NCBI RefSeq assembly: GCF_000166715.1
Contig: NZ_AEMI01000020.1
Coordinates: 62,001 to 126,000, forward strand
Direction of reading: 5' to 3'
Source: Leuconostoc gelidum subsp. gelidum KCTC 3527
GTDB taxonomy: Bacteria; Bacillota; Bacilli; Lactobacillales; Lactobacillaceae
DNA: 64,000 bases
Under the pieces are notes generated by a model that saw only the letters and a program-made list of their open reading frames with translations, was not told where the DNA came from and did no database searches. Shown one piece after another: positions 1 to 64,000 of the stretch. The position numbers were made by a program, and so were the translations under genes. Within the stretch, counting starts at the first letter, position 1. The number at the start of each line of letters is the position of its first letter.

Positions 1-438
1 AGACATGATTTTTGTATTGCGTTCTGGATGGGCAATTTGAATACTAATGCCCCGTTGCATAATCTTAAAGATCATATCTTCACTGTATGTTGGGACATCA
101 TCATCAGGGAATTCCAATAACAAATAGCGATTACTGTCATCAGCAAACAAAATATCATCATTATCTAAGGCTTCAAGCAATCCACCGTTAATACGTACTT
201 CTTGTGACGGGAAAACTTGTAACGGTATATTTTCTTTATCTAGCTGGTCTTGAAATTGACTCGTCAACTGGATAACATCTGCCTTATGGTTGATATAGTG
301 ACCGTTCATATGATGTGGTGTCATAAGTGCTGCTTCGATACCATTTTCAACAGCTTCATTTGCCATACGCAATGATGCACGTAACGACTTCGAACCATCA
401 TCAATATTAGGTAAAAGATGACTGTGTAAATCGATCAT
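1..438 (-). CDS. CpsB/YwqE-type tyrosine-protein phosphatase (PHP family), C-terminus beyond window
   Basis: The 146 visible codons are the N-terminal part of a PHP-domain phosphatase. The protein begins MIDLHSHLLPNIDDGSKS, giving the H-x-H plus Asp metal ligands of the PHP fold, followed by MTPHHMNGHY and, at the window edge, HPERN. This is the pattern of the CpsB/Wzb-like manganese-dependent phosphatases, which dephosphorylate the tyrosine kinase controlling capsule or exopolysaccharide assembly. The start is supported by GTGAGGAGAAAAT just upstream of the ATG. A glycosyltransferase follows upstream on the same strand, so this is probably the edge of a polysaccharide cluster. The family is seen; the role in exopolysaccharide control is inferred from the family. 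Confidence 0.85.
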   Translation of the reverse strand, partial: MIDLHSHLLPNIDDGSKSLRASLRMANEAVENGIEAALMTPHHMNGHYINHKADVIQLTSQFQDQLDKENIPLQVFPSQEVRINGGLLEALDNDDILFADDSNRYLLLEFPDDDVPTYSEDMIFKIMQRGISIQIAHPERNTKIMS

Positions 439-656
439 ATTTTCTCCTCACTAATACTGCTGTGTTTAATCTTAATTTAATCCGTACTTGTTAAGTATAC
501 AGATCAATATTCAACAATACTATTACAAAAATATTACAAAGAAATTATTCGTTATAAATCTTGAATTATGTAGGTCTTAATATCAGTTCTAAATTAACAG
601 ACCTGACTTATATCATTTAGTATTATTGACTGAGAAATACGCTAACTTCCTGCTTA

Positions 657-776
657 CTACCACCAATTGCATAAACTATTTCCCTCTGCTGATTTTGTTG
701 TTGGCATACGTAGCAAACTCAGCTCTTCGCCGATTTTATTTTTCAAAATAATTGTATCTAATGCATTGGCCATCAT
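657..776 (-). pseudogene. Possible remnant of a small gene in the cpsB-glycosyltransferase gap
   Basis: A 39-codon frame starts at a double ATG behind GTGGAGAAA. After about 24 residues the reading switches: the next frame continues open with a more protein-like tail (ending REIVYAIGGSKQEVSVFLSQ) to a stop further down. That pattern suggests a short frameshifted gene remnant, or chance. The rest of 439-860 holds only a weak hairpin with AGGTCT/AGACCT arms (572-604) and AT-rich sequence. I do not recognise the product. Confidence 0.25.
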
Positions 777-860
777 TTTCTCCACATATTACCTATTTAG
801 ATTTCTTCTTTAATTATGACACGAAAAACTGATCATTCCTATTTTAACGATGCTTTTATT

Positions 861-1907
861 CTAGCTCTGTACTGACTCAGTATTTTTATCAATTATTTTA
901 TTCAAATTTTGTAAAGCATCATAATTCATACCCGCTTTAATCCCTATCACTAGCCATTGACTTTGTTGACAAACATGCCAAATATCATTTTCTTCCAGAT
1001 ATTTATCAATTATTTCTCGCAACCCAACAATTAATTGCTCGCGTTTTTCGTCATTTTGCTGAATTTTAAGTATGGTTAGTACTGTACCATAAGAATGGAA
1101 TAATCTCCCAATATACATCGCCTTAAGTAATGACTGTTCATGTTGGTTCCAAACTGGTGACGCTTCAATGATAGTAAATATAGCCGACAAAATGTTTAAA
1201 TACTTCCAAGGCTCGTTATAAGCATATGTAGGACTTTTACCCAGATTGCCGAAATCATCGCGTTGGTTCCAAAAATAATAATCTTGATCTGCCAATATTG
1301 AAATTTTTCTAGCCACCGAGTAAGCTTTGATATTAAAAACTTGGTCTTCTTCTACTGGGATATAGTCACTATCATAGAAACGCACATCATAGGTATTTAA
1401 CATAGCTCGTCGGTACATTTTGTGCGGCGCGAGTGAATTTAAGATGTGGTCTGTTAACATACTGGCATCTTTAATATTTTTGCCTGTTTTAAATGGCACT
1501 TGTGTCCCGTTATAATGTGCTCCTTGCGCATATTTACCAATAATGACATCAGAATCATCCCCAGCAAAACTAACAAACCGCTCAAGCGTATTATCAGCAA
1601 GATGATCATCTTGGTCCATCAACATCACAAACGTGCCACTTGCTTGATCTATGCCATGATTTCTAGGTATACTCGGATAACCATAATTCTCTCCTTCTCT
1701 AATAATTTTTAGATTGTTAATTTTTCCATGATAAGCAAGAATCACATCCAAAGGTTTGGTACTTTTATCATCAACAATGATAACTTCAAAATCTGTTTGA
1801 GACATCGTTTGTCTAGCCAGCGAGTCCAACGCTTTTTTGATATAATTCCCAGCATTATAATGTGCAATGACTACTGATACTCTATAATTGTCTTGATTCT
1901 TATTCAT
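861..1907 (-). CDS. Family 2 glycosyltransferase
   Basis: This 348-residue protein has a GT-A fold signature at its N-terminus: VSVVIAHYNAGNYIKKALDS, then FEVIIVDDKST and the divalent-metal DxD-like MLMDQDDHL about 100 residues in. Such enzymes move a sugar from a nucleotide sugar to a growing polysaccharide or to teichoic acid. There is no membrane segment, so it should act on the cytoplasmic face. I place the start at the ATG (MNKNQDNYR) because GGAG lies 8 nt before it; a longer in-frame TTG start 18 codons upstream has no ribosome binding site. The acceptor and donor cannot be told from sequence. It sits between a CpsB-like phosphatase and the dextransucrase, which suggests a surface polysaccharide role. 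Confidence 0.85.
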   Translation of the reverse strand: MNKNQDNYRVSVVIAHYNAGNYIKKALDSLARQTMSQTDFEVIIVDDKSTKPLDVILAYHGKINNLKIIREGENYGYPSIPRNHGIDQASGTFVMLMDQDDHLADNTLERFVSFAGDDSDVIIGKYAQGAHYNGTQVPFKTGKNIKDASMLTDHILNSLAPHKMYRRAMLNTYDVRFYDSDYIPVEEDQVFNIKAYSVARKISILADQDYYFWNQRDDFGNLGKSPTYAYNEPWKYLNILSAIFTIIEASPVWNQHEQSLLKAMYIGRLFHSYGTVLTILKIQQNDEKREQLIVGLREIIDKYLEENDIWHVCQQSQWLVIGIKAGMNYDALQNLNKIIDKNTESVQS

Positions 1908-2049
1908 GCCAGTATCTCCAATTCGATTCATATCTACTTTGTTAATAACAGACGCAATCAATTGATTTACTTTGAATATCTAATCTAATTTTAATGTCCT
2001 TATTATTAGTATAGCGATTTTCTAACCACTTAACCATTACGTCAATATT

Positions 2050-2079
2050 ACAAAAAAAAGAAGCACATATTTGTGCTTC
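2050..2079 (-). terminator. Rho-independent terminator of the dextransucrase gene
   Basis: An 8-bp stem GAAGCACA/TGTGCTTC with a 4-nt loop (2060-2079) is followed on the minus strand by eight T. It lies 25 bases after the dextransucrase stop codon. Confidence 0.85.
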
Positions 2080-2103
2080 CCGATTCTATTAGATGACAAC
2101 AGA

Positions 2104-5100
2104 TCAATCTACAGCATTACCTGCATTATCGAAGTAAATTTTTCGGCCATCGATTTGTACAGATTGGTTCGAAACCCGCTCACCTGAATTAGCATCATAA
2201 TAATGCATATGACCTGCTTCATCAATATGCGTACCGCCCTTAAGTTGTACACCGTTATCATTGAAGTAAAGAACTTGATTATTAATCGTTTGTTCTCCTG
2301 TTACGGCATGTCCTTGATTATCCAAATATAACCAAGAACCATCCGGTAACTCACCAAAGTCATTTGTTATTTTTTGACCATTGATACCTGCATAATAGCT
2401 TATTGTGCCATCACTATTTTTGACTTGATCATTTTTGACTTGTTCGCCATTCTGGTTAAAGTATACGCGGCAGCCATTAATTGTCTGTTCTCCTGTCACA
2501 GCATCACCTTGGTCATTCAAGTATAACCATGCACCATTATCTAAACGTTTGAAAGCGTTTTTGATTTGCGTACCATCATCATTGAAATAAACAATTTGAC
2601 CGTTAATGTTTTGTTGACCAGTAACAGCAATGCCTTGAGCATTCAAATAAATCCACGATTTGTTTGCTAATTCTTGCCATGTATTAGTCAAGAGATTGCC
2701 TGTCTGATCATCGAAATATCGCAAATTACCCGCAGTATCTCTAATGTCAGTTCCTTTAACCTGTACCCCATTCTGATCAAAATATTGCTCAGACGTTGAA
2801 CCATTATCTGCAGTAATGGTTGTTAATCCTAGCGCCATGTGGCCATCCGCAAAGAAATAACGCCAATTATTGTCAGGTCCTATATAGTATTGATTTGAGA
2901 CTGCTTTACCAGTCTTGTTGTAATAATACTGATTTTGGCCATCAGACAAGTAGGCATCTTGTAATTCAACACCATTAGGTAAGAAGTAATACTTTTTACC
3001 ATTAATTTGTTGCGTACCTACAACCATGTGGCCATCGTTGTCGAAATAATACCAATTTGTATTATCTTGAATAAAGGTATTCTTCGCTTGATAACCGCTC
3101 GTTGAATAAAATGATGTCTTACCATTCTCATCAATTGTAAAACCAGTGCTTGTCTTTTCACCTAACAATTGTTTAGGTAAGAAATTGTTATCACTCGACA
3201 CATTAAAGTATTGATTCGTTGCCCAATCCTTTAGTACATACCAAGCACCACGACCTTGAATATTTGAACCATTAAAGTACTTAGCTGACCACTCTGTGAT
3301 TTTAACATTGGGATTCATTGGCTTATCTGTAGAGATTTGCTTTGTTTCAAACAGAGTCGGATAGTCCGCCTTCAATTGATCTAAGAATGCGCCACCGTAC
3401 TGTGCCTGATATTGACCACCACCGATTGTTGATGAATCATATAAAGTGTGGTTGATGACGGAATCAGCGTCATCTTTTCCAGAACTATTTGTACGATCTG
3501 CTGTCACAATCTGTTCACCTGGCAAATTATATATTTGGTCAGGCACCCAATCATTAATGGCTTGAATGCCTTGTGCATGTAAAGCCCTCAAAGTATTTAC
3601 CAATTGATCAGCTGTACCATATTTCGTGGGTGTATTGTAGCCAATGTCATACCGATCTGTAAAAGCGTAACCATTTTGAACAATTGAATCTAAGAAACTT
3701 GTGTCCGTACTTGAACGGTATTGCGGTGCTAATTCAAAAGTGGTGATACCAAGACTCTTAAACAATGCCGCATTTTGTACTATTTTGACGTTAGTATACT
3801 CGTCGGCATTGGTTGGCATGGCTTGAAAATTAGAAAATCCTTCATAGATAACTTGGGAGTCTAACGCTGCATTAGAATGATAAGTCGCACCATCTGTTGA
3901 AATAGCCTTACTACTTGCTGTTCTCACATCTTGATTGTCGCTAGCACCAACAGGTACCCATGCAGCAAGGTAACCTGAAACTTGCGGATCATTGACACCA
4001 TACACCATATCTGATTTGAAAATCAATTGCCCCAAATCATTTGTACGAGCAATTGGTGCCCCAGCATCATTATTATAAATTTTCAAGCCATCTTTAGTAC
4101 TTAACATCAAGGCGCGATACTCTTGATTTTTATGCGCAGCCCCCATATTCAACACAACTTGTTCATCGTTATTTAGATTCAAATCAGTCTTGTTACTAAT
4201 AACCAGACCAATACCTTCTGTACGTGTCTCAGCATTGCCAGCATCTGTCGCCTTCATAGAACCGGTTCCATAACGGACCGAAGTAAGTACGCCTTGATTA
4301 TCATGTAGATAAGACATGCCCATACTTTGACCACCAGAAACGTACTTTACACGAGACTGCAATAGTGAAGTAATAGCATCATAATATGGTGATTTTTTAG
4401 CCATATATTGCCCATCATCAGTATATAAATCACCATAATACACACGTGGAATTGTATCCTTATTAGTTAATAATAATGCATAAGAAGATGGTATATTATA
4501 AGCAGTGTATTCTTTATCCGATTTTAATTCATCTGCATTATATATTGCAAAAGCTTTTTCAATTTCATCAGGTGTAACAGTTAAGCCATCTGATTTAGGA
4601 TTGATTTTATCTTTGACAATTTGTGCAATAACTGTTTGTACTTCACTATCATGTGCACGGATAAACGAGTAATTTGGTTGCGCTGTATTTTCAGCTGCGT
4701 CTTCTGTACGATTAACCAAGCTATTCGTAATTGTTTGTTCTAAACCACTACGTTGGCTAACTGGCACATTTAACGCATATTTCAAGCCAAGATGAATTGG
4801 AAAGTCCATTGTCAATTGATTATTACCATGTGCTTTGATATAAGCTGCATCTTTGGATTCCCAATCTTCTAAAATTGAGAGATGCGCATTGGCTTGACTA
4901 TCGCTTTGATCTATTTTATAAGCTGCTTTGAAGTAGTCGCTAGCAATTTGTAACAAGTCAGCATCCACGTTATCAACAGCATCAACTCGGTAACCATCAA
5001 AATTAGCAGTTGGATCATTTTGTGTGATAGTTCCAATGTTCATCATGTAGTACAACCAATTTAATTGTTCAGCTTGCACAACTGGATTTGAGTTATCCAC

Positions 5101-6432
5101 ATCGTTAGCTAACAACATCTCATAGCCACCCTGTTGTCCAAAATCAGTAATTTGACCTTTTTGATTAATCGGTGTGCGGTTTAATAATCGGTCATCTGAA
5201 TTTGCATCTAGTGTCTTGTCACTGTTAACATATAACAACGCCCCACCTTGAAGATGATCATTTGATTTAGCTTCACTGGTAATATTCCAGTTTGGTTGTG
5301 TCTTAATCCATTGACTGATATCTGTTTTTAGCCAATCAGTATTTCCAGACAAACTAATTCTCTGTTCAATATTTTTTTGGACTGACATCGCATTATTAGT
5401 CAGGTCACTTGTTTGCGTATTATTTGAAATGGCCACATCATCTTCTAGAAGTCCAAGTGACTGCATATATTTGAGGTAAGCAATTTGTGTATCTTTGTCA
5501 GGCCACCATGACATTAACAATGGTCGAAAATCAGTTACTGTTGATGGTGTCCATGTGGTACCTGACTTGAGAATGTCCTTAGGTCGGTACCAACTACTAG
5601 CTGTCAGGTAACCATCAACATTTGTGAAGCTATCAGATGTTAATGAATATGCAGCGTTATGCTCATTGGCTATATTCGTAAGACCTTCAGCATATTGACG
5701 ATCATTCGATGTCAATTCACCTGTTGTCTTATCAAAATAAAGCACTTGACCATCAATAACAGCAGTAAAATTTTTCTTAATTTGACCATCATCACCTACA
5801 AAATAGGTTTTTCCATCAATTTGTTTGATATTTGGTGATGCGCTTTCTACTTGCTCAAGTTTTTGCGTATCACTTTTATTTGTTGTGGCTGTTTTTGAAG
5901 TTGCTACAACTGTTTTGTCTGATTTTGTGGTGTCAGTCGTTTTGTAAACTGTCGCTGCTGTCTGCGTGTCAGTTGTTTTGGTTGTTGGTACTGTCGTCGT
6001 ATCTTTTGCTGGTGCTTCAACTGTTTTGTCTGTTGTTGGTACTGTCGTGATATCTTTTACTGGTGTCTCAACTGGCTTATCTGCTGTTGGTACTGTCGTC
6101 GTATCTTTTGCTGGTGTCTCAACTGACTTATCTACTGTTGGTACCGCCGTGGTGGCTTTTGACGTTGCTACTACTTTGTCTGTAACTGGTTCTACTGACT
6201 TTTCCACCACCGGTGTTGATGCTTTATCTGCAACTGTTGGTGCTAGGTTGGGTTGGCTTTTTGCAGAATCTTCTTTAACAGCCATTGTCGTGCTATTTGT
6301 ATCTATTGTATCAGCACGACTATCAGATATTGTAGCGCCGAATATGGCTAAAGAAAAAATTCCAGCTGTCACCAATATTTTCCCTGATTTATACAACTTC
6401 TTGCGTTCACATACTACTCTTTCATTCCTCAT
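2104..6432 (-). CDS. Secreted GH70 glucansucrase (dextransucrase)
   Basis: This 1442-residue enzyme splits extracellular sucrose and polymerises the glucosyl units into alpha-glucan, releasing fructose. A KxYKxGK-type signal peptide (residues about 10-40) is followed by a Thr/Val/Pro/Lys-rich region with 17-residue repeats, a short glucan-binding segment (about 205-240), and the circularly permuted GH70 barrel. Motif [15 protein letters not shown] carries the nucleophile D484, motif III LEDWE the acid/base E522, and motif [10 protein letters not shown] the stabiliser D595. Motif I ([13 protein letters not shown]) comes after them, as expected for GH70. The spacings 38 and 73 match the catalytic triad of known Leuconostoc dextransucrases. 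SEVQT after the third Asp is the form found in alpha-1,6-forming enzymes rather than alternansucrase. The C-terminus holds YG/cell-wall-binding repeats; there is no LPxTG anchor. Linkage specificity is an inference. Confidence 0.95.
5984..6190 (-). repeat. 51-bp tandem repeats in the dextransucrase N-terminal variable region
   Basis: The unit beginning GTTGGTACTGTCGT (plus-strand view) recurs at 5984, 6035, 6086 and 6137, exactly 51 bp apart. It encodes imperfect 17-residue repeats of the type TTVPTxDKxVExPxKDT. This low-complexity stretch between signal peptide and catalytic core is typical of the variable region of glucansucrases. The whole-codon unit keeps frame when copies are gained or lost. 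Confidence 0.85.
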
Positions 6433-6516
6433 TCCATTGCCACCATTCTTCCCTTTTCTGATGTTGTTCTTTAAAATTCCATTACATTTTTTAGGAATTT
6501 TACGTACTTGTAAAAG

Positions 6517-6545
6517 TTATTAACCTTTACCATGTCATTCTACAA
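6517..6545 (-). promoter_or_regulatory. Candidate dextransucrase promoter
   Basis: On the minus strand TTGTAG and TAATAA are 17 bp apart, about 85 bases before the dextransucrase start. The leader just downstream contains two inverted repeats: TTTTAC/GTAAAA arms (6498-6515) and AAAATTCC/GGAATTTT arms (6473-6501). Both boxes are imperfect, so this is tentative. Confidence 0.35.
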
Positions 6546-6567
6546 CGCATACTGTGCAGTTTTTCAC

Positions 6568-6600
6568 TTTATTCAATATTGATTATTCAATAATGAATAA
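6568..6600. promoter_or_regulatory. Direct and inverted repeats in the rgg-dextransucrase intergenic region
   Basis: TTATTCAATA occurs twice as a near-direct repeat, and the second copy is half of a 7-bp inverted repeat TTATTCA-ATAA-TGAATAA (6583-6600). The block lies between the divergent promoters, where an Rgg-type regulator would be expected to bind. Function is inferred. Confidence 0.35.
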
Positions 6601-6669
6601 GTAGAAATTATGTCAAAATGCAGGATAATAATTAATTGTTATATTTTTTACAAACAGAAAGGAATTACT

Positions 6670-7497
6670 ATGCAAAAAGATGTCAATTTCAATTTAATCA
6701 AGGAACGGCGTAAGATCAAAAACATTTCACAAAGTGAATTAGGGAGGATAATCGGTTCACAGGCAATGGTTTCAAGAATAGAAAATGGTCAGATACTACC
6801 AAACCTTCAAACCATTCATCTCATTTGTAAAACATTGGATCTTACAGTCGAAGAATATTTTTACACATATTATAAAGTTGGCACAGATATTACTGATTTT
6901 AGAAATGATCTCAATGAAAAATACATGTCTACTGATACGACAGCTTTAGAACAGCAATATTCAGACATAAAAGCAACCAACACGCTAACACTTAAACATA
7001 AACACCAAATGCTTATGATACAAGCAACCATCTATCATAAGACATTCAAGTTAGCATCATTAAATGATCAAAATTTCCTTTTAAAATACTTTGATCAAAT
7101 CATGAGATGGCAACTCTATGATATTTATTTATTAGAATGTACATTAAATATGATGCCTTCTGAAAAAATAAAACCATACATTTCTGATATTTTAGTGCAA
7201 TACATAAGAACAGAAAATAAAGTGTATGTGAGCGATATCATTCTGACATTAATTGTCAAATATTTAGAAAGCAGTATTGTGCAAAAAAAAGATGTGATTA
7301 CTGATTGGATACTTTTAAAATTAGCTGACTTAGAAATCAGAGAAAATTCAAATTTCAAAGTATGGTTTTTGTTTTTAATTGCACTATATCAGCATGATAC
7401 AAAGAAAATAAACCAAGCGTACACCGTTACAGATTATTTGAATAACCCTTGTCTTAAAAAAAAATTCAATCTTATTCAGTCGATTTACTTAAGATAA
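6670..7497 (+). CDS. Rgg/GadR/MutR family transcriptional regulator
   Basis: The 275-residue protein has an N-terminal XRE-type helix-turn-helix (about residues 8-62, including SQSELGRIIGSQAMVSRIENG) and a long helical C-terminal domain typical of Rgg proteins. These are cytoplasmic regulators, some of which respond to short secreted peptides. I chose the ATG at 6670 because AGAAAGGA precedes it at good distance; an upstream in-frame ATG at 6610 lacks a ribosome binding site. It is transcribed divergently from the dextransucrase. In Streptococcus gordonii an rgg gene next to gtfG activates the glucosyltransferase, so control of dextransucrase is a reasonable inference. No convincing pheromone-like small ORF was found beside it. 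Confidence 0.85.
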   Translation: MQKDVNFNLIKERRKIKNISQSELGRIIGSQAMVSRIENGQILPNLQTIHLICKTLDLTVEEYFYTYYKVGTDITDFRNDLNEKYMSTDTTALEQQYSDIKATNTLTLKHKHQMLMIQATIYHKTFKLASLNDQNFLLKYFDQIMRWQLYDIYLLECTLNMMPSEKIKPYISDILVQYIRTENKVYVSDIILTLIVKYLESSIVQKKDVITDWILLKLADLEIRENSNFKVWFLFLIALYQHDTKKINQAYTVTDYLNNPCLKKKFNLIQSIYLR

Positions 7498-7590
7498 CGC
7501 AATTGATAATTTTTTGATCTCCCGCTATTAAAATGATACTTTATTCATTTTTATCATTTCATATAAAAAATATAATAAATTCTAAATGTG

Positions 7591-7630
7591 AAAGCCCTAA
7601 AATATTTGACAATATTTTAGGGCTTTCTTA
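7591..7630 (+). terminator. Terminator after rgg
   Basis: A perfect 16-bp stem (AAAGCCCTAAAATATT and its complement, loop TGAC) is followed by CTTATT. It lies about 95 bases past the rgg stop. The tail is only moderately T-rich. Confidence 0.7.
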
Positions 7631-7670
7631 TTAATATATATTTGATATTAATCATTGAACAGTCTCAAAT

Positions 7671-7703
7671 AAAAAAATGACAATCATTAATATGATTGTC
7701 ATT
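7671..7703 (-). terminator. Terminator of the ogt-rimM-trmD operon
   Basis: The stem TGACAATCAT/ATGATTGTCA (extended by two A-T pairs, loop TAAT at 7688-7691) is followed on the minus strand by TTTTTTT. It lies beyond the 57-bp repeats, so those repeats would be in the trmD 3' untranslated region. Confidence 0.8.
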
Positions 7704-7763
7704 GAAAAATAAAGATTATTTTAACACATATTTTCAGATATATATCATGCTACTTTTCTATAC

Positions 7764-7921
7764 AGATAAGTCACGGTATCGCGCTCAAGCGCTTACTCGT
7801 GCTTTACCACCACTTCGCTGAGATAAGTCACGGTATCGCGCTCAAGCGCTTACTCGTGCTTTACCACCACTTCGCTGAGATAAGTCACGGTATCGCGCTC
7901 AAGCGCTTACTCGTGCTTTAC
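7764..7921 (-). repeat. 57-bp tandem repeat (about 2.8 copies) carrying the trmD stop codon
   Basis: Read on the minus strand, a unit starting GTAAAGCACGAGTAAGCGC is present at 7921-7865, at 7864-7808 and, in its first 44 bases, at 7807-7764. The copies appear identical. The first copy supplies the last four codons (V-K-H-E) and TAA stop of trmD. Because 57 is 19 codons, the same VKHE-stop recurs in frame in every copy. A small GCGCT-CA-AGCGC hairpin lies in each unit. It looks like a recent tandem duplication of the trmD 3' end. Confidence 0.9.
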
Positions 7922-8632
7922 ATCATCTAGTAAATCGCGTTCTTTGTTGGTGAGTTGGCGTTTTTCTAGTAAGTCAGGACGGCGTTGCCAAGTTCTTCGT
8001 AATGACTCTTTTAGTCGCCATTCAGCGATTTTTGCATGATTACCACTCATCAGTACATCAGGTACTTTGCGACCACGAAATTCTGCTGGCCGTGTATACT
8101 GAGGGAACTCTAACAGATCATCTTGAAATGAGTCTTCATCAGCACTGACATTATTACCCAATACGTCGGGCAAAAAGCGTGCTGTAGCATCAATAATAAC
8201 CATTGCGCCAAGTTCACCACCTGTCAAAACATAATCGCCCAACGATATTTCATCATCAACTAACTCACGAATACGCTCATCGTAACCTTCATAGTGTCCC
8301 GCAATAAATGTCAAATGTTCTTTTTGTGCTAACTCTTCTGCTACATGGTGATCAAATTTACGACCTGCTGGGTCAAGCAATACAACATGTCCTTTGTCAC
8401 CGGCTTTTTTTTCAACAGCAGCCATTGCATCAAAAATTGGTTGTGCCATAAGTAGCATGCCCGCACCGCCACCAAACGGATAGTCATCAACGTTGTTATG
8501 CTTGTTTTCAGTATAATCACGAAAATCTGTCACATGAAAATCTAAGGCACCTTTATCAATCGCCTTACCTAAAATTGACTGTTTTAATGGTGTAAACATA
8601 TCAGGAAATAAACTTAAAACATCAATTCGCAT
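7907..8632 (-). CDS. trmD: tRNA (guanine-N1)-methyltransferase TrmD
   Basis: This 241-residue SPOUT-family enzyme methylates G37 of tRNAs next to the anticodon using S-adenosylmethionine, preventing frameshifting. The N-terminus [13 protein letters not shown], the FGGGAGMLL motif, and the trefoil-knot region [11 protein letters not shown] to [14 protein letters not shown] are characteristic. The length is normal. Its ATG shares one base with the rimM stop (TAATG), so the two are translationally coupled. The C-terminal VKHE and the stop codon lie in the first copy of the 57-bp tandem repeat. The rimM-trmD pair is conserved, but its usual companions rpsP and rplS are elsewhere in this window. 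Confidence 0.97.
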
Positions 8633-9153
8633 TAATCCAGCAGTCCTTCCAGTGCATCAATGGTTACTAATTTACCAGCAACATCGACGTTTTTTACAAC
8701 ATCATCAATCATCGGAATTAACGCATCTGACTGACCATCACGTGATACAACCCAGACATCATTTGCCCCAGTTTCCATAATTTCAGAAATAACACCGATG
8801 TCATTACCCGCCAAATCAATTACTCGGCAACCAATGATTTCGTTATAATAATACTCATCAGCACCTAACGCTTCACGTGCACCACCAATAACATAGATAT
8901 CATGTGTTTTATACTTTTCAATTTCATTGATGTTTGTCACACCTTCAAAAAGAACCAACCACATATTTTTATGCATACGAGAAGCCTGTACTTTAACAGG
9001 TACAAAACCTTGCTTCGTATTAATTTGCAATTCTGTGCCTTTTTTAAAACGATCGGCAGCAAAATCTGTAATTGCCATGATTTTTACTTCACCACGGATA
9101 CCATGTGTATTAACAATCGTGCCAACTTTAAAATAATTTTCTGTATTTGTCAT
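8632..9153 (-). CDS. rimM: Ribosome maturation factor RimM
   Basis: The 173-residue protein binds ribosomal protein S19 and helps mature the head of the 30S subunit. The N-terminal RimM barrel starts [19 protein letters not shown]; the C-terminal PRC-barrel is seen around [16 protein letters not shown] and the [11 protein letters not shown] tail. Length is typical. The gene overlaps the upstream ogt stop by an ATGA junction and touches trmD downstream, forming a tight ogt-rimM-trmD unit. Confidence 0.96.
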
Positions 9154-9674
9154 AATGTTATTATATCAGATTTTTCAGCCAGCTTACTAACCATCATGGA
9201 TTGATCTAATTGTCTTAACTTTTGTTTCATCTCTGACCCATAACGGTATTGACCAACACCCCCACTTTTAGGCAAGATACGATGACATGCATTAATAATT
9301 GTCAAAGGATTTTTCCCAACTGCCGACGCCACTGCACGAATAGCTGTTGGATGATTGGCACGAATGGCCAGCTCCCCATACGTTAAAGTTTCATTCGGTA
9401 GCATATCATGCATGGCAGTCCATACATCACGTTGAAATAACGTCCCTTTCAAATAATTAATTTTTAACTGTGAAAAATCACTTGCCCTACTAGTCACATA
9501 GCGTTGAAAATCAATCATTTCGATTAACGTTGCTCGCATGACTTGTTCATTTGGATAGAACAAATGAAATTCTTTCACACCATCAATAGCGAGACTCACA
9601 AATACAAGCGCATCATCTTGTTTAAAAATTGTCAATTGCCTGTCCAAAAATGCCATTGTGTCATAAATTATCAT
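9150..9674 (-). CDS. Methylated-DNA--protein-cysteine S-methyltransferase
   Basis: The 174-residue protein removes O6-methyl groups from guanine in DNA by transferring them to its own cysteine. The helix-turn-helix and active-site block run from TLTYGELAIRANHPTAIRAV through VGKNPLTIINACHRILP to SGGVGQYRYG. The reactive Cys sits in A-C-H-R where most relatives have P-C-H-R; a Pro-to-Ala change at this site is known from some family members and does not remove activity. The N-terminal domain is short and divergent. The start has AGGGGCAAGTAAAAT before it. The gene is translationally coupled to rimM, an unusual partner. Confidence 0.88.
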   Translation of the reverse strand: MIIYDTMAFLDRQLTIFKQDDALVFVSLAIDGVKEFHLFYPNEQVMRATLIEMIDFQRYVTSRASDFSQLKINYLKGTLFQRDVWTAMHDMLPNETLTYGELAIRANHPTAIRAVASAVGKNPLTIINACHRILPKSGGVGQYRYGSEMKQKLRQLDQSMMVSKLAEKSDIITL

Positions 9675-9729
9675 ATTTTACTTGCCCCTATTATTTAATC
9701 ATAGTAGTCATCTAAAAATTAAATTAATT

Positions 9730-11508
9730 TTATTTTAATCCTTTAATTGTCATATCATCAATTGTTGCGATTTTCGCATTGTCTAGTAGGTTAGCTTTAA
9801 AGCTAACTTCGTCGCCCATCTTCAGGAAAACAACTGTGGGACTGCTGTCTGAATCGATTTTAAAGACTGTTGACTGGTTTTCAAGCATAAAATTCACAAT
9901 CGTTTTTTTACCATCATTGATTACCGCTACTCGTGATACCTTTCCAGTAATTTCTTTTTCTGTTTTAGGATCGGTTGATCGATTATTAGAAGTAGACTCC
10001 GCCAAATCTTTACGATAATCATCCAAAGCTTCTTGTGCGTTATCACCATCAATGACAATATCGTTATCTATGGCGTTAATGTACACATATTTTTTAAAGA
10101 TACCTTTTGTATCCAGCAATGACACAACCCAAGTTGGCGTACCATCAATGTTATACAAAATTGGCATATGAGCCTGCCACTTCTTTTCTGGATATATTTT
10201 ATCTGCAATACTAATGGCGCCATCTGAATCCATTAACCCTGAACGCGTATCACGATAATAGGTCAACTTACCAGTTTTCGCATCAATGAGTGAGTATCCT
10301 AAGGCTGAATCTTGATCATTATTCCCTGACGTAAAGTCAGTAAAATAGACTAAATGACCTTTAGCATCAATTAACGGTGTAATTTGTCCACCAGAGTAAA
10401 CGCCATTATTCGTTGGTATTTTAACATTACGTTTCGCACCAAAAGATGTTTGGTTCCACCAACCCTTTTGATAACGGCCGTAGAATTCATTCATTTGATT
10501 AGCCGCAGCACTTGTAATTGGTGCATCAATAAACTTCGGCGCGTGATTGGCCTCATAAACTTTAACTTCCCCGGTTTGTGCATTAAGGACTGCAGTCTTA
10601 AATTCATTGAACTTCATGCGACCTGACACACCATATTCACGATACAGTGTTTGCACATAGTAAGGCTTACCCTGATCATCAATTTCTAAATTCATACGCC
10701 CAGTACTAGCATAAGTTGGTGCATTAGCATAGATTTTACGCGCGGCATCATCGTTCAAGTACGCGGATGTTGTATATTTCAAACGCTCTGTTACAAATTT
10801 AGGTTGTGCATTAACATCTGTAGCACTAATGATGAAATAACCAGGAACGGATTTGTTCTTGAGCCATTTGAAGAAACCATTGAATTCCACTGTGGCCACA
10901 TAAACATACTTACCATTAACCATTTGTGCTGTTATACCATCTAATTTATACATATTTGAATTGGGAATAACGCTAAATTTTTGTTGCATTTTACGCTTAG
11001 CTGTATCTGGTGCCAACGCAATTGGCATGTCTTTGGCAGAGGTCAATAATTCAGCAGAACGCTTTGTTTGTGTAGGAATTGAATCATATACGTTGTTAAT
11101 ACTCGTTAACCGTGTGACAAACGCAGTGGCACCAACAATTATCCATAATACAATTGGAACCAATAATACCAACAAATAACGACGCAAAAAATGAGCTTGT
11201 TTATCAGTTACTTTAACGTGTCGTTCATGCTGCCCAAGCGCGCGTACTTTATCCACAGCAGATAAGCCAGCATTCCCAATAAAATTAATGATTGCTGCAA
11301 CCCCAGCTAATAAAATATTGACATTTAGTAACGTTGTCAAATTTTTGGGTGGTAATTGGATGTAAAGTACCAAGTACACAAATAGTAGTTCGATAACAGT
11401 CGTTATAACGAACCACAACCAACGACGATTTAAAATAACAGCAGCAATATTAACTAATAGTATCCCAATACTAAAAACTAACATCACATTGATAAAATTT
11501 AGTAACAT
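9730..11508 (-). CDS. Unrecognised membrane protein with large extracytoplasmic domain
   Basis: I do not recognise a named family for this 592-residue protein. It has about three transmembrane segments in the first 85 residues (hydrophobic stretches from MLLNFINVMLVF onward), a basic cytoplasmic loop rich in Lys/Arg/His (about 88-110), and a fourth segment around 112-133 (YLLVLLVPIVLWIIVGATAFV). A region of about 450 residues then probably lies outside the membrane. That region repeats phrases such as VNGKYVYVATVEF, TAVLNAQTGEVKVYEA and SLIDAKTGKLTYY, which resemble PepSY-like or beta-sandwich modules and might inhibit or sense an extracellular partner. The last about 80 residues look like a small OB-like domain. 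Monocistronic; weakly linked to ogt by a 55-base gap. Confidence 0.75.
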   Translation of the reverse strand: MLLNFINVMLVFSIGILLVNIAAVILNRRWLWFVITTVIELLFVYLVLYIQLPPKNLTTLLNVNILLAGVAAIINFIGNAGLSAVDKVRALGQHERHVKVTDKQAHFLRRYLLVLLVPIVLWIIVGATAFVTRLTSINNVYDSIPTQTKRSAELLTSAKDMPIALAPDTAKRKMQQKFSVIPNSNMYKLDGITAQMVNGKYVYVATVEFNGFFKWLKNKSVPGYFIISATDVNAQPKFVTERLKYTTSAYLNDDAARKIYANAPTYASTGRMNLEIDDQGKPYYVQTLYREYGVSGRMKFNEFKTAVLNAQTGEVKVYEANHAPKFIDAPITSAAANQMNEFYGRYQKGWWNQTSFGAKRNVKIPTNNGVYSGGQITPLIDAKGHLVYFTDFTSGNNDQDSALGYSLIDAKTGKLTYYRDTRSGLMDSDGAISIADKIYPEKKWQAHMPILYNIDGTPTWVVSLLDTKGIFKKYVYINAIDNDIVIDGDNAQEALDDYRKDLAESTSNNRSTDPKTEKEITGKVSRVAVINDGKKTIVNFMLENQSTVFKIDSDSSPTVVFLKMGDEVSFKANLLDNAKIATIDDMTIKGLK

Positions 11509-11611
11509 AAAAAATCTCCTTCAAAGTGTGTAATAGCATACCTATCATTATCAATTATAAAGTAACAATGATAACAAAGATAGTAAACTGCCATCATTAC
11601 GAAGATAATCA

Positions 11612-11643
11612 AAAACCTAATCGACAGTTATCGATTAGGTTTT
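11612..11643 (-). terminator. Terminator of the fruRKA operon
   Basis: A 13-bp stem (AAAACCTAATCGA and complement, 6-nt loop) ends in TTTTTG on the minus strand, immediately after the fruA stop at 11647. Confidence 0.85.
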
Positions 11644-11646
11644 AAA

Positions 11647-13566
11647 TTATACTGCTTTTTTGAAGAACCCGTAGACTATGCCAGAAACAACAGCCCCAAT
11701 TGCTATAAAGAGCAAGTATAGCAATGGTGAACTTGTCAAGGCAATCACGAAGATACCACCATGTGGTGCTAACAGTTTAATGCCAGCCAAACCAACTAAT
11801 CCACCAGACAACACTGATCCAACCATGAAGCTTGGAATTGCACGTACTGGATCTGCAGCTGCAAATGGAATGGCGCCTTCTGTAATGAAGGATAGTCCCA
11901 TCACTATATTAGTTAATCCTGCTTGTCGTTCTTGCTGATCGAACTTATGTTTGAACAATAGTGTTGCCACAAAGACTGCTAATGGTGGCACCATACCACC
12001 AGCCATGACAGCTGCCATAATCACCGATCCACCACTTGCAACTGTTGCAGCTAAAGTGCCTGTTCCAAAGACATAGGCTGCTTTGTTGATTGGACCACCC
12101 ATATCAATTGACATCATACCGCCAAGTATCGCACCTAATAGTACGGCATTGGTACCATCCAAACCAGATAAGAAATTATTCAAGCCAGTGTTAATTGCCG
12201 ACATTGGAATATTAATGAGTAGCATCGCAAAACCAGTTAATAGGACACCTAATACTGGATAAAACAAAATTGATTTAATACCATCTAATGTCTTAGGCAA
12301 TTTTTGGAATGCCTTTTTGAGTAACAGCATAATGCCACCGGCTAGGAAACCACCGACTAGGGCACCTAAAAATCCTGAAGGAATTGGCGCATGGTTAGCA
12401 TTTAAGCCGACATTATAAAGATTGTAACCATTTGCAGATAATGCACCAGCTACGAATCCAGCTACTAACCCTGGCTTTTCAGCAATTGAATAAGCAATAT
12501 ACCCTGCCAAAACTGGTAACATGAAACCAAATGCTGCGCCACCAATTTGTTTAAAAAACGCAGCAATTGGATGATACGTACCCAAACTTGACAATGCACT
12601 GTTTGGTACACCCAAACTTTGGTCAATTAAGAAGGCAAACGCAATTGCAATACCACCGCCAATAACAAATGGTAGCATACTCGATACGCCGCTCATGAGA
12701 TGGCGATAAAACGCCTTACCAATTGACTGTGGTGCTTCTGTTGATTGTTGCCTAGGTTCATTACTATGATAAACAGGTGCTGTCTGACGAAGTGCTAAGT
12801 CGATTAATTCATCTGGCTTACGGATGCCATCGGCTACTGGTCGATTAATTAATGGCTTACCATCAAAGCGTGCCATGTCAACTTTTTTATCGGCAGCTAT
12901 AATCACCCCTTGCGCGTGTGCAATATCTGCGTCTGTTAGTTTGTTCCCCACACCACTAGCACCGTTTGTTTCAACTTTAATGCGGATGCCCAGCTTTTCA
13001 GCATGCTTTTTCAACGCTTCTTCAGCCATATAAGTATGCGCAATACCAGTTGTACATGCCGTGACAGCAACAAGGAAGGGTGCATCATCATCAACTACTA
13101 CCTCAGTTGATTCTGATTCTTGTGCTGTAAACAGACTAACTACTTTAGCTGGTGTTTCCGCCTGTTTTAATTTATCCATAAAGCCATCTTGCAACAAATA
13201 ACGTGATAGACTGGCTAGTGCTTCCAAGTGTGTGTTATTTGCATTGGCTGGCACTGCTATCATAAACAACAAATGGACAGGTTGGCCATCCATGGCATCA
13301 TAATCAACACCATTTTTTGATCGCGCAAACGCCACCGTAGGCTGCTTAACCGCATTATTTTTAGCATGTGGCATCGCAATACCATCACCTAAACCAGTCG
13401 TTGTCTGTGCTTCACGTGCCAAAATACCCTTTAAAAATTCTTGCTTATCCGTAATGCGATCGGCGGCATAAAGTTGATCGATCATTTCGTCAAAAGCTGC
13501 TTGTTTTGTTGTGGCTTTTAAGTCTAAAAGCATCACATCTGGTAATAACAATTCACTTATTTTCAT
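11647..13566 (-). CDS. fruA: Fructose-specific PTS transporter EIIABC
   Basis: The 639-residue permease imports fructose and phosphorylates it to fructose-1-phosphate. It joins three domains: EIIA (1-150) with phospho-acceptor H67 in GIAMPHAKN, EIIB (about 165-262) with C171 in VTACTTGIAHTYMAEE, and a membrane EIIC of the fructose family (about 290-639) with MLPFVIGGGIAIAFAFL and GGPINKAAYVFG. Length and order are those of FruA from Gram-positive bacteria. It is the last gene of fruR-fruK-fruA, 18 bases after fruK, and ends at a strong terminator. Fructose released by dextransucrase is an obvious substrate source. Confidence 0.96.
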   Translation of the reverse strand: MKISELLLPDVMLLDLKATTKQAAFDEMIDQLYAADRITDKQEFLKGILAREAQTTTGLGDGIAMPHAKNNAVKQPTVAFARSKNGVDYDAMDGQPVHLLFMIAVPANANNTHLEALASLSRYLLQDGFMDKLKQAETPAKVVSLFTAQESESTEVVVDDDAPFLVAVTACTTGIAHTYMAEEALKKHAEKLGIRIKVETNGASGVGNKLTDADIAHAQGVIIAADKKVDMARFDGKPLINRPVADGIRKPDELIDLALRQTAPVYHSNEPRQQSTEAPQSIGKAFYRHLMSGVSSMLPFVIGGGIAIAFAFLIDQSLGVPNSALSSLGTYHPIAAFFKQIGGAAFGFMLPVLAGYIAYSIAEKPGLVAGFVAGALSANGYNLYNVGLNANHAPIPSGFLGALVGGFLAGGIMLLLKKAFQKLPKTLDGIKSILFYPVLGVLLTGFAMLLINIPMSAINTGLNNFLSGLDGTNAVLLGAILGGMMSIDMGGPINKAAYVFGTGTLAATVASGGSVIMAAVMAGGMVPPLAVFVATLLFKHKFDQQERQAGLTNIVMGLSFITEGAIPFAAADPVRAIPSFMVGSVLSGGLVGLAGIKLLAPHGGIFVIALTSSPLLYLLFIAIGAVVSGIVYGFFKKAV

Positions 13567-13584
13567 GACGTTTCCTCATATTCA

Positions 13585-14496
13585 TCAAATAGTTGTGATA
13601 CTAACTTGCTGATAAATTTCCTCAATTTTTTGTTTTGTTGCTATATCGTTACTAAAGGCTGTTGCAGTACCACTAGCTACAGCAATTTTAAAACTTTCTA
13701 ACACATCTTCTGACTGTAACCATGTACCGATAAAACCAGCAATCATTGAATCACCAGCACCGGCTGAATTTTGAACTTGACCTCTAATTGGTTTTGCAAA
13801 ATATTGTGTCTGCTGCGTGAAAAGTAGCGCACCATCACCAGCAAGTGACACAATAGCATGTTGCGCACCATCTATTATCAATTGTCTTCCCCATCGTAGG
13901 AGATCCGCTTGCGTGGCTAAATCAGTATCATAAAGTTGTGCTAATTCCCTACGATTTGGTTTTACTAGCAATGGTCGGTCGGCCAAAGCCGTTTTTAACT
14001 GTTGTCCAGTCGTATCAATGACAAATCGTGCCCCACATAATTGAATTTTATGTAGCATTTGTTGATAAACATGATTATCCAAACTCTTAGGCACACTGCC
14101 TGAAAGAATAACAACGTCGTCATGTGTTAAACAATCAAATTTTTGGAAGAATATTGCTAATTCTTGCGCCGTAATCGCCGGACCAGTTGCATTAATTTCC
14201 GTCTCGTTGGCAGCTTTTATTTTTAAATTGATACGCGTATTACCAGCTATTTGTGTAAAATCTTGCGTTAAATGTGTGTCACGTAAGGTATTTTGTAAAT
14301 GTTGACCGGTAAATCCACCTAGAAATCCCCAAGCTGTATTATCAATAGCTAACTGACCTAGCAGTCGACTCACATTAATGCCCTTACCACCTGGAAAAAT
14401 AGTTTCTGAATCAGCGCGATTTGTTTCACCTAATGTCAATGTTTTCAAACGTGTTATAAAATCCAATGATGGATTCAAAGTGACCGTATAAATCAT
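13585..14496 (-). CDS. fruK: 1-phosphofructokinase
   Basis: The 303-residue PfkB-family kinase converts the fructose-1-phosphate made by FruA into fructose-1,6-bisphosphate. The N-terminal MIYTVTLNPSLDF, the GGKGINVSRLL glycine motif and the C-terminal NSAGAGDSMIAGF motif with the catalytic Asp are present. The start is preceded by GAAGAGGGGAAATT, an SD that overlaps the TAG stop region of fruR. That SD (14501-14510) is perfectly complementary over 10 nt to a loop of the candidate small RNA at 37182-37314. Middle gene of the fruRKA operon. Confidence 0.95.
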   Translation of the reverse strand: MIYTVTLNPSLDFITRLKTLTLGETNRADSETIFPGGKGINVSRLLGQLAIDNTAWGFLGGFTGQHLQNTLRDTHLTQDFTQIAGNTRINLKIKAANETEINATGPAITAQELAIFFQKFDCLTHDDVVILSGSVPKSLDNHVYQQMLHKIQLCGARFVIDTTGQQLKTALADRPLLVKPNRRELAQLYDTDLATQADLLRWGRQLIIDGAQHAIVSLAGDGALLFTQQTQYFAKPIRGQVQNSAGAGDSMIAGFIGTWLQSEDVLESFKIAVASGTATAFSNDIATKQKIEEIYQQVSITTI

Positions 14497-14509
14497 AATT
14501 TCCCCTCTT

Positions 14510-15262
14510 CTATACTACTAACACTTTCATGACTTGCTTAAGTTCATCACGTTGTTTTGACACTAAATTAGTTGTGACCAAGACAACTTCATTCAATGCC
14601 ACCGCCTTAGCAAATGAAGCAATTCCAATTTTACTCGCATCAGCCAAGACGTAGCTTACATGAGAACGTTCAACAACTGCACGTTTAACGGCAGCTTCTT
14701 CCAAGTCCGGTGTTGTTAGTCCAAACTCAACAGATATGCCATCAGCACCAACAAAACTGACATCAAATACCATATTTTTAATTTGTTCAACTGCGGCGGC
14801 ACCTATTACGGCATCCGTTGTTTGTTTTACTTGTCCACCAATGATCAACACGGGTATCATCAAATCTGATAGGTTAGCTGCATGATGAACAGAGTTTGTG
14901 ACAACGGTAATCGCGGGCTTCTTATCCGCTAAATAAGCAATAACTTCGCCCGTTGTTGACCCAGCGTCTAAAAAAATTGTCTCGCCACCTTGCAACTGCT
15001 GCACCGCTCGTTTCGCAATTTTTTGTTTATCAGCTTGATAAATCGGTCTGCGTTCACTAACTGTCGATGATTTTTTATTCTGAGCAATAAATTCAACACC
15101 ACCATGCACACGTTTTACTAGTCCTTTATCGGTTAACGATGCTAGATCGCGCCGTATGGTTGAAATAGATGTTTGCGTGACCCCTTTTAATTCCTGAAGG
15201 GAAATAAACTGATGCTTTTGAATTACAGCTAATAATCTTTCCTGTCTTTCTTCTACAATCAT
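14510..15262 (-). CDS. fruR: DeoR-family transcriptional repressor of the fructose operon
   Basis: The 250-residue regulator has an N-terminal DeoR winged helix (RQERLLAVIQKHQFISLQEL, then TSISTIRRDLASL) and a C-terminal sugar-phosphate sensing domain of the DeoR/rpiA type (IFLDAGSTTGEVIAYL, TNSVHHAANL, FVGADGISVEFGLTTPD). It probably represses its own operon and is released by fructose-1-phosphate, as in related bacteria. I start at the ATG at 15262, with GAGG 8 nt upstream; an in-frame GTG four codons earlier overlaps that SD. It leads the fruRKA operon behind a promoter with a cre site. Confidence 0.93.
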   Translation of the reverse strand: MIVEERQERLLAVIQKHQFISLQELKGVTQTSISTIRRDLASLTDKGLVKRVHGGVEFIAQNKKSSTVSERRPIYQADKQKIAKRAVQQLQGGETIFLDAGSTTGEVIAYLADKKPAITVVTNSVHHAANLSDLMIPVLIIGGQVKQTTDAVIGAAAVEQIKNMVFDVSFVGADGISVEFGLTTPDLEEAAVKRAVVERSHVSYVLADASKIGIASFAKAVALNEVVLVTTNLVSKQRDELKQVMKVLVV

Positions 15263-15279
15263 TATCTTCCTCACTTAAA

Positions 15280-15293
15280 TGTAAGCGCTTTCT
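15280..15293 (-). promoter_or_regulatory. cre site (CcpA operator) upstream of fruR
   Basis: AGAAAGCGCTTACA on the minus strand matches the cre consensus TGWAANCGNTNWCA at all but the first position. It lies between the -10 box and the fruR start, a position that blocks transcription when CcpA-HPr(Ser-P) is bound. Confidence 0.7.
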
Positions 15294-15303
15294 TTATAAG
15301 ATT

Positions 15304-15332
15304 ATAATACCTTTTTTTAAATATATTTGCAA
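15304..15332 (-). promoter_or_regulatory. fruRKA promoter
   Basis: TTGCAA and TATTAT (within TATTATAAT) are spaced 17 bp apart on the minus strand, about 45 bases before the fruR start and just upstream of the cre site. Confidence 0.6.
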
Positions 15333-15364
15333 CATTTTTATACCATATTTGTTCAAAATACGTC

Positions 15365-15398
15365 AAAAAAAACAGCAATCATTATTTTGATTACTGTT
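15365..15398 (-). terminator. Terminator after the nucleotidase gene
   Basis: The stem AACAGTAATCA/TGATTGCTGTT (one mismatch) is followed by eight T on the minus strand. Confidence 0.75.
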
Positions 15399-15402
15399 TT
15401 TA

Positions 15403-15999
15403 CTATTCCCAATGCGCTTTTTCAAAATGATCATTTTTTCCAAAAAGTTGATAGCCTGTTTGTTCTGCTACCGCTTCTGCGCTTAAACGTAACGTACCAG
15501 ATGTCTTATAGGCTTTGGCAACTGCATTTAAATAATTCACCAACTGGTCTGACCAAACTAAACGGGCGTCATATCCATACTGAATCCACAAGCTATCCGC
15601 TGCCTCATCATTCCATTGACTTGCGCCATGATAAGGACGATCGTCAATTAAAATACCACCAACACCATGCGCTAAACTTTTATCATGCGTCAACGTCACA
15701 CGCTTATAAAATGGGCTTTGTTTATCATTCCCAAAGTACTGCGCAAGCCAAAGTAATTTATCCTGCCAAGCACTGGCATTTTGCCATGGTGCGGTCGATA
15801 AAATGTGCAGCTCATAATTTTCTGCCAATGATTTAACAGCTTCAACAGCACCAACCATTGGTGGTAAATTACGAAAAATACCGGGTATTTGATCAGGCTT
15901 TTTTACTTTTTCCGATCTCATATCAATAACATTTAAAATGGATAACGTATCGACTAATACATTATCCATATCTAAAAATAATTTAGGCTTCTTAACCAT
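15403..15999 (-). CDS. 5'(3')-deoxyribonucleotidase-like HAD phosphatase
   Basis: The 198-residue protein carries the HAD motif I LFLDMDNVLVDTL (nucleophile D10, acid D12), motif II HILSTAPW and the late acidic motif GILIDDRPYHGASQW. This combination is that of the NT5C-like cytosolic 5' nucleotidases, which remove phosphate from (deoxy)nucleoside monophosphates. Substrate preference cannot be read from sequence. The C-terminal 40 residues past the core are variable. It is flanked by its own terminator and lies divergently in no operon; the next gene upstream is rpsP with its own terminator. Confidence 0.85.
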   Translation of the reverse strand: MVKKPKLFLDMDNVLVDTLSILNVIDMRSEKVKKPDQIPGIFRNLPPMVGAVEAVKSLAENYELHILSTAPWQNASAWQDKLLWLAQYFGNDKQSPFYKRVTLTHDKSLAHGVGGILIDDRPYHGASQWNDEAADSLWIQYGYDARLVWSDQLVNYLNAVAKAYKTSGTLRLSAEAVAEQTGYQLFGKNDHFEKAHWE

Positions 16000-16123
16000 T
16001 TATCTTCTCCATTACTATCAGAATTAAAGAAAGCGTTTCCATAATTGGATAGTTTCATTATAGCCGATGTGAGATTAATTGGCAAAATTGTTTTACAAAT
16101 CTATTGGCATCATCCTAACAACA

Positions 16124-16167
16124 GAAAAAAAGACAGCTGTCATAAATAATTATGGCAGTTGTCTTTT
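16124..16167 (-). terminator. Terminator of rpsP
   Basis: Arms AAAAGACAACTGCCATAA and TTATGACAGCTGTCTTTT pair with few mismatches and are followed by a T-run on the minus strand. Confidence 0.8.
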
Positions 16168-16174
16168 TAGTTAA

Positions 16175-16588
16175 TTATACTAATGCTAACAAATCAGCTT
16201 TTTTTGCTGATGAAGCAAATTCAATGCCCTTAGCATTCAAATATGCTTTAAGTTCAGCAACAGTATTTTTTTCTGTTGGCTTTGCTACTGATGCAGCAGG
16301 CTTAGCAACAGCTGGCTTCTTGCCAGACTTTGTTTCAGTATGCTTTGTCAAGATACCTGCATTGCTCAACAAATTGCGAACAGTTTCTGATGGTTGTGCA
16401 CCATTGCTCAACCATGACAAAATCTTTTCTTCGTCTAACTTAATTTCTGCAGGTTGTGTAATTGGGTTGTATGTACCAACTGTTTCGATGAAACGGCCAT
16501 CACGAGGTGAGCGTGAATCAGCGATCACAACACGGTAGAAAGGACGCTTCTTGGCACCCATACGCTTCAAACGGATTTTAACTGACAT
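16175..16588 (-). CDS. rpsP: 30S ribosomal protein S16 with C-terminal HeH/SAP-like domain
   Basis: Residues 1-83 are an ordinary S16 ([39 protein letters not shown]), a primary binder of 16S rRNA needed for 30S assembly. S16 normally ends near 85-90 residues, but this protein is 137 long. A Lys/Pro/Ala linker (84-107) leads to [16 protein letters not shown]... ADLLALV (109-137), which reads as a HeH/LEM or SAP-like helix-extended-helix module, a fold often used for nucleic acid or phage-type contacts. GGAGG precedes the start. rimM and trmD, usually next to rpsP, are 7-9 kb away. Confidence 0.95.
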
Positions 16589-16677
16589 ATTTAATGTCCT
16601 CCAAATTTCTTTTGTGCTTTTTGCACTTTAATTTACTTATTTAGTATCCCACTAACCGGCACCGATGTCAAGTACTT

Positions 16678-18147
16678 TTACTTGACACGTGTTACCCAAT
16701 TTTCAATTTTATGTATCTCTGACTGCTTAAGATACCGCAATGTCACGTGTTGCGTTGAATCACTGTCACGTAGAATAATAGTAAGATGCTGTGCTTTTTT
16801 ATTCACCATAAAACAACTTTGTGCCGTTTCAAAGCCTTGAATTTTTTCACGTGGGATAAAATAGGTGTGTTTTGTGAAGCTTAATGATGTTTGTATGATT
16901 AAATAATCAGCATCAAAGCAAATCGCTTGATCTAACATTTTTACATATGTGGCCATTAATGAATAACAGAATATAACTACAACTATTAAACTTAGTATTG
17001 GTAACTCATGTGGTACATTCATATTTGTTATATATTCAATTAACCTATACAAAACAAATGCGATGCCAATTCCGAGACAATCAAGTACAAAAATGTAGCG
17101 TAACTGATAGATCGAAGACCTGGAAACTGTTGGTGCTTTTTGTGGTCGTAAAAAATGATATTTAGGTAAAAAACGTTGTAAAACATTTGTCGTCTCATTT
17201 TCTTTTACAACTGGCATGATACGTGTTTGTTTCGTTTGATCATCCTTATCTACCACTGATGATGCTAATAAAACATTGACAGATACAAGATGTACTAATC
17301 GGCGCAACAAGGATTGTTCATAATGAATAGCTTGAATACGAGAGATCCGTAACTGCATGTTTTGTTTCGTTAAAAGGCCACGTGTTATGTTTAAGTGTGC
17401 ACCCGTGCGAAAAATGGTGAATTGAAAATAGCGATTATATAAGCGCATGAATGCCCCGAAAAAACCAATGATTACGGCAGCTAATATTAGTGCAGCATAT
17501 ATTTCAAATGTTTGATTATTTATCCAATTGTCAAGATCATTTTGAAACCATTTAGGAAAAAATTCATTCACTGTTGTCAGGGTTGCAAATAGCACACCCA
17601 CAGTTCCTAAACTGCCTAACGATGTTAAAGCATATACACACAAATCGTGATTATTAATTTGATACTGCGCATCTACCTTGTGTGACACCAACTTAGTAGT
17701 GTGATCTGAACTTTTTGTTTGAGCTTGCTTACGTAACGCTTCAATAGCTTCAATTTGTGGTAAAAGTAAGGCCTTGAATTCAAGCTTATCATCTTTTTTT
17801 CCGGAAGTCTCTATACTAACCTTAAATACTTCAAACGGTTGAAAATAAATTGGTTGTGTTCGCGTGATTGTCTGAACACGTTCAAACGTTATATGTGCAC
17901 GTTTTTTTACAAATATTCCCTGAGTCAGGCTGATTTCATGAGGCGTGATTTCATAAACAAAGAACCACCAATTCAAAATACCAAATATTAACGATAGTGA
18001 CAACATACCAATAACTATAAGTAATTGCATTTGCCACCGATTGTCACCTTTAAAAAAAATCAAAAAAGCAGGAAAAATAATCATCCGAATAACGGCAATT
18101 GATTCAGAAAGAATCGCAATTTTTGGTTGATGTTGGCGATCAGTCAT
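16678..18147 (-). CDS. ydbT: YdbT-like bacterial PH-domain membrane protein
   Basis: This 489-residue protein has membrane segment pairs near residues 20-62, about 172-235 and about 355-395, with bacterial pleckstrin-homology (bPH_2) modules between them. Typical module phrases are FVKKRAHITFERVQTI, LTKQNMQLRISRIQAIHYEQ and FIPREKIQGFETAQSCF. It overlaps by 8 nt the upstream ydbS-like gene. In Bacillus subtilis the paired YdbS and YdbT have been linked to resistance to some bacteriocins; that role here is inference. Length matches YdbT. Confidence 0.85.
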   Translation of the reverse strand: MTDRQHQPKIAILSESIAVIRMIIFPAFLIFFKGDNRWQMQLLIVIGMLSLSLIFGILNWWFFVYEITPHEISLTQGIFVKKRAHITFERVQTITRTQPIYFQPFEVFKVSIETSGKKDDKLEFKALLLPQIEAIEALRKQAQTKSSDHTTKLVSHKVDAQYQINNHDLCVYALTSLGSLGTVGVLFATLTTVNEFFPKWFQNDLDNWINNQTFEIYAALILAAVIIGFFGAFMRLYNRYFQFTIFRTGAHLNITRGLLTKQNMQLRISRIQAIHYEQSLLRRLVHLVSVNVLLASSVVDKDDQTKQTRIMPVVKENETTNVLQRFLPKYHFLRPQKAPTVSRSSIYQLRYIFVLDCLGIGIAFVLYRLIEYITNMNVPHELPILSLIVVVIFCYSLMATYVKMLDQAICFDADYLIIQTSLSFTKHTYFIPREKIQGFETAQSCFMVNKKAQHLTIILRDSDSTQHVTLRYLKQSEIHKIENWVTRVK

Positions 18148-18634
18148 CTGTATCTACCTCACGCGCCTGTCTTGCCGCTGTAATCAACTGATCACGTAAG
18201 TATTGTGCCACATCTTCATTAATTGTTGCAATTTTAAAAGCATGTGCCGCTGTAACGATTGACACATTTTGCAAATGATATATTTTTAAGATTGGTCCTT
18301 GAACTGTATCAACATTTTGTATACGATTCAATGGAATTGTTTCTGATTTACGTAGAAAAAATCCTTTATAAATAGAAATAGCTTCCTGCTGCAGCAAATA
18401 CTTGTGAAAGCGATAACGGTAAGGAATCAAAATAGCATTACCAATAATAAGCAACAAAATAAAACCAAATAATACATTAACCCCAATTGTTAAAGGATTA
18501 TACCCATTAAATTTCAAAAATATGTTAGTTATTAATCCGATTGCTAAGAGCACTAATAAAGCAATCATATCATACATTAACCACACTTTTTTAGCCGCTT
18601 TTGGTAAGCTCTGTGCATGCTTTGGTATCATCAC
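18140..18634 (-). CDS. ydbS: YdbS-like bacterial PH-domain membrane protein
   Basis: The 164-residue protein has two transmembrane helices in its first 75 residues and one bPH_2 module after them (YRFHKYLLQQEAISIYKGFF, ETIPLNRIQNVDTVQGP). It precedes and overlaps the ydbT-like gene, the standard two-gene arrangement. The pair probably forms a membrane complex. Confidence 0.85.
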   Translation of the reverse strand: MMIPKHAQSLPKAAKKVWLMYDMIALLVLLAIGLITNIFLKFNGYNPLTIGVNVLFGFILLLIIGNAILIPYRYRFHKYLLQQEAISIYKGFFLRKSETIPLNRIQNVDTVQGPILKIYHLQNVSIVTAAHAFKIATINEDVAQYLRDQLITAARQAREVDTDD

Positions 18635-18643
18635 TATTGCGCT

Positions 18644-18838
18644 CTAATCATCTTCACGCTTGGCATTAATTTCTTCACTTAATATAATCAAGTTATCTAA
18701 TGCACGACGTGCTAATCGTGAATCATGGGCACGATTAGCGTCATTAGTGATACCACCTAGTGTGTGTGGCGTATTAACATCATTAATGATACTAATAAGC
18801 TGTTCATGCCATATGGTCAACTGTTCTTTTTCATTCAT
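18644..18838 (-). CDS. Small conserved-looking protein of unknown function
   Basis: The 64-residue protein is charged and helical with no membrane segment (begins MNEKEQLTIWHEQLISIIND; ends LSEEINAKREDD). AAGGAGAAAAATT gives a strong ribosome binding site, and the stop lies 9 bases before ydbS, so it is likely the first gene of the ydbST operon. I do not recognise the family. Confidence 0.6.
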   Translation of the reverse strand: MNEKEQLTIWHEQLISIINDVNTPHTLGGITNDANRAHDSRLARRALDNLIILSEEINAKREDD

Positions 18839-18963
18839 AATTTTTCTCCTTCAAACAATTATGTTTATTCTATCATGACTACAATTGTATGTCATGATAA
18901 TGCTCATAAATTTTATTGACAACGTGCAATTACCTAAGAAATATAATATTTTTTAAAAACATA

Positions 18964-18991
18964 TTGTAATCCTTGTATTTTCAGGTAAAAT
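18964..18991 (+). promoter_or_regulatory. Candidate mscL promoter
   Basis: TTGTAA and TAAAAT are spaced 16 bp apart about 75 bases before the mscL start. The rest of 18839-18963 is AT-rich with no further feature seen. Confidence 0.4.
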
Positions 18992-19013
18992 ATTTATATA
19001 GAATGTAGAAATG

Positions 19014-19065
19014 AAAGGAATGTGTTTATAGACACTACAATACTATAAACACAAACAAAAATATG
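19014..19065 (+). promoter_or_regulatory. mscL leader: SD separated from start codon by an 11-bp hairpin
   Basis: The only good Shine-Dalgarno (GAAAGGAA, ending 19020) is more than 40 bases from the ATG at 19063. Between them lies a perfect 11-bp inverted repeat, TGTGTTTATAG (19021-19031) and CTATAAACACA (19043-19053), with an 11-nt loop. If the hairpin folds, SD-to-ATG spacing drops to about 11 nt. Confidence 0.6.
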
Positions 19066-19443
19066 CTCTCAGAATTTAAAACATTTATCATGCGTGGTAA
19101 CGTGCTTGATTTAGCAGTTGGTGTGATTATTGGTGGTGCTTTTACTGGATTAGTGAAGTCTTTGACTAACAATTTAATTGGTCCGATTTTGACATTTTTC
19201 ACTGGTGGTACTTCAGATTTAGCTAGTTTAAAGCTTGTTATTACTAAAGAACTCACATTTAAGTATGGTGCCTTCATCAATGACTTGATTAATTTTTTGA
19301 TTACGGCCTTTGTCGTTTTCCTTCTAATCAAAGTTATCAACCGCCTCTTCCGTACAAACAAGGAAAAGGCAGTAGAAGTTAACCCTGAATTAGAAATTTT
19401 AACCGAAATTCGTGATTTATTGGAAGCTGAAAAAAAAGCATAA
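19063..19443 (+). CDS. mscL: Large-conductance mechanosensitive channel MscL
   Basis: The 126-residue protein starts [20 protein letters not shown], the canonical MscL N-terminus and first gating helix, followed by the second helix around [20 protein letters not shown] and the cytoplasmic bundle ending [16 protein letters not shown]. MscL forms a pentameric pore that opens under osmotic downshock. The start is fixed by family alignment because no SD is adjacent to it; a hairpin separates a distal SD from the ATG. Own terminator downstream. Confidence 0.96.
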
Positions 19444-19460
19444 TGTTCGCATTTTGAAGC

Positions 19461-19504
19461 AAATCCGTCCAAGAAATGACCTTGTTGTTTGGACGGATTT
19501 TTTG
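19461..19504 (+). terminator. mscL terminator
   Basis: Arms AAATCCGTCCAA and TTGGACGGATTT flank a 16-base loop; the 3' arm runs into TTTTTT. Confidence 0.85.
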
Positions 19505-19540
19505 TATAGTTATTAGGTTACTAAATTATTGGAGGTCGTC

Positions 19541-20173
19541 ATGGTGATTATTACCGCAGGCATGATTGGCGTTGGAAAAACAACATTAACTGGGTTAATT
19601 GCTGAACATTTTGGCACAAAAGCCTTTTATGAACCAGTGGGCGACAATCCCGTACTCCCACTTTATTATTCCGACCCAAAACAGTATGGTTTTTTACTAC
19701 AAATTTATTTTCTTAACCGACGTTTCGATATGATTAAGAAAGCACTAGCAGATGACAATAATGTGTTAGATCGCTCAATTTATGAAGACGCTTTATTTAC
19801 ATCTGAAAATCATAAAGATGGTAACATCACAGATGCTGAAATGAGTGTTTACACACAACTACTCAATAATATGATGTCTGAGTTACAAAAATTACCTAAG
19901 AAGGCCCCTGATTTACTCGTTTACGCTGAAACTGATTTTGAAACTATCTTATACCGGATTAAAAAACGTGGACGTGATTACGAACAGTTTGACGATAATG
20001 ATGCATTACGTCAGTATTATTTCCGTATGTGGTCAGCATATCGTGATTGGTTTGATGCATATGATGCGTCACCAAAAATAAAAATTGATTTACAAACATT
20101 TGATCTTGAACAAAACAAAAATCAAGAAGTGATTTTACAACAAATTGATCAGGCATTAAAAACAATACATTAA
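19541..20173 (+). CDS. Deoxynucleoside kinase (dGK/dAK type)
   Basis: The 210-residue enzyme phosphorylates deoxynucleosides in the salvage pathway. It shows the P-loop GMIGVGKTTLTGL, the base-discriminating FYEPVGDNPVLPLYY region, the DRSIYEDALF motif and the lid RIKKRGRDYEQFDD. These match the paired deoxyadenosine/deoxyguanosine kinases of lactobacilli, although only one gene is present here. Start at the ATG at 19541, with GGAGG six bases upstream; an in-frame TTG upstream overlaps this SD. Confidence 0.9.
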   Translation: MVIITAGMIGVGKTTLTGLIAEHFGTKAFYEPVGDNPVLPLYYSDPKQYGFLLQIYFLNRRFDMIKKALADDNNVLDRSIYEDALFTSENHKDGNITDAEMSVYTQLLNNMMSELQKLPKKAPDLLVYAETDFETILYRIKKRGRDYEQFDDNDALRQYYFRMWSAYRDWFDAYDASPKIKIDLQTFDLEQNKNQEVILQQIDQALKTIH

Positions 20174-20218
20174 AAATACGTTCATCACTGATTAATACAG
20201 TGATGAACGTATTTTTTA
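20172..20218. terminator. Bidirectional terminator between the kinase gene and ruvA
   Basis: A perfect 18-bp stem starting AAAATACGTTCATCACTG with a 7-nt loop has A-runs and T-runs on its two sides, serving the convergent kinase (+) and ruvA (-) genes. Confidence 0.85.
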
Positions 20219-20806
20219 ATTAACTAGCAATTTTAATGCTGAACGGATATAACCATCTGTTGTATCGTGTTTTGCTGCTAAAGTTTTTTCCAGCTTAGCA
20301 ACCTCTTTAGTACTATAACCTAATGAATTTAAAGCTTCTAAGGCATCAGACAATGCCTGGTTTGAATTTGGCTGCGAAACTGGCGTTGCCATACCAACAG
20401 AGGCAGCCAAATCATCCAATTTCCCTTTCAAATCCAAAACAATTTGTTGCGCTGTTTTTTTACCAACACCTGGAAACTGTGTTAAGTAAGTTGCATCATC
20501 ATTTGCAACAGCATTAACTAAACCAGCCGCATCATCACTAGCTAAAATGGCCAAAGCACTTTTAGGCCCAATACCGGAAACATTTAATAGCTTATTGAAC
20601 AATATTTTTTCATTTTCATCAATAAAACCATACATCGTGATTTCATTTTCACGTACAATTTGTTCCAAGTAAACATGTGATTCCACATTTTGTTCAAAAC
20701 GATATGGATTAGCTACAAATAGTTTGTAACCTACACCACTGCGGTCACAAATGACCAAATAAGCTGGGTAAATATTCGTAATTAAACCATTAATATATTC
20801 GTACAC
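20216..20806 (-). CDS. ruvA: Holliday junction branch migration protein RuvA
   Basis: The 196-residue protein binds four-way DNA junctions and loads the RuvB motor. The N-terminal OB domain (MYEYINGLITNIYPAYLVI), tandem helix-hairpin-helix motifs (FNKLLNVSGIGPKSALAIL, LTQFPGVGKKTAQQIVLDLK) and a short C-terminal RuvB-contact domain are all present. Unusually, it lies after ruvB and queA in the direction of transcription instead of directly before ruvB. Confidence 0.96.
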   Translation of the reverse strand: MYEYINGLITNIYPAYLVICDRSGVGYKLFVANPYRFEQNVESHVYLEQIVRENEITMYGFIDENEKILFNKLLNVSGIGPKSALAILASDDAAGLVNAVANDDATYLTQFPGVGKKTAQQIVLDLKGKLDDLAASVGMATPVSQPNSNQALSDALEALNSLGYSTKEVAKLEKTLAAKHDTTDGYIRSALKLLVN

Positions 20807-20924
20807 TTTTATTTCCCCCTTAAATCACATCTTTTTAGTTTATCATAAAAATCAAGTGATGAGATACTTTCTGAAAACTACCAGTTGTTAACAAGCATAT
20901 GGCAATAGTGAATCACAATGACAT

Positions 20925-21986
20925 CTAGCGCTTGATAAACATTGCATCCCCAAAACTAAAGAAACGATACTTGTCATCCACAGCGTGCTGATAAGCATTT
21001 AAAATATTATCACGCCCTGTAAAAGCCGCGACTAACATAACTAACGTTGACTTAGGAAGATGAAAATTTGTGATAAACGCATCAACCGTCGTCCATTGAT
21101 ATCCTGGTTTAATAAATATATCTGTCCAACCTGAATCAGCTTGTAATTGCCCATCAAATTTTGAGCCAATCGTTTCTAATGTACGTATAGAAGTCGTACC
21201 TGTAGCAATAATACGACCACCAGTAGCATGAACCTTATTCAAAGCATCAGCCGCCTCTGAGCTCAACTGATAGAACTCTGAATGCATTTTGTGATCTTCA
21301 ATATTTTCTTCTTCAACCGGTCTAAATGTTCCCAAACCAACGTGTAACGTTAACTCAATTGTTTGGACACCCTTTGCTCGCACCTTATCTAATAGTTCTG
21401 GTGTCCAATGTAACCCAGCTGTTGGTGCTGCGGCAGAACCGTCAACTTTGGAATAAACAGTTTGATAACGTTCCTGATCTGCCAGCTTTTCTTTAATATA
21501 AGGTGGCAGCGGCATTTCCCCTAATTTTTCTAGTAGCTCCATGAAAATACCTTCATAGTGGAACTCAATATAACGACCACCATGCTCTAATTCCCCAACA
21601 ACAGTAGCAGTCATGACTGGATTGTCAATGTCGTTACCAAAAAAAATCGTTGACCCAACTGGTGATTTTTTTGCGGGTTTGACCAATGTTTCCCAGACAT
21701 CGCCATGATCTTGACGTAATAATAACACTTCGGCATGTCCACCTGTTTCAGGACGTACGCCATGCAATCGTGCTGGTAGCACGCGAGAGTTATTCATCAC
21801 AATAGCATCGCCTGGGTTCACATAATCTAAAATGTCATAAAAATGTTTATCTTCATACACGCCAGTATTCGCATCTAGCACTAACAAACGAGACGAATCA
21901 CGCTGTTTTAAGGGCGTTTGGGCAATGAGTGTTTCTGGTAAATCATAATCAAAATCTGCTAATTGGTAATGTTGTTCTTCAGTCAT
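20925..21986 (-). CDS. queA: S-adenosylmethionine:tRNA ribosyltransferase-isomerase
   Basis: QueA transfers the ribosyl part of S-adenosylmethionine to preQ1 in tRNA, forming epoxyqueuosine. Diagnostic blocks are [61 protein letters not shown] and [20 protein letters not shown] start at the ATG (353 residues) with AGGTG six bases upstream; an in-frame GTG three codons earlier is possible. It overlaps the upstream phosphoesterase gene by 8 nt and sits between ruvB and ruvA. Confidence 0.96.
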
Positions 21987-22839
21987 TTTTTTCACCTATA
22001 TTGCCTTGTAGATTAGTTTTTTTTTCAAATTCAAATCCTGTTAAGGCAACCTTTTCTTTTGCCTGATCCGATAATACTTTATCTTCATTAGGAATGTTAA
22101 ACGCTTTTAAAACATCTGCATATGTCAAATCATTAGTATTGAGATAGTCCACTAACAGCGCTAATTCATGTCGCTGAGTAGCAGTTGGTTTATTAATTGT
22201 AATCGTTTCATCAAATGCCCGTTCTATCAAGCGATCATAACGTTTGTTTTCTGATTCTATTTGATACAGTTGTGCAATCTTTTTTTGTCGTGCAACCAAA
22301 AGCGGTGTCAACTCATCAAAACTGATTGGTGCACCGAATTTTCTGGTTTGCATATAATCCGAATCAAGCGATAAATTAATCATACCGGCAGATTGATATT
22401 CAGCTTCATGAATATGGCCATGAACAGACAAAATTGGATAAGGTAAATCAATGGCATAATGGCTCAACCAAACTTGTATCCCATTAATTTTGACCGCTTT
22501 GGCAGTATCGACAACTTCTATTACACCAGTTTCTGAAGCCTTTACGGCTGCTTTTAACTGGTCAGAATGATCATGGTTCCCCTTAAAAAAAACAATACGC
22601 CCATTTAAACGTGTTAATTGTGCAACAAAATCTTGCTTTTTACGAAACATACCAAGATCACCCAAAAAATACACGGTATCTTCAGCTTTCACAACATTAT
22701 TCCAGGTTGTTTCAAGGTAAATATCCATGTTTTTAATAGTCGGTTCAATATCCAGTGCACGTAATGATTCTGCACGTGATTTATCAAAATATAAAATTTT
22801 TTCGTGATTAAAATGCGTATCTGACATAATATATTGCAT
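21979..22839 (-). CDS. Calcineurin-like metallophosphoesterase
   Basis: The 286-residue protein begins [14 protein letters not shown] (D-x-H), followed by [18 protein letters not shown] and [21 protein letters not shown], which are the metal ligands of the binuclear calcineurin-like fold. The catalytic part ends near residue 165; the remaining about 120 residues are helical and of unknown role. Substrate not predictable. It shares one base with ruvB upstream and overlaps queA downstream, so it is translationally coupled to DNA repair and tRNA modification genes. Confidence 0.8.
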
Positions 22840-23906
22840 TATTGTTCCCTTTGATACGGTATTTTAAGGTGTGCATAAGCACTTTCAGTAACAACACGAC
22901 CACGTGGTGTGCGTTGCAAAAAACCAATCTGCAATAAGTAAGGTTCAACCATAGACTCTAATGTTTCAGCCTCTTCACCAATATTGGCTGCAATGGTGTT
23001 CAAACCTACAGGACCACCCTTATAATATTCAATCATCGTTCCTAAAAATTTGTGATCTGTTTCATCAAGTCCGCGATTATCGACACGCAATTTATCCAAA
23101 GCAATATCAACAATTGCCTTGTCAATTGCTGATTTACCTTCTACTTGTGCAAAATCACGTACGCGTTTCAATAATCGATTAGCAATACGCGGTGTGCCTC
23201 GTGAACGCAAAGCGACTTCATAAGCGCCTGCCAATTTAATTGGTGCGTTAAAAATATCTGATGAACGAACCACGATTTCTTGTAATTCTTCTGGTGTGTA
23301 ATATGCCATTGCGTTAATGATTCCAAAACGGTCACGTAAAGGTTTTGATAACATACCTGGTCGTGTAGTTGCACCAATAAGTGTAAAGGGTGGTAACGGA
23401 AAATGAACAGCACGTGCTGTCGGTCCTTGACCAACCATAATGTCAACAAAATAATCTTCCATCGCCGAATACATAATTTCTTCAATATTCGTTGGTAAGC
23501 GGTGAATTTCATCAATAAATAAAATATCACCTGGTTCAAGTTCATTAAGTAAGGCTACTAAATCTCCTGGCTTCTCAATTGCCGGACCCGAAGTTGTTTT
23601 AATATGCACAGCCATTTCGTTTGCAATAATCATGGCTAATGTTGTTTTTCCTAACCCTGGTGGTCCAAACAACAAAACATGATCTAATGCCTCTTCACGT
23701 TGCTTAGCTGCAGAAATATAAACATTTAGCTCTTCTTTTAAGGCAGCTTGACCAATATATTCACGCAAAAATTGCGGACGTAATGAAAATTCATTACGCT
23801 GTTCCACCTCATTTGCCGCTGCATCACGTATTAATTGATCGGCTGCTGTATTTTCATCATACCATTGATTAAATTGTGGTTCTTGTTGATCTACCATATT
23901 TATCAT
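22839..23906 (-). CDS. ruvB: Holliday junction branch migration ATPase RuvB
   Basis: The 355-residue AAA+ motor drives branch migration with RuvA. Walker [18 protein letters not shown], Walker [11 protein letters not shown], sensor 1 [10 protein letters not shown] and the C-terminal winged helix ([13 protein letters not shown]) are intact. Either of two ATG codons four codons apart could start it; neither has a strong SD. ruvB is first in ruvB-phosphoesterase-queA, with ruvA following after a 118-base gap. Confidence 0.97.
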
Positions 23907-23952
23907 TTTACCATGTTTACCGGATATTTATATCAGAGACTATCCCGAAAAA

Positions 23953-24489
23953 TTAACGTGTCATTTCTACTGTGAGATTATCTAACAGTACGTGCGAACG
24001 ATTATAAAAATGTACAACAAACTTATCTGCCTCAACGATAAGTACAGCGTACGTTCCACCAATTATTGACCGTGGTCCCTTTGGTAAACTCGTTGATCCT
24101 GGATTAATAAATAACTTACCATTATAGGCAAGTGCCCCATCAATATGCGTATGACCAAATAAAACAACCTGAGCATCACTCTCGAGAGCTGCTTTATCTA
24201 ACAACTCTAAATTAGCCCACCCATTAAACATTGTCACATTATATAAATGCCCATGCGTTTGAAAAAAAGTCACATGATCAATTGTTGTCGCGCGCGCTTC
24301 AACAAAATCAGGATCATAGTCCATATTACCAATTACTGTTGAAACACCATCAAAAACAGCATCTTGTGCTGCCAATTCTGAATCACCATTAAAAAAAATA
24401 CCGGCAACTTGTGGCCGCCACCTAGCAATAATATTTGACAATATCGCGCGATCACCATGATTATCTGAAACAATTAAAAATTTTGACAT
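23953..24489 (-). CDS. YfcE/YsnB-type metallophosphoesterase
   Basis: The 178-residue protein is a compact calcineurin-like phosphodiesterase: FLIVSDNHGDRAIL, FFNGDSEL, VIGNMDYD, FFQTHGHLYNV and LFGHTHIDGAL supply the two-metal site. Bacillus YsnB is its likely relative. Its placement directly after the MurI-RdgB gene mirrors the racE-ysnA-ysnB order of other Firmicutes. Substrate unknown. Confidence 0.85.
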   Translation of the reverse strand: MSKFLIVSDNHGDRAILSNIIARWRPQVAGIFFNGDSELAAQDAVFDGVSTVIGNMDYDPDFVEARATTIDHVTFFQTHGHLYNVTMFNGWANLELLDKAALESDAQVVLFGHTHIDGALAYNGKLFINPGSTSLPKGPRSIIGGTYAVLIVEADKFVVHFYNRSHVLLDNLTVEMTR

Positions 24490-24527
24490 ATTATATCATT
24501 TTTGTAAGTAGCAATTTTCATTATTAC

Positions 24528-25985
24528 TTACACTCCTTTCAACCATTCTGGTAGATGTTTACCTAATTCCTGTAAAGCCAAGCCACGATGACTTACCTGA
24601 TTTTTTTCATTTGCAGTTAATTGGGCAAACGTTTTATCAAACTGTGGTATTAAGAAAAGCGGATCATAACCAAAACCGTTATCGCCATAACGTTGATCTG
24701 TTATTAAGCCATGCACCGTTCCTGTTGCGACTAATTTACGCTTGTTCGGACCGATTAGCACAAGGACACTATTAAACTGTGCTTCACGCGATGTGATTCC
24801 TTCAAGCTTGTTTAAGACTTTATCATTATTCGCCTCATCATCATGATCCCCTGCATATCGTGCAGAATACACGCCTGGTTCACCATTCAAAGCATCAATC
24901 GATAAGCCAGAATCATCTGCTAAAATATAATCATTTGGCGCAATTTTAGCAATTGCCGTCGCTTTTTTTGTCGCATTTTCTTCAAATGTTGTGCCATCTT
25001 CAATAATTTCAGGTACATTGCCCCCTAAATTTCGTAGCGGTGTCACTGTTAGGTCGATACCGATATCATTCAAGATAGCTTCTATTTCTGCTATCTTATG
25101 TTGATTGTTACTAGCCAAAATAAGTCTAGACATGCTAATTTCCTCTAAATGCTGTAATATCCCATTGCCTACGATTTTTAAATGACGAACATCAAGTTCA
25201 TGGGTGCGCGTTAACCAATTTGTCGCAATAACTTTAAACGTTTCATTATCACTATCACTCGTTGTGTAATAAATATCTTCATCATGATTATGTTTTATAT
25301 CACTGTTTAAGGCCAGCTTATTCAAACATTGTTTAATGGCATAAATGGTTTCACGACCGGAATCAATCAAGGTAACTTGTTGACCGACTGCCTCTTGAAT
25401 AAAAGATTCAAGCAATGGAAAGTGGGTGCAACCTAGTATTAGTGTATCAATTCCCGCTGCTTTAAACGGTGCTAAATGATTCATGACAAGATCTCGCGCA
25501 GCATGATCTTGATACTTATTTGCTTCAACTAATTGTACAAAATCTGGTTCACCTTGTGACAAAACCTTTATATCAGCGTCATATTGATGTATTTGCGATT
25601 CATAGGCTTTAGAATTGACAGTGCCTTCAGTTGCAATGATACCAACTGTTTTATTTTTGGTTGCCAATTGTGCGGCTTGCGCGCCTGGTTGTATGACACC
25701 AATGACCGGAATAGTTAATTTTTTTTGAAGCACAGTGAGTGCACGTGCTGTTGCCGTATTACAAGCAATGACAAGCATTTTAATTTGCTTTTCTGTTACC
25801 AGATAATTTGCCATTTGCAGTGTGTAGGCAGTCACTTCATCCGTCGTCCGTGGCCCATAAGGCATACGCGCTGTATCGCCAATAAAGATAAATTGTTCGT
25901 TAGGTAGTTGCTTTTGGGCTTCTTTAATGACCGTTAGGCCACCAACCCCAGAATCAACCATCCCGATTGGATTATTTTTATTCAT
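24528..25985 (-). CDS. murI: Fused glutamate racemase and XTP/dITP pyrophosphatase (MurI-RdgB)
   Basis: Residues 1-284 are glutamate racemase, which supplies D-glutamate for peptidoglycan: IGMVDSGVGGLTV (D11), VIACNTATA (C75) and LILGCTHFPLL (C186) are the catalytic motifs. From M285 the chain is a complete RdgB/HAM1 nucleotide-cleaning enzyme: LILASNNQHKIAEIEAIL, ILADDSGLSIDALNGEPG, NGFGYDPLF and SHRGLAL. Elsewhere in Firmicutes these are separate adjacent genes. A good SD (GAGGA, 7 nt) precedes the internal ATG at 25133, so free RdgB may also be made. Followed by the YsnB-like gene. Confidence 0.93.
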   Translation of the reverse strand: MNKNNPIGMVDSGVGGLTVIKEAQKQLPNEQFIFIGDTARMPYGPRTTDEVTAYTLQMANYLVTEKQIKMLVIACNTATARALTVLQKKLTIPVIGVIQPGAQAAQLATKNKTVGIIATEGTVNSKAYESQIHQYDADIKVLSQGEPDFVQLVEANKYQDHAARDLVMNHLAPFKAAGIDTLILGCTHFPLLESFIQEAVGQQVTLIDSGRETIYAIKQCLNKLALNSDIKHNHDEDIYYTTSDSDNETFKVIATNWLTRTHELDVRHLKIVGNGILQHLEEISMSRLILASNNQHKIAEIEAILNDIGIDLTVTPLRNLGGNVPEIIEDGTTFEENATKKATAIAKIAPNDYILADDSGLSIDALNGEPGVYSARYAGDHDDEANNDKVLNKLEGITSREAQFNSVLVLIGPNKRKLVATGTVHGLITDQRYGDNGFGYDPLFLIPQFDKTFAQLTANEKNQVSHRGLALQELGKHLPEWLKGV

Positions 25986-26039
25986 ATTTATAATTATGAA
26001 CGGAAAATTTAAGAATGCAAGTTTTCTAGACCAAAAGTT

Positions 26040-26048
26040 TGGTATAAT
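26040..26048 (+). promoter_or_regulatory. Extended -10 promoter of the yslB-like gene
   Basis: TGGTATAAT is a consensus -10 with an upstream TG; the -35 region is poor. It lies about 27 bases before the start codon. Confidence 0.5.
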
Positions 26049-26075
26049 AAAGATCTGAAAGGTTTATATAAACTT

Positions 26076-26795
26076 ATGAATAGCAATGATTACGACAAAA
26101 TTTTACAGACAAATTTTCAAGTCAATAGCTTTGCCTTGACGCTTCTCCGTGATGGTCTTTTAAAAAATCTATTACAAGAAGATTATCCCCATATTTTATA
26201 TTGGGCTGGTAAAGAAATAGCACGCCAATTCCCAACTGATGCCCTTTCTTCCGTGGTAACGTTCTTTGATAACGCTGGTTTTGGCACTATAGAAATTGCT
26301 TCTCAAGACAGTAAAAATCAACGTTGGTACTTGACTGGTGATTTAGTCAAACAACGTTTAGGACTGGATAAGTCTGCTGATTTTAGTTTAGAGGCTGGTT
26401 TTTTGGCACAACAACTTGAAACGCAAACTGGGGCCATCGCCGAAGCAACATTTAAACTCATGAAAAAAAATGAGGGTGTGAGCTTCGAAGTTGTGACTGA
26501 TCTTAATGAGACAGTTGATGTTTCTGATATCAAGCAACGTGTTGCTGCGCGAGAATCATTTTTAAGACAAACACATGAAAATATTGAGCATGCCAAAATC
26601 ATTAATATACGGGATGATGGTGATATTTCACACGAACAATCTATTACAGATTCATTACTGGCCTTTAAATTTGATGATATTGACCTGCCAAAAGAAGCGC
26701 CAACCAGTTTGAGTGCCTTGTCTGGTGACGACGCAATCGACCCTTTTAATTTTCCAACATCAACGGATGCAGAATCCCAATCACCATTTTCATAA
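26076..26795 (+). CDS. YslB-like protein (DUF2507) with extra C-terminal region
   Basis: Residues about 10-150 match the YslB/DUF2507 pattern (FALTLLRDGLLKNLL, DYPHILYWAGKEIARQFP, FSLEAGFLAQQLETQTG). The fold resembles small-ligand-binding V4R-like domains, but the function is unknown. The total of 239 residues is about 90 longer than YslB of Bacillus; the tail is acidic and probably disordered. It is divergent from murI. The SD (GAAAGG) is about 13 bases from the ATG, with the palindrome GTTTATATAAAC between them. Confidence 0.75.
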   Translation: MNSNDYDKILQTNFQVNSFALTLLRDGLLKNLLQEDYPHILYWAGKEIARQFPTDALSSVVTFFDNAGFGTIEIASQDSKNQRWYLTGDLVKQRLGLDKSADFSLEAGFLAQQLETQTGAIAEATFKLMKKNEGVSFEVVTDLNETVDVSDIKQRVAARESFLRQTHENIEHAKIINIRDDGDISHEQSITDSLLAFKFDDIDLPKEAPTSLSALSGDDAIDPFNFPTSTDAESQSPFS

Positions 26796-26797
26796 AC

Positions 26798-26872
26798 AAA
26801 AAAACCGCTTCGTGTTGGGTATTAAGAAAACTTTATTGATTTTCTTAATACCCGACACATTGGCGGTTTTTA
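26798..26872. terminator. Long bidirectional terminator between yslB and dltD
   Basis: Arms AAAACCGC...GTGT...GGGTATTAAGAAAA and the matching complement form an interrupted stem of more than 25 bp, with A- and T-runs at its ends. The dltD stop codon lies within it. Confidence 0.8.
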
Positions 26873-28153
26873 TTTGAATTGTTCCAAATTATCGGATGTT
26901 GGCATAAGATTTTGCCACTCACGTGATAAATAATTATTGTTAATATGATAATTTGTTGGCTTATAACCATTTGTTAAAAATGGATTGATATGCCTGTCTG
27001 CAGCTACCCAGCCATTCCATCCCAGATGAATTGTATCTTGCATAAAGTAATTCGCATTACCTTCATGCGAAAAATCAGCAATATTATTAAACCCTTGTGT
27101 CGTCAACTGCTCCTTAATTTTGTCGACACTTTGATAGTACATATCTTGGTTTAATCCTGTATAATGAGCCCAACGCTGATTAACTGGTTGAATAATAAAC
27201 AAGACATCTGTATGTTGTTTTGCAAACTCTGCTAACACTGCTTGAAAATCAGCATACTCGTCTGACTGACGATAATCAAAAGATTTCTGTGACTGAGCCA
27301 ATTGCTTTAAACGCATTTTTACACGGTATCTGTAAAATGAATTTTTAATTTGAAAATCATTATTTGTTGTTTCTTTTTCACCAATTTTTGTTGCTTGCCG
27401 TAATAATGATGAGGCACTATCCTGTTTAGGTAATATTTTTAATGCCGGTTCAACACGCTTATCCCAATTGTTCGATCGTGAAAAATTTGAAAATAGTTGA
27501 TCATCACGTAACAATAAGCGATGACGTAAACTTAGTAGGTTGATGTCAGTTTTTGACAAGGGTTTATTATCACTAATTTTAGTAATCAATGTTGCGTAAA
27601 AATCACTGTCTTTAATTTGTTTTTGTTCCAACAAACGACCTGCAATAAAGCGATCAGTTGGCGTAATATGATTGATATTACGTAACCAATCCACTGTTTG
27701 TAACGGTGAATAAAATTCAGGAAAGAAGAGTTTTGTATCTTTCTTAGTAAACCACTGCTGTGAAATAATAAAAACTGCTTGCTTTTTGTGTAATGCAGGT
27801 GTCATTTCTTGCATGCCTAAATAATGAGTCAGCGATTCCGTGCCCGCCTGACCTAGTAAAAATGGTTGGTAGTTTCTATGATACTTTGCAGCCAACATTG
27901 AAGGGTGCATGGTATCCAAACGTAATAGCTCACTTGACCCGAAAAAAGGCACATAACGTCTAGAATGATCACTAAACGCCGCTGTTTTTATAGCCTCTCC
28001 TTTAAAGGTATTCTTGGAAAAAGAAACCGATGCATTACGTATATTTTTATGTGTAATGTGATTTAAAGAAAAAGGTGCTAAAAATAATGCAAAAATCAAT
28101 ACAAAAGCGACCACTACTGGTCCAAAAATCCACCATAACCCCCTTTTTTTCAT
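26870..28153 (-). CDS. dltD: D-alanyl transfer protein DltD
   Basis: The 427-residue protein has one N-terminal membrane helix (WWIFGPVVVAFVLIFALFL) and an extracellular SGNH-like domain with FGSSELLRLD (catalytic Ser) and DTIHLGWNGW (His/Asp side). It completes D-alanine transfer to teichoic acid outside the membrane. Length is standard. Last gene of dltXABCD, five bases after dltC. Confidence 0.95.
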   Translation of the reverse strand: MKKRGLWWIFGPVVVAFVLIFALFLAPFSLNHITHKNIRNASVSFSKNTFKGEAIKTAAFSDHSRRYVPFFGSSELLRLDTMHPSMLAAKYHRNYQPFLLGQAGTESLTHYLGMQEMTPALHKKQAVFIISQQWFTKKDTKLFFPEFYSPLQTVDWLRNINHITPTDRFIAGRLLEQKQIKDSDFYATLITKISDNKPLSKTDINLLSLRHRLLLRDDQLFSNFSRSNNWDKRVEPALKILPKQDSASSLLRQATKIGEKETTNNDFQIKNSFYRYRVKMRLKQLAQSQKSFDYRQSDEYADFQAVLAEFAKQHTDVLFIIQPVNQRWAHYTGLNQDMYYQSVDKIKEQLTTQGFNNIADFSHEGNANYFMQDTIHLGWNGWVAADRHINPFLTNGYKPTNYHINNNYLSREWQNLMPTSDNLEQFK

Positions 28154-28158
28154 GGTGA

Positions 28159-28395
28159 CTACCCAATCAAAGATTCAACTTTGGCAATCACTTTATTAGG
28201 TGTGTTCCATTCATCACGATTGAATTCTGATACTGGTGCTTGAATATCAAACTTACTTTCCAAGTCGAGTAACAATTCAACAGTTGCCATTGAATCGAGC
28301 AACCCACTATCAAAAAAATCATCATCCATTTGATCAGTGATATCTTCACCAATAATTGTATTCAAAATGTCGATTACGTCTTCTTTTACTGCCAT
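28159..28395 (-). CDS. dltC: D-alanyl carrier protein DltC
   Basis: The 78-residue acyl carrier protein has the phosphopantetheine site DSGLLDSMATVE with S35 as attachment residue. DltA loads D-alanine onto it. Normal length and position in the dlt operon. Confidence 0.97.
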   Translation of the reverse strand: MAVKEDVIDILNTIIGEDITDQMDDDFFDSGLLDSMATVELLLDLESKFDIQAPVSEFNRDEWNTPNKVIAKVESLIG

Positions 28396-28423
28396 TGTTA
28401 TTTCCTCTTTCTTTTAATTGCTA

Positions 28424-29629
28424 TTATTTAAACCATAATGTATCCAAAAATCCACTAAACAATAAGAAACTAACCATCACCACATTAAATGTTATCACAA
28501 TTGCAAGCGCCTCTGTAAATTTGTTATGTGGAAAGTTATGTTTCTTTTTATATCGCAGCCATGCATCATTAATAACCATACCAACACCTTGGAACAAACC
28601 ATATGCAATATAGTACCAATGCAATCCGTGCCAACATCCCATAATTAACATATTAACAATATAGGCTATATTTGAAACTGTTACTCGATTTTTGATCCAC
28701 TTCTTTTTCATAATCAAAAACACAAGTCTCATAAAAATGTAGTCTCGGAACCAAAACGACAATGACATATGCCAACGGTTCCAAAAATCTTTCAAGTTTT
28801 TTGATAGGAAGGGTTTGTTAAAGTTCATTGGTAATTCAATCCCCATCACATAACTTGTCGCGACAGCAAACAATGAATAACCAGCAAAATCAAAGAATAA
28901 ATCTAATCCCCAAGTGTACATATAGGGAATCAACCACCATGTCCAGCCATTATGAAGATGAGCATCTTGCAAGGCAAAGTTGGTAATTTGCGGTAACAAT
29001 TCGTCTACTAAAATATGAGATATTATAAACTTATATAAAAATCCAAGGAAGAAATACCATACTGCTTTTTCAAGCATACTGATATATTTTGTGCGATCTG
29101 GTACTGTTGTGATATCTTTAATAAAACGACGATAACGATCAATTGGTCCTGATGATATTGTAGGCATAAAGAGCATAAAACGCAAAAATAACCAAGGATT
29201 AAAGTCTTTAATGGCCCCATCTCGTGTTTCCATAATCATGGCTACCGATCGAAATGTTAGATATGAAATACCAAGAAATCCAAGTAGTGAAGTCACATGG
29301 GTCCAATGTGCACCTGGCGCTATTTTAACCAAAACCAATGGTAGTATACCTAACACAACCGCCCCATAAAAAACCATTGCGTGATTATTTTTCTTGCGAT
29401 ATAGCGTATAGGCCCATACTAGTAGCCATTGCCAAATTATATAACCAATTAGGGCAAATCCTTCATGATATTTATGACCATCAAACATTAAAAAGATAAA
29501 AATGACAGATACAACAACTTCATACCAATTCAATCGCTTGCCAAAATATAAACCAATTGCTAGTGGCAACAATGCTACTAATAAAATAATAAAATACTTT
29601 GGGTCAGCATATGGCTGTAGATTAAGCAT
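28424..29629 (-). CDS. dltB: D-alanine membrane transfer protein DltB (MBOAT)
   Basis: The 401-residue multispanning protein of the MBOAT family has the conserved FWNRWHMSLSFWFRDYIF and the catalytic-His segment GCWHGLHWYYIAYG. It receives D-alanine from DltC and passes it across the membrane. It overlaps dltA by 8 nt. Confidence 0.96.
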   Translation of the reverse strand: MLNLQPYADPKYFIILLVALLPLAIGLYFGKRLNWYEVVVSVIFIFLMFDGHKYHEGFALIGYIIWQWLLVWAYTLYRKKNNHAMVFYGAVVLGILPLVLVKIAPGAHWTHVTSLLGFLGISYLTFRSVAMIMETRDGAIKDFNPWLFLRFMLFMPTISSGPIDRYRRFIKDITTVPDRTKYISMLEKAVWYFFLGFLYKFIISHILVDELLPQITNFALQDAHLHNGWTWWLIPYMYTWGLDLFFDFAGYSLFAVATSYVMGIELPMNFNKPFLSKNLKDFWNRWHMSLSFWFRDYIFMRLVFLIMKKKWIKNRVTVSNIAYIVNMLIMGCWHGLHWYYIAYGLFQGVGMVINDAWLRYKKKHNFPHNKFTEALAIVITFNVVMVSFLLFSGFLDTLWFK

Positions 29630-31154
29630 TATTATTCACCTCAGAAATCAAACCTTTGAGATCAATTTTACCATTCGGCGTGAGTGGTAATGCTTCACGA
29701 TACATAAACCGACTAGGGACCATGTATGGCATCATAATATTTTCAAGTTCTAATTTAATAGCGTTGGTTAACAAAATGGGTTTCTCAAAAGTATTATTTT
29801 TAGCTACAATAATAGCTAATAGTTGCTTTACTTTACCATCAGCATCATATCTAGGCACAGCCACTGCCTGTTCCACCCATTGACTTTGTTGCAATTGCTG
29901 GGCAACTTCTTCTAACTCAATTCGGAAGCCATGCAACTTGATTTGAAAATCACTACGTCCGTTATAGTGTAGTAAACCATTCGCATCACGTGTTGCTAAG
30001 TCACCTGTTTTATAGGCTTGCTGACCATCAATAACGGTAAAGGTTGCTGCTGTTTTTTCAGGATTATTTAAGTATCCCTTTGATACTGACGGACCAACAA
30101 TAACAATTTCACCTGCTTCATCTTCAGATACTGCAATGCCATCACTATCTTGAATAATGATTTTTGTATCAGATTTAACATAACCAATCGGCATTTTATC
30201 ATGACTTGCAATAACATCTTGTGTAATTTGTAAACCAGTAACCGCAACAGTTGCTTCAGTTGGTCCATAGGTATTATAAACTTTTGCGTCTGGAAAACGG
30301 TCAAGCAACTTTTGTGCTGTTGTTGATGTCAATACTTCGCCACAGAAGAAGAAAGCATCAAGATTGGGGTGCTTTTGTTGTGTAAATTCTGGATCAAGTA
30401 ACGCGACATCAGCAAAAGATGGTGTTGATACCCATTTATGTAGCTGGAGACTGGGCAATGTCTTAAATAATGTCTTAAAATCATCAGCTACGTCTTTTGG
30501 TAAAGCCTTCAGAGTTCCTTTTGCTAACAACGTTGGAACCCAATCCATCACTGATAGATCAAATGAGTATGGTGGCTGTGATAAGACATTACTACCAGAT
30601 TGCCAATTAAAGGTTTCACCTAACATCCAACTCGCAAAACTCACAAGATTATCATGCGAAATTTGAACACCTTTTGGTTTACCAGTTGTGCCCGATGTAA
30701 AGATGATATAAAAATTCTCATCACCAACAACAGGCTGGGTCATTTTAAACGCGTTGACTGTATTAAATATTTCGGTCAATTGGGTCTTATTGATGACTGT
30801 TACATCAGTAACTTCGATTGGTAAATCATCAACAGCAATAATTAACGCTGGTTGTCCAATCTCGATGATATCTGTTAAGCGCTCATCAGCTGAATTAACA
30901 TCAACCGGCACATAGGCATGACCCGCCTTGACGCTGCCTAAGAAACTGGCAATCATGTCAAACTGCTGTCCCCCATAAACCATAATTGGTGCTTTATCAG
31001 CAACATGCAAGTTCTCTATAAATGATGCTAGGCTATCCGAATACTTTTTAAGCTGTTCGTATGTGTGTGTATTTCCCAATTCATCATAAGCAATTGTATG
31101 CCCTTGCGTTTCTGCAATTGTATCAATCGCTGTCATGATATTTTTAATAATCAT
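29622..31154 (-). CDS. dltA: D-alanine--carrier protein ligase DltA
   Basis: The 510-residue adenylating enzyme activates D-alanine with ATP and charges DltC. Motifs: IIFTSGTTGKPKGVQISH (P-loop), YNTYGPTEATVAVTG, YKTGDLATRD and a C-terminal PNGKIDLKGL with the catalytic Lys. Length matches family. Start at the ATG behind TTAGGAAAATTAAT, 15 bases after dltX. Confidence 0.97.
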   Translation of the reverse strand: MIIKNIMTAIDTIAETQGHTIAYDELGNTHTYEQLKKYSDSLASFIENLHVADKAPIMVYGGQQFDMIASFLGSVKAGHAYVPVDVNSADERLTDIIEIGQPALIIAVDDLPIEVTDVTVINKTQLTEIFNTVNAFKMTQPVVGDENFYIIFTSGTTGKPKGVQISHDNLVSFASWMLGETFNWQSGSNVLSQPPYSFDLSVMDWVPTLLAKGTLKALPKDVADDFKTLFKTLPSLQLHKWVSTPSFADVALLDPEFTQQKHPNLDAFFFCGEVLTSTTAQKLLDRFPDAKVYNTYGPTEATVAVTGLQITQDVIASHDKMPIGYVKSDTKIIIQDSDGIAVSEDEAGEIVIVGPSVSKGYLNNPEKTAATFTVIDGQQAYKTGDLATRDANGLLHYNGRSDFQIKLHGFRIELEEVAQQLQQSQWVEQAVAVPRYDADGKVKQLLAIIVAKNNTFEKPILLTNAIKLELENIMMPYMVPSRFMYREALPLTPNGKIDLKGLISEVNNNA

Positions 31155-31169
31155 ATTAATTTTCCTAAT

Positions 31170-31310
31170 TTAGAATTCGTTATAAATAAAGTGACCTTCA
31201 CCCACGCCTGAATAGCTGTAAAGGTATATCAGCACTAAAATAATTATAAAATAAAATAGCGTCCGACTAATAAAATTAACAATCGGCCGCTGAAAAAATT
31301 GTTTAATCAT
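31170..31310 (-). CDS. dltX: DltX small membrane protein
   Basis: This 46-residue protein has one transmembrane helix (SRTLFYFIIILVLIYLYSYS) and ends VGEGHFIYNEF, the C-terminal motif that identifies DltX. DltX precedes dltA in many Firmicutes and is thought to carry or channel D-alanine with DltB/DltD. GGGGG lies nine bases before the ATG. First gene of the dlt operon. Confidence 0.92.
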   Translation of the reverse strand: MIKQFFQRPIVNFISRTLFYFIIILVLIYLYSYSGVGEGHFIYNEF

Positions 31311-31464
31311 TTCACGTTACCCCCGTATCTGTGATTTAATGTATAATCAAATAGTACTTTGCTGCAGTAGTAAAAAAGATTCATAGTCATTATTATAACA
31401 CAAACATTTTTTATGTATAGTCTTGTTCTTACAGTACAAATTTTTTGAAAGCTCTGGAGGCATC

Positions 31465-32679
31465 ATGCTCAATCGTTTAATCAATTCCGTCCAAAATGTG
31501 GATGAGGCCTTATGCCATCGCTCTTTTATGCAGGCCATATCAGTTGCTATGCAACAATCTGTGCCAATTTTGGCCATCGATATTTATTGTCGACTTTTTT
31601 TTAAGTTAGCTATTTCTCCTGATGCTTTGCTCGCAAACATTTTTTACGACTATCCAATAATACCAGATAGCGTCTCCGATCAGTTAATGTTTATCATACA
31701 AAATCTTGACGTTGCTGTCACTATGATTTTTGTTATCGGCTTAACATATCACTATTTAACTCAAAAAGGCATTGAAAATACGACGCTACCTATTATAACT
31801 AACTTTATTGCAATTTATATGTTACTGTTCGCAAAAAATCAATCACCCACAAATACGGCTATCCATTACTTATTAATAACACTTTTCACTTTGTTGAGCT
31901 GTTATACATATTATTGGTATTATCGTCGTCTTAAAATAGCTGTCTCTCCTTTTAGTCTAAAATATTTACTATGGGCTACAACAATGATCTCTGCTAGTCT
32001 ATTACTTCATGTCGGATTACATCTTTCAAGTATAACGACTATTATCTCAAATCTGTTATCTAAAAATTTTTTTACAACCTTTTCTGGGTTGCTACTAATT
32101 TCAATTTTGTCGCCATTGCTATTTATAATTGGATTTTCACTTCCTTCTGAGCTTTCCAGCAATCAGACCTCGTTTAATGCTATGGTATCAAATTTAGATA
32201 AATTTTTAACTCACGGTTTAGCACCCCTCCCTTTCCCTGAAAATTTGTATAGCATTTATGGCGCGTTTACTTTATTTGGTGGTGTTGGTAATACTTTAAC
32301 ACTTAATATTTTATTATTGTTTGCAGTATCAAAAAAATATAAACGTTTGGGTATTTTATCATGGATTCCTAGCTTGTTTGATAACAATTACCTACTCTAT
32401 GCTGGCCTGCCCATGTTTCTCAGACCTCTCATGTTAGTACCTATGATACTCGTTAATATCACTAGTATGTTAATCAGCTATGTCGCTATAGCAGGGCATA
32501 TTGTGCAACCTGCAGTTTTTATTACACCTAATAATTTGCCAAATATGTTACTTCCTACCCTTGCAAGTGCCACACCGATCCGATCAACGATACTTGCCTT
32601 TCTCATTTTTAGCATCTCTTTGCTAATTTATCGACCATTTTTAAAGCGTCTTACAACAGAGGTTACTCATGAAAAATAG
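31465..32679 (+). CDS. PTS EIIC-like membrane protein (cellobiose family), degenerate active site
   Basis: This 404-residue, roughly ten-helix protein resembles the EIIC of the lactose/cellobiose PTS family. The C-terminal half has the family phrases FTLFGGVGNTLTLNILLLF, KRLGILSWIPSLFDNN and FLRPLMLVPMILVNITSML. In true transporters the IPSLF stretch continues as NINEP, whose Glu contacts the sugar; here it reads DNNYLLYAGLP, so the Glu is missing. No EIIA or EIIB gene is nearby. Start at the ATG behind GGAGG; it overlaps the DUF915 gene by 11 nt. It may be a non-phosphorylating carrier or a scaffold; function unknown. Confidence 0.75.
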   Translation: MLNRLINSVQNVDEALCHRSFMQAISVAMQQSVPILAIDIYCRLFFKLAISPDALLANIFYDYPIIPDSVSDQLMFIIQNLDVAVTMIFVIGLTYHYLTQKGIENTTLPIITNFIAIYMLLFAKNQSPTNTAIHYLLITLFTLLSCYTYYWYYRRLKIAVSPFSLKYLLWATTMISASLLLHVGLHLSSITTIISNLLSKNFFTTFSGLLLISILSPLLFIIGFSLPSELSSNQTSFNAMVSNLDKFLTHGLAPLPFPENLYSIYGAFTLFGGVGNTLTLNILLLFAVSKKYKRLGILSWIPSLFDNNYLLYAGLPMFLRPLMLVPMILVNITSMLISYVAIAGHIVQPAVFITPNNLPNMLLPTLASATPIRSTILAFLIFSISLLIYRPFLKRLTTEVTHEK

Positions 32680-33508
32680 AATCGTGTTAACATTAATTTT
32701 AATATTAAGTTTAATATTAATGGTGTTTTTAGGTATCTATGGCCAGCATTGGGTATCAGAAACAAGTACTCATCAGTCCAAAATTAAAAATTCACATATG
32801 ACACCTGTTATTTTTGTTCCTGGATCTGAAGCAACTGTTAATCGGTTCGATCATTTATTATCAGAAATCAATGCTAATGGCCCAACTCACAGTATTCTAA
32901 AAGTCAAAGTTAATCAAAATGGTGAGTTGATATACACTGGCAAAATCAACGCTAATGATCGCCAACCATTTATTGTTATTGGCTTTCAAAACAACGAAGA
33001 TGGTTACAACAATATTAAAAAACAAACACAGTGGTTAACAAGTGCTCTTTATGCCTTACAAGATCGCTATCACTTTCAGACATTTTCTGCCATTGGCCAT
33101 TCAAACGGCGGCTTAATATGGACAAATTTTCTTGAAAAATATTTTGACAGTGATGACTTTTCAATACCAACATTGATGACATTGGGGACGCCCTTTAACT
33201 TTTCAGAAACTTCTTTACAACGACGCACTGAAATGTTAAAAGATTTTATACAAGAAAATAGTAAAATACCAAGTCACTTAACAGTGTATTCAATTGCCGG
33301 TACTGAAGATTACACTGATGATGGCATTGTTCCAATTCAAAGTGTCATCGCTGGAAAATATATTTATCAAAAAAAAGTTAAATCATACACCCAGATTACT
33401 GTGACAGGTGACAATGCGCAACATTCTAATTTACCAGATAATCCCGAAGTCATGAAATTAATTCAAGCCAACATCATTGCACCATTATCACGTCGTGATC
33501 GACATTAA
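32669..33508 (+). CDS. DUF915 cell-surface alpha/beta hydrolase
   Basis: The 279-residue protein has an N-terminal membrane anchor (IVLTLILILSLILMVFLGIY), so it is probably attached to the outer membrane face. The hydrolase core shows PVIFVPGSEATVNRF (oxyanion region), the nucleophile elbow AIGHSNGGL with S145, and a late Asp/His pair in DYTDDGIVP and NAQHSNLPDN. This is the DUF915 family common in lactobacilli; substrate unknown. It is translationally coupled to the EIIC-like gene. Confidence 0.85.
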   Translation: MKNRIVLTLILILSLILMVFLGIYGQHWVSETSTHQSKIKNSHMTPVIFVPGSEATVNRFDHLLSEINANGPTHSILKVKVNQNGELIYTGKINANDRQPFIVIGFQNNEDGYNNIKKQTQWLTSALYALQDRYHFQTFSAIGHSNGGLIWTNFLEKYFDSDDFSIPTLMTLGTPFNFSETSLQRRTEMLKDFIQENSKIPSHLTVYSIAGTEDYTDDGIVPIQSVIAGKYIYQKKVKSYTQITVTGDNAQHSNLPDNPEVMKLIQANIIAPLSRRDRH

Positions 33509-33544
33509 AAAATAAGACGACTCAACTGAGTCGTCTTATTTTTT
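33507..33544. terminator. Bidirectional terminator between the DUF915 gene and cshB
   Basis: A perfect 17-bp stem AAAAAATAAGACGACTC with loop AACT, flanked by A-run and T-run, serves both convergent genes. Confidence 0.9.
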
Positions 33545-33545
33545 A

Positions 33546-34922
33546 TTACCTATCGCCACGCTTTTTATTTTCCTTACGTGTTGCGCGCATTTCTTCTCGC
33601 TTTGAAATACGGCGATCCATTTGATCTTTACGTTGAATCGCTGACTTAATTCGGCGCTTATAGCCCGGTTTAACGATTTTTTTCTTCTTTTTAACCATAC
33701 CAACCATTGTTGGATCTAGTTTTTTGGTTGTGGCAACACGTTGTTTACGTGCGCGACGATCTTTAACATCGACAATCTCATCATCTTTAATTTGCTTAGC
33801 TTTAAAATTAATACCAAGCGCTTCTAATTCGGCAACTTCTTGCTCTTCATCTGGACCATATAGCGTAATCGCGAGACCTGCTAAACCATTACGCCCAGTT
33901 CGTCCGACACGATGAACGAAAAATTCTAACTCATCTGGTATGTCATCATTAATAACATGAGATACGCCTTCAATATCAATACCACGGGCCGCCAAATCAG
34001 TTGCGACAACATATTGAAATTCTAAGTTTTGGATTGCTTTCATCACACGTCGACGTTCACGTGGTTCAATATCACCATGTATTTCTGCAACTTTCAAACC
34101 ACGACCACGCAAATTCGAAGCAATTTCTTTTGCACGTTCTTTTGTATTAGCAAATACCAATGCCAAATAAGGATTGCCAATTGACAATACTTGATATATA
34201 ACATCATTTCTATTTTTTGATTTTGTCGCTAATAACCAGTTGTCAATGGTATCTGCAATAACAGTTGATACAGGAATGGCTTCAAATTTTGGATTATCCA
34301 AATACTTCTTTAAAAATGGCTTTAATTTTTCTGGCATGGTTGCGCTGAATACCAAAGTTTGTAATTTATCTGGCATTGCACCAGCTATAAAATCTACTTC
34401 ACTCAAAAATCCCATATCAAGTGTCATATCTGCTTCATCAACAACCAATGTGTGTACAGCATGTAACTTTAAAGCCCCGGTTGATACCAAATCTTTAATA
34501 CGACCTGGTGTGCCAATAACAATTTGAGGTTGACCTTTTTCAAGTTGCTTGATTTGTCGCATTTTGTCTGTACCACCGACAAATTCTGAAATAGTCACAT
34601 TTTGTTGCCAGTTTTCCGCAAAATCTTTAGCTGCCTTGGTAATTTGTGCTGCTAGTTCACGTGATGGTGTTGTAATCACAGCCTGTACATATTGTTCATT
34701 TTGTTCATTTTGTGACAATTGGTTCAATATCGGTATCAAAAATGTATGTGTTTTCCCAGACCCTGTCTGAGACTGACCAACAACATCATTGCCTTGCAAA
34801 ATACTAGGAATAAGCTTAGCTTGTACTGGTGTTGGTTGTGTAAACCCAATTTTGGTCAGAGCTACAATGATTTCTGGCTTTAAATTAAATTGTCCAAATT
34901 GGTTTGCTGTTTCTGCCATCAA
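33546..34922 (-). CDS. cshB: DEAD-box RNA helicase CshB-like
   Basis: The 458-residue helicase shows the Q motif (FTQPTPVQAKLIP), Walker A SQTGSGKTHTF, VVDEADMTLDMGF, SAT (FSATMPE) and HRVGRTGRNG, followed by a very basic tail rich in K and R. DEADMTLDMGF is characteristic of CshB, a cold-shock-associated RNA helicase. It overlaps nrnA by 4 nt (ATGA). Confidence 0.92.
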   Translation of the reverse strand: MMAETANQFGQFNLKPEIIVALTKIGFTQPTPVQAKLIPSILQGNDVVGQSQTGSGKTHTFLIPILNQLSQNEQNEQYVQAVITTPSRELAAQITKAAKDFAENWQQNVTISEFVGGTDKMRQIKQLEKGQPQIVIGTPGRIKDLVSTGALKLHAVHTLVVDEADMTLDMGFLSEVDFIAGAMPDKLQTLVFSATMPEKLKPFLKKYLDNPKFEAIPVSTVIADTIDNWLLATKSKNRNDVIYQVLSIGNPYLALVFANTKERAKEIASNLRGRGLKVAEIHGDIEPRERRRVMKAIQNLEFQYVVATDLAARGIDIEGVSHVINDDIPDELEFFVHRVGRTGRNGLAGLAITLYGPDEEQEVAELEALGINFKAKQIKDDEIVDVKDRRARKQRVATTKKLDPTMVGMVKKKKKIVKPGYKRRIKSAIQRKDQMDRRISKREEMRATRKENKKRGDR

Positions 34923-35935
34923 ATTTCTCTACTTTCAATTTTCTCAGTCGTTTCCTGAGCTGTTCCCTCGGTACCATACTGTTTAATTAATGCACTATCA
35001 ACCATTTTTATTAATCGTTCAACATCTTGTCCTGTTTGTGCCCAAGCACCTGATGCCATTGGATGTCCGCCACCTTCAAATTGGTTTGCAATTTTGTTAA
35101 TGACAATAGTTCTTGATCGCAAACGTACACGATAGTTACCTTCATCTTGTTCTTCAAAAATAGCCCAAGCTTTGACTTTATCAATTTTTGAAGGCAGTGG
35201 GACAACAAACGCAGTGCCAGATTCTCTTAAATCAAATTTTTTAACTAGTGCTTTCGTTAGCACGACAAAAGCAAATCCGGAAGGCAAAATGTTCAAGTTT
35301 TGTAGGACATATCCTGATAATTTAGCGGCATTTTCAGTAATTGTTTCCATATTATGATGAACCGCTTCATAATTAAATTTATAATTAAACAGTTCTGAAA
35401 CTACACGAAAAGTTTCCTTGTCCATACCATACATAAATCGTCCAGTATCACCTACAATACCAATGTAAAGTAACCGTGCTGCCTTATCAGTCATGATTAA
35501 CCCTTGATCTTTAAGTGTTTCATAGAACTCATAGATCATCGTGCTCGTTGCTGAATGTCCTGGCTTAATCCATTGCCAATCACCGTAAGGTTCATCATTT
35601 GGATGATGATCAATTTTAATTGTTTCTAAACCATTAGGCCACCGTTGATCGTCAATACGGGGTGAATTAGCAGTATCCACCATGATAATCAAAGCATTCT
35701 TGTAGGTTTTATCAGGTATATCATCCATAAATGTATCATCTTCGTTCATCCATGACAACCCTGGCACTTCTTTGCCTACAGCATAAACATGTTTTTCAGG
35801 AAAGCTCGCTTGTAATACTGCCTTCAAGCCTAGTTGTGAACCAAACGCATCAGGATCTGGTCGCTGGTGTCTATGAATAATAATTGTGTCATATCTTTTA
35901 ATTTGTTGTAGTAGTTGCTCTTCAATCGTTGCCAT
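34919..35935 (-). CDS. DHH-family phosphoesterase (NrnA-like nanoRNase/pAp phosphatase)
   Basis: The 338-residue protein has the DHH-family metal motifs IIHRHQRPDPDAFGSQ, IMVDTANSPRID and KIDHHPNDE, and the DHHA1 substrate motif FEGGGHPMASGAW. NrnA enzymes degrade very short RNAs and 3',5'-pAp, keeping RNA turnover and sulfur metabolism clean. Length and motifs are normal. Coupled to the CshB helicase, which fits an RNA-turnover unit. Confidence 0.88.
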   Translation of the reverse strand: MATIEEQLLQQIKRYDTIIIHRHQRPDPDAFGSQLGLKAVLQASFPEKHVYAVGKEVPGLSWMNEDDTFMDDIPDKTYKNALIIMVDTANSPRIDDQRWPNGLETIKIDHHPNDEPYGDWQWIKPGHSATSTMIYEFYETLKDQGLIMTDKAARLLYIGIVGDTGRFMYGMDKETFRVVSELFNYKFNYEAVHHNMETITENAAKLSGYVLQNLNILPSGFAFVVLTKALVKKFDLRESGTAFVVPLPSKIDKVKAWAIFEEQDEGNYRVRLRSRTIVINKIANQFEGGGHPMASGAWAQTGQDVERLIKMVDSALIKQYGTEGTAQETTEKIESREI

Positions 35936-36002
35936 AATCTTATCTTTCTATTTTTACAGATCTGTGTTTAAAATTAACACGTCTTTATCTAGTATATCAC
36001 GT

Positions 36003-37088
36003 TTAAAATAACGTCATTTCTTCAAAACTGTTAGATTGCAAATTACTCATTGACATTCCTAATAATCGAACTGAAAAAGGTGGCGCCATTAAATCCTCAA
36101 AAATATTCTGCGCATTTTCAGTTAACAATTCTTCCGACAATGGCCATGGTAACTCTCGTGTTATTGCACGAGTCATTGTATTAAAATTATCATCACGTAC
36201 TTTAATATTCAGTGTTCTGCCAACACGATGATGCTTTTTTAGCGCCTCGATCATAGCAGCAGCTAGTTTTTTAAATTCATATTGTATATCGCGTTCACTA
36301 TGTAAAAAATGGTCATAAGTTTCTTCTTTAGCGATCGACTGACGTTGTCGTTGCCACTGAACTTCACCAAAATGAACACCACGAGCCTGATAATATAGGT
36401 GCTCCCCAACCTTGCCAAATTGAGATCGTAATTCATCATATGACATTTTTCTTAAGTCTGATCCATTTTCAATCTGCAACCGCTTGAATTTTTCATGTGT
36501 TTTTTTCCCAACACCACGAAAATCGCCAATAGTTAATTCATCAAGAAATGTTAACATATTTTGAGTTGTGATAACTGTGACACCATTTGGTTTATTATAT
36601 TCAGACCCCAACTTAGCTAATAACTTGTTATGTGAAATACCAATAGAACTCGTGAGGCCCGTCACTCTTAAAATTTCGTGTCGAATACGCGCTGCCAACA
36701 TTGACCCTGATAAATTCAAATCACTCACATCAAGATAAGCTTCATCTAATGCTACCGGTTCGACCTTCTTTGTAAAAGCATCAAAAATATTATGAATCTG
36801 GTCAGAGACAGCCCTATATTTAGTGAAGTTAGGGGATAAAAATACAGCATCAGGTGCTAGATTTTTTGCTTCAGAGGCGCTCATAGCTGAATGAACACCT
36901 AACTTTCTTGCAGCATAGTTTGCTGTTGCTACAACCCCTCGCCCGCCTGTTTCTTCAGGATCACGCGCTATAATTAACACTTTATGTCTCAGTTTTGGGT
37001 TATCTCGCATTTCAATTTGTGCATAAAACGCATCCAGATCAACGTGCAAAATTTTGCGTGTATCATTTGTAATCATGAATTCTACCAT
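36003..37088 (-). CDS. dinB: DNA polymerase IV
   Basis: The 361-residue Y-family polymerase copies past damaged bases. Key residues lie in ILHVDLDAFYAQIE and PVALDEAYLDVSDL; the little-finger domain fills the C-terminus. A second ATG five codons in (37076) is an equal candidate start. The predicted -10 box (37095-37100) puts the transcript start near the first ATG, so the message may be leaderless or begin at the second ATG. A perfect LexA box lies upstream. Confidence 0.95.
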   Translation of the reverse strand: MVEFMITNDTRKILHVDLDAFYAQIEMRDNPKLRHKVLIIARDPEETGGRGVVATANYAARKLGVHSAMSASEAKNLAPDAVFLSPNFTKYRAVSDQIHNIFDAFTKKVEPVALDEAYLDVSDLNLSGSMLAARIRHEILRVTGLTSSIGISHNKLLAKLGSEYNKPNGVTVITTQNMLTFLDELTIGDFRGVGKKTHEKFKRLQIENGSDLRKMSYDELRSQFGKVGEHLYYQARGVHFGEVQWQRQRQSIAKEETYDHFLHSERDIQYEFKKLAAAMIEALKKHHRVGRTLNIKVRDDNFNTMTRAITRELPWPLSEELLTENAQNIFEDLMAPPFSVRLLGMSMSNLQSNSFEEMTLF

Positions 37089-37106
37089 ACAGTTATTTTA
37101 ACATAA

Positions 37107-37120
37107 CGAACTGCTGTTCG
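37107..37120 (-). promoter_or_regulatory. LexA (SOS) box of dinB
   Basis: CGAACTGCTGTTCG is a perfect CGAAC-N4-GTTCG. It sits in the spacer between TTACGA (37118-37123) and TAAAAT (37095-37100), which are 17 bp apart, so LexA would cover the promoter. Confidence 0.8.
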
Positions 37121-37181
37121 TAACGTTAACTGTTTAACCGATAAATATACTTGCATTCAAGTAAAAAGTCATTGAAAACAT

Positions 37182-37314
37182 AAAAAAACCCCTGACCGAA
37201 GAGGGGATGGTCAGGGGCACGATAACCGAAGTTATCAATTAAATCAATCAGTAATTGGGGGGCTGATTGAAACATTACTAGGGGAGTAATGAAACTCAAA
37301 TATTATTCGAGTAT
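37182..37314 (-). ncRNA. Candidate small RNA with five hairpins and C-rich loops
   Basis: On the minus strand an array of stem-loops follows a TATAAT at 37326-37321. In order: CTCGAA/TTTGAG (37311-37295); CATTACT/AGTAATG with loop CCCCT (37291-37273); TCAATCAG/CTGATTGA with loop CCCCCCAATTA (37270-37244); GATAAC-TTCG-GTTATC (37236-37221); and CCCCTGACC/GGTCAGGGG with loop ATCCCCTCTTC (37217-37189), followed by seven T. The last is a textbook terminator. There is no ORF. Three loops expose CCCC/UCCCCU, which resembles anti-Shine-Dalgarno sRNAs such as LhrC of Listeria. The -35 is weak. No family was recognised. Confidence 0.7.
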
Positions 37315-37440
37315 GTTTTAATTATATACCCTCATCGTCCTGTTTACATATCATAAGTTTTGCTGTTTCATTACATAAATATTACATTCTGAAATTCATT
37401 ATACAAATTTATGTTTTTGAAATCAATACATACCACACTC

Positions 37441-37466
37441 AAAAAAAACATCCCACTGGATGTTTT
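37441..37466 (-). terminator. rplS terminator
   Basis: AAAACATCC/GGATGTTTT with loop CACT and eight T on the minus strand, ten bases after the rplS stop. Confidence 0.88.
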
Positions 37467-37475
37467 TTAAGCAAG

Positions 37476-37835
37476 TTATACGTCGCGACGACGTTCCTTG
37501 ATACGAGCTGCTTTACCTTGTAATGCACGTAAGTAATACAACTTGGCACGACGTACTGCACCAAAGCGGATCACTTCAATCTTTTCAACACGTGGTGAAT
37601 GCAACGCGAATGTACGTTCTACACCAACACCTGACGAGATTTTACGAACAGTGTAAGTTGCTTGAATACCAGCACCCTTACGCTTGATAACAACACCTTC
37701 AAATAATTGAATACGCTCACGCGAACCTTCAACAATCTTAGCGAACACTTTAACAGTGTCACCAGCGCGGAAATCAGGAATATCAGAACGTAATTGTACT
37801 GATGTAATGTTTTCTAAAATGCTATTTTGACGCAT
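37476..37835 (-). CDS. rplS: 50S ribosomal protein L19
   Basis: The 119-residue protein lies at the 30S-50S interface. [32 protein letters not shown] and the basic C-terminus ending RAAR-like [11 protein letters not shown] are typical. It is a single-gene unit here, separated from rimM-trmD with which it is co-transcribed in many bacteria. TAGGAGAATTACTA precedes the ATG. Confidence 0.97.
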
Positions 37836-37918
37836 TAGTAATTCTCCTAGTCGATAATCTTACACTTGCCCTTAGGCTAAACGCACAGCGGATTAGCGTT
37901 AATATGGCCTCTAAGCCT
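37836..37918 (-). promoter_or_regulatory. rplS 5' leader, possible L19 autoregulatory leader
   Basis: About 83 bases lie between the predicted transcript start and the rplS ATG. They contain pairable segments (for example AACGCTAA and TTTAGCCT regions) and a GGCTTAGAGGCC block. Firmicutes often carry a structured L19 leader in this place; I cannot confirm the consensus. Confidence 0.3.
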
Positions 37919-37924
37919 TTTTTA

Positions 37925-37953
37925 ATTGTATCAAAATATGTCTCAATTGTCTA
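37925..37953 (-). promoter_or_regulatory. rplS promoter
   Basis: TAGACA and TACAAT are exactly 17 bp apart on the minus strand. Confidence 0.6.
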
Positions 37954-37956
37954 ACT

Positions 37957-39657
37957 TTATTTCGTGTATGCCATCAAATCTTTCGTCATAACATCAATTT
38001 TAGACTGAGATGCTACTTGTGAATCTGATTCAACCCCAATATAGAATTTTAACTTTGGTTCAGTTCCTGACGGACGAATAGCTACCCATGACCCATCCTC
38101 AAGCCAATACTTTAATACGTTTGCTTTTGGCTGTGGTAATGTCGTTATTTTACCATTGACAGCTGTTTCAGTTGATTTTGAAAAATCCTGTGCGCGCATC
38201 ACTTTTAAACCACCAATTGTATCAGGTTGCTTATCACGGAACTGTGAAATAATGGCGCCCATCTCATCGTTACCATGAATACCCGGAAAATCAAGACTAA
38301 TTGTTTTTTCTTCAAAGTAACCAAACTTCTCAAACAATTTCTCTAGACCATCTGCAAATGTTTTACCTTGTGACTTATAATAAGCCGCTACTTCAGCAAA
38401 TAACACAAGTGCTTGAATAGCATCTTTGTCATGTGCAAATGGCTTAACCAGATAACCAAAACTTTCTTCAAATCCAAACAAGAAAGTCTGTTCTTTAGTT
38501 GCTTCGTACTTATCAATTGTAGCTGCAATATATTTAAAGCCTGTTAAAACATCTTCAGTGATTACACCAAAACTTTCAGCTACTTTTGAAGCAAAACGCG
38601 ATGAAACAATAGATGTGACAATGGCACCATTTTCTGGTAATGTATTTGTTTCTTTCTTTGCCGTCAAAAGATAGTTCACAAGCACAGCTGCAATTTGGTT
38701 TCCTGTTAAGACTTGGAACGTACCGTCAGTTAATTTGACAGCTGCCCCCATACGATCTGCATCAGGATCAGTTGCCACAACTGCATCAGCGCCTTCACGT
38801 TTGGCATAATCAATAGCCATAGCTAAGGCCGCCGCATCTTCTGGGTTTGGCTTCTTAACTGTTGGAAAATCTCCGTCAATAACAGCTTGCTCTTTCACAA
38901 TTGTATAGTTTGTAAAACCGGCTTGTTGTAGCGCCTTCTCACCAATGTATTGTCCTGTGCCATGTAATGGTGAATAAACAAATTTCAACGAAGCCCCTTC
39001 TTTAGCAACTAGCTCAGGGTTAACTGTTACTGTGGCAACGTTAGCTAAATACTTATCATCAATTTCTGAATCAATAACCTGTACATGTGCCTTGGATTCA
39101 TCTAAAGCGATACCAAAGACGTCTTGTATATTTTCGAGTTCTGAGACAACCGCATCAACAGCTTCTGGTACCATTTGTCCACCATCTGCTCCGTATACTT
39201 TATAACCATTGTATTCTTTAGGGTTATGAGAGGCCGTAATCATAATTCCTGCAAATGTGCCAAGTTCGCGTACAGCAAAAGACAATTCCGGTGTTGGTCG
39301 TAAACTGCTAAACAGATAGACTTTAACACCGTGTGCAGATAAAACCTGCGCTGCATTTGAAGCAAATTCTGGTGAAAAGTGTCGTGAATCAAAACTAATA
39401 ACAACACCGCTAGTCTTTGCAGCATCTCCTTGGCCGTCAATATAACGCGCTAATGCCTCAGTAACCTGACGAACTGTGTAAATATTCATACGATTTGTTC
39501 CGGCCCCAAGAACACCACGCATACCGGCTGTACCAAAACTCAAATTCTGGTAAAACGCATCTTCTTGCTGTTCGGGCGTATAATGCGCCAAATCCTTTGC
39601 CAAATATTCTGGCAAAGTTGCTGCTTCCCATTTTGCTAATTGTTCTTGATAGATCAT
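37957..39657 (-). CDS. pgcA: Alpha-phosphoglucomutase (PgcA type)
   Basis: The 566-residue enzyme interconverts glucose-1-phosphate and glucose-6-phosphate. It has the phosphoserine loop TASHNPKEYNGYKVYG, metal loop VATDPDADRMGAA, sugar loop GFEESFGYL and phosphate-binding RPSGTEPKLKFY. It lets the glucose-1-phosphate from sucrose phosphorylase enter the central pathway or supplies GalU with substrate. Own start signals; the sucrose phosphorylase operon is 2.5 kb away on the same strand. Confidence 0.95.
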   Translation of the reverse strand: MIYQEQLAKWEAATLPEYLAKDLAHYTPEQQEDAFYQNLSFGTAGMRGVLGAGTNRMNIYTVRQVTEALARYIDGQGDAAKTSGVVISFDSRHFSPEFASNAAQVLSAHGVKVYLFSSLRPTPELSFAVRELGTFAGIMITASHNPKEYNGYKVYGADGGQMVPEAVDAVVSELENIQDVFGIALDESKAHVQVIDSEIDDKYLANVATVTVNPELVAKEGASLKFVYSPLHGTGQYIGEKALQQAGFTNYTIVKEQAVIDGDFPTVKKPNPEDAAALAMAIDYAKREGADAVVATDPDADRMGAAVKLTDGTFQVLTGNQIAAVLVNYLLTAKKETNTLPENGAIVTSIVSSRFASKVAESFGVITEDVLTGFKYIAATIDKYEATKEQTFLFGFEESFGYLVKPFAHDKDAIQALVLFAEVAAYYKSQGKTFADGLEKLFEKFGYFEEKTISLDFPGIHGNDEMGAIISQFRDKQPDTIGGLKVMRAQDFSKSTETAVNGKITTLPQPKANVLKYWLEDGSWVAIRPSGTEPKLKFYIGVESDSQVASQSKIDVMTKDLMAYTK

Positions 39658-39702
39658 GATTTTCTCCTATGTGTATTCTAGCTTTATTATAACAAAGTTT
39701 GA

Positions 39703-40359
39703 TTATTTCCGAACAAACAAGTTAACGATTGCTTGCCTAAATTTTGGGACTCTTAACGCCAGAATAAAAGCAATGGCTATACCTACAACTATAATTAACA
39801 GCATATCTGACGGTATATTTAAGTGCCCAATGAAATATCCTGCAGAAACAATGACCGCAGACCACAATACACTCGCAAAAGCAGCCATACGAATATAACT
39901 AACAAATGGCAGAGCTAACCTTCTTGCTAATAACGGCACAACAACACGAATGAATGGTAAAAATCTTCCCAATACAACAAACAATAACCAACGCTTTGGA
40001 TGAAAATTAGTGGCTAATTTATCTAACATTCCCCCCTGCAAGTGTCGCTTTAAAAACGGGATCTTACTAATTTGTTTCATCAAAAACGCACCGAACCAAT
40101 AATTGACGGCATCGCCTAAAAAGGAAGCGAGTGAAAAAACAGCAATATAAGCCATTAACTCACCAAAATTATGATGTGTCCCTGCAAACCCACCAGCAGT
40201 GGTCAATATTGTATCCCCAGGTATGAAACCAGTCACAATACCTGCTGTTTCAATAAAAATAAGCAAGAAAAGAATGATAAGCTTACTCGTTGAGAACGGA
40301 TTATCCGCCGAAAGAATTTCTGTTAAAAAATGAGGTAAATCAGAAGCAAGTATGAGCAT
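39703..40359 (-). CDS. DedA-family membrane protein
   Basis: The 218-residue protein has the DedA/VTT-domain signature: ETAGIVTGFIPGDTILTTAGGF, then GRFLPFIRVVVPLLA with the conserved Arg. Some DedA proteins flip membrane lipid carriers such as undecaprenyl phosphate or phosphatidylethanolamine; the substrate here is unknown. AAAGGA precedes the start. Confidence 0.88.
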   Translation of the reverse strand: MLILASDLPHFLTEILSADNPFSTSKLIILFLLIFIETAGIVTGFIPGDTILTTAGGFAGTHHNFGELMAYIAVFSLASFLGDAVNYWFGAFLMKQISKIPFLKRHLQGGMLDKLATNFHPKRWLLFVVLGRFLPFIRVVVPLLARRLALPFVSYIRMAAFASVLWSAVIVSAGYFIGHLNIPSDMLLIIVVGIAIAFILALRVPKFRQAIVNLFVRK

Positions 40360-40390
40360 AACGTTGTCCTTTATTTGCCTCTATTATACC

Positions 40391-40411
40391 AAAAAAGCGC
40401 CGAGGCGCTTT
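40391..40411 (-). terminator. Terminator of the sucrose phosphorylase operon
   Basis: AAAGCGC-CTCG-GCGCTTT followed by T-run on the minus strand, 12 bases after the stop codon. Confidence 0.85.
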
Positions 40412-40422
40412 AACTGACATAA

Positions 40423-41874
40423 TTACTTTGTCGTAAATATTTCTTTACCGTTTTCAGTTACAGTAAAGCTCTTTGTTGCAAAGTTAGCATCCAAAACAGC
40501 AGTTGTTTTGCCATCTGCAGATGTACGTGATACTGTCAATTCATTTTCGCCATCATTAACTACATCAATTGAACCATCTAAATCAAAGACTGCACTTGTA
40601 TTACGGAAACGTAATAAGTCAAACAAGTTTGAAACAACTGGTCGCTTTGTTGTTTCAGCAATTTCAGCCAAGTCATAATAATGACGGTTAATGTTACGAC
40701 CTTCTTTTGAATTTTCCAAAAGTTCAATATCATTTTCACCAGCAAGCAACCCAACGTAATAAATTTGTGGAATACCGGGTGCAAATATTTGTGCTGCACG
40801 AGCCAATAAGTAGGCAGCATCATCATTACCTAATGCTGAATAATAAGTTGTGTTTATTTGATAGATGTCCAAATTATTATATGCCGCTGAAGAGAAAATC
40901 TTTTTAACATTGGCACCAACTTTATACATTTCTTCAGTTGTGAAGTCAGTTTCTTCTTGTGTCAACAAATCCTTAGCATCAACAACACCAATACCATCAT
41001 GTGTATCCAATGTTGTGAATTGTTTCATTGGACTTTGACGCAACCAATCCGCAATACGCTCTGTCTTACCTGAGTATAATGAATATAATGTAATCAATGG
41101 CAATGCAAAGTCGTATGAATACATGTCATGTTCAGTAATCTTACGTACAATTTTATAATGTTCATGGATTTCAGGCAATACTTCTGATCCTTCTGCTGCC
41201 AATATTTCACGGACCTCATCTAGAATGGCCCAAATTTCAGGTTCAACGAAAAAGTCATTTGTATCTAACTTCTTAATTGCATAAGCAAAGGCATCTAAAC
41301 GAATAACTGATGCACCATGATGTGCCAAATTAACAAGTGAATCTTTAATGAATTTTTTTGTTACTTCTTTTGTAACATCTAAATCCATTTGTTGATCACC
41401 AAATGTGTTCCAAACTTGGTCAGTTGTGCCATCAGCAAAGGTAACAGGCGCAAATGGTGCTTTGTCCTTACGCTTATATATCAAATCAATATCAGCATCT
41501 GTTGGTCGATTTTCTGGCCAAAAATCAGAATACTTTAAGAACATATCATAATATTCTGATGCCTCTTTCTTTTCCAAAAAATCTTGGAAATACTTTGATT
41601 GTGGCGAAATATGATTCAACATAAAGTCAAACATCAAGTAATATTTGTCTGCCAACTTATCAACATCTGACCAATCACCAAATTTAGGATCAACAGTCTC
41701 ATACTGTTCAGGTGCAAAACCACGATCCCCAGTTGATGGGAAAAATGGTAAGACATGCACACCGCCTACAACACCATTAAGTTCATTAGATAATACCTGA
41801 TTCAATTCTTTCAAGTTTTTTCCAAGTGAATCAGCGTATGTAATTAACATCGCTTCATTTGTTAGTTTTTTCAT
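40423..41874 (-). CDS. Sucrose phosphorylase (GH13)
   Basis: The 483-residue cytoplasmic enzyme splits sucrose with phosphate into glucose-1-phosphate and fructose, saving ATP. The nucleophile D194 lies in IRLDAFAYA, the acid/base E235 in LPEIHEHYK and the third acid in [10 protein letters not shown]. Lengths near 480-490 and these motifs match Leuconostoc mesenteroides sucrose phosphorylase. It is second in the operon after an MFS transporter, which probably brings in sucrose. CGTTCTCC just upstream (plus view) gives a GGAGAACG SD. Confidence 0.95.
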
Positions 41875-41892
41875 GATTTTCCGTTCTCCTTA

Positions 41893-41902
41893 TAAACGTT
41901 TA
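41893..41902. promoter_or_regulatory. Palindrome TAAACGTTTA before the sucrose phosphorylase SD
   Basis: A 10-bp perfect palindrome with a CG centre, the general form of LacI-family operators, lies 19 bases before the start codon. Upstream a weak GCGCC/GGCGC hairpin lies in the same 100-base gap. Function inferred. Confidence 0.3.
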
Positions 41903-41975
41903 ATAAATGACACCGAATTTAAGGCTACTTATAATGCGCCACCTCAAGGCGCAAATTTTTAAAATGTTTTATTTT

Positions 41976-43169
41976 TTAAGCACGTTTACGATTAGTAATG
42001 AATGTGACTCCTGCAATAATAAGCAAAATTACCCCAAGTAGCGGAATCGTTGTATATGCTGCTTCAGACACACTATGCGTTTCATTTCCCATCATCTTGG
42101 CTAGTAATGATAATGCAAAAGGTTCAACGAACACACCAACATTGAAACCAATCAATACAATAGAGGTCACAAATGGTTGCTTTTTTAAAGGCGCCAAGTT
42201 AGGTAATTGACTAAAAATAAATGGTGAAATTAATTGCATTGGAAAACCAATTAATAATACGCCTATTGTCAAAATAACAAAATTACCGTTTGAAAACGCC
42301 ACTAAGAAATTAGATAATACCATCAACAGTAGGCCAACTTGAAGTGTAAAACGGCCAAATAATTTTTGCATACCACCATATACAAGCCCACCTACCATTG
42401 CTGCAACCAGCATAAGTGATAGAATCGTTGAAACAAGCAAACCACTAACACCTAAGCTTTGAGCCATGAAAGGAAAACTTAGTTGAATTGCCATATAGTC
42501 AATAACTATGAAGGCAGCAAACAGTGTCAATACCCATACTAAGGGACTAATATTTTGAGGAACATTTCTATTAATATGTGTCTTTTTATTATTTTTTTGA
42601 TCAGCAGCTAACATTTCTGTTGTATCTGGCACACGAACATAAAAAAGATACAAAATTGGAAAAGCTAGTAAATACACTAAAAACGTTGTTTGCCAACCAA
42701 AATTTAAAAGTAATCCAGCAATGAAAGTCAAGACAGCTTGACCAATTTGTTCAACAGCCGCACGCCAACCAAGCATCGTTGCACGTGTTTGTCCTTGATA
42801 CATGACAGCTATCATTGATACAGCTAATGAATTAAAAATACCAAATCCAGCACCTAAGACCATTCTAGATACAAGAATGATAGGGTATGATATCACAAAA
42901 AAAGGTACAATTCCAGCAAACCCAACTAAAAGCATGCCTAGCATAATTGTTTTTTTATCACCTAGTTTTGCTGCAATAAATGAACTAAGCAAAACAAAAA
43001 CTGTCACAACAATTGACGGTGTTGTCGCTAATGCTTGTACCTGTGTAGCTGAGACTCCCAGCGCTTTTGTCATTTGAGGCATCGCCCCATTTATAGCATA
43101 AGCGCTAGTTAACATGAATGAAATACCTAAAAACGCAATTTTGGTAATCCATTTATCCTGACTTTGCAT
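41976..43169 (-). CDS. MFS transporter, probable sucrose importer
   Basis: The 397-residue protein has about twelve hydrophobic segments in two halves (early KLGDKKTIMLGMLLVGFAG loop, later LFGRFTLQVGLLLMVLSN), the major facilitator pattern. The conserved loop between helices 2 and 3 carries GDKK. Co-transcription with sucrose phosphorylase, which needs unphosphorylated sucrose, makes sucrose a likely substrate, but this is inference. TAGGAGAAGATC precedes the ATG. Confidence 0.8.
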   Translation of the reverse strand: MQSQDKWITKIAFLGISFMLTSAYAINGAMPQMTKALGVSATQVQALATTPSIVVTVFVLLSSFIAAKLGDKKTIMLGMLLVGFAGIVPFFVISYPIILVSRMVLGAGFGIFNSLAVSMIAVMYQGQTRATMLGWRAAVEQIGQAVLTFIAGLLLNFGWQTTFLVYLLAFPILYLFYVRVPDTTEMLAADQKNNKKTHINRNVPQNISPLVWVLTLFAAFIVIDYMAIQLSFPFMAQSLGVSGLLVSTILSLMLVAAMVGGLVYGGMQKLFGRFTLQVGLLLMVLSNFLVAFSNGNFVILTIGVLLIGFPMQLISPFIFSQLPNLAPLKKQPFVTSIVLIGFNVGVFVEPFALSLLAKMMGNETHSVSEAAYTTIPLLGVILLIIAGVTFITNRKRA

Positions 43170-43195
43170 GATCTTCTCCTAAAATTTTCTTAATA

Positions 43196-43205
43196 GAACC
43201 GGTTC
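43196..43205. promoter_or_regulatory. Palindrome GAACCGGTTC in the MFS/sucrose phosphorylase leader
   Basis: A 10-bp perfect palindrome lies between the promoter and the MFS SD, where a sugar-responsive repressor could act as a roadblock. Regulator unknown; no LacI-family gene is in the window. Confidence 0.4.
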
Positions 43206-43246
43206 CTTTTTAAAAAACAATTCCTTTGTGCATCTTGACACAAATA

Positions 43247-43275
43247 ATTGTAACCGCTTGCACCTTAAATGTCAA
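43247..43275 (-). promoter_or_regulatory. Promoter of the MFS/sucrose phosphorylase operon
   Basis: TTGACA and TACAAT are exactly 17 bp apart on the minus strand. This is the strongest promoter I see in the window. Confidence 0.8.
43249..43262 (-). promoter_or_regulatory. cre site overlapping the sucrose operon promoter
   Basis: TGCAAGCGGTTACA matches TGNAANCGNTNNCA at every fixed position and covers the spacer and -10 box, which predicts strong carbon catabolite repression by CcpA. Confidence 0.8.
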
Positions 43276-43287
43276 ACGATTTTCAAA

Positions 43288-43314
43288 ATGAAAATAAAAA
43301 ATATTTATTTTCAT
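43288..43314. promoter_or_regulatory. 11-bp inverted repeat upstream of the sucrose operon promoter
   Basis: ATGAAAATAAA-AAATA-TTTATTTTCAT is perfect and lies just upstream of the -35 box. It could be an activator site, an UP-like element, or AT-rich chance. The rest of 43315-43400 is very AT-rich with nothing else seen. Confidence 0.3.
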
Positions 43315-43404
43315 AAATTTTCATCTTTTTTCAAAATCAATATTAGAGGGATATTAGCATTTTTATGAAAAATAAATGAAAAAAATAATAAAAAACAAAT
43401 CAAT

Positions 43405-43436
43405 AAAAAAAGACAATTTTTTCAAATTTGTCTTTT
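43405..43436 (-). terminator. trxB terminator
   Basis: AAAAGACAA and TTGTCTTTT arms with an A/T-rich centre, followed by seven T on the minus strand. Confidence 0.75.
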
Positions 43437-43444
43437 AAATCATA

Positions 43445-44398
43445 CTAGTTGACTGGTTCATTTACTGCAACTGGTAATGCACTAATATAGTCGTAAACAC
43501 CTTGACCTGCAATACTACCGTCACCGACAGCTGTTGTAATTTGACGTAATTCTTTGGCACGAACGTCCCCCACTGCAAATACGCCAGGAATGGCTGTCCG
43601 CATCTGCTCGTCAGTAATGACCCAACCATCATCATTGGTGATGTCTAGATTTTCAAAACCTTGCGTATTAGGTTTCAAACCAACATACACAAAAACTCCA
43701 CTCGTGTTGATTTGAGATACTTCATGTGTTTGATTATCAATCACACGAACACCAGTGACTTTGTCGCTATCACCAGTAATTTCTATCACTTCTGTGTGCC
43801 AACGAAATGACATTTTGTCATTAGCAAAAGCACGATCTTGAATAATTTTTTGAGCACGTAAACTATCCCGACGATGTAAGATCGTGACTGATCTTGCTAA
43901 GTTTGTTAGATATAAACCTTCTTCAATAGCAGAATCCCCACCACCAACAACGACAACATCCTCATCTCGGAAAAAAGCACCATCACACACAGCACAGTAA
44001 CTAACGCCACGGCCCTGATAATCTTCTTCACCATCAGTACCTAAATGGACGTGTTCCGACCCAGTAGCAATAATAATAGTTTTTGCAATATAACGACCCA
44101 TATCAGTATTAATAATTTTATTATGGCCGTCTATTTCAATACTTTCTACTGTGCCAAAGCCATATTCAGCGCCAAAACGTGTCGAAGATGCATACATTTT
44201 TTCTGACAAATCTGGTCCTAAAATCGAGTCAAAGCCAGGATAATTTTCAACCTCAGCGGTATTATTCATTTGACCACCATAAATGCCACGATCTAACATC
44301 AACACAGATAGATTCGCGCGCGAAGCATAGGTAGCAGCAGTCATCCCGGCAGGTCCTGCACCGATAATCACAACATCGTACTGTTTATCTTTAGCCAT
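43445..44398 (-). CDS. trxB: Thioredoxin reductase
   Basis: The 317-residue flavoprotein reduces thioredoxin with NADPH. FAD-binding VVIIGAGPAGMTAATYA, the redox-active C-x-x-C in SYCAVCDGAFF, the NADPH motif VVVGGGDSAIEEGLYL and the late GVFAVGDVRAKELRQITTA motif are in order. Normal length. GAGG lies before the start. Single gene between terminators. Confidence 0.96.
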   Translation of the reverse strand: MAKDKQYDVVIIGAGPAGMTAATYASRANLSVLMLDRGIYGGQMNNTAEVENYPGFDSILGPDLSEKMYASSTRFGAEYGFGTVESIEIDGHNKIINTDMGRYIAKTIIIATGSEHVHLGTDGEEDYQGRGVSYCAVCDGAFFRDEDVVVVGGGDSAIEEGLYLTNLARSVTILHRRDSLRAQKIIQDRAFANDKMSFRWHTEVIEITGDSDKVTGVRVIDNQTHEVSQINTSGVFVYVGLKPNTQGFENLDITNDDGWVITDEQMRTAIPGVFAVGDVRAKELRQITTAVGDGSIAGQGVYDYISALPVAVNEPVN

Positions 44399-44525
44399 TC
44401 AGCAGACCTCATTTCACTTACTTTTTGTAAATCTAATTCTACACGTATTTTACTATTTTGTCGAGAAAAAGCTATTAGATTTTAGCACCATTAAACACGT
44501 CTTTGAACTATAGGTCTAACATATC

Positions 44526-45398
44526 TCACAGCTTAGCTGCTAGTTCCTTAATGTATGCACGTAACTGATCTTTTGTTTGTGGATGCTTCAGACCAAATTC
44601 AATGTTTGTTTCCAAAAAACCAATTTTTGATCCAATGTCGTAACGACTACCCTTAAATTCATGTGCATAGACATGTTGACGATTATTTAATGAGTCAATA
44701 GCATCCGTTAATTGAATTTCGTTTCCTTTACCCGGTTGCGTGTTTTCTAATTCTTCAAAAATTTCTGGTGTCAATAAATATCGACCAATAATTGCCAAGT
44801 CTGATGGTGCATCTTCTGGCTTTGGCTTTTCAACAAAAGATTTAACACGATACAGGCCATCAGAGGCTTCTGCCGCTGGGTCGATCACGCCATATTCAGA
44901 GACTTGATCATGAGGTACTTTCATCACCGCTAAAGTTGATTCTCCCGTCTCTTCATAACGTTCGATTAACTGTTTAGTTAATGGTACTTCATCTTCCATT
45001 AAATCATCACCAAGTAAGACAACAAAGGGTTCGTCACCAATGAAAGCTTTTGCTGTCAACACAGCATCCCCGAGTCCCTTAGGATGAGACTGACGAATAA
45101 AGTACATATTGATGTCAGTTGTTTCTTGTACAATTTTTAGTAATTCATCTTTTCCTTTTTCACGTAAATTATTTTCTAGTTCGGGATTCGAATCAAAATG
45201 ATCTTCAATTGAACGTTTTGATTTGCCATCAACAATCACAATATCTTCAATTCCTGAAGCAATTGCCTCGCGCACAATATATTCAATTGTTGGTGTATCC
45301 ACAATTGGTAACATTTCTTTAGCTAATGCTTTTGTAGCCGGCAAAAAACGTGTTCCTAATCCTGCTGCTGGTATAATTGCTTTACGTACTGGTTTCAT
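44526..45398 (-). CDS. galU: UTP--glucose-1-phosphate uridylyltransferase
   Basis: The 290-residue enzyme makes UDP-glucose from glucose-1-phosphate for polysaccharide, glycolipid and teichoic acid synthesis. [20 protein letters not shown] (nucleotide site), VVLLGDDLM and [13 protein letters not shown] are the family motifs. I start at [13 protein letters not shown], with GAAAGAGAG upstream; an in-frame ATG eight codons earlier overlaps that SD. It links the sucrose phosphorylase product to surface polymers. Confidence 0.95.
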
Positions 45399-45439
45399 TT
45401 TAATTACTCTCTTTCTATTCATTAGTTCATGCGTACAGG

Positions 45440-46450
45440 CTAATCTTCAGATTTCAACGGCCTTGCCATCAAATCCGAAATCGCTGTATGCAAGGATTTA
45501 TTTTCATATAAAACTTGATAAACTGCAGTCGTAATTGGCATGTCAACATGATAGGTTTTTGAAAAGTCATAAACAGCTTTCGTTGTATTGACACCTTCAA
45601 TTACCATGCCCATTTCCTCTGTAACTTGTTGTAAACTTTTTCCTTTACCTATGCCTAAACCAGCACGATAATTACGTGAATTTGGTGACATGCCTGTTAC
45701 AATTAAATCACCAATGCCCGCAAGTTCATAAAGTGTTTCTGGTTTAGCACCCATAGCTGCTCCCAAGTCACGCATTTCCACCAAGCTTCTTGTCAATAAG
45801 GCTGCTTGTGCATTGACACCGTATCCTAAACCAATTAAAGCACCAGAAGCAATTGCAACTATATTTTTTAAAGCCGCAAATAATTCTGAACCAAGTAAAT
45901 CATGATTCGTATAAGCACGGAAAGTCTCGTTTGATAAAGTTTTTTGCAATAATTTAGCTGCTGATTCGTCCGAACTGCCAATTGAAACAGCTGTTAAATC
46001 ATGTTTGATCACATCTTCTGCATGCGACGGCCCGGAAATAACAACTAACGCTGAACGATAAGCTTCTGGAACTTCTTCTGCTATCATTTCAGATATGCGC
46101 TTATATGATCCTTGTTCTAGACCCTTGGTAGCATGTGCTAAAATCACCGTATGTGACTGTTTTTTTAGGGCATTTGCTAGTTTTTTGGCTACCTCGCGCA
46201 CAGCCTTTGTTGGCACCACACTCAATACAATTTCAACATTTTCAATTGCCAAAAACATATCACTTGTTGCTACTAGCGTATCAACTAAAGTTGCATGAGG
46301 TAGGTACTTCACATTCGTATGCTGCTGGTTTATTTCTTCAACTTGATCTGGATTATGTGTCCACAGGCGCACATCATGGCCATTTTCAGCGGCTGTATTT
46401 GCTAATGCTGTTCCCCAGGACCCGGCACCAAGTACCGCTATCTTAGTCAT
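45440..46450 (-). CDS. gpsA: Glycerol-3-phosphate dehydrogenase (NAD(P)+)
   Basis: The 336-residue enzyme supplies glycerol-3-phosphate for lipids. NAD-binding [31 protein letters not shown], the catalytic-Lys region [11 protein letters not shown] and [13 protein letters not shown] identify it. It overlaps hprK by 8 nt. Confidence 0.96.
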
Positions 46451-47405
46451 GTTTGTTCTCCAGATCTATTTTTTCGTTTTTCACCATTTCTACTGACATA
46501 CGTTCTTCAAGTGTTTTCAATGCATCAATTCCCATGTTAGCAGTACGAAACTTTACCGCTGCTGCATCGATAACACTTGCAGTGTTACGCCCTGGCGTCA
46601 CAGGAACTACCATACGCTTAATTTTTACACCTAAAATTTCAAGTGTATCATTATCATTACCTAAACGATCAAAATTAGCTTCGCCAATTTTACCATTTGA
46701 AAGATGAATATTAAGCGCAATAGTTGCATGCGATCGTACAGAAACCGCGCCATACACCTGCTGTACATCAATAATACCAACTCCTCGAATTTCCATCATA
46801 TTGCGCAAAACTTCGTTCGGTTCGCCAATTAAACGTTCTTCATCTTCTTGATAAATATCGACACGATCATCAGCAACTAATCTTGCTTTATCTTGTTGAA
46901 TTAACTCTAATGCAGCTTCTGTTTTACCAATACCTGCATCCCCAGTAATTAAAACACCCAGACCGTGGACATCAATAAGCACACCATGAACATTCTCACG
47001 TGGTGCTAATTGACCACCTAGATAATAGGTCATATTTGATAAAATACGTGATGATGTTAGGGTCGATGTTAAAATTGGAATCTTAGCCTCATCTGCTGCC
47101 TGTTTGAGTTCCTCACTGATTGGCAATCCTGTCGACACAACAAATGCTGGTGTTACTGGATCAGCCATTCGTCGAAAAACCATCAGTAATTCTTCATGGC
47201 CCATTCGCTCGGAAAAAGAGGTTTCCGTAATACCTAACAATTGCACACGTTCTGGTGCATAATAATTAAAATAACCGGTCATTTCTAGTCCAGGTCGTGA
47301 AATATCTGCGGTTGTAATCACGCGTTCTAAATATTGTTTACCTGCTACAATTTCTAAGCGCGTGTTATCTACTAATTGTTTTACTGTAACTGAATTTTGT
47401 GCCAT
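46443..47405 (-). CDS. hprK: HPr kinase/phosphorylase
   Basis: The 320-residue enzyme phosphorylates Ser46 of HPr, the signal that activates CcpA, and can reverse it. Walker A GDAGIGKTEAALELI, the signature MEIRGVGIIDVQQVYG and the HPrK motif PVTPGRNTASVIDAAA are present. Gene order yvlD-hprK-gpsA; a cre-like site lies in the leader of this unit, suggesting feedback. Confidence 0.97.
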   Translation of the reverse strand: MAQNSVTVKQLVDNTRLEIVAGKQYLERVITTADISRPGLEMTGYFNYYAPERVQLLGITETSFSERMGHEELLMVFRRMADPVTPAFVVSTGLPISEELKQAADEAKIPILTSTLTSSRILSNMTYYLGGQLAPRENVHGVLIDVHGLGVLITGDAGIGKTEAALELIQQDKARLVADDRVDIYQEDEERLIGEPNEVLRNMMEIRGVGIIDVQQVYGAVSVRSHATIALNIHLSNGKIGEANFDRLGNDNDTLEILGVKIKRMVVPVTPGRNTASVIDAAAVKFRTANMGIDALKTLEERMSVEMVKNEKIDLENKHD

Positions 47406-47406
47406 T

Positions 47407-47763
47407 TTATTTTCTTTCTACGTGTACATGCAAATCAGGTGTCAACAATGTATTAACAATTGACAAAATAATCGCTGTAAACATTGCCCAACCAAAACTC
47501 GAAAAATCAAAACCGCCAACAAGGTTCGCAGTTATTTCCAACATAATACCATTAATAACAATGGTGAATAAACCAAATGTTAATAGCGTTAATGGTAATG
47601 TCAGAATCGTTAGTATTGGTTTAATAATCGTGTTTAATACTGCTAACACTAAAGCTGCCCCTAGAGCTGTCATCCAATTATCAACACGAAACGCTTCTGA
47701 AAAAAGTGACGAGATAACTAAGAAAACTAACATTGTTGTCGCTAATCGTGCAAAAAAACGCAT
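47407..47763 (-). CDS. YvlD-like membrane protein (phage-holin-family PF04020)
   Basis: This 118-residue protein has about four transmembrane helices (from MRFFARLATTMLVFLVISSLF onward, ALVLAVLNTIIKPILTIL, GLFTIVINGIML) typical of the holin-like family that includes Bacillus YvlD, whose gene also lies next to hprK. It is not a lysis gene in this setting; function unknown. I start at the ATG behind GGAGGG; a longer reading frame upstream has no SD. It ends 1 base before hprK. Confidence 0.85.
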   Translation of the reverse strand: MRFFARLATTMLVFLVISSLFSEAFRVDNWMTALGAALVLAVLNTIIKPILTILTLPLTLLTFGLFTIVINGIMLEITANLVGGFDFSSFGWAMFTAIILSIVNTLLTPDLHVHVERK

Positions 47764-47785
47764 ATACCCTCCTACTGTAATTCCC

Positions 47786-47800
47786 TGTAAGCGCTTAACA
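47786..47800 (-). promoter_or_regulatory. cre-like site before yvlD-hprK
   Basis: TGTTAAGCGCTTACA is nearly palindromic; its 14-base core GTTAAGCGCTTACA differs from the cre consensus at the first position only. It lies in the leader, about 40 bases downstream of the predicted transcript start. Confidence 0.5.
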
Positions 47801-47841
47801 TATTGACATAACGCACTTATTAAGTAATGTACAACATCTCC

Positions 47842-47850
47842 ATTATACCA
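47842..47850 (-). promoter_or_regulatory. Extended -10 promoter of the yvlD-hprK-gpsA operon
   Basis: TGGTATAAT on the minus strand, with a poor -35. About 80 bases of leader follow, which include the cre-like site. Confidence 0.5.
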
Positions 47851-47871
47851 AAACTTTCCATCAGTAGACAT

Positions 47872-47898
47872 AAAAACGACTAAACTTTCGTTTAGTCG
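47872..47898 (-). terminator. phoU / pst operon terminator
   Basis: CGACTAAAC-GAAA-GTTTAGTCG followed by TTTTT on the minus strand, 40 bases after phoU. Confidence 0.88.
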
Positions 47899-47937
47899 CG
47901 CATTTAAATTTACAATTAATCATAAAATGATACATCA

Positions 47938-48612
47938 TTAAATAAAATAGTTATATCCTGGATTCAGCTCAATAATCTTACCTGTACGCTTATATACAAT
48001 CCATTCTGCAATGTCTGTCGTATAATCTCCGATGCGTTTCAAATAACCAGCAATCACTAAATAATCTGCTGCTGAATCAACTAAATCAGCATCTTCTTTC
48101 ATGCCTTCAACTGAATCAAAACGCACTTGGGCTGCACGTTTAGATAACGTTTGATTTTCTTCAGCAATAGATTCAGCCCCTAAAGCGTCATTTTTAATAT
48201 AATAATCCATCACAGTTGAGACCATTGTTGCTACTTGTTCGCCCATTTCACCAAGTGCCTGCTCAACACTAGAAATATGTTTTGTTCCCTTAACACGAAT
48301 AGTTGAATTAGCAATATTACGTGCTTGATCACCCATTCGTTCCAATACAGAGACTGCTTTCAAAATTGTAACAATTTTGCGTAAATCAGTTGTAACTGGT
48401 TGGTACAAAGCAATCATCTCAAAAGTTTTCTTTTCGATAGCCGCTTCTCGTTCATTAATTTGATGATCATTATCTAAAATGGCTTTCGCGCCTTCACGAT
48501 CATGATCTACAAATGACTGGACAGATTTTTGAATAGTTTGGGCAACAAGCATACCCATTTCTGTAAATGAATTATCTAAATCTGCTAGTTCTTCATCAAA
48601 TAATCGTCGCAT
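47938..48612 (-). CDS. phoU: Phosphate transport regulator PhoU
   Basis: The 224-residue protein is built of two repeated three-helix bundles with metal-binding E/D-xxx-D patterns (SVLERMGDQARNIANSTI and GYLKRIGDYTTDIAEWIVY). It damps phosphate uptake and the PhoR kinase when phosphate is plentiful. Start at MRRLFDEEL with AAAGGAGAAATAAT upstream. Last gene of the pst operon. Confidence 0.95.
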   Translation of the reverse strand: MRRLFDEELADLDNSFTEMGMLVAQTIQKSVQSFVDHDREGAKAILDNDHQINEREAAIEKKTFEMIALYQPVTTDLRKIVTILKAVSVLERMGDQARNIANSTIRVKGTKHISSVEQALGEMGEQVATMVSTVMDYYIKNDALGAESIAEENQTLSKRAAQVRFDSVEGMKEDADLVDSAADYLVIAGYLKRIGDYTTDIAEWIVYKRTGKIIELNPGYNYFI

Positions 48613-48675
48613 ATTATTTCTCCTTTTCACCATGCTGTCTATATAATTATGAATTAACTTTATTTGTTTCTAATA

Positions 48676-49446
48676 TCACCCAAAGCGACCACTGACGTAA
48701 TCTTGTGTTTCTTGCCTTTGTGGATTCAAGAAAATGTGCTTTGTTGCATCTACCTCAATAAGATCGCCATTTAAAAAGAAAGCTGTACGATCTGATATAC
48801 GTGATGCCTGTGACATTGAATGTGTAACAATAATCATCGCATAGTCATCACGTAAATTCAATAGCGTTTCTTCAATGTTATGACTCGATACTGGATCTAA
48901 AGCTGAAGTCGGTTCATCTAACAATAACAGTTCTGGTGAAGTTGCCAAAACACGCGCAAGTGATACACGTTGTTGTTGACCACCTGACAAGCCAAGAGCT
49001 GACTTATGCAAATCATCCTTAACTTCTTCCCATATTGATGCTTGTTTAAGAGATTTTTCCACAGCCTCATCAAGTACAGCTTTATCTTTGATACCAGCCA
49101 ATTTAAGACCAAAAATAACATTTTCATAAATAGAAAAAGGGAATGGATTAGGTTGTTGAAACACCATGCCAATTCGTTTACGTAAATCAACAGTATCTGT
49201 TGTTGGTGCATAGATATCTGTTCCCTTAAAATCAAACGAACCAGTTACTGTCACATTATCTTCCAAATCATGCATACGATTAATTGCTCGAATATAAGTT
49301 GATTTTCCCGATCCAGATGGGCCGATAAGCGCTGTAATTCCTTTTTCTGGAAAATTTAAGTTAATCCCATGTAATGCTTCTTTTTGACCATACCATAACT
49401 TAACATCACGTGTTTCAAGTATATTTTTTTGTTTAATATCTGTCAT
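48676..49446 (-). CDS. pstB: Phosphate ABC transporter ATP-binding protein PstB (second copy)
   Basis: The 256-residue ATPase has Walker [15 protein letters not shown], signature [15 protein letters not shown] and Walker [17 protein letters not shown], followed by the switch His in VTHSMSQ. Phosphate family features: [20 protein letters not shown]. It is coupled to the upstream pstB by an ATGA overlap; two PstB subunits may form a heterodimer, as in other lactic acid bacteria. Confidence 0.95.
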
Positions 49447-50282
49447 CCGAAGTTCCCCGAAATATAATCATTTGTCAGCTCAACTTTTGGTCTTGTAAAA
49501 ATTTTACGTGTCAAATCATACTCAATCACTTTTCCCATATGAAAAAAAGCTGTATAATCACTAATTCTAGCCGCTTGTTGCATATTATGTGTCACAATGA
49601 TAATTGTATACTGATTTTTTAACTTTAGTAGTGTATCTTCAACCTGCGCGGATGAAATCGGATCAAGTGCACTGGATGGTTCATCTAAAAGTAATATATC
49701 TGGTTTCAAAGCCAATGCCCGTGCAATAACCAAACGTTGTGCTTGTCCACCTGATAAAGCTAAGGCTGATTTGTCTAACTCATCTTTAACTTGATCCCAT
49801 AACGCCGCTTGTTTCAAGCTAGTTTCAACAATTTCATCAAGTTCTTGTTTTGTATATTGTCCACGTTGTGTCAGTGCAAAAGTAATATTATTATAAATAG
49901 ATTTAGCAAATGGATTAGGACGTTGGAAAACCATGCCAATATGACGTCGCATTTCGTATACATCAATCGCTTTTGTATTAATATCTACGCCACGATACAT
50001 GATATTGCCTTTAACTGTCGCAACACTATCATTCATACGATTTAGCGACCGCAAGAATGTTGATTTACCCGAACCTGACGCACCAACTAAACTGGTAATT
50101 TTATAACGTTCAAACGATAAATCACCTTCGCTCAAAGCCAAATTTTGACCATAACTCACTTGCAAATTTTTTGTTGATATTGCAATTTCATGATCACCTG
50201 CACCAACATCATAGATATAACGTTCTGGCTTATTTTCAGTAATAAATTCACTTGCTGGTTTTAAATCGATATTATTTACCAT
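49443..50282 (-). CDS. pstB: Phosphate ABC transporter ATP-binding protein PstB (first copy)
   Basis: The 279-residue ATPase has Walker [15 protein letters not shown], signature [15 protein letters not shown] and [12 protein letters not shown]. Compared with its neighbour it has an N-terminal extension of about 30 residues before the domain begins. TATGGAGAAAAA gives a clear SD. It lies between pstA and the second pstB. Confidence 0.95.
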
Positions 50283-50354
50283 TTTTTCTCCATAACTCGG
50301 TTACTTAACAATTCCCTAATGACATCACACTTAGTCTCTATCATTTTATTTTTG

Positions 50355-51239
50355 TTATGCACTGGTCAACTTTTTGTATAATTGTGCACCGATTTTACGT
50401 GCACTAAGATTGAACAATAACACAACAATTATTAAAACTGCTGATGCACCAGCAGACACAGCATTCGCATCTGGCATAATGCCTTCAGAATTAATCTTCC
50501 AAATATGTACTGCTAAGGTTTCGGCAGGACGCATAGGATTTAAAGGGCTTGAAATATTAAATGGATTCCAGTCTGTAAAGTTTAATGCAGGGGCAGATTG
50601 TCCAGCAGTGTAGATTAATGCAGCAGCTTCACCAAAAACACGACCTGCAGATAATACAACACCTGTCACAATTGAGGGAACTGCAGCTGGTAGAATGATA
50701 TGAATCACTGTTTCCCAGCGTGACAAGCCCAGCGCAGATCCCGCTTCACGTTGTAAATTTGGAATCTGGGCTAAGCTTGTTTCAATAGATCGTGTCAACA
50801 AAGGTAAATTAAAAAAAGTTAGTGCAATTGCACCTGATAGTATTGAAAATCCAAAATGAAATTGAACGACAAATATCAAAAATCCAAACAAGCCAACGAC
50901 TACTGAAGGCAAAGAGCTTAAAATTTCAATTGCTGTACGAACGATCGTTGTAAATCTACCTTTTTTTGAATACTCGTTCAAATAAATAGCAGCACCTAAA
51001 GCGATTGGAAAACTAATGAGCATAGCTAATATTAGCAAGTAAAAAGAATTAAATAATTGAATTCCGATACCACCACCTGCTTCAAATGCTCTAGCGGGCG
51101 ATGTTAAAAAGTGCCAAGACAAATTTGGCACACCGCGAATTAAAATAAAAGCAAGCATGGCAATCAAAATTAACGCAACAATGCCAGAAATCATATAAAT
51201 TACAACTGTTGCTATTTTATCAGCACTTTTTGCATTCAT
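50355..51239 (-). CDS. pstA: Phosphate ABC transporter permease PstA
   Basis: The 294-residue permease has six membrane helices and the EAA-type loop REAGSALGLSRWETVIHIILPAA-like segment that docks to PstB. ALGAAIYLNEYSKKG and the conserved GVVLSAGRVFGEAAALIYTAG are typical. It shares one base with pstC upstream. Confidence 0.95.
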   Translation of the reverse strand: MNAKSADKIATVVIYMISGIVALILIAMLAFILIRGVPNLSWHFLTSPARAFEAGGGIGIQLFNSFYLLILAMLISFPIALGAAIYLNEYSKKGRFTTIVRTAIEILSSLPSVVVGLFGFLIFVVQFHFGFSILSGAIALTFFNLPLLTRSIETSLAQIPNLQREAGSALGLSRWETVIHIILPAAVPSIVTGVVLSAGRVFGEAAALIYTAGQSAPALNFTDWNPFNISSPLNPMRPAETLAVHIWKINSEGIMPDANAVSAGASAVLIIVVLLFNLSARKIGAQLYKKLTSA

Positions 51240-52162
51240 TATTTCATCTCTCCTCTGCGCCCAATAGCACGTACAACTAAGTTAAATACCAATGACATTA
51301 CTAACAAAATCATTGCTAGTGTCCATAACACATCGTTTTGTAATGATCCCATCACAGTGTTCCCAATCCCCATGGTCAAGATTGATGTTAATGTTGAGGC
51401 GGGTGATGTCAAGTTATGTGGCATCAGCGCTGCGTTGCCAATAACCATTTGTACTGCCAGCGCCTCACCAAAAGCGCGTGCCATGCCAAAGACAATAGCG
51501 GTTAAAATACCTGGGGTTGCCGCTCGCAACACAACTTTATAAATCATTTGCCAACGTGTAGCGCCAATAGCCAAAGCTGATTCACGATAGTGTCTGGGAA
51601 CTGACTTTAATGTATCTACAGTCATCGAGGTGATTGTTGGTAAGACCATTACAAACAGGACAATTGTACCTGATAGAATACCGAATCCAGAACCACCAAA
51701 AACACTCCGGATAAAAGGTACAACAACTGTCAATCCAATAAATCCATAGACAACAGATGGAATACCAACCAACAATTCAATGACTGGTTGCATAATTTTT
51801 GTCCCACGTTTTTGGGCAATTTCAGTCATAAATAGCGATGTCCCAATAGCAAATGGTGTCGCTACAATTGCCGCCAAAAACGTTACCAAAAACGATCCAA
51901 GAATCATTGGCAACGCGCCTATATAAGGTTGTTTCGTTTGTGGATTAACTACCGATGGATTCCATGTTGAACCAAATAGAAAGTCTTTAACATGGACGCC
52001 ATCATGGAAAAATGTTGATAAGCCACGACTCATAACGAAAGCAAAAATCGATACAACAACAATGACAATTAACGATAAGGCTGCCAAACTAACAGCTCGT
52101 CCTAGTGAATCTTTTTTTGTTGACTCAGATTTTTGCATCAACTTCTGTGTAATGTTATCCAT
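51239..52162 (-). CDS. pstC: Phosphate ABC transporter permease PstC
   Basis: The 307-residue partner of PstA shows LLVGIPSVVYGFIGL and the docking loop RESALAIGATRWQMIYKVVL with GMARAFGEALAVQMVIGN. Six predicted helices after a cytoplasmic start rich in Lys. Translationally coupled to pstA. Confidence 0.95.
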   Translation of the reverse strand: MDNITQKLMQKSESTKKDSLGRAVSLAALSLIVIVVVSIFAFVMSRGLSTFFHDGVHVKDFLFGSTWNPSVVNPQTKQPYIGALPMILGSFLVTFLAAIVATPFAIGTSLFMTEIAQKRGTKIMQPVIELLVGIPSVVYGFIGLTVVVPFIRSVFGGSGFGILSGTIVLFVMVLPTITSMTVDTLKSVPRHYRESALAIGATRWQMIYKVVLRAATPGILTAIVFGMARAFGEALAVQMVIGNAALMPHNLTSPASTLTSILTMGIGNTVMGSLQNDVLWTLAMILLVMSLVFNLVVRAIGRRGEMK

Positions 52163-52290
52163 TTTATCTCCATAGCATCAGACATCGTCATATAAAACGA
52201 ATACGTACGATTTGCACATACTCATTAAACAACATCAAATGCATTAATTTTCTTGTATTTCAATTTGGTTAATCAATTCGTATCAATCAA

Positions 52291-53172
52291 TTACTTTTTT
52301 ATAATGTTCCCATTCAACTGACGCGTGACACGCATATCGTGAATAGAGATATATCCCAATTTTGGCACTAAAGTGCTCTGAATTTCTTTTGACGTTAAAT
52401 AATTCAAAAATTTAGCAACTTCTGGTTTTGGTTTACCATTAGTATAGACATGCTCATACGACCAAATAGGATACATACCTGATGCAACATTTTTATTTAA
52501 AGGTGATACATGATTAACTGAAGCCGCTACGATTGTATCATCAATATAGCCAAAAGCTGCGTATGAAATTGCGCCCGGTGTGGTTGCTACAATGGAACGT
52601 ACCATTCCTGAAGAATCTTGTTCCTGTGCTTCAATACTTTGTTTGCCAAGCAGACCCCACTTTTCAAATGTGGCACGTGTCCCAGATCCCGCTGCACGAT
52701 TGATAATAACAATCTTTTGATTTTTACCACCAACTTGTTGCCAATTCGTTACTTTTCCGGTAAAAATTGCTTGTAACTGTGCTGTTGATAAATCCTTTAG
52801 GCCAATATCTTTGTTCAACAGTGGTGCAATACCGACAACTGCTACCTGATGATCTACCAGTCGATTAGCATTAATGCCTTCCTTTTCTTCCGCAAAAACG
52901 TCAGAATTTCCTAAGTCTACGGCACCTTGCGACACTTGACTTAGTCCTGTTCCTGTACCACCACCCTGCACGTTAACAAAGGTACCTAAATTAATTTTTG
53001 CATATTCTTCACCTGCTGCTTCAACAAACGGTTGTAAAGCTGTCGAACCAACAGCCGTAATCGATGTTCCTGAAGCACTTTTATCTCGTGTTGCATAAGC
53101 AGTTCCAAGTGCTGCTGCAATACTAACGGCCACAATTGTTGCTACAATCGTTCCGCGATGCGATTTCGACAT
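52291..53172 (-). CDS. pstS: Phosphate-binding protein PstS (operon copy)
   Basis: The 293-residue protein catches phosphate outside the cell for PstCAB. Phosphate ligands lie in AVGSTALQPFVE and VIINRAAGSGTRATFEKW. The N-terminus (TIVATIVAVSIAAALGTAYATRD) is a hydrophobic anchor with no lipobox Cys, so it is not an obvious lipoprotein. I start at MSKSHRG with GGGAGG upstream. It is preceded by Pho boxes, then pstC after a 128-base gap. A second PstS lies upstream of phoR. Confidence 0.93.
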   Translation of the reverse strand: MSKSHRGTIVATIVAVSIAAALGTAYATRDKSASGTSITAVGSTALQPFVEAAGEEYAKINLGTFVNVQGGGTGTGLSQVSQGAVDLGNSDVFAEEKEGINANRLVDHQVAVVGIAPLLNKDIGLKDLSTAQLQAIFTGKVTNWQQVGGKNQKIVIINRAAGSGTRATFEKWGLLGKQSIEAQEQDSSGMVRSIVATTPGAISYAAFGYIDDTIVAASVNHVSPLNKNVASGMYPIWSYEHVYTNGKPKPEVAKFLNYLTSKEIQSTLVPKLGYISIHDMRVTRQLNGNIIKK

Positions 53173-53222
53173 GATAATGCCTCCCAAGATTAAACTACTA
53201 CTACTTCATTATCTTAAAACCA

Positions 53223-53261
53223 TGTAAATGTATTAACAGTGCTATGTAAAGATTAGGTAAA
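53223..53261 (-). promoter_or_regulatory. Pho box array upstream of the operon pstS
   Basis: TGTAAA at 53223, a degenerate element at 53234, TGTAAA at 53245 and GGTAAA at 53256 (plus view) are phased by 11 bp. This is the TT(A/T)ACA-repeat pattern bound by PhoP in Firmicutes when read on the minus strand. Confidence 0.65.
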
Positions 53262-53269
53262 GAAAATAT

Positions 53270-54625
53270 TTACAAAGGTAAAGTGACACTGATAGTGGTT
53301 CCCACTCCAACCTGTGAGTTTACTTTAACTTCACCGTTATGTTTACTAACAAGCTCATTAACAATGGCTAAGCCTAGACCTGTACCGCTAGCAATTGTTC
53401 TTTGTCGAGATTCATCACCTCGATAAAAACGTTCAAAAATGCGCGATTGCTGGTTTTTAGGAATACCAATGCCGGAATCTTTAACATTAATTTGCCAATG
53501 CTGATGATCTTTATATACTGTCACACTAACATCACCACCTTGCTTGTTATACTTCACAGCATTTATAATCAAATTTTGTAGAATTGTCTCCAAGTCAGTT
53601 TTTAATCCGTGGACAACAAAATTTTGTGACACATTATTCTTAAGCGTAATATGTTTCGTCGCTGCCATTGTTTTAATATGTTGCCATTGTTCATCAACTA
53701 AAATTTTTATAGTCAGTTTTGTATCTACTGCATCATTTTTTTGTTTCACACGTGATAATGACAAAATATCAATAACAAGCGATGATAGACGGTCTGATTC
53801 GTCAGCAACAATTTTTAAAAATTGCTGCCGTGTATTTGGATCTTCACCTGCGGGTCCTTGTAATGTTTCTACAAAACCAGTGATCGCAGTTAGTGGTGTT
53901 TTAAGTTCATGTGAGGCGTTGGCTAAAAAATCAGATTGCATGCGTTCAACCTGTAAAACAGAAGTTAAATCATATATAATAATCATCACTTCAGCATGCT
54001 TCAGATCACCTTGGTGATAAAGTGTGCTAACTTCATATTGTTTCACCTCGCCATTTATCTGTAAATTCAAAATAGATTGTTGGTTATGTTGCGTATTAAA
54101 AGTTTGCGTAATTAATTCTGACAGTGTGAATTGTTTAATCACTAAACTTTCTGCAATCGGTATTTTAGGTTGTTGTATACCTAATAAATCTGCAGCAGTT
54201 GCGTTAAAAACATCAATTACATGTCGTCGATTCACATTAATTACACCTACTGGTAAACTTGCAAGTAGTGATTGATAGTTCGTCACATCACGTTGTGCAG
54301 TTTGCTGCGTCTGTTTAATATAGTTTTGTAAAGTATTAAATTGATGAATCAAATCATAATACGGAGAATTTGGCTCTGTTAACACACCCCTAGGTTCTTG
54401 TCCTTGAATTGTAGCCAACATGCGGTTTTGCATGACTTGCAATTCTGTCTGCTGACCTGCTTCCCAAAATCGCGCTACCCATATGCCACTCGCTGTAGCA
54501 ATCAACAGACAAACAATCGTAATCATCCACTGCTGACGATCAAAAGACATCATATTTCCAAGTATCACACTCATTATCAAGTTAGGAACTAAAAAGGACA
54601 AGCATTTAATTATTTTTTTTGTCAT
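53270..54625 (-). CDS. phoR: Phosphate-response sensor histidine kinase PhoR
   Basis: The 451-residue kinase has two adjacent membrane helices (about 8-50) with almost no external loop, a PAS domain (about 100-200) beginning LLASLPVGVINVNRRH, the phospho-acceptor H in FLANASHELKTPLTAITGF and the ATPase DSGIGIPKNQQSRIFERFYR, GTGLGLAIV. Lacking an external sensor, it probably responds through PhoU/PstB or the PAS domain. TATTGGAGTGACAT gives the SD. It is separated from phoP by a pstS gene and a terminator. Confidence 0.93.
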   Translation of the reverse strand: MTKKIIKCLSFLVPNLIMSVILGNMMSFDRQQWMITIVCLLIATASGIWVARFWEAGQQTELQVMQNRMLATIQGQEPRGVLTEPNSPYYDLIHQFNTLQNYIKQTQQTAQRDVTNYQSLLASLPVGVINVNRRHVIDVFNATAADLLGIQQPKIPIAESLVIKQFTLSELITQTFNTQHNQQSILNLQINGEVKQYEVSTLYHQGDLKHAEVMIIIYDLTSVLQVERMQSDFLANASHELKTPLTAITGFVETLQGPAGEDPNTRQQFLKIVADESDRLSSLVIDILSLSRVKQKNDAVDTKLTIKILVDEQWQHIKTMAATKHITLKNNVSQNFVVHGLKTDLETILQNLIINAVKYNKQGGDVSVTVYKDHQHWQINVKDSGIGIPKNQQSRIFERFYRGDESRQRTIASGTGLGLAIVNELVSKHNGEVKVNSQVGVGTTISVTLPL

Positions 54626-54652
54626 ATGTCACTCCAATATAACTATCATAAC

Positions 54653-54676
54653 AAAAAAAAACCGCTTTCGCGGAAT
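54653..54676 (-). terminator. Terminator between the first pstS and phoR
   Basis: CCGC-GAAA-GCGG with flanking A/T pairs and nine T on the minus strand. It lies just before the phoR start, so phoR expression would depend on read-through or its own promoter. Confidence 0.85.
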
Positions 54677-54695
54677 TAAAACTATGCTAATTATT

Positions 54696-55601
54696 TTACT
54701 TGTTTTCAACTTTACCAGTTGCATCGCGAGTTACTTTCATATCAGTCAGACCAATATACCCCAGTTTTGGTACAATAGTTTTTTGTACTTCTTTTGTGGC
54801 AAAATACTTCAAAAATGCTTTTGTTGCTTCTGTTTCAGTGCCTTTGGTATACATATGTTCATATGCCCAGATTGGCCATGAATTATCTTCAACATTTTTC
54901 TTGTTCGGTGTTACTTTGTCAACATCTAACGCCTTGATTCCCGATGCATCTAAGTAGGCAAAAGCTAAATAAGAAATGGCACCGGGTGTTGTGGATACAA
55001 TCTTTTGAACAGTACCGTTCGAATCTTGTTCGGTTGATTGTACGGCATTTTGACCATCTAACACGTTCTTTTCAAATACCGAACGTGTGCCAGATCCGGT
55101 TGCACGGTTAATGATAACAATTTTTTCATCCTTACCACCAACTTCTTTCCAATTAGTAATTTTGCCAGTAAAGATATCACGCAATTGTGTCTTAGAAATG
55201 TTTGATACTTGTACATCAGAATTGACCACAGGCGCAATACCAACAACAGCTACTTGATGATCCTTTAACTTTGAAGCATCAACACCATCTTTTTCTTCCG
55301 CGAATACATCAGAGTTCCCAATTTGAACAGAACCATTAGCTACTTGACTCAAGCCCGCACCAGACCCACCGCCTTGAACAGTGATTGTCACACCAGGATT
55401 TTTTTCTTGAAAAGATGTACCAACTTGTTCGGCCAATGGTTGTAGCGCTGTTGATCCAAGCGATAGCACTTTACCACTTAACTTTTTTGTCGTTGAATCC
55501 GTAGTGGTTTTATCTGTATGTGAATTAGAGTTGGCATAAATAGCTAGGCCCGCTGCAATAATAACCACACCACCGACAACGCCAATAATCGTTTTGTTCA
55601 T
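54696..55601 (-). CDS. pstS: Phosphate-binding protein PstS (copy next to phoP)
   Basis: The 301-residue protein has the same ligand loops as its paralogue (LGSTALQPLAEQ, VIINRATGSGTRSVFE) and a hydrophobic N-terminal helix (IIGVVGGVVIIAAGLAIYA) without lipobox Cys. The two PstS proteins are clearly similar but not recent copies. I start at MNKTIIG with GGGAGAAGTGTTC upstream. It sits between phoP and phoR, has its own Pho boxes and ends at a strong terminator, so it may be an inducible single-gene message. Confidence 0.93.
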   Translation of the reverse strand: MNKTIIGVVGGVVIIAAGLAIYANSNSHTDKTTTDSTTKKLSGKVLSLGSTALQPLAEQVGTSFQEKNPGVTITVQGGGSGAGLSQVANGSVQIGNSDVFAEEKDGVDASKLKDHQVAVVGIAPVVNSDVQVSNISKTQLRDIFTGKITNWKEVGGKDEKIVIINRATGSGTRSVFEKNVLDGQNAVQSTEQDSNGTVQKIVSTTPGAISYLAFAYLDASGIKALDVDKVTPNKKNVEDNSWPIWAYEHMYTKGTETEATKAFLKYFATKEVQKTIVPKLGYIGLTDMKVTRDATGKVENK

Positions 55602-55623
55602 GAACACTTCTCCCTTTGTTTAG

Positions 55624-55683
55624 GCTTCGCGTGGAAGCATATGTAATGTAAACTCGGTTTGTAGTAGAGGCTCTTGGTAGCCT
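55624..55683 (-). promoter_or_regulatory. Hairpins in the leader of the first pstS
   Basis: AGGCT-ACCAAG-AGCCT (55683-55668) and GCTTC-CACGC-GAAGC (55638-55624) both lie between the Pho boxes and the SD on the minus strand. TTTACATTACA also lies between them. Function unknown. Confidence 0.35.
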
Positions 55684-55740
55684 TTCCTTGTTTACAAATC
55701 ATATATTACGCACCTTGTGTCAAAGAAAGCAACCTAAAAT

Positions 55741-55767
55741 TGTCATCGTTATGTAAAGCAATGTAAA
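55741..55767 (-). promoter_or_regulatory. Pho box array upstream of the first pstS
   Basis: TGTCAT at 55741, TGTAAA at 55752 and TGTAAA at 55762 (plus view) form a 10-11-bp-phased array typical of PhoP-binding sites. It lies just after the phoP stop. Confidence 0.65.
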
Positions 55768-55782
55768 CAGATATTTACATTG

Positions 55783-56505
55783 CTAATTGACCATTGTGTA
55801 GCCAAAGCCTCGCACAGTTTTTAATATTTGTGGTGATTTTGGATTGTTTTCGACTTTCTCTCGTAAATTACTAATATGCATATCTACCATTCGACTTTCA
55901 CCAACAAACTCATAACCCCATACTGCCGTTAAAATTGTTTCACGATCAATCACACGACCAACTCTTTGCGAAAAATACAATAACAATTCGTATTCTCGTG
56001 GCGTCAAAGTTAAATTTTTGCCAGATTTAGTCACAACTTTTTTGTTATCATCAATCACAATATCTTGTATTTCAATAACATCTGGTTTATCTGAAGCTGA
56101 GCGTTCAGTTTGGGATCGTCGCAGAACAGCTTTTAATCGCGCCAATACTTCTCGTAGACTAAATGGTTTGGTGATATAATCATCTGCACCTAATTCCAGT
56201 CCAAACACACGATCAAACTCATCACCTTTAGCTGTAACTAACAATACAGGGGTAGATATTTTATCTTGACGTAAATTTTTCAACACTGTCATGCCGTCCA
56301 TAACTGGTAACATTAAATCAAGTAAAATGGCATCAAAGGTTTGTTCACCAATAAGTTCATATGCTGATTGACCATCCGTTGCTATTGTCACTTGATACCC
56401 ATTTTGTTCTAAATTATATTTCAACAATGTTGAAATTGCTGGTTCGTCATCTACTACTAAAATTTTTGTCATGATATTAATACACTTGACTTTCGCCCAG
56501 TGCAT
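55783..56505 (-). CDS. phoP: Phosphate-response regulator PhoP
   Basis: The 240-residue OmpR-family regulator has a receiver domain (VVDDEPAISTLLKY; phospho-acceptor Asp in AILLDLMLPVMDG; late KPFSLREVLARL) and a winged-helix DNA-binding domain (LTPREYELLLYFSQ, RMVDMHISNLREKVE). The start with an SD (GGAGAGGA) gives 11 residues before the usual MTKILVVDDE; the internal ATG has no SD. Confidence 0.95.
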   Translation of the reverse strand: MHWAKVKCINIMTKILVVDDEPAISTLLKYNLEQNGYQVTIATDGQSAYELIGEQTFDAILLDLMLPVMDGMTVLKNLRQDKISTPVLLVTAKGDEFDRVFGLELGADDYITKPFSLREVLARLKAVLRRSQTERSASDKPDVIEIQDIVIDDNKKVVTKSGKNLTLTPREYELLLYFSQRVGRVIDRETILTAVWGYEFVGESRMVDMHISNLREKVENNPKSPQILKTVRGFGYTMVN

Positions 56506-56547
56506 TCCTCTCCAAATGTTTATTTACTTGCATTGTAACAAAATAAA

Positions 56548-56575
56548 TAGAAACGCCCTAGCGTTTCTATTTATT
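56548..56575 (-). terminator. recA terminator
   Basis: AAATAGAAACGC-CCTA-GCGTTTCTATTT is a perfect 12-bp stem with a T-rich tail, following the recA stop. Confidence 0.8.
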
Positions 56576-56586
56576 CTTTACATTAT

Positions 56587-57732
56587 TTATACAATTGGTT
56601 CGTCCGTTAAATCATCATCTGTAGCCAAATTCAATGCTTCTGGTTCACTATCCGTTGAACTATCATCATTCGTCTCATTAACACCTGTTTCGCCGTCTCC
56701 TATACCAAATGCATCACGTACTTTGACATAAATTTCCTGACGCATCTCCGCATTTTCCGGCGCATCCAAAAATTCTTTCGCTTTTTCACGACCTTGTCCA
56801 ATTTTAATATCATTATAATAGTAAAAAGCACCTGCTTTTCGAATAATTTCCTGTTCAGCACCAAGATCGAGAATTTCCCCTGTTTGAGAAATACCTTTAC
56901 CATACATAATATCTACTTCAGCGACCTTAAATGGTGGCGCTACTTTATTCTTGACTACTTTCACTTTGGTTAAGTTTCCAGTGACATCAGTGCCGTCTTT
57001 AATTTGAGTTGAACGCCGTACTTCTAAACGAATTGTCGAATAAAATTTTAATGCACGACCTCCTGGTGTTGTTTCAGGATTACCAAACATCACACCAATT
57101 TTCTCTCGAATTTGATTAATGAAAATAGCAATTGTCCCAGTTCGATTTAAAGTGCCTGCTAATTTACGTAATGCTTGACTCATCAAACGTGCTTGTAGCC
57201 CCACGTGTGAATCACCCATCTCACCTTCAATTTCTGCACGTGGTACCAATGCTGCAACGGAATCAATAACGACAATATCGACAGCACCTGATTGTACCAA
57301 TGCATCAGCAATCTCTAAGCCTTGTTCCCCTGTATCAGGTTGCGACAATAACAGTTCATCTTTTTTGACACCTAGTGCTTCAGCATATTTAACATCCAGT
57401 GCATTTTCTGCATCAATATATGCTGCCGTCCCACCTGCTTTTTGTACTTCAGCAACCGCATGTAATGCAATGGTTGTTTTACCAGATGACTCCGGACCAT
57501 ACACTTCAATAATTCGGCCCTTTGGATACCCACCAACACCAAGCGCAACATCTAACTTTACTGATCCTGATGGATAAGTTTCAATCTGCGTCAATGTGTT
57601 TTCGCCCAAAAACATAACTGAACCTTTGCCGAAGTTTTTTTCAATTTTCTTCAGCGCTTCATCTAGTGCTGCTTTGCGACCCTTTGCTTGATTTTCTTTA
57701 TCATCTTTTTTAGTCGTTTTTTTTGTGACCAT
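56587..57732 (-). CDS. recA: Recombinase RecA
   Basis: The 381-residue protein drives homologous recombination and triggers LexA cleavage. Walker [35 protein letters not shown], loop 2 [15 protein letters not shown] and an acidic C-terminus are as expected. AAAAGGAG lies somewhat far (about 12 bases) from the ATG. A perfect LexA box is found upstream. Confidence 0.98.
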
Positions 57733-57802
57733 ATCTGTGGTTAACTCCTTTTATCTTTCCTCATTAGTTTACCTGCTTTTGTAGCCAAAAGCAAGCATTA
57801 AA

Positions 57803-57816
57803 CGAACAATTGTTCG
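57803..57816 (-). promoter_or_regulatory. LexA (SOS) box of recA
   Basis: CGAACAATTGTTCG is a perfect CGAAC-N4-GTTCG palindrome. A further half-site-like CGAACAGTG lies next to it, about 80 bases before recA. Confidence 0.8.
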
Positions 57817-57845
57817 ACACTGTTCGCTTCTGTATTTATGATACG

Positions 57846-57868
57846 AAAAAAGCGCCCATTGCGCTTTT
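57846..57868 (-). terminator. Terminator of the ymfF-ymfH-ymfM-pgsA operon
   Basis: AAAAGCGC-AATG-GGCGCTTTT and T-run on the minus strand, overlapping the pgsA stop. Confidence 0.85.
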
Positions 57869-58448
57869 ACATACCATCTGCAAACACATAACGATTTTTC
57901 CAAAAATAATCAATGCCTGAATATATTGTAAATATGACTGCTATCCATAATAATATGTCTCCTACTGGGAAACCAAAATAAATGAATGGTACATTTTTAA
58001 TATACAAGAAAAAAATAGCAAACATCTGTGAAAATGTTTTTATTTTTCCCGGCATTTGAGCAGCCAAAACTTGACCATTATTCTCAACTATCAGTGTTCT
58101 TAACCCTGTAATGGCCAATTCTCGAATAACTATGACTGCAGTCATCCATGCAGGTACAACATGAAAACTTGTTAAAAATATCAGTGCTGTAATCACCAAT
58201 AGTTTATCAGCTAATGGATCAGCAAACTTACCAAAATTAGTGACTAAATGCCGACTTCGTGCAATTTTACCATCCAAAAAATCTGTTACAGAGGCTACTG
58301 CAAAAACAATTGCAGCCACTAACCAATTAACTGGTAAAACGACAGTCATAGTCGTAATAGTTTCCCAATCATAAGGAATCGTTAATATTAAAATAAAAAT
58401 AGGAATTAAAATAATACGGAAGACTGTTAATTTATTCGGTAGATTCAT
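57867..58448 (-). CDS. pgsA: CDP-diacylglycerol--glycerol-3-phosphate 3-phosphatidyltransferase
   Basis: The 193-residue membrane enzyme makes phosphatidylglycerophosphate, the first step to phosphatidylglycerol and cardiolipin. The CDP-alcohol motif D-G-x2-A-R...G-x3-D-x3-D is seen in FLDGKIARSRHLVTNFGKFADPLADK-like sequence. Nine bases after ymfM. The cardiolipin synthase at the start of this run uses its product. Confidence 0.95.
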   Translation of the reverse strand: MNLPNKLTVFRIILIPIFILILTIPYDWETITTMTVVLPVNWLVAAIVFAVASVTDFLDGKIARSRHLVTNFGKFADPLADKLLVITALIFLTSFHVVPAWMTAVIVIRELAITGLRTLIVENNGQVLAAQMPGKIKTFSQMFAIFFLYIKNVPFIYFGFPVGDILLWIAVIFTIYSGIDYFWKNRYVFADGM

Positions 58449-58457
58449 AATTTCCTC

Positions 58458-59339
58458 CTAATTATTTAAGTTCATCAGCACATTCCAGAAAGGTGTTGCT
58501 GTGCTAATGACATTAACTCTTTGACTATCAAATGTCATGACTGCATTTGCTACATTGGTAAATTGTACATTCACAACACTTGTTCCCTCGGGAACAGTAA
58601 TTGTTTTATCAGCTGTTACCACTTCGTTTAATATCACATTGCCATCGGCTGTAACTTGAACATTCGTTCCTGTATTTTGTGCATTAATTTTGATTGTATG
58701 CTGCCTTGCACTTTGTTTTGATAAGTTATAGATTGTCGTCTGTTGCGCAACATTTTGTTCAGGTGTCCCAAGCTTCATTTTAGTATCACCAGTTTTTTTG
58801 GTCGTCTTTTTTCTTGATGATGATGATGCATTTGATTCAGATGAACTAGTGCTGTTAGGGACGGTAGAAGTTGAAACCGACACATCGCCACCGTCATTTG
58901 ATTGTTGGCTACCAGTGTTTAAATGTGTTAAAACGAACCAAATACCAACCAACACTAAGAAGACTATGATGCCTATCCAAATCGTTGGCAACATACTTGA
59001 GATTTGTGACTTCGCTGAGCGCGTTGTATCAATTCCGGCACGGACAACCCCATCATTATCACGGTGAGCGCGATTTAAGTCCTTACTTCGTGAGATTGAG
59101 GCTGGGCCTGCCTCGCCTAATAAATCTTCAGGATTTAAATCAACAGCAAGTGCATATTGACGAATAAACGCACGCACATAAAAATCGCCTGGTAAAATGC
59201 CGAGATTATTGTTTTCAATGGCTTCAAGGTATCTCTCTTGAATTTTAGTTGAGGTTTGCACATCATCCAGTGATAAGTTTTTTTTGAGACGAGCAGCCTT
59301 CAACTGCTCACCTATTTGATTTGTTAAAATTTCGCTCAT
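58458..59339 (-). CDS. RodZ/YmfM-like helix-turn-helix membrane protein
   Basis: The 293-residue protein has an N-terminal HTH_25 domain (IGEQLKAARLKKNLSLDDVQ), one membrane helix (WIGIIVFLVLVGIWFVLTHL), a Ser-rich linker and a C-terminal external beta domain (DUF4115). RodZ links MreB-type cytoskeleton to the cell wall; Leuconostoc cells are coccoid, so its partner here is uncertain. Start at MSEILTNQIG with a modest GGAAA SD. Confidence 0.9.
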   Translation of the reverse strand: MSEILTNQIGEQLKAARLKKNLSLDDVQTSTKIQERYLEAIENNNLGILPGDFYVRAFIRQYALAVDLNPEDLLGEAGPASISRSKDLNRAHRDNDGVVRAGIDTTRSAKSQISSMLPTIWIGIIVFLVLVGIWFVLTHLNTGSQQSNDGGDVSVSTSTVPNSTSSSESNASSSSRKKTTKKTGDTKMKLGTPEQNVAQQTTIYNLSKQSARQHTIKINAQNTGTNVQVTADGNVILNEVVTADKTITVPEGTSVVNVQFTNVANAVMTFDSQRVNVISTATPFWNVLMNLNN

Positions 59340-59352
59340 AGTTTTTCCAATG

Positions 59353-60624
59353 TCATTTCTGCAGAACAAACCGTTGTAGTTTCGCGTTTTTATATAGCTC
59401 TTCAGCGGTGTCTAGTATATCATTATATGTTAAATCTTGTAGTAACATAATTTTATCAAATAAATTGGTACCAAAAAGTACATCATCACCACGCAAAGCA
59501 ATACTTTCTAATGAATTTAAACGTTGTATACCTTCTCCTAATGTTGCGCGACGTAAAGATTCAAAGACTAATTCTTTACCATCAAGATTTTTTTTATATT
59601 CAGCCAATTGATTGTTAATCGCAACTGTTAATGATTCGTATTCAGTTGTTTCTGCAAAAAAAGTAATAAATTGATAATTTCGTAACAAATCAAATGATGT
59701 TTCAAATTCGGTATCAATGATACCTTTATTATACAGGTTTTGATACCAATCTGTCTGTTCTCCAAACAAAATATCAGATAAGATATCAACAGCTAGCACA
59801 AACTTAGTCGCCTCTTTTCCTGTCCTAGCATTTGTCGGTAATCGAATGCCAAAGCCAATTTTAGGACGCGACACATCAAATTTTTTAGTTTCCTGTATTA
59901 TTTTAGGCTGATTAATTGGCGCTTGAAAAGTTTTCACGTTAACTTTTTCAAGCGTTTTTGTTGTTTGATTATCCCTAACAATTCGCAGAATTTCGTCAGG
60001 GTCAAAATTGCCAACAATTTGTAATGTTAATTGGTCTGATTGATAAAAGGCACGATGAATATCATATAATAATGCCGGTGTGATTTTCAAAATCGATTCT
60101 TTTGTCCCCGCAATATCTTCTGATAACGGCGCACTAGGATACATGAGTCCCATGAGTCCCATGTAGACACTCCAATTTGGATCATCATCATACATTTGAA
60201 TTTCTTGCCCGATAATGCCCTGCTCTTTAGCAATCGTTTTGTCACTAAAATAAGGTGTTTGCACGAAATCTAATAAATGTATGAGTGCCAAATTTAAATT
60301 TTGGGTTGTTGAAAACAGATAGCTTGTCTGATAGGCATTTGTAAAAGCATTAGCATCAGCCCCAAGTTCACCAAAACGTGTAAACGCATCACTTTTTTCT
60401 TTTTCAAATAATTTATGTTCCAAAAAGTGAGCTGTCCCAGCTGGAATATTCACTGGCTTATCATTGTTAATTTGAAAACGTTGGTCTAAAGCCCCAAATG
60501 GTGTCGTAATTACAGCAAATGTTTTATGATATGACTTTTTTGGAATCATCACAACCTTTAAACCATTAGACAATGTTTCCGTTATAACTTTTTCTTTCAG
60601 TCGTTTATATTTTTTTTCAATCAT
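59353..60624 (-). CDS. ymfH: YmfH-like M16 metallopeptidase
   Basis: The 423-residue protein has the inverted zinc motif H-x-x-E-H in GTAHFLEHKLFEKE, with the downstream Glu about 76 residues later expected, and a second M16 domain. The family pairs with YmfF. Substrate unknown. It overlaps ymfF by 4 nt. Confidence 0.9.
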   Translation of the reverse strand: MIEKKYKRLKEKVITETLSNGLKVVMIPKKSYHKTFAVITTPFGALDQRFQINNDKPVNIPAGTAHFLEHKLFEKEKSDAFTRFGELGADANAFTNAYQTSYLFSTTQNLNLALIHLLDFVQTPYFSDKTIAKEQGIIGQEIQMYDDDPNWSVYMGLMGLMYPSAPLSEDIAGTKESILKITPALLYDIHRAFYQSDQLTLQIVGNFDPDEILRIVRDNQTTKTLEKVNVKTFQAPINQPKIIQETKKFDVSRPKIGFGIRLPTNARTGKEATKFVLAVDILSDILFGEQTDWYQNLYNKGIIDTEFETSFDLLRNYQFITFFAETTEYESLTVAINNQLAEYKKNLDGKELVFESLRRATLGEGIQRLNSLESIALRGDDVLFGTNLFDKIMLLQDLTYNDILDTAEELYKNAKLQRFVLQK

Positions 60625-61892
60625 GATAATCCCTCAGGCATCAAAGTAAAACGACTTTGTATGACTACTTCACGTGCCATTTTCGCAACATCAGCTGATG
60701 TTACAGCATTCACCGCAGCAATCCAAGCAGTAACTGTTGTTTCCCGATTTGTTAATAATCTTGAAAATACAAGCCCTATTTCACTGGCTGGTGAATCTTG
60801 TTGACTTAAATAATCGTTTATCAAGCTAGCTTTAATAGCTGACAACGTTTCGTCAGAAAAATCACCTACTTGAATGGCTGTTATTTGTGCTTGAATCATG
60901 GTATCCGTCTGTGCAACTTTATCAGCATCCAGGCCGGCCGCAACAGTAATAAATCCTGTATCATGTTGCCACCGCGAATAAATACTATATGCTAATGACT
61001 CTTTTTCACGAATGATTGTAAATAATTTAGACAATGGTGAACCACCAAAGAGTGCGTTCATGACCAAGGCTACAAATCGTCTTGGATCTTCAGGTGCAAT
61101 TGCTAATCGATAGCTAATTGTCATAATTGCTTGGTTAATATCTGCCTGTACATCCGTTAATTCGTTTGTTACTGAGAACAATTCTTGCCGATAGAAAGGT
61201 TTCAACGACTGTTCTTGCCGCGCTAAAAGAGGCCAAGTCGTTAATTCCGACACAACACGTGCTTCATCAATATCTCCATAAACAACGATATTGATTGTAT
61301 CATTGTTTATCATATCCTGATAAACCTGGTAGACGCCCTTTGAAGTAAGTGCCTCAACATCACTGGTACGTCCCGATGATGATATTGTCATTGCAGGCAA
61401 ATCATAAGTTAATTCACGTAATTTAGACATTGCATAACGTTGTTTGTCATCTGTTAAACTATCTAATTCATTCATTAAACTTTGCTTTTCTTTTGTAAAA
61501 ATTGGCAAATCAAAATAATCGTCCATGATCAACGGATCAAAAATCATGTCACGCAAAAAATCAAATGCGTCGTGTAATAAACTATTTTCTGCACCAATGT
61601 AGGTTGGTGCCGGAATTTGAAGTGTGTAACGCACATGATGTGTCTGTCCAAAACGCATGACATCTGTTTGATACTGTGCACCGTATAAGTCAATCGCTTT
61701 TTGGGCAACCATTTGTTGGCTGGGATACTTATTTGAACTAACAGCCGTTAAATAAGTCAACAACGAGCGCGCTGAAACCTTATCAATATCTAATAGGGGT
61801 GCAGCAAAATCGACAGCAATATGCATTGTTTTAAATTGTGTTGTGGGCAGAACTACAAGGTTCACACCGCTTTTAATTTTAATTTTTTTCAT
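60621..61892 (-). CDS. ymfF: YmfF-like M16-family protein, inactive partner
   Basis: The 423-residue protein has the M16 fold (phrases VDFAAPLLDIDKVSARSLL, FGGSPLSKLFTIIREKESLAYS) but lacks the HxxEH zinc motif, as is usual for the partner subunit. The YmfF-YmfH pair is thought to form a heterodimeric chamber. It precedes and overlaps ymfH. Confidence 0.9.
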   Translation of the reverse strand: MKKIKIKSGVNLVVLPTTQFKTMHIAVDFAAPLLDIDKVSARSLLTYLTAVSSNKYPSQQMVAQKAIDLYGAQYQTDVMRFGQTHHVRYTLQIPAPTYIGAENSLLHDAFDFLRDMIFDPLIMDDYFDLPIFTKEKQSLMNELDSLTDDKQRYAMSKLRELTYDLPAMTISSSGRTSDVEALTSKGVYQVYQDMINNDTINIVVYGDIDEARVVSELTTWPLLARQEQSLKPFYRQELFSVTNELTDVQADINQAIMTISYRLAIAPEDPRRFVALVMNALFGGSPLSKLFTIIREKESLAYSIYSRWQHDTGFITVAAGLDADKVAQTDTMIQAQITAIQVGDFSDETLSAIKASLINDYLSQQDSPASEIGLVFSRLLTNRETTVTAWIAAVNAVTSADVAKMAREVVIQSRFTLMPEGLS

Positions 61893-61897
61893 AGTTT

Positions 61898-63352
61898 TTA
61901 TAATATTGGCGAAAATAGTCGGCTAAATTTCTGAAGGAACGTTAACCAAAATGACTGTTGCTCAAAATCCTCAATTGTTAATCGTGTTGCATCTTTAATG
62001 TCTTGTTCAAACAGATACTCTAAACGTGCTGCGAACTCTGGATCATAGACAAAAGCATTTGTTTCAAAGTTTAAGACAAACGACCTAATATCCATATTGG
62101 CTGAACCAACCGTTCCGATTTCATGATCAATACTAACAACCTTACTGTGCAAAAAGCCACCATCATATCGATACACTTCTGCACCCAGTTCAATCAGCTC
62201 TTTAGCATAGTATTGCGTTGCGCGGTACACGATTGGATGATCGGGACGATTTGGAATCATCAAACGCACACGAACTCCTGACATAACAGCTATTTCAAGC
62301 GTTTCTAAAATGGCAGCATCCGGAATAAAATATGGTGTTTGAATCGTTATTTCTGTCCGCGCTGAAGCAAACATCCGCATAAATCCTTGCTTAATTTGTT
62401 TCATGTCATTATCTGGCCCACTTGATACTATTTGAACCATAGCCCGACCTGGTAATTGAACGATCTCTGGAAAGTAGTCAATCGTTTCGGAAAGGACTTC
62501 TTGCGCCTCAGCCGTAGCATTCCAATCCATCAAGAATCGACTTTGCATAGATAATACCGCATCACCATGAATACGAATATGTGTATCTCGCCAATGCCCA
62601 AATTTTTTAAAATAACCAAGATATTGATCTCCAACATTGAAACCGCCAATATAGCCTACGGTGCCATCAATAATGGCTATTTTACGGTGATTTCTAAAAT
62701 TAAAACGTAGTGTTAAAAGTTGAAAACGTCGCATCAAAAACGGTACCACTATTCCCCCAGCATCACGTAATCGTTTGTACATATCTCGGTGTTGCCCATG
62801 TGAACCAAATTGATCAAAAACAATTCTGACTTCAATTCCTTCTTGTGCCTTTTTGGTCAATAAATCAATTAATTGGTTGCCAATTTTATCGTCATAAATT
62901 GTAAAATATTCCAAATGAATATGATGCGTCGCTTGTTCAATATCTTCAAATAGTGCGTTAAATTTATCAAAACCATTCGTAAAAATTTGAATTTCATTAC
63001 CACGTGTCAACACAGCATCATCAGATGTCAAAAATAAACGTACTAATTCAGAAGCGGAATCAGGAACTGGCAATAGTTCTTCGATTTTTTCGAGTTGTTG
63101 CCGTTGATTATATGCTATCTGTTCTAATCCACGCATATCCTGTGTTCTTAAACGGAAAATTTTTTTATTTGAAATACGACTACCCATCAAGAAAAAAATA
63201 AAAAATCCAACAACAGGCAATGTCAGTAAGACAAGTAACCACGCCCAAATAGTAGCAATGTCCCTTTTTTGACTAAAAACAGTAATAATCGCACCAAAAG
63301 TGTTAATAACTAGGAGCGTTACGATAATTATCCACAATGAATCTCTTAGCAT
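61898..63352 (-). CDS. cls: Cardiolipin synthase
   Basis: The 484-residue enzyme joins two phosphatidylglycerols into cardiolipin. Two N-terminal membrane helices are followed by two HKD motifs: NHRKIAIIDGTVGYIGGFNV and LHSKVVSIDHEIGTVGSANM. GAGGAACGGC precedes the ATG. Only six bases separate it from ymfF, so it leads the ymf-pgsA run, joining cardiolipin and phosphatidylglycerol synthesis. Confidence 0.95.
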   Translation of the reverse strand: MLRDSLWIIIVTLLVINTFGAIITVFSQKRDIATIWAWLLVLLTLPVVGFFIFFLMGSRISNKKIFRLRTQDMRGLEQIAYNQRQQLEKIEELLPVPDSASELVRLFLTSDDAVLTRGNEIQIFTNGFDKFNALFEDIEQATHHIHLEYFTIYDDKIGNQLIDLLTKKAQEGIEVRIVFDQFGSHGQHRDMYKRLRDAGGIVVPFLMRRFQLLTLRFNFRNHRKIAIIDGTVGYIGGFNVGDQYLGYFKKFGHWRDTHIRIHGDAVLSMQSRFLMDWNATAEAQEVLSETIDYFPEIVQLPGRAMVQIVSSGPDNDMKQIKQGFMRMFASARTEITIQTPYFIPDAAILETLEIAVMSGVRVRLMIPNRPDHPIVYRATQYYAKELIELGAEVYRYDGGFLHSKVVSIDHEIGTVGSANMDIRSFVLNFETNAFVYDPEFAARLEYLFEQDIKDATRLTIEDFEQQSFWLTFLQKFSRLFSPIL

Positions 63353-63434
63353 GCCGTTCCTCTTTCAGTTTGTTATAATACTAGTTTACCATTTTTTACA
63401 ATTGTATGACAAATAGCATTGATAAATAACTTGA

Positions 63435-63488
63435 ATAAAGAGCACAAAGCAGATTAGTAATATAACTAACCTGCTTTGTGCTCTTTAT
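63435..63488. terminator. Terminator before cls
   Basis: A perfect 18-bp stem (ATAAAGAGCACAAAGCAG and complement) with an 18-nt loop ends the ABC transporter gene upstream. The T tail is weak on both sides. Confidence 0.65.
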
Positions 63489-63533
63489 GATTTATGACAT
63501 ACTCATGATTTTTTTACTAATAAATTAACTATT

Positions 63534-64000
63534 TTAGTTTGAAAACCATTTATTTTCAATGTGTTTCATTCGGCCATCTTTTTTAAACTGAGATAGCGTT
63601 TGATTGACAGCTTGTCTTAATTGATTATCCGATTTACGGAAACCAACTGCTGTTTCATCAACTGAGAAGCCGCCAACTGTAACTGTATAGTTCTTAGGGT
63701 TAGTTTGATGTGCAACGTAATAGCGTGCATAATCTTCATCAATTAGTAGCCCATCAATTCGACCAGCATTCAAATCATTAAATGCTTTATCAAAAGTATC
63801 ATAACCAACAACTTTTTGATCTTTAACATACTGCTTGAGTACCTTTGGATGTTGATTAAAACTTTCATCACCACTAGAAGCAGTTTGATCACCAAGAACT
63901 TTGTCTTGCATATCGGAAAAAGAATTAATATTATTTTTCTTTAACGTAACCAAAACTTGTGTGGCATTATGATAAGTATTAGAAAAAGCAACCTGCTTCT
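63534..64000 (-). CDS. Amino-acid ABC transporter substrate-binding protein, N-terminus beyond window
   Basis: The last about 155 residues of a family 3 solute-binding protein are visible: the frame is open to the window edge (KQVAFSNTYHNATQVLV), then DMQDKVLGDQTASSGDESF, GRIDGLLIDEDYARYYV and the terminal FKKDGRMKHIENKWFSN. The family binds polar amino acids outside the cell for an ABC importer; the ligand cannot be told. The rest of the transporter lies beyond the window. Confidence 0.88.
   Translation of the reverse strand, partial: KQVAFSNTYHNATQVLVTLKKNNINSFSDMQDKVLGDQTASSGDESFNQHPKVLKQYVKDQKVVGYDTFDKAFNDLNAGRIDGLLIDEDYARYYVAHQTNPKNYTVTVGGFSVDETAVGFRKSDNQLRQAVNQTLSQFKKDGRMKHIENKWFSN

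Follow-up and report, generated by a model that had tools for sequence, protein, structure and literature searches.

What does the gene-free stretch between rplS (37835-37476) and dinB (37088-36003) of Leuconostoc gelidum encode? We addressed this question in a window of 64,000 nucleotides, i.e., the whole stretch of DNA that was analysed, to which all coordinates refer unless another locus is named. As judged from its sequence, the stretch is a genuine, previously uncatalogued, stand-alone small RNA gene of ~133 nt (37182..37316, minus strand), assigned from its fold z-score, its conservation in the genus and the covariation of its stems. It lies on the strand of its two neighbours.

Architecture of the small RNA gene

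The gene is preceded on the minus strand by a -10 box, TATAAT (37326-37321), that is kept in relatives and from which we placed the transcription start at ~37316-37314. An alignment of relatives revealed no conserved -35 element upstream of this box. The predicted transcript folds into five consecutive hairpins. H1 (37312-37294) is defined by fold and covariation, and H2 (37291-37273) has a near-fixed stem and presents the loop CCCCU (37284-37280). H3 (37270-37244), defined by fold and alignment, carries the loop CCCCCCAAUUA at 37262-37252 with the run CCCCCC. H4 (37236-37221; fold and covariation) closes with a UUCG loop (37230-37227). The last hairpin, H5 (37218-37189), folds as an intrinsic terminator with the loop AUCCCCUCUUC (37208-37198) and ends in a run of seven T (37188-37182). 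The TATAAT box, the five stem-loops and the terminator with seven T that the first-pass annotation had placed on the minus strand are all present. An inverted repeat with a T-run stands between rplS and the small RNA gene. Elsewhere in the window, a long and near-perfect inverted repeat at 26800-26875 (CCGC...GTGTTGGGTATTAAGAAAA / TTTTCTTAATACCCGACAC...GCGG) is probably a bidirectional terminator.

The RNA has a minimum free energy of -43.2 kcal/mol. Dinucleotide-shuffled sequences give -20.7 ± 3.3, which corresponds to z = -6.85, and none of 200 shuffles folded as well. The density of hairpins, described earlier as far above that of the flanking DNA, stands out locally and against shuffles. 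In raw folding energy, however, the RNA is equalled or surpassed by about 27 of the 6388 sliding 133-nt windows across the 64 kb, many of which overlap one another. Thus, stability alone is not decisive, and conservation is. The most stable fold of the window belongs to a tandem repeat of ~57 bp (GTAAAGCACGAGTAAGCGCTTGAGCGCGATACCGTGACTTATCTCAGCGAAGTGGTG) at ~7760-7920, just 3' of trmD. The plus strand of the small RNA stretch also folds well (z = -5.35), as expected of any hairpin array; the gene was assigned to the minus strand because of the T-run, the -10 box and the conservation.

Conservation in Leuconostoc and Weissella

A covariance model found the small RNA in 19 of 19 Leuconostoc genomes searched and also in L. 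fallax. A DNA search likewise matched each of the 18 further Leuconostoc genomes that were searched, together with one genome of another genus (L. fallax). Within the Leuconostoc alignment H2 is invariant and H1 and H3 are near-invariant, while H4 and the terminator covary, H4 showing double-sided compensatory changes at six of six pairs. Overall, 98.2% of the alignment cells are paired and 12 pairs have double changes, values reached by none of 500 shuffles. The model built from the Leuconostoc copies (R1) further matched 11 genomes of the Weissella group (genus g18) with E-values of 1e-9 to 1e-4. A second model (R2), built from these matches, found the RNA in 26 of 28 genomes of that group, and the Weissella matches include Weissella confusa, cibaria, oryzae and muntiaci. 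Copy number is one per genome in both Leuconostoc and Weissella. A second R1 match in L. fallax (locus L087, 7725-7844) lies inside a gnd-like gene and was discarded as chance.

The Weissella form differs from that of Leuconostoc in most of its stem sequences, with layout and loops unchanged. Double-sided compensatory changes occur at 41 of its 52 pairs, and 94.3% of the cells are paired as opposed to 33-51% for slid structures. H1 is compensated at all 8 pairs, and H3 covaries at 11/11 pairs while its loop remains UCCCCAA-like. The H2 stem, in contrast, is near-invariant, with double changes at one of nine pairs versus 8/8, 11/11, 10/11 and 11/13 in the other helices. That H2 alone resists change indicates a constraint on its sequence as well as on its structure. 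The three C-rich sites in the loops of H2, H3 and H5 are found in all Leuconostoc copies and in most Weissella copies. Among Leuconostoc copies the C-runs differ in length by one to three bases and are themselves kept; most Weissella copies retain the loops UCCCC and CCCCCUCUU plus the H2 sequence, and CCCUCUU within the terminator loop is fixed in nearly all relatives. The UUCG tetraloop highlighted by the first-pass annotation is present, but it is not conserved: the H4 loop reads UUCG, UACG, UUAU or GAGA across relatives.

At gathering threshold, no Rfam family matches the window or its nearest relatives, and sub-threshold matches (TarA with 28.5 bits against a threshold of 80; MicF, rli32 and others) were judged to be chance. 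No comparable small RNA of Leuconostoc or Weissella came up in our literature search. The idea of an undescribed small RNA is thus borne out by conservation across the genus, covarying stems and the lack of an Rfam match in the window and nearest relatives, and the covariance search over relatives that had been proposed came out strongly in its favour, with conserved loops, in both Leuconostoc and the Weissella group. Taken together, the small RNA is almost certainly a conserved structured RNA.

The H2 hairpin complements a translation start

The 5' arm and loop of H2, UUUCAUUACUCCCC, are the complement of GGGGAGUAAUGAAA, i.e., of a Shine-Dalgarno (SD) sequence followed by AUG-AAA, in Leuconostoc and Weissella. 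The equivalent segment of other genera complements GGAGGAGUAAAAUGAAAAA, comprising SD, spacer, AUG and a Lys codon. The UUUCAUU of H2 is kept as a sequence beyond what pairing requires. We therefore ascribe the freezing of the H2 stem, while the other stems drift, to the complementarity of its arm and loop to a translation start. The first-pass annotation had assigned the anti-SD role to C-rich loops, as in LhrC; the C-runs are indeed kept, but the sequence of the H2 stem matters too, and not the loop alone. In Leuconostoc, the H2 complement leaves 2 nt between GGGGAG and AUG, which is below the usual SD spacing, so the two contacts may act with a bulge or separately.

A wider family and its relationship to LhrC

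R2 also matched three further genera, from which we built a third model (R3). It matches 80 of 401 Lactobacillaceae genomes, distributed over 16 of 40 sampled genera, a genus count that is approximate because the weakest matches have E-values near 1e-3 and iterative searches can drift. The RNA occurs in all Leuconostoc genomes searched, and its family extends far past that genus, with related forms in many lactic acid bacteria. The R3 members inspected have in common the hairpin UUUUUCAUU..ACUCCUCC..AAUGAAAAA, which is usually accompanied by a second C-loop hairpin, as well as a CCUUACUCCUUUU linker and a terminator. TTCACA-type repeats often stand upstream, and the sequence is reminiscent of Listeria LhrC. 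Some other Lactobacillaceae genera hold two to four copies per genome, partly in tandem; some of the related RNAs at loci L191, L192, L198, L199 and L200 are separated by only 200-1000 bases, an arrangement also seen in the LhrC clusters of Listeria. In two loci of genus g19 (L204 and L201) an intermediate form links both branches: its terminator loop, CUCCCCCCUCUUG, resembles that of Weissella, and it is preceded by repeats of the TTCACA type, of which L204 has three half-sites at 11-bp spacing. A weak R3 match (24 bits, E 0.003; L062, 62-159) just 5' of walR in a Lactobacillaceae MAG could reflect a second RNA or chance.

When applied to Listeriaceae LhrC loci, R3 gave 38 matches with E-values of 3e-6 to 0.05, the first evident chance match being at 0.3, and these matches fall on LhrC copies wherever coordinates were compared, nearly all copies being matched. 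R1 matched 8 LhrC copies (E 2e-5 to 0.01) and R2 recovered some, the model E-values being rough. Since the broader models recover Listeria LhrC, the small RNA looks like a remote five-hairpin relative of it. In the reverse direction, R3 scores the Leuconostoc RNA only at E of about 0.05, so that the link between Leuconostoc and LhrC runs through intermediates, and the Rfam LhrC model (RF00616) gave no match in the window at gathering (110 bits) or near the feature at E ≤ 10. In view of these weak reverse scores, we describe the RNA as working like LhrC and probably being its remote relative, rather than as LhrC.

The comparison with LhrC1-5 of Listeria (RF00616) extends to architecture. Both carry UCCC motifs in their loops and terminator, with three redundant C-rich sites that include the first loop and the terminator loop (here H2, H3 and H5). 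The 5' arm of LhrC stem A, AUUUUCAUU, is complementary to AAUGAAAAU, just as the UUUCAUU arm of H2 is to the start-codon region AUGAAA. Both are stand-alone RNAs with response-regulator-type promoter control. Expression of LhrC depends on LisR and is induced by envelope stress, and LhrC represses at the RBS; for the Leuconostoc RNA, response-regulator control is predicted from an OmpR-type repeat upstream. LhrC differs in having two hairpins and a single-stranded CU-rich linker, whereas the Leuconostoc RNA has five consecutive hairpins with short linkers and CU-rich sites all in loops; moreover, LhrC is 111-114 nt long and present in five copies, and the Leuconostoc RNA in one.

Such a resemblance could also arise by convergence, with two C-rich small RNAs having evolved anti-SD loops, an anti-AUG arm and a terminator independently of each other. 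Function dictates sequences of the anti-SD and anti-start kind, which are also rich in AU, and the weak direct scores for Leuconostoc and the silent Rfam model would fit such an origin. However, R3 recovers LhrC copies specifically, and a 5' AACAAC-type leader, the single-stranded ACUCCYUUUUUG and, in some Lactobacillaceae genera, a multicopy tandem layout are held in common. We therefore regard convergence as possible but doubtful, and common, though remote, descent with Listeria LhrC as likely rather than proven. The likeness to LhrC pointed out in the first-pass annotation is supported, but may reflect remote homology instead of analogy. The question of convergence concerns descent and not mechanism, and either answer is compatible with antisense action. 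Opinion is evenly balanced on the further idea that LhrC is one branch of an ancient Lactobacillales-wide superfamily of response-regulator-controlled small RNAs, whose core hairpin would be an antisense copy of a generic secreted-protein start (SD-spacer-AUG-Lys-Lys) and from which forms with two, three or five hairpins, in single or multiple copies, would have arisen.

Translation starts as the predicted targets

The small RNA probably blocks translation of cell-surface genes via its C-rich loops, much as LhrC does. On the lapB mRNA, three redundant UCCC-containing sites of LhrC contact the SD sequence, and stem A base-pairs, through its 5' side, with the stretch from -2 to +7 that contains the start codon (PMC4132741). 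RsaE/RoxS, FsrA and SprD are further UCCC-motif small RNAs of low-GC Gram-positives whose motif contacts the SD sequence (PMC4132741). These RNAs differ from that of Leuconostoc in structure and hairpin number, with no Rfam match at a useful score. The CiaR-controlled csRNAs of streptococci also combine several hairpins, C-rich anti-SD loops and a response regulator with direct repeats; their repeats are of the TTTAAG type as opposed to TGTAAT-N5-TGTAAT here, and they gave no Rfam match.

A search for AGAGGGG-N3-10-ATG returned 8 matches versus 3 for the control, among them fruK-like, AI-2E-type permease, glycosyltransferase and fabH genes. The best candidate in the window, a PfkB/fruK-like gene (13585-14496), was rejected, its AAGAGGGGA being lost in most relatives, and no conserved target emerged among the candidates checked in the window. 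The mean duplex energy for pairing to the translation starts of 58 window genes was no better than with shuffled loops.

Our search turned up no conserved mRNA target, and the RNA repeats a similar loop several times, as protein-sequestering RNAs do. Both observations would suit an alternative in which the C-rich loops capture a protein or act as a sponge for another RNA, instead of keeping ribosomes off many mRNAs. We consider this improbable, as the loops are C-rich and not of the GGA type found in CsrA-binding RNAs, the conservation of the H2 5' arm as the complement of AAUGAAA would be left unexplained, and LhrC, like further UCCC small RNAs, targets ribosome binding sites (PMC4132741).

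Genomic context

The position between rplS and dinB, on the same strand, would also be compatible with a cis-acting element, i.e., a dinB leader or attenuator or an rplS trailer. Yet the neighbours vary within Leuconostoc (rplS/dinB, gntP or rplS/yslB, gntP/gtrA) and are htrA and a DUF1934-like gene in Weissella, where the small RNA lies 3' of htrA at the end of the walR-walK-yycI-walJ-htrA locus. Together with its own -10 box and terminator and the inverted repeat that separates it from rplS, this makes a cis-acting element very improbable. That the stretch is a short protein-coding gene, as a crossing frame of 49-57 aa (a 49-aa ATG frame in the window) might suggest, can practically be dismissed: the frame varies from 8 to 49 aa among relatives, the loop-length shifts of 1-2 bases break it in most of them, which speaks against a peptide gene, and compensatory changes track stems rather than codons.

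Promoter repeats point to a response regulator

Upstream of the gene, in a block conserved in relatives, lies the direct repeat TGTAAT-ATTTA-TGTAAT (37386-37370, minus strand), a likely response-regulator box that forms the distal pair of half-sites at ~-72/-61. The alignment reveals degenerate third and fourth half-sites, AGCAAA-N5-TGATAT (37364-37348, minus strand; TGTCAA-N5-AGATAC in L. falkenbergense), proximal to the promoter and at a distance to the -10 box equal to that of the single box in locus L054. The upstream half-sites share an 11-bp register, as is usual for the sites of OmpR-family response regulators, and end at the -35 region. Among repeat spacings, a lag of 11 ranks first in three Lactobacillaceae groups, which is a descriptive result as the sequences are related.

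The pattern TGTMAT-N5-TGTAAY has 6 matches in the genome and none for the reversed control. One of these matches, a TGTAAT-N5-TGTAAT-type box (522..538, minus strand), lies 22 nt 5' of a TATACT before a cpsB-like exopolysaccharide operon, and box and spacing recur before exopolysaccharide genes in four other Leuconostoc species (G005, G007, G009 and G011). It is probable from these patterns that the small RNA and the cpsB-like operon belong to one regulon. A further box of this type (2036-2052, minus strand) precedes a glycosyltransferase gene beside a GH70 glucansucrase (2104-6432).

The box at 37386-37370 fits TGTWAH-N5-TGTWAH, the WalR/VicR consensus; in relatives, the WalR-type box is only TGTMAT/YGTAAY-like. 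Across the genome, the WalR-type pattern TGTAAH-N5-TGTAAH shows no enrichment (8 matches versus 9 for the control), and a genome-wide WalR regulon drawn from it was discarded as unsupported. Several Weissella small RNA promoters carry TTTACA-N5-TTCACA instead. In comparison with the PhoP-type TTHACA-N5-TTHACA, the pst promoter reads TTTACM-N5-TTTACA in the coding direction, whereas the box of the Leuconostoc RNA has the opposite orientation, with ATTACA. The window also holds a cluster of a phoP-type regulator, pstS, phoR, a second pstS, a pst transporter and phoU (47938-56505), and the promoter of the second pstS has four 11-bp-spaced TTTACM-type half-sites, i.e., a PhoP box. Together, the 11-bp repeats, the box shared with exopolysaccharide genes and the walRK-htrA locus of Weissella suggest an OmpR-family regulator and a role at the envelope. 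WalR, which fits by consensus and by neighbourhood, is a candidate for this regulator; the unenriched WalR pattern and the TTTACA-N5-TTCACA of several Weissella promoters speak against a firm assignment.

A model for the small RNA

Genome comparison shows an element with its own -10 box and terminator, compensated stems, and C-rich loops and one hairpin arm kept by sequence. Our favoured reading, which we hold with reasonable confidence on these sequence grounds, is a stand-alone, trans-acting, LhrC-like RNA that is controlled by a response regulator and blocks translation initiation by antisense pairing. In this model, an OmpR-family response regulator, most likely WalR or of the LisR type, would bind the 11-bp-spaced repeats and activate the RNA upon disturbance of the envelope. 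Initial contact with G-rich SD sequences would then be made through the C-rich loops of H2, H3 and the terminator; from H2, its 5' arm could carry the duplex on across the start codon, with UUUCAUU paired to AAUGAAA. Translation of mRNAs for surface or secreted proteins that start with AUG-AAA would thereby be closed.

Leuconostoc and Weissella, like their relatives, are of major importance as food fermenters and as producers of dextran and exopolysaccharides. Being conserved, present in one copy and clear in its structural model, the RNA offers an immediate test system for the control of envelope stress and exopolysaccharide formation. If the link to LhrC is true, a small RNA described as Listeria-wide has relatives across harmless and tractable bacteria, in which the original function of the RNA and the redundancy among the C-rich loops would become experimentally approachable.
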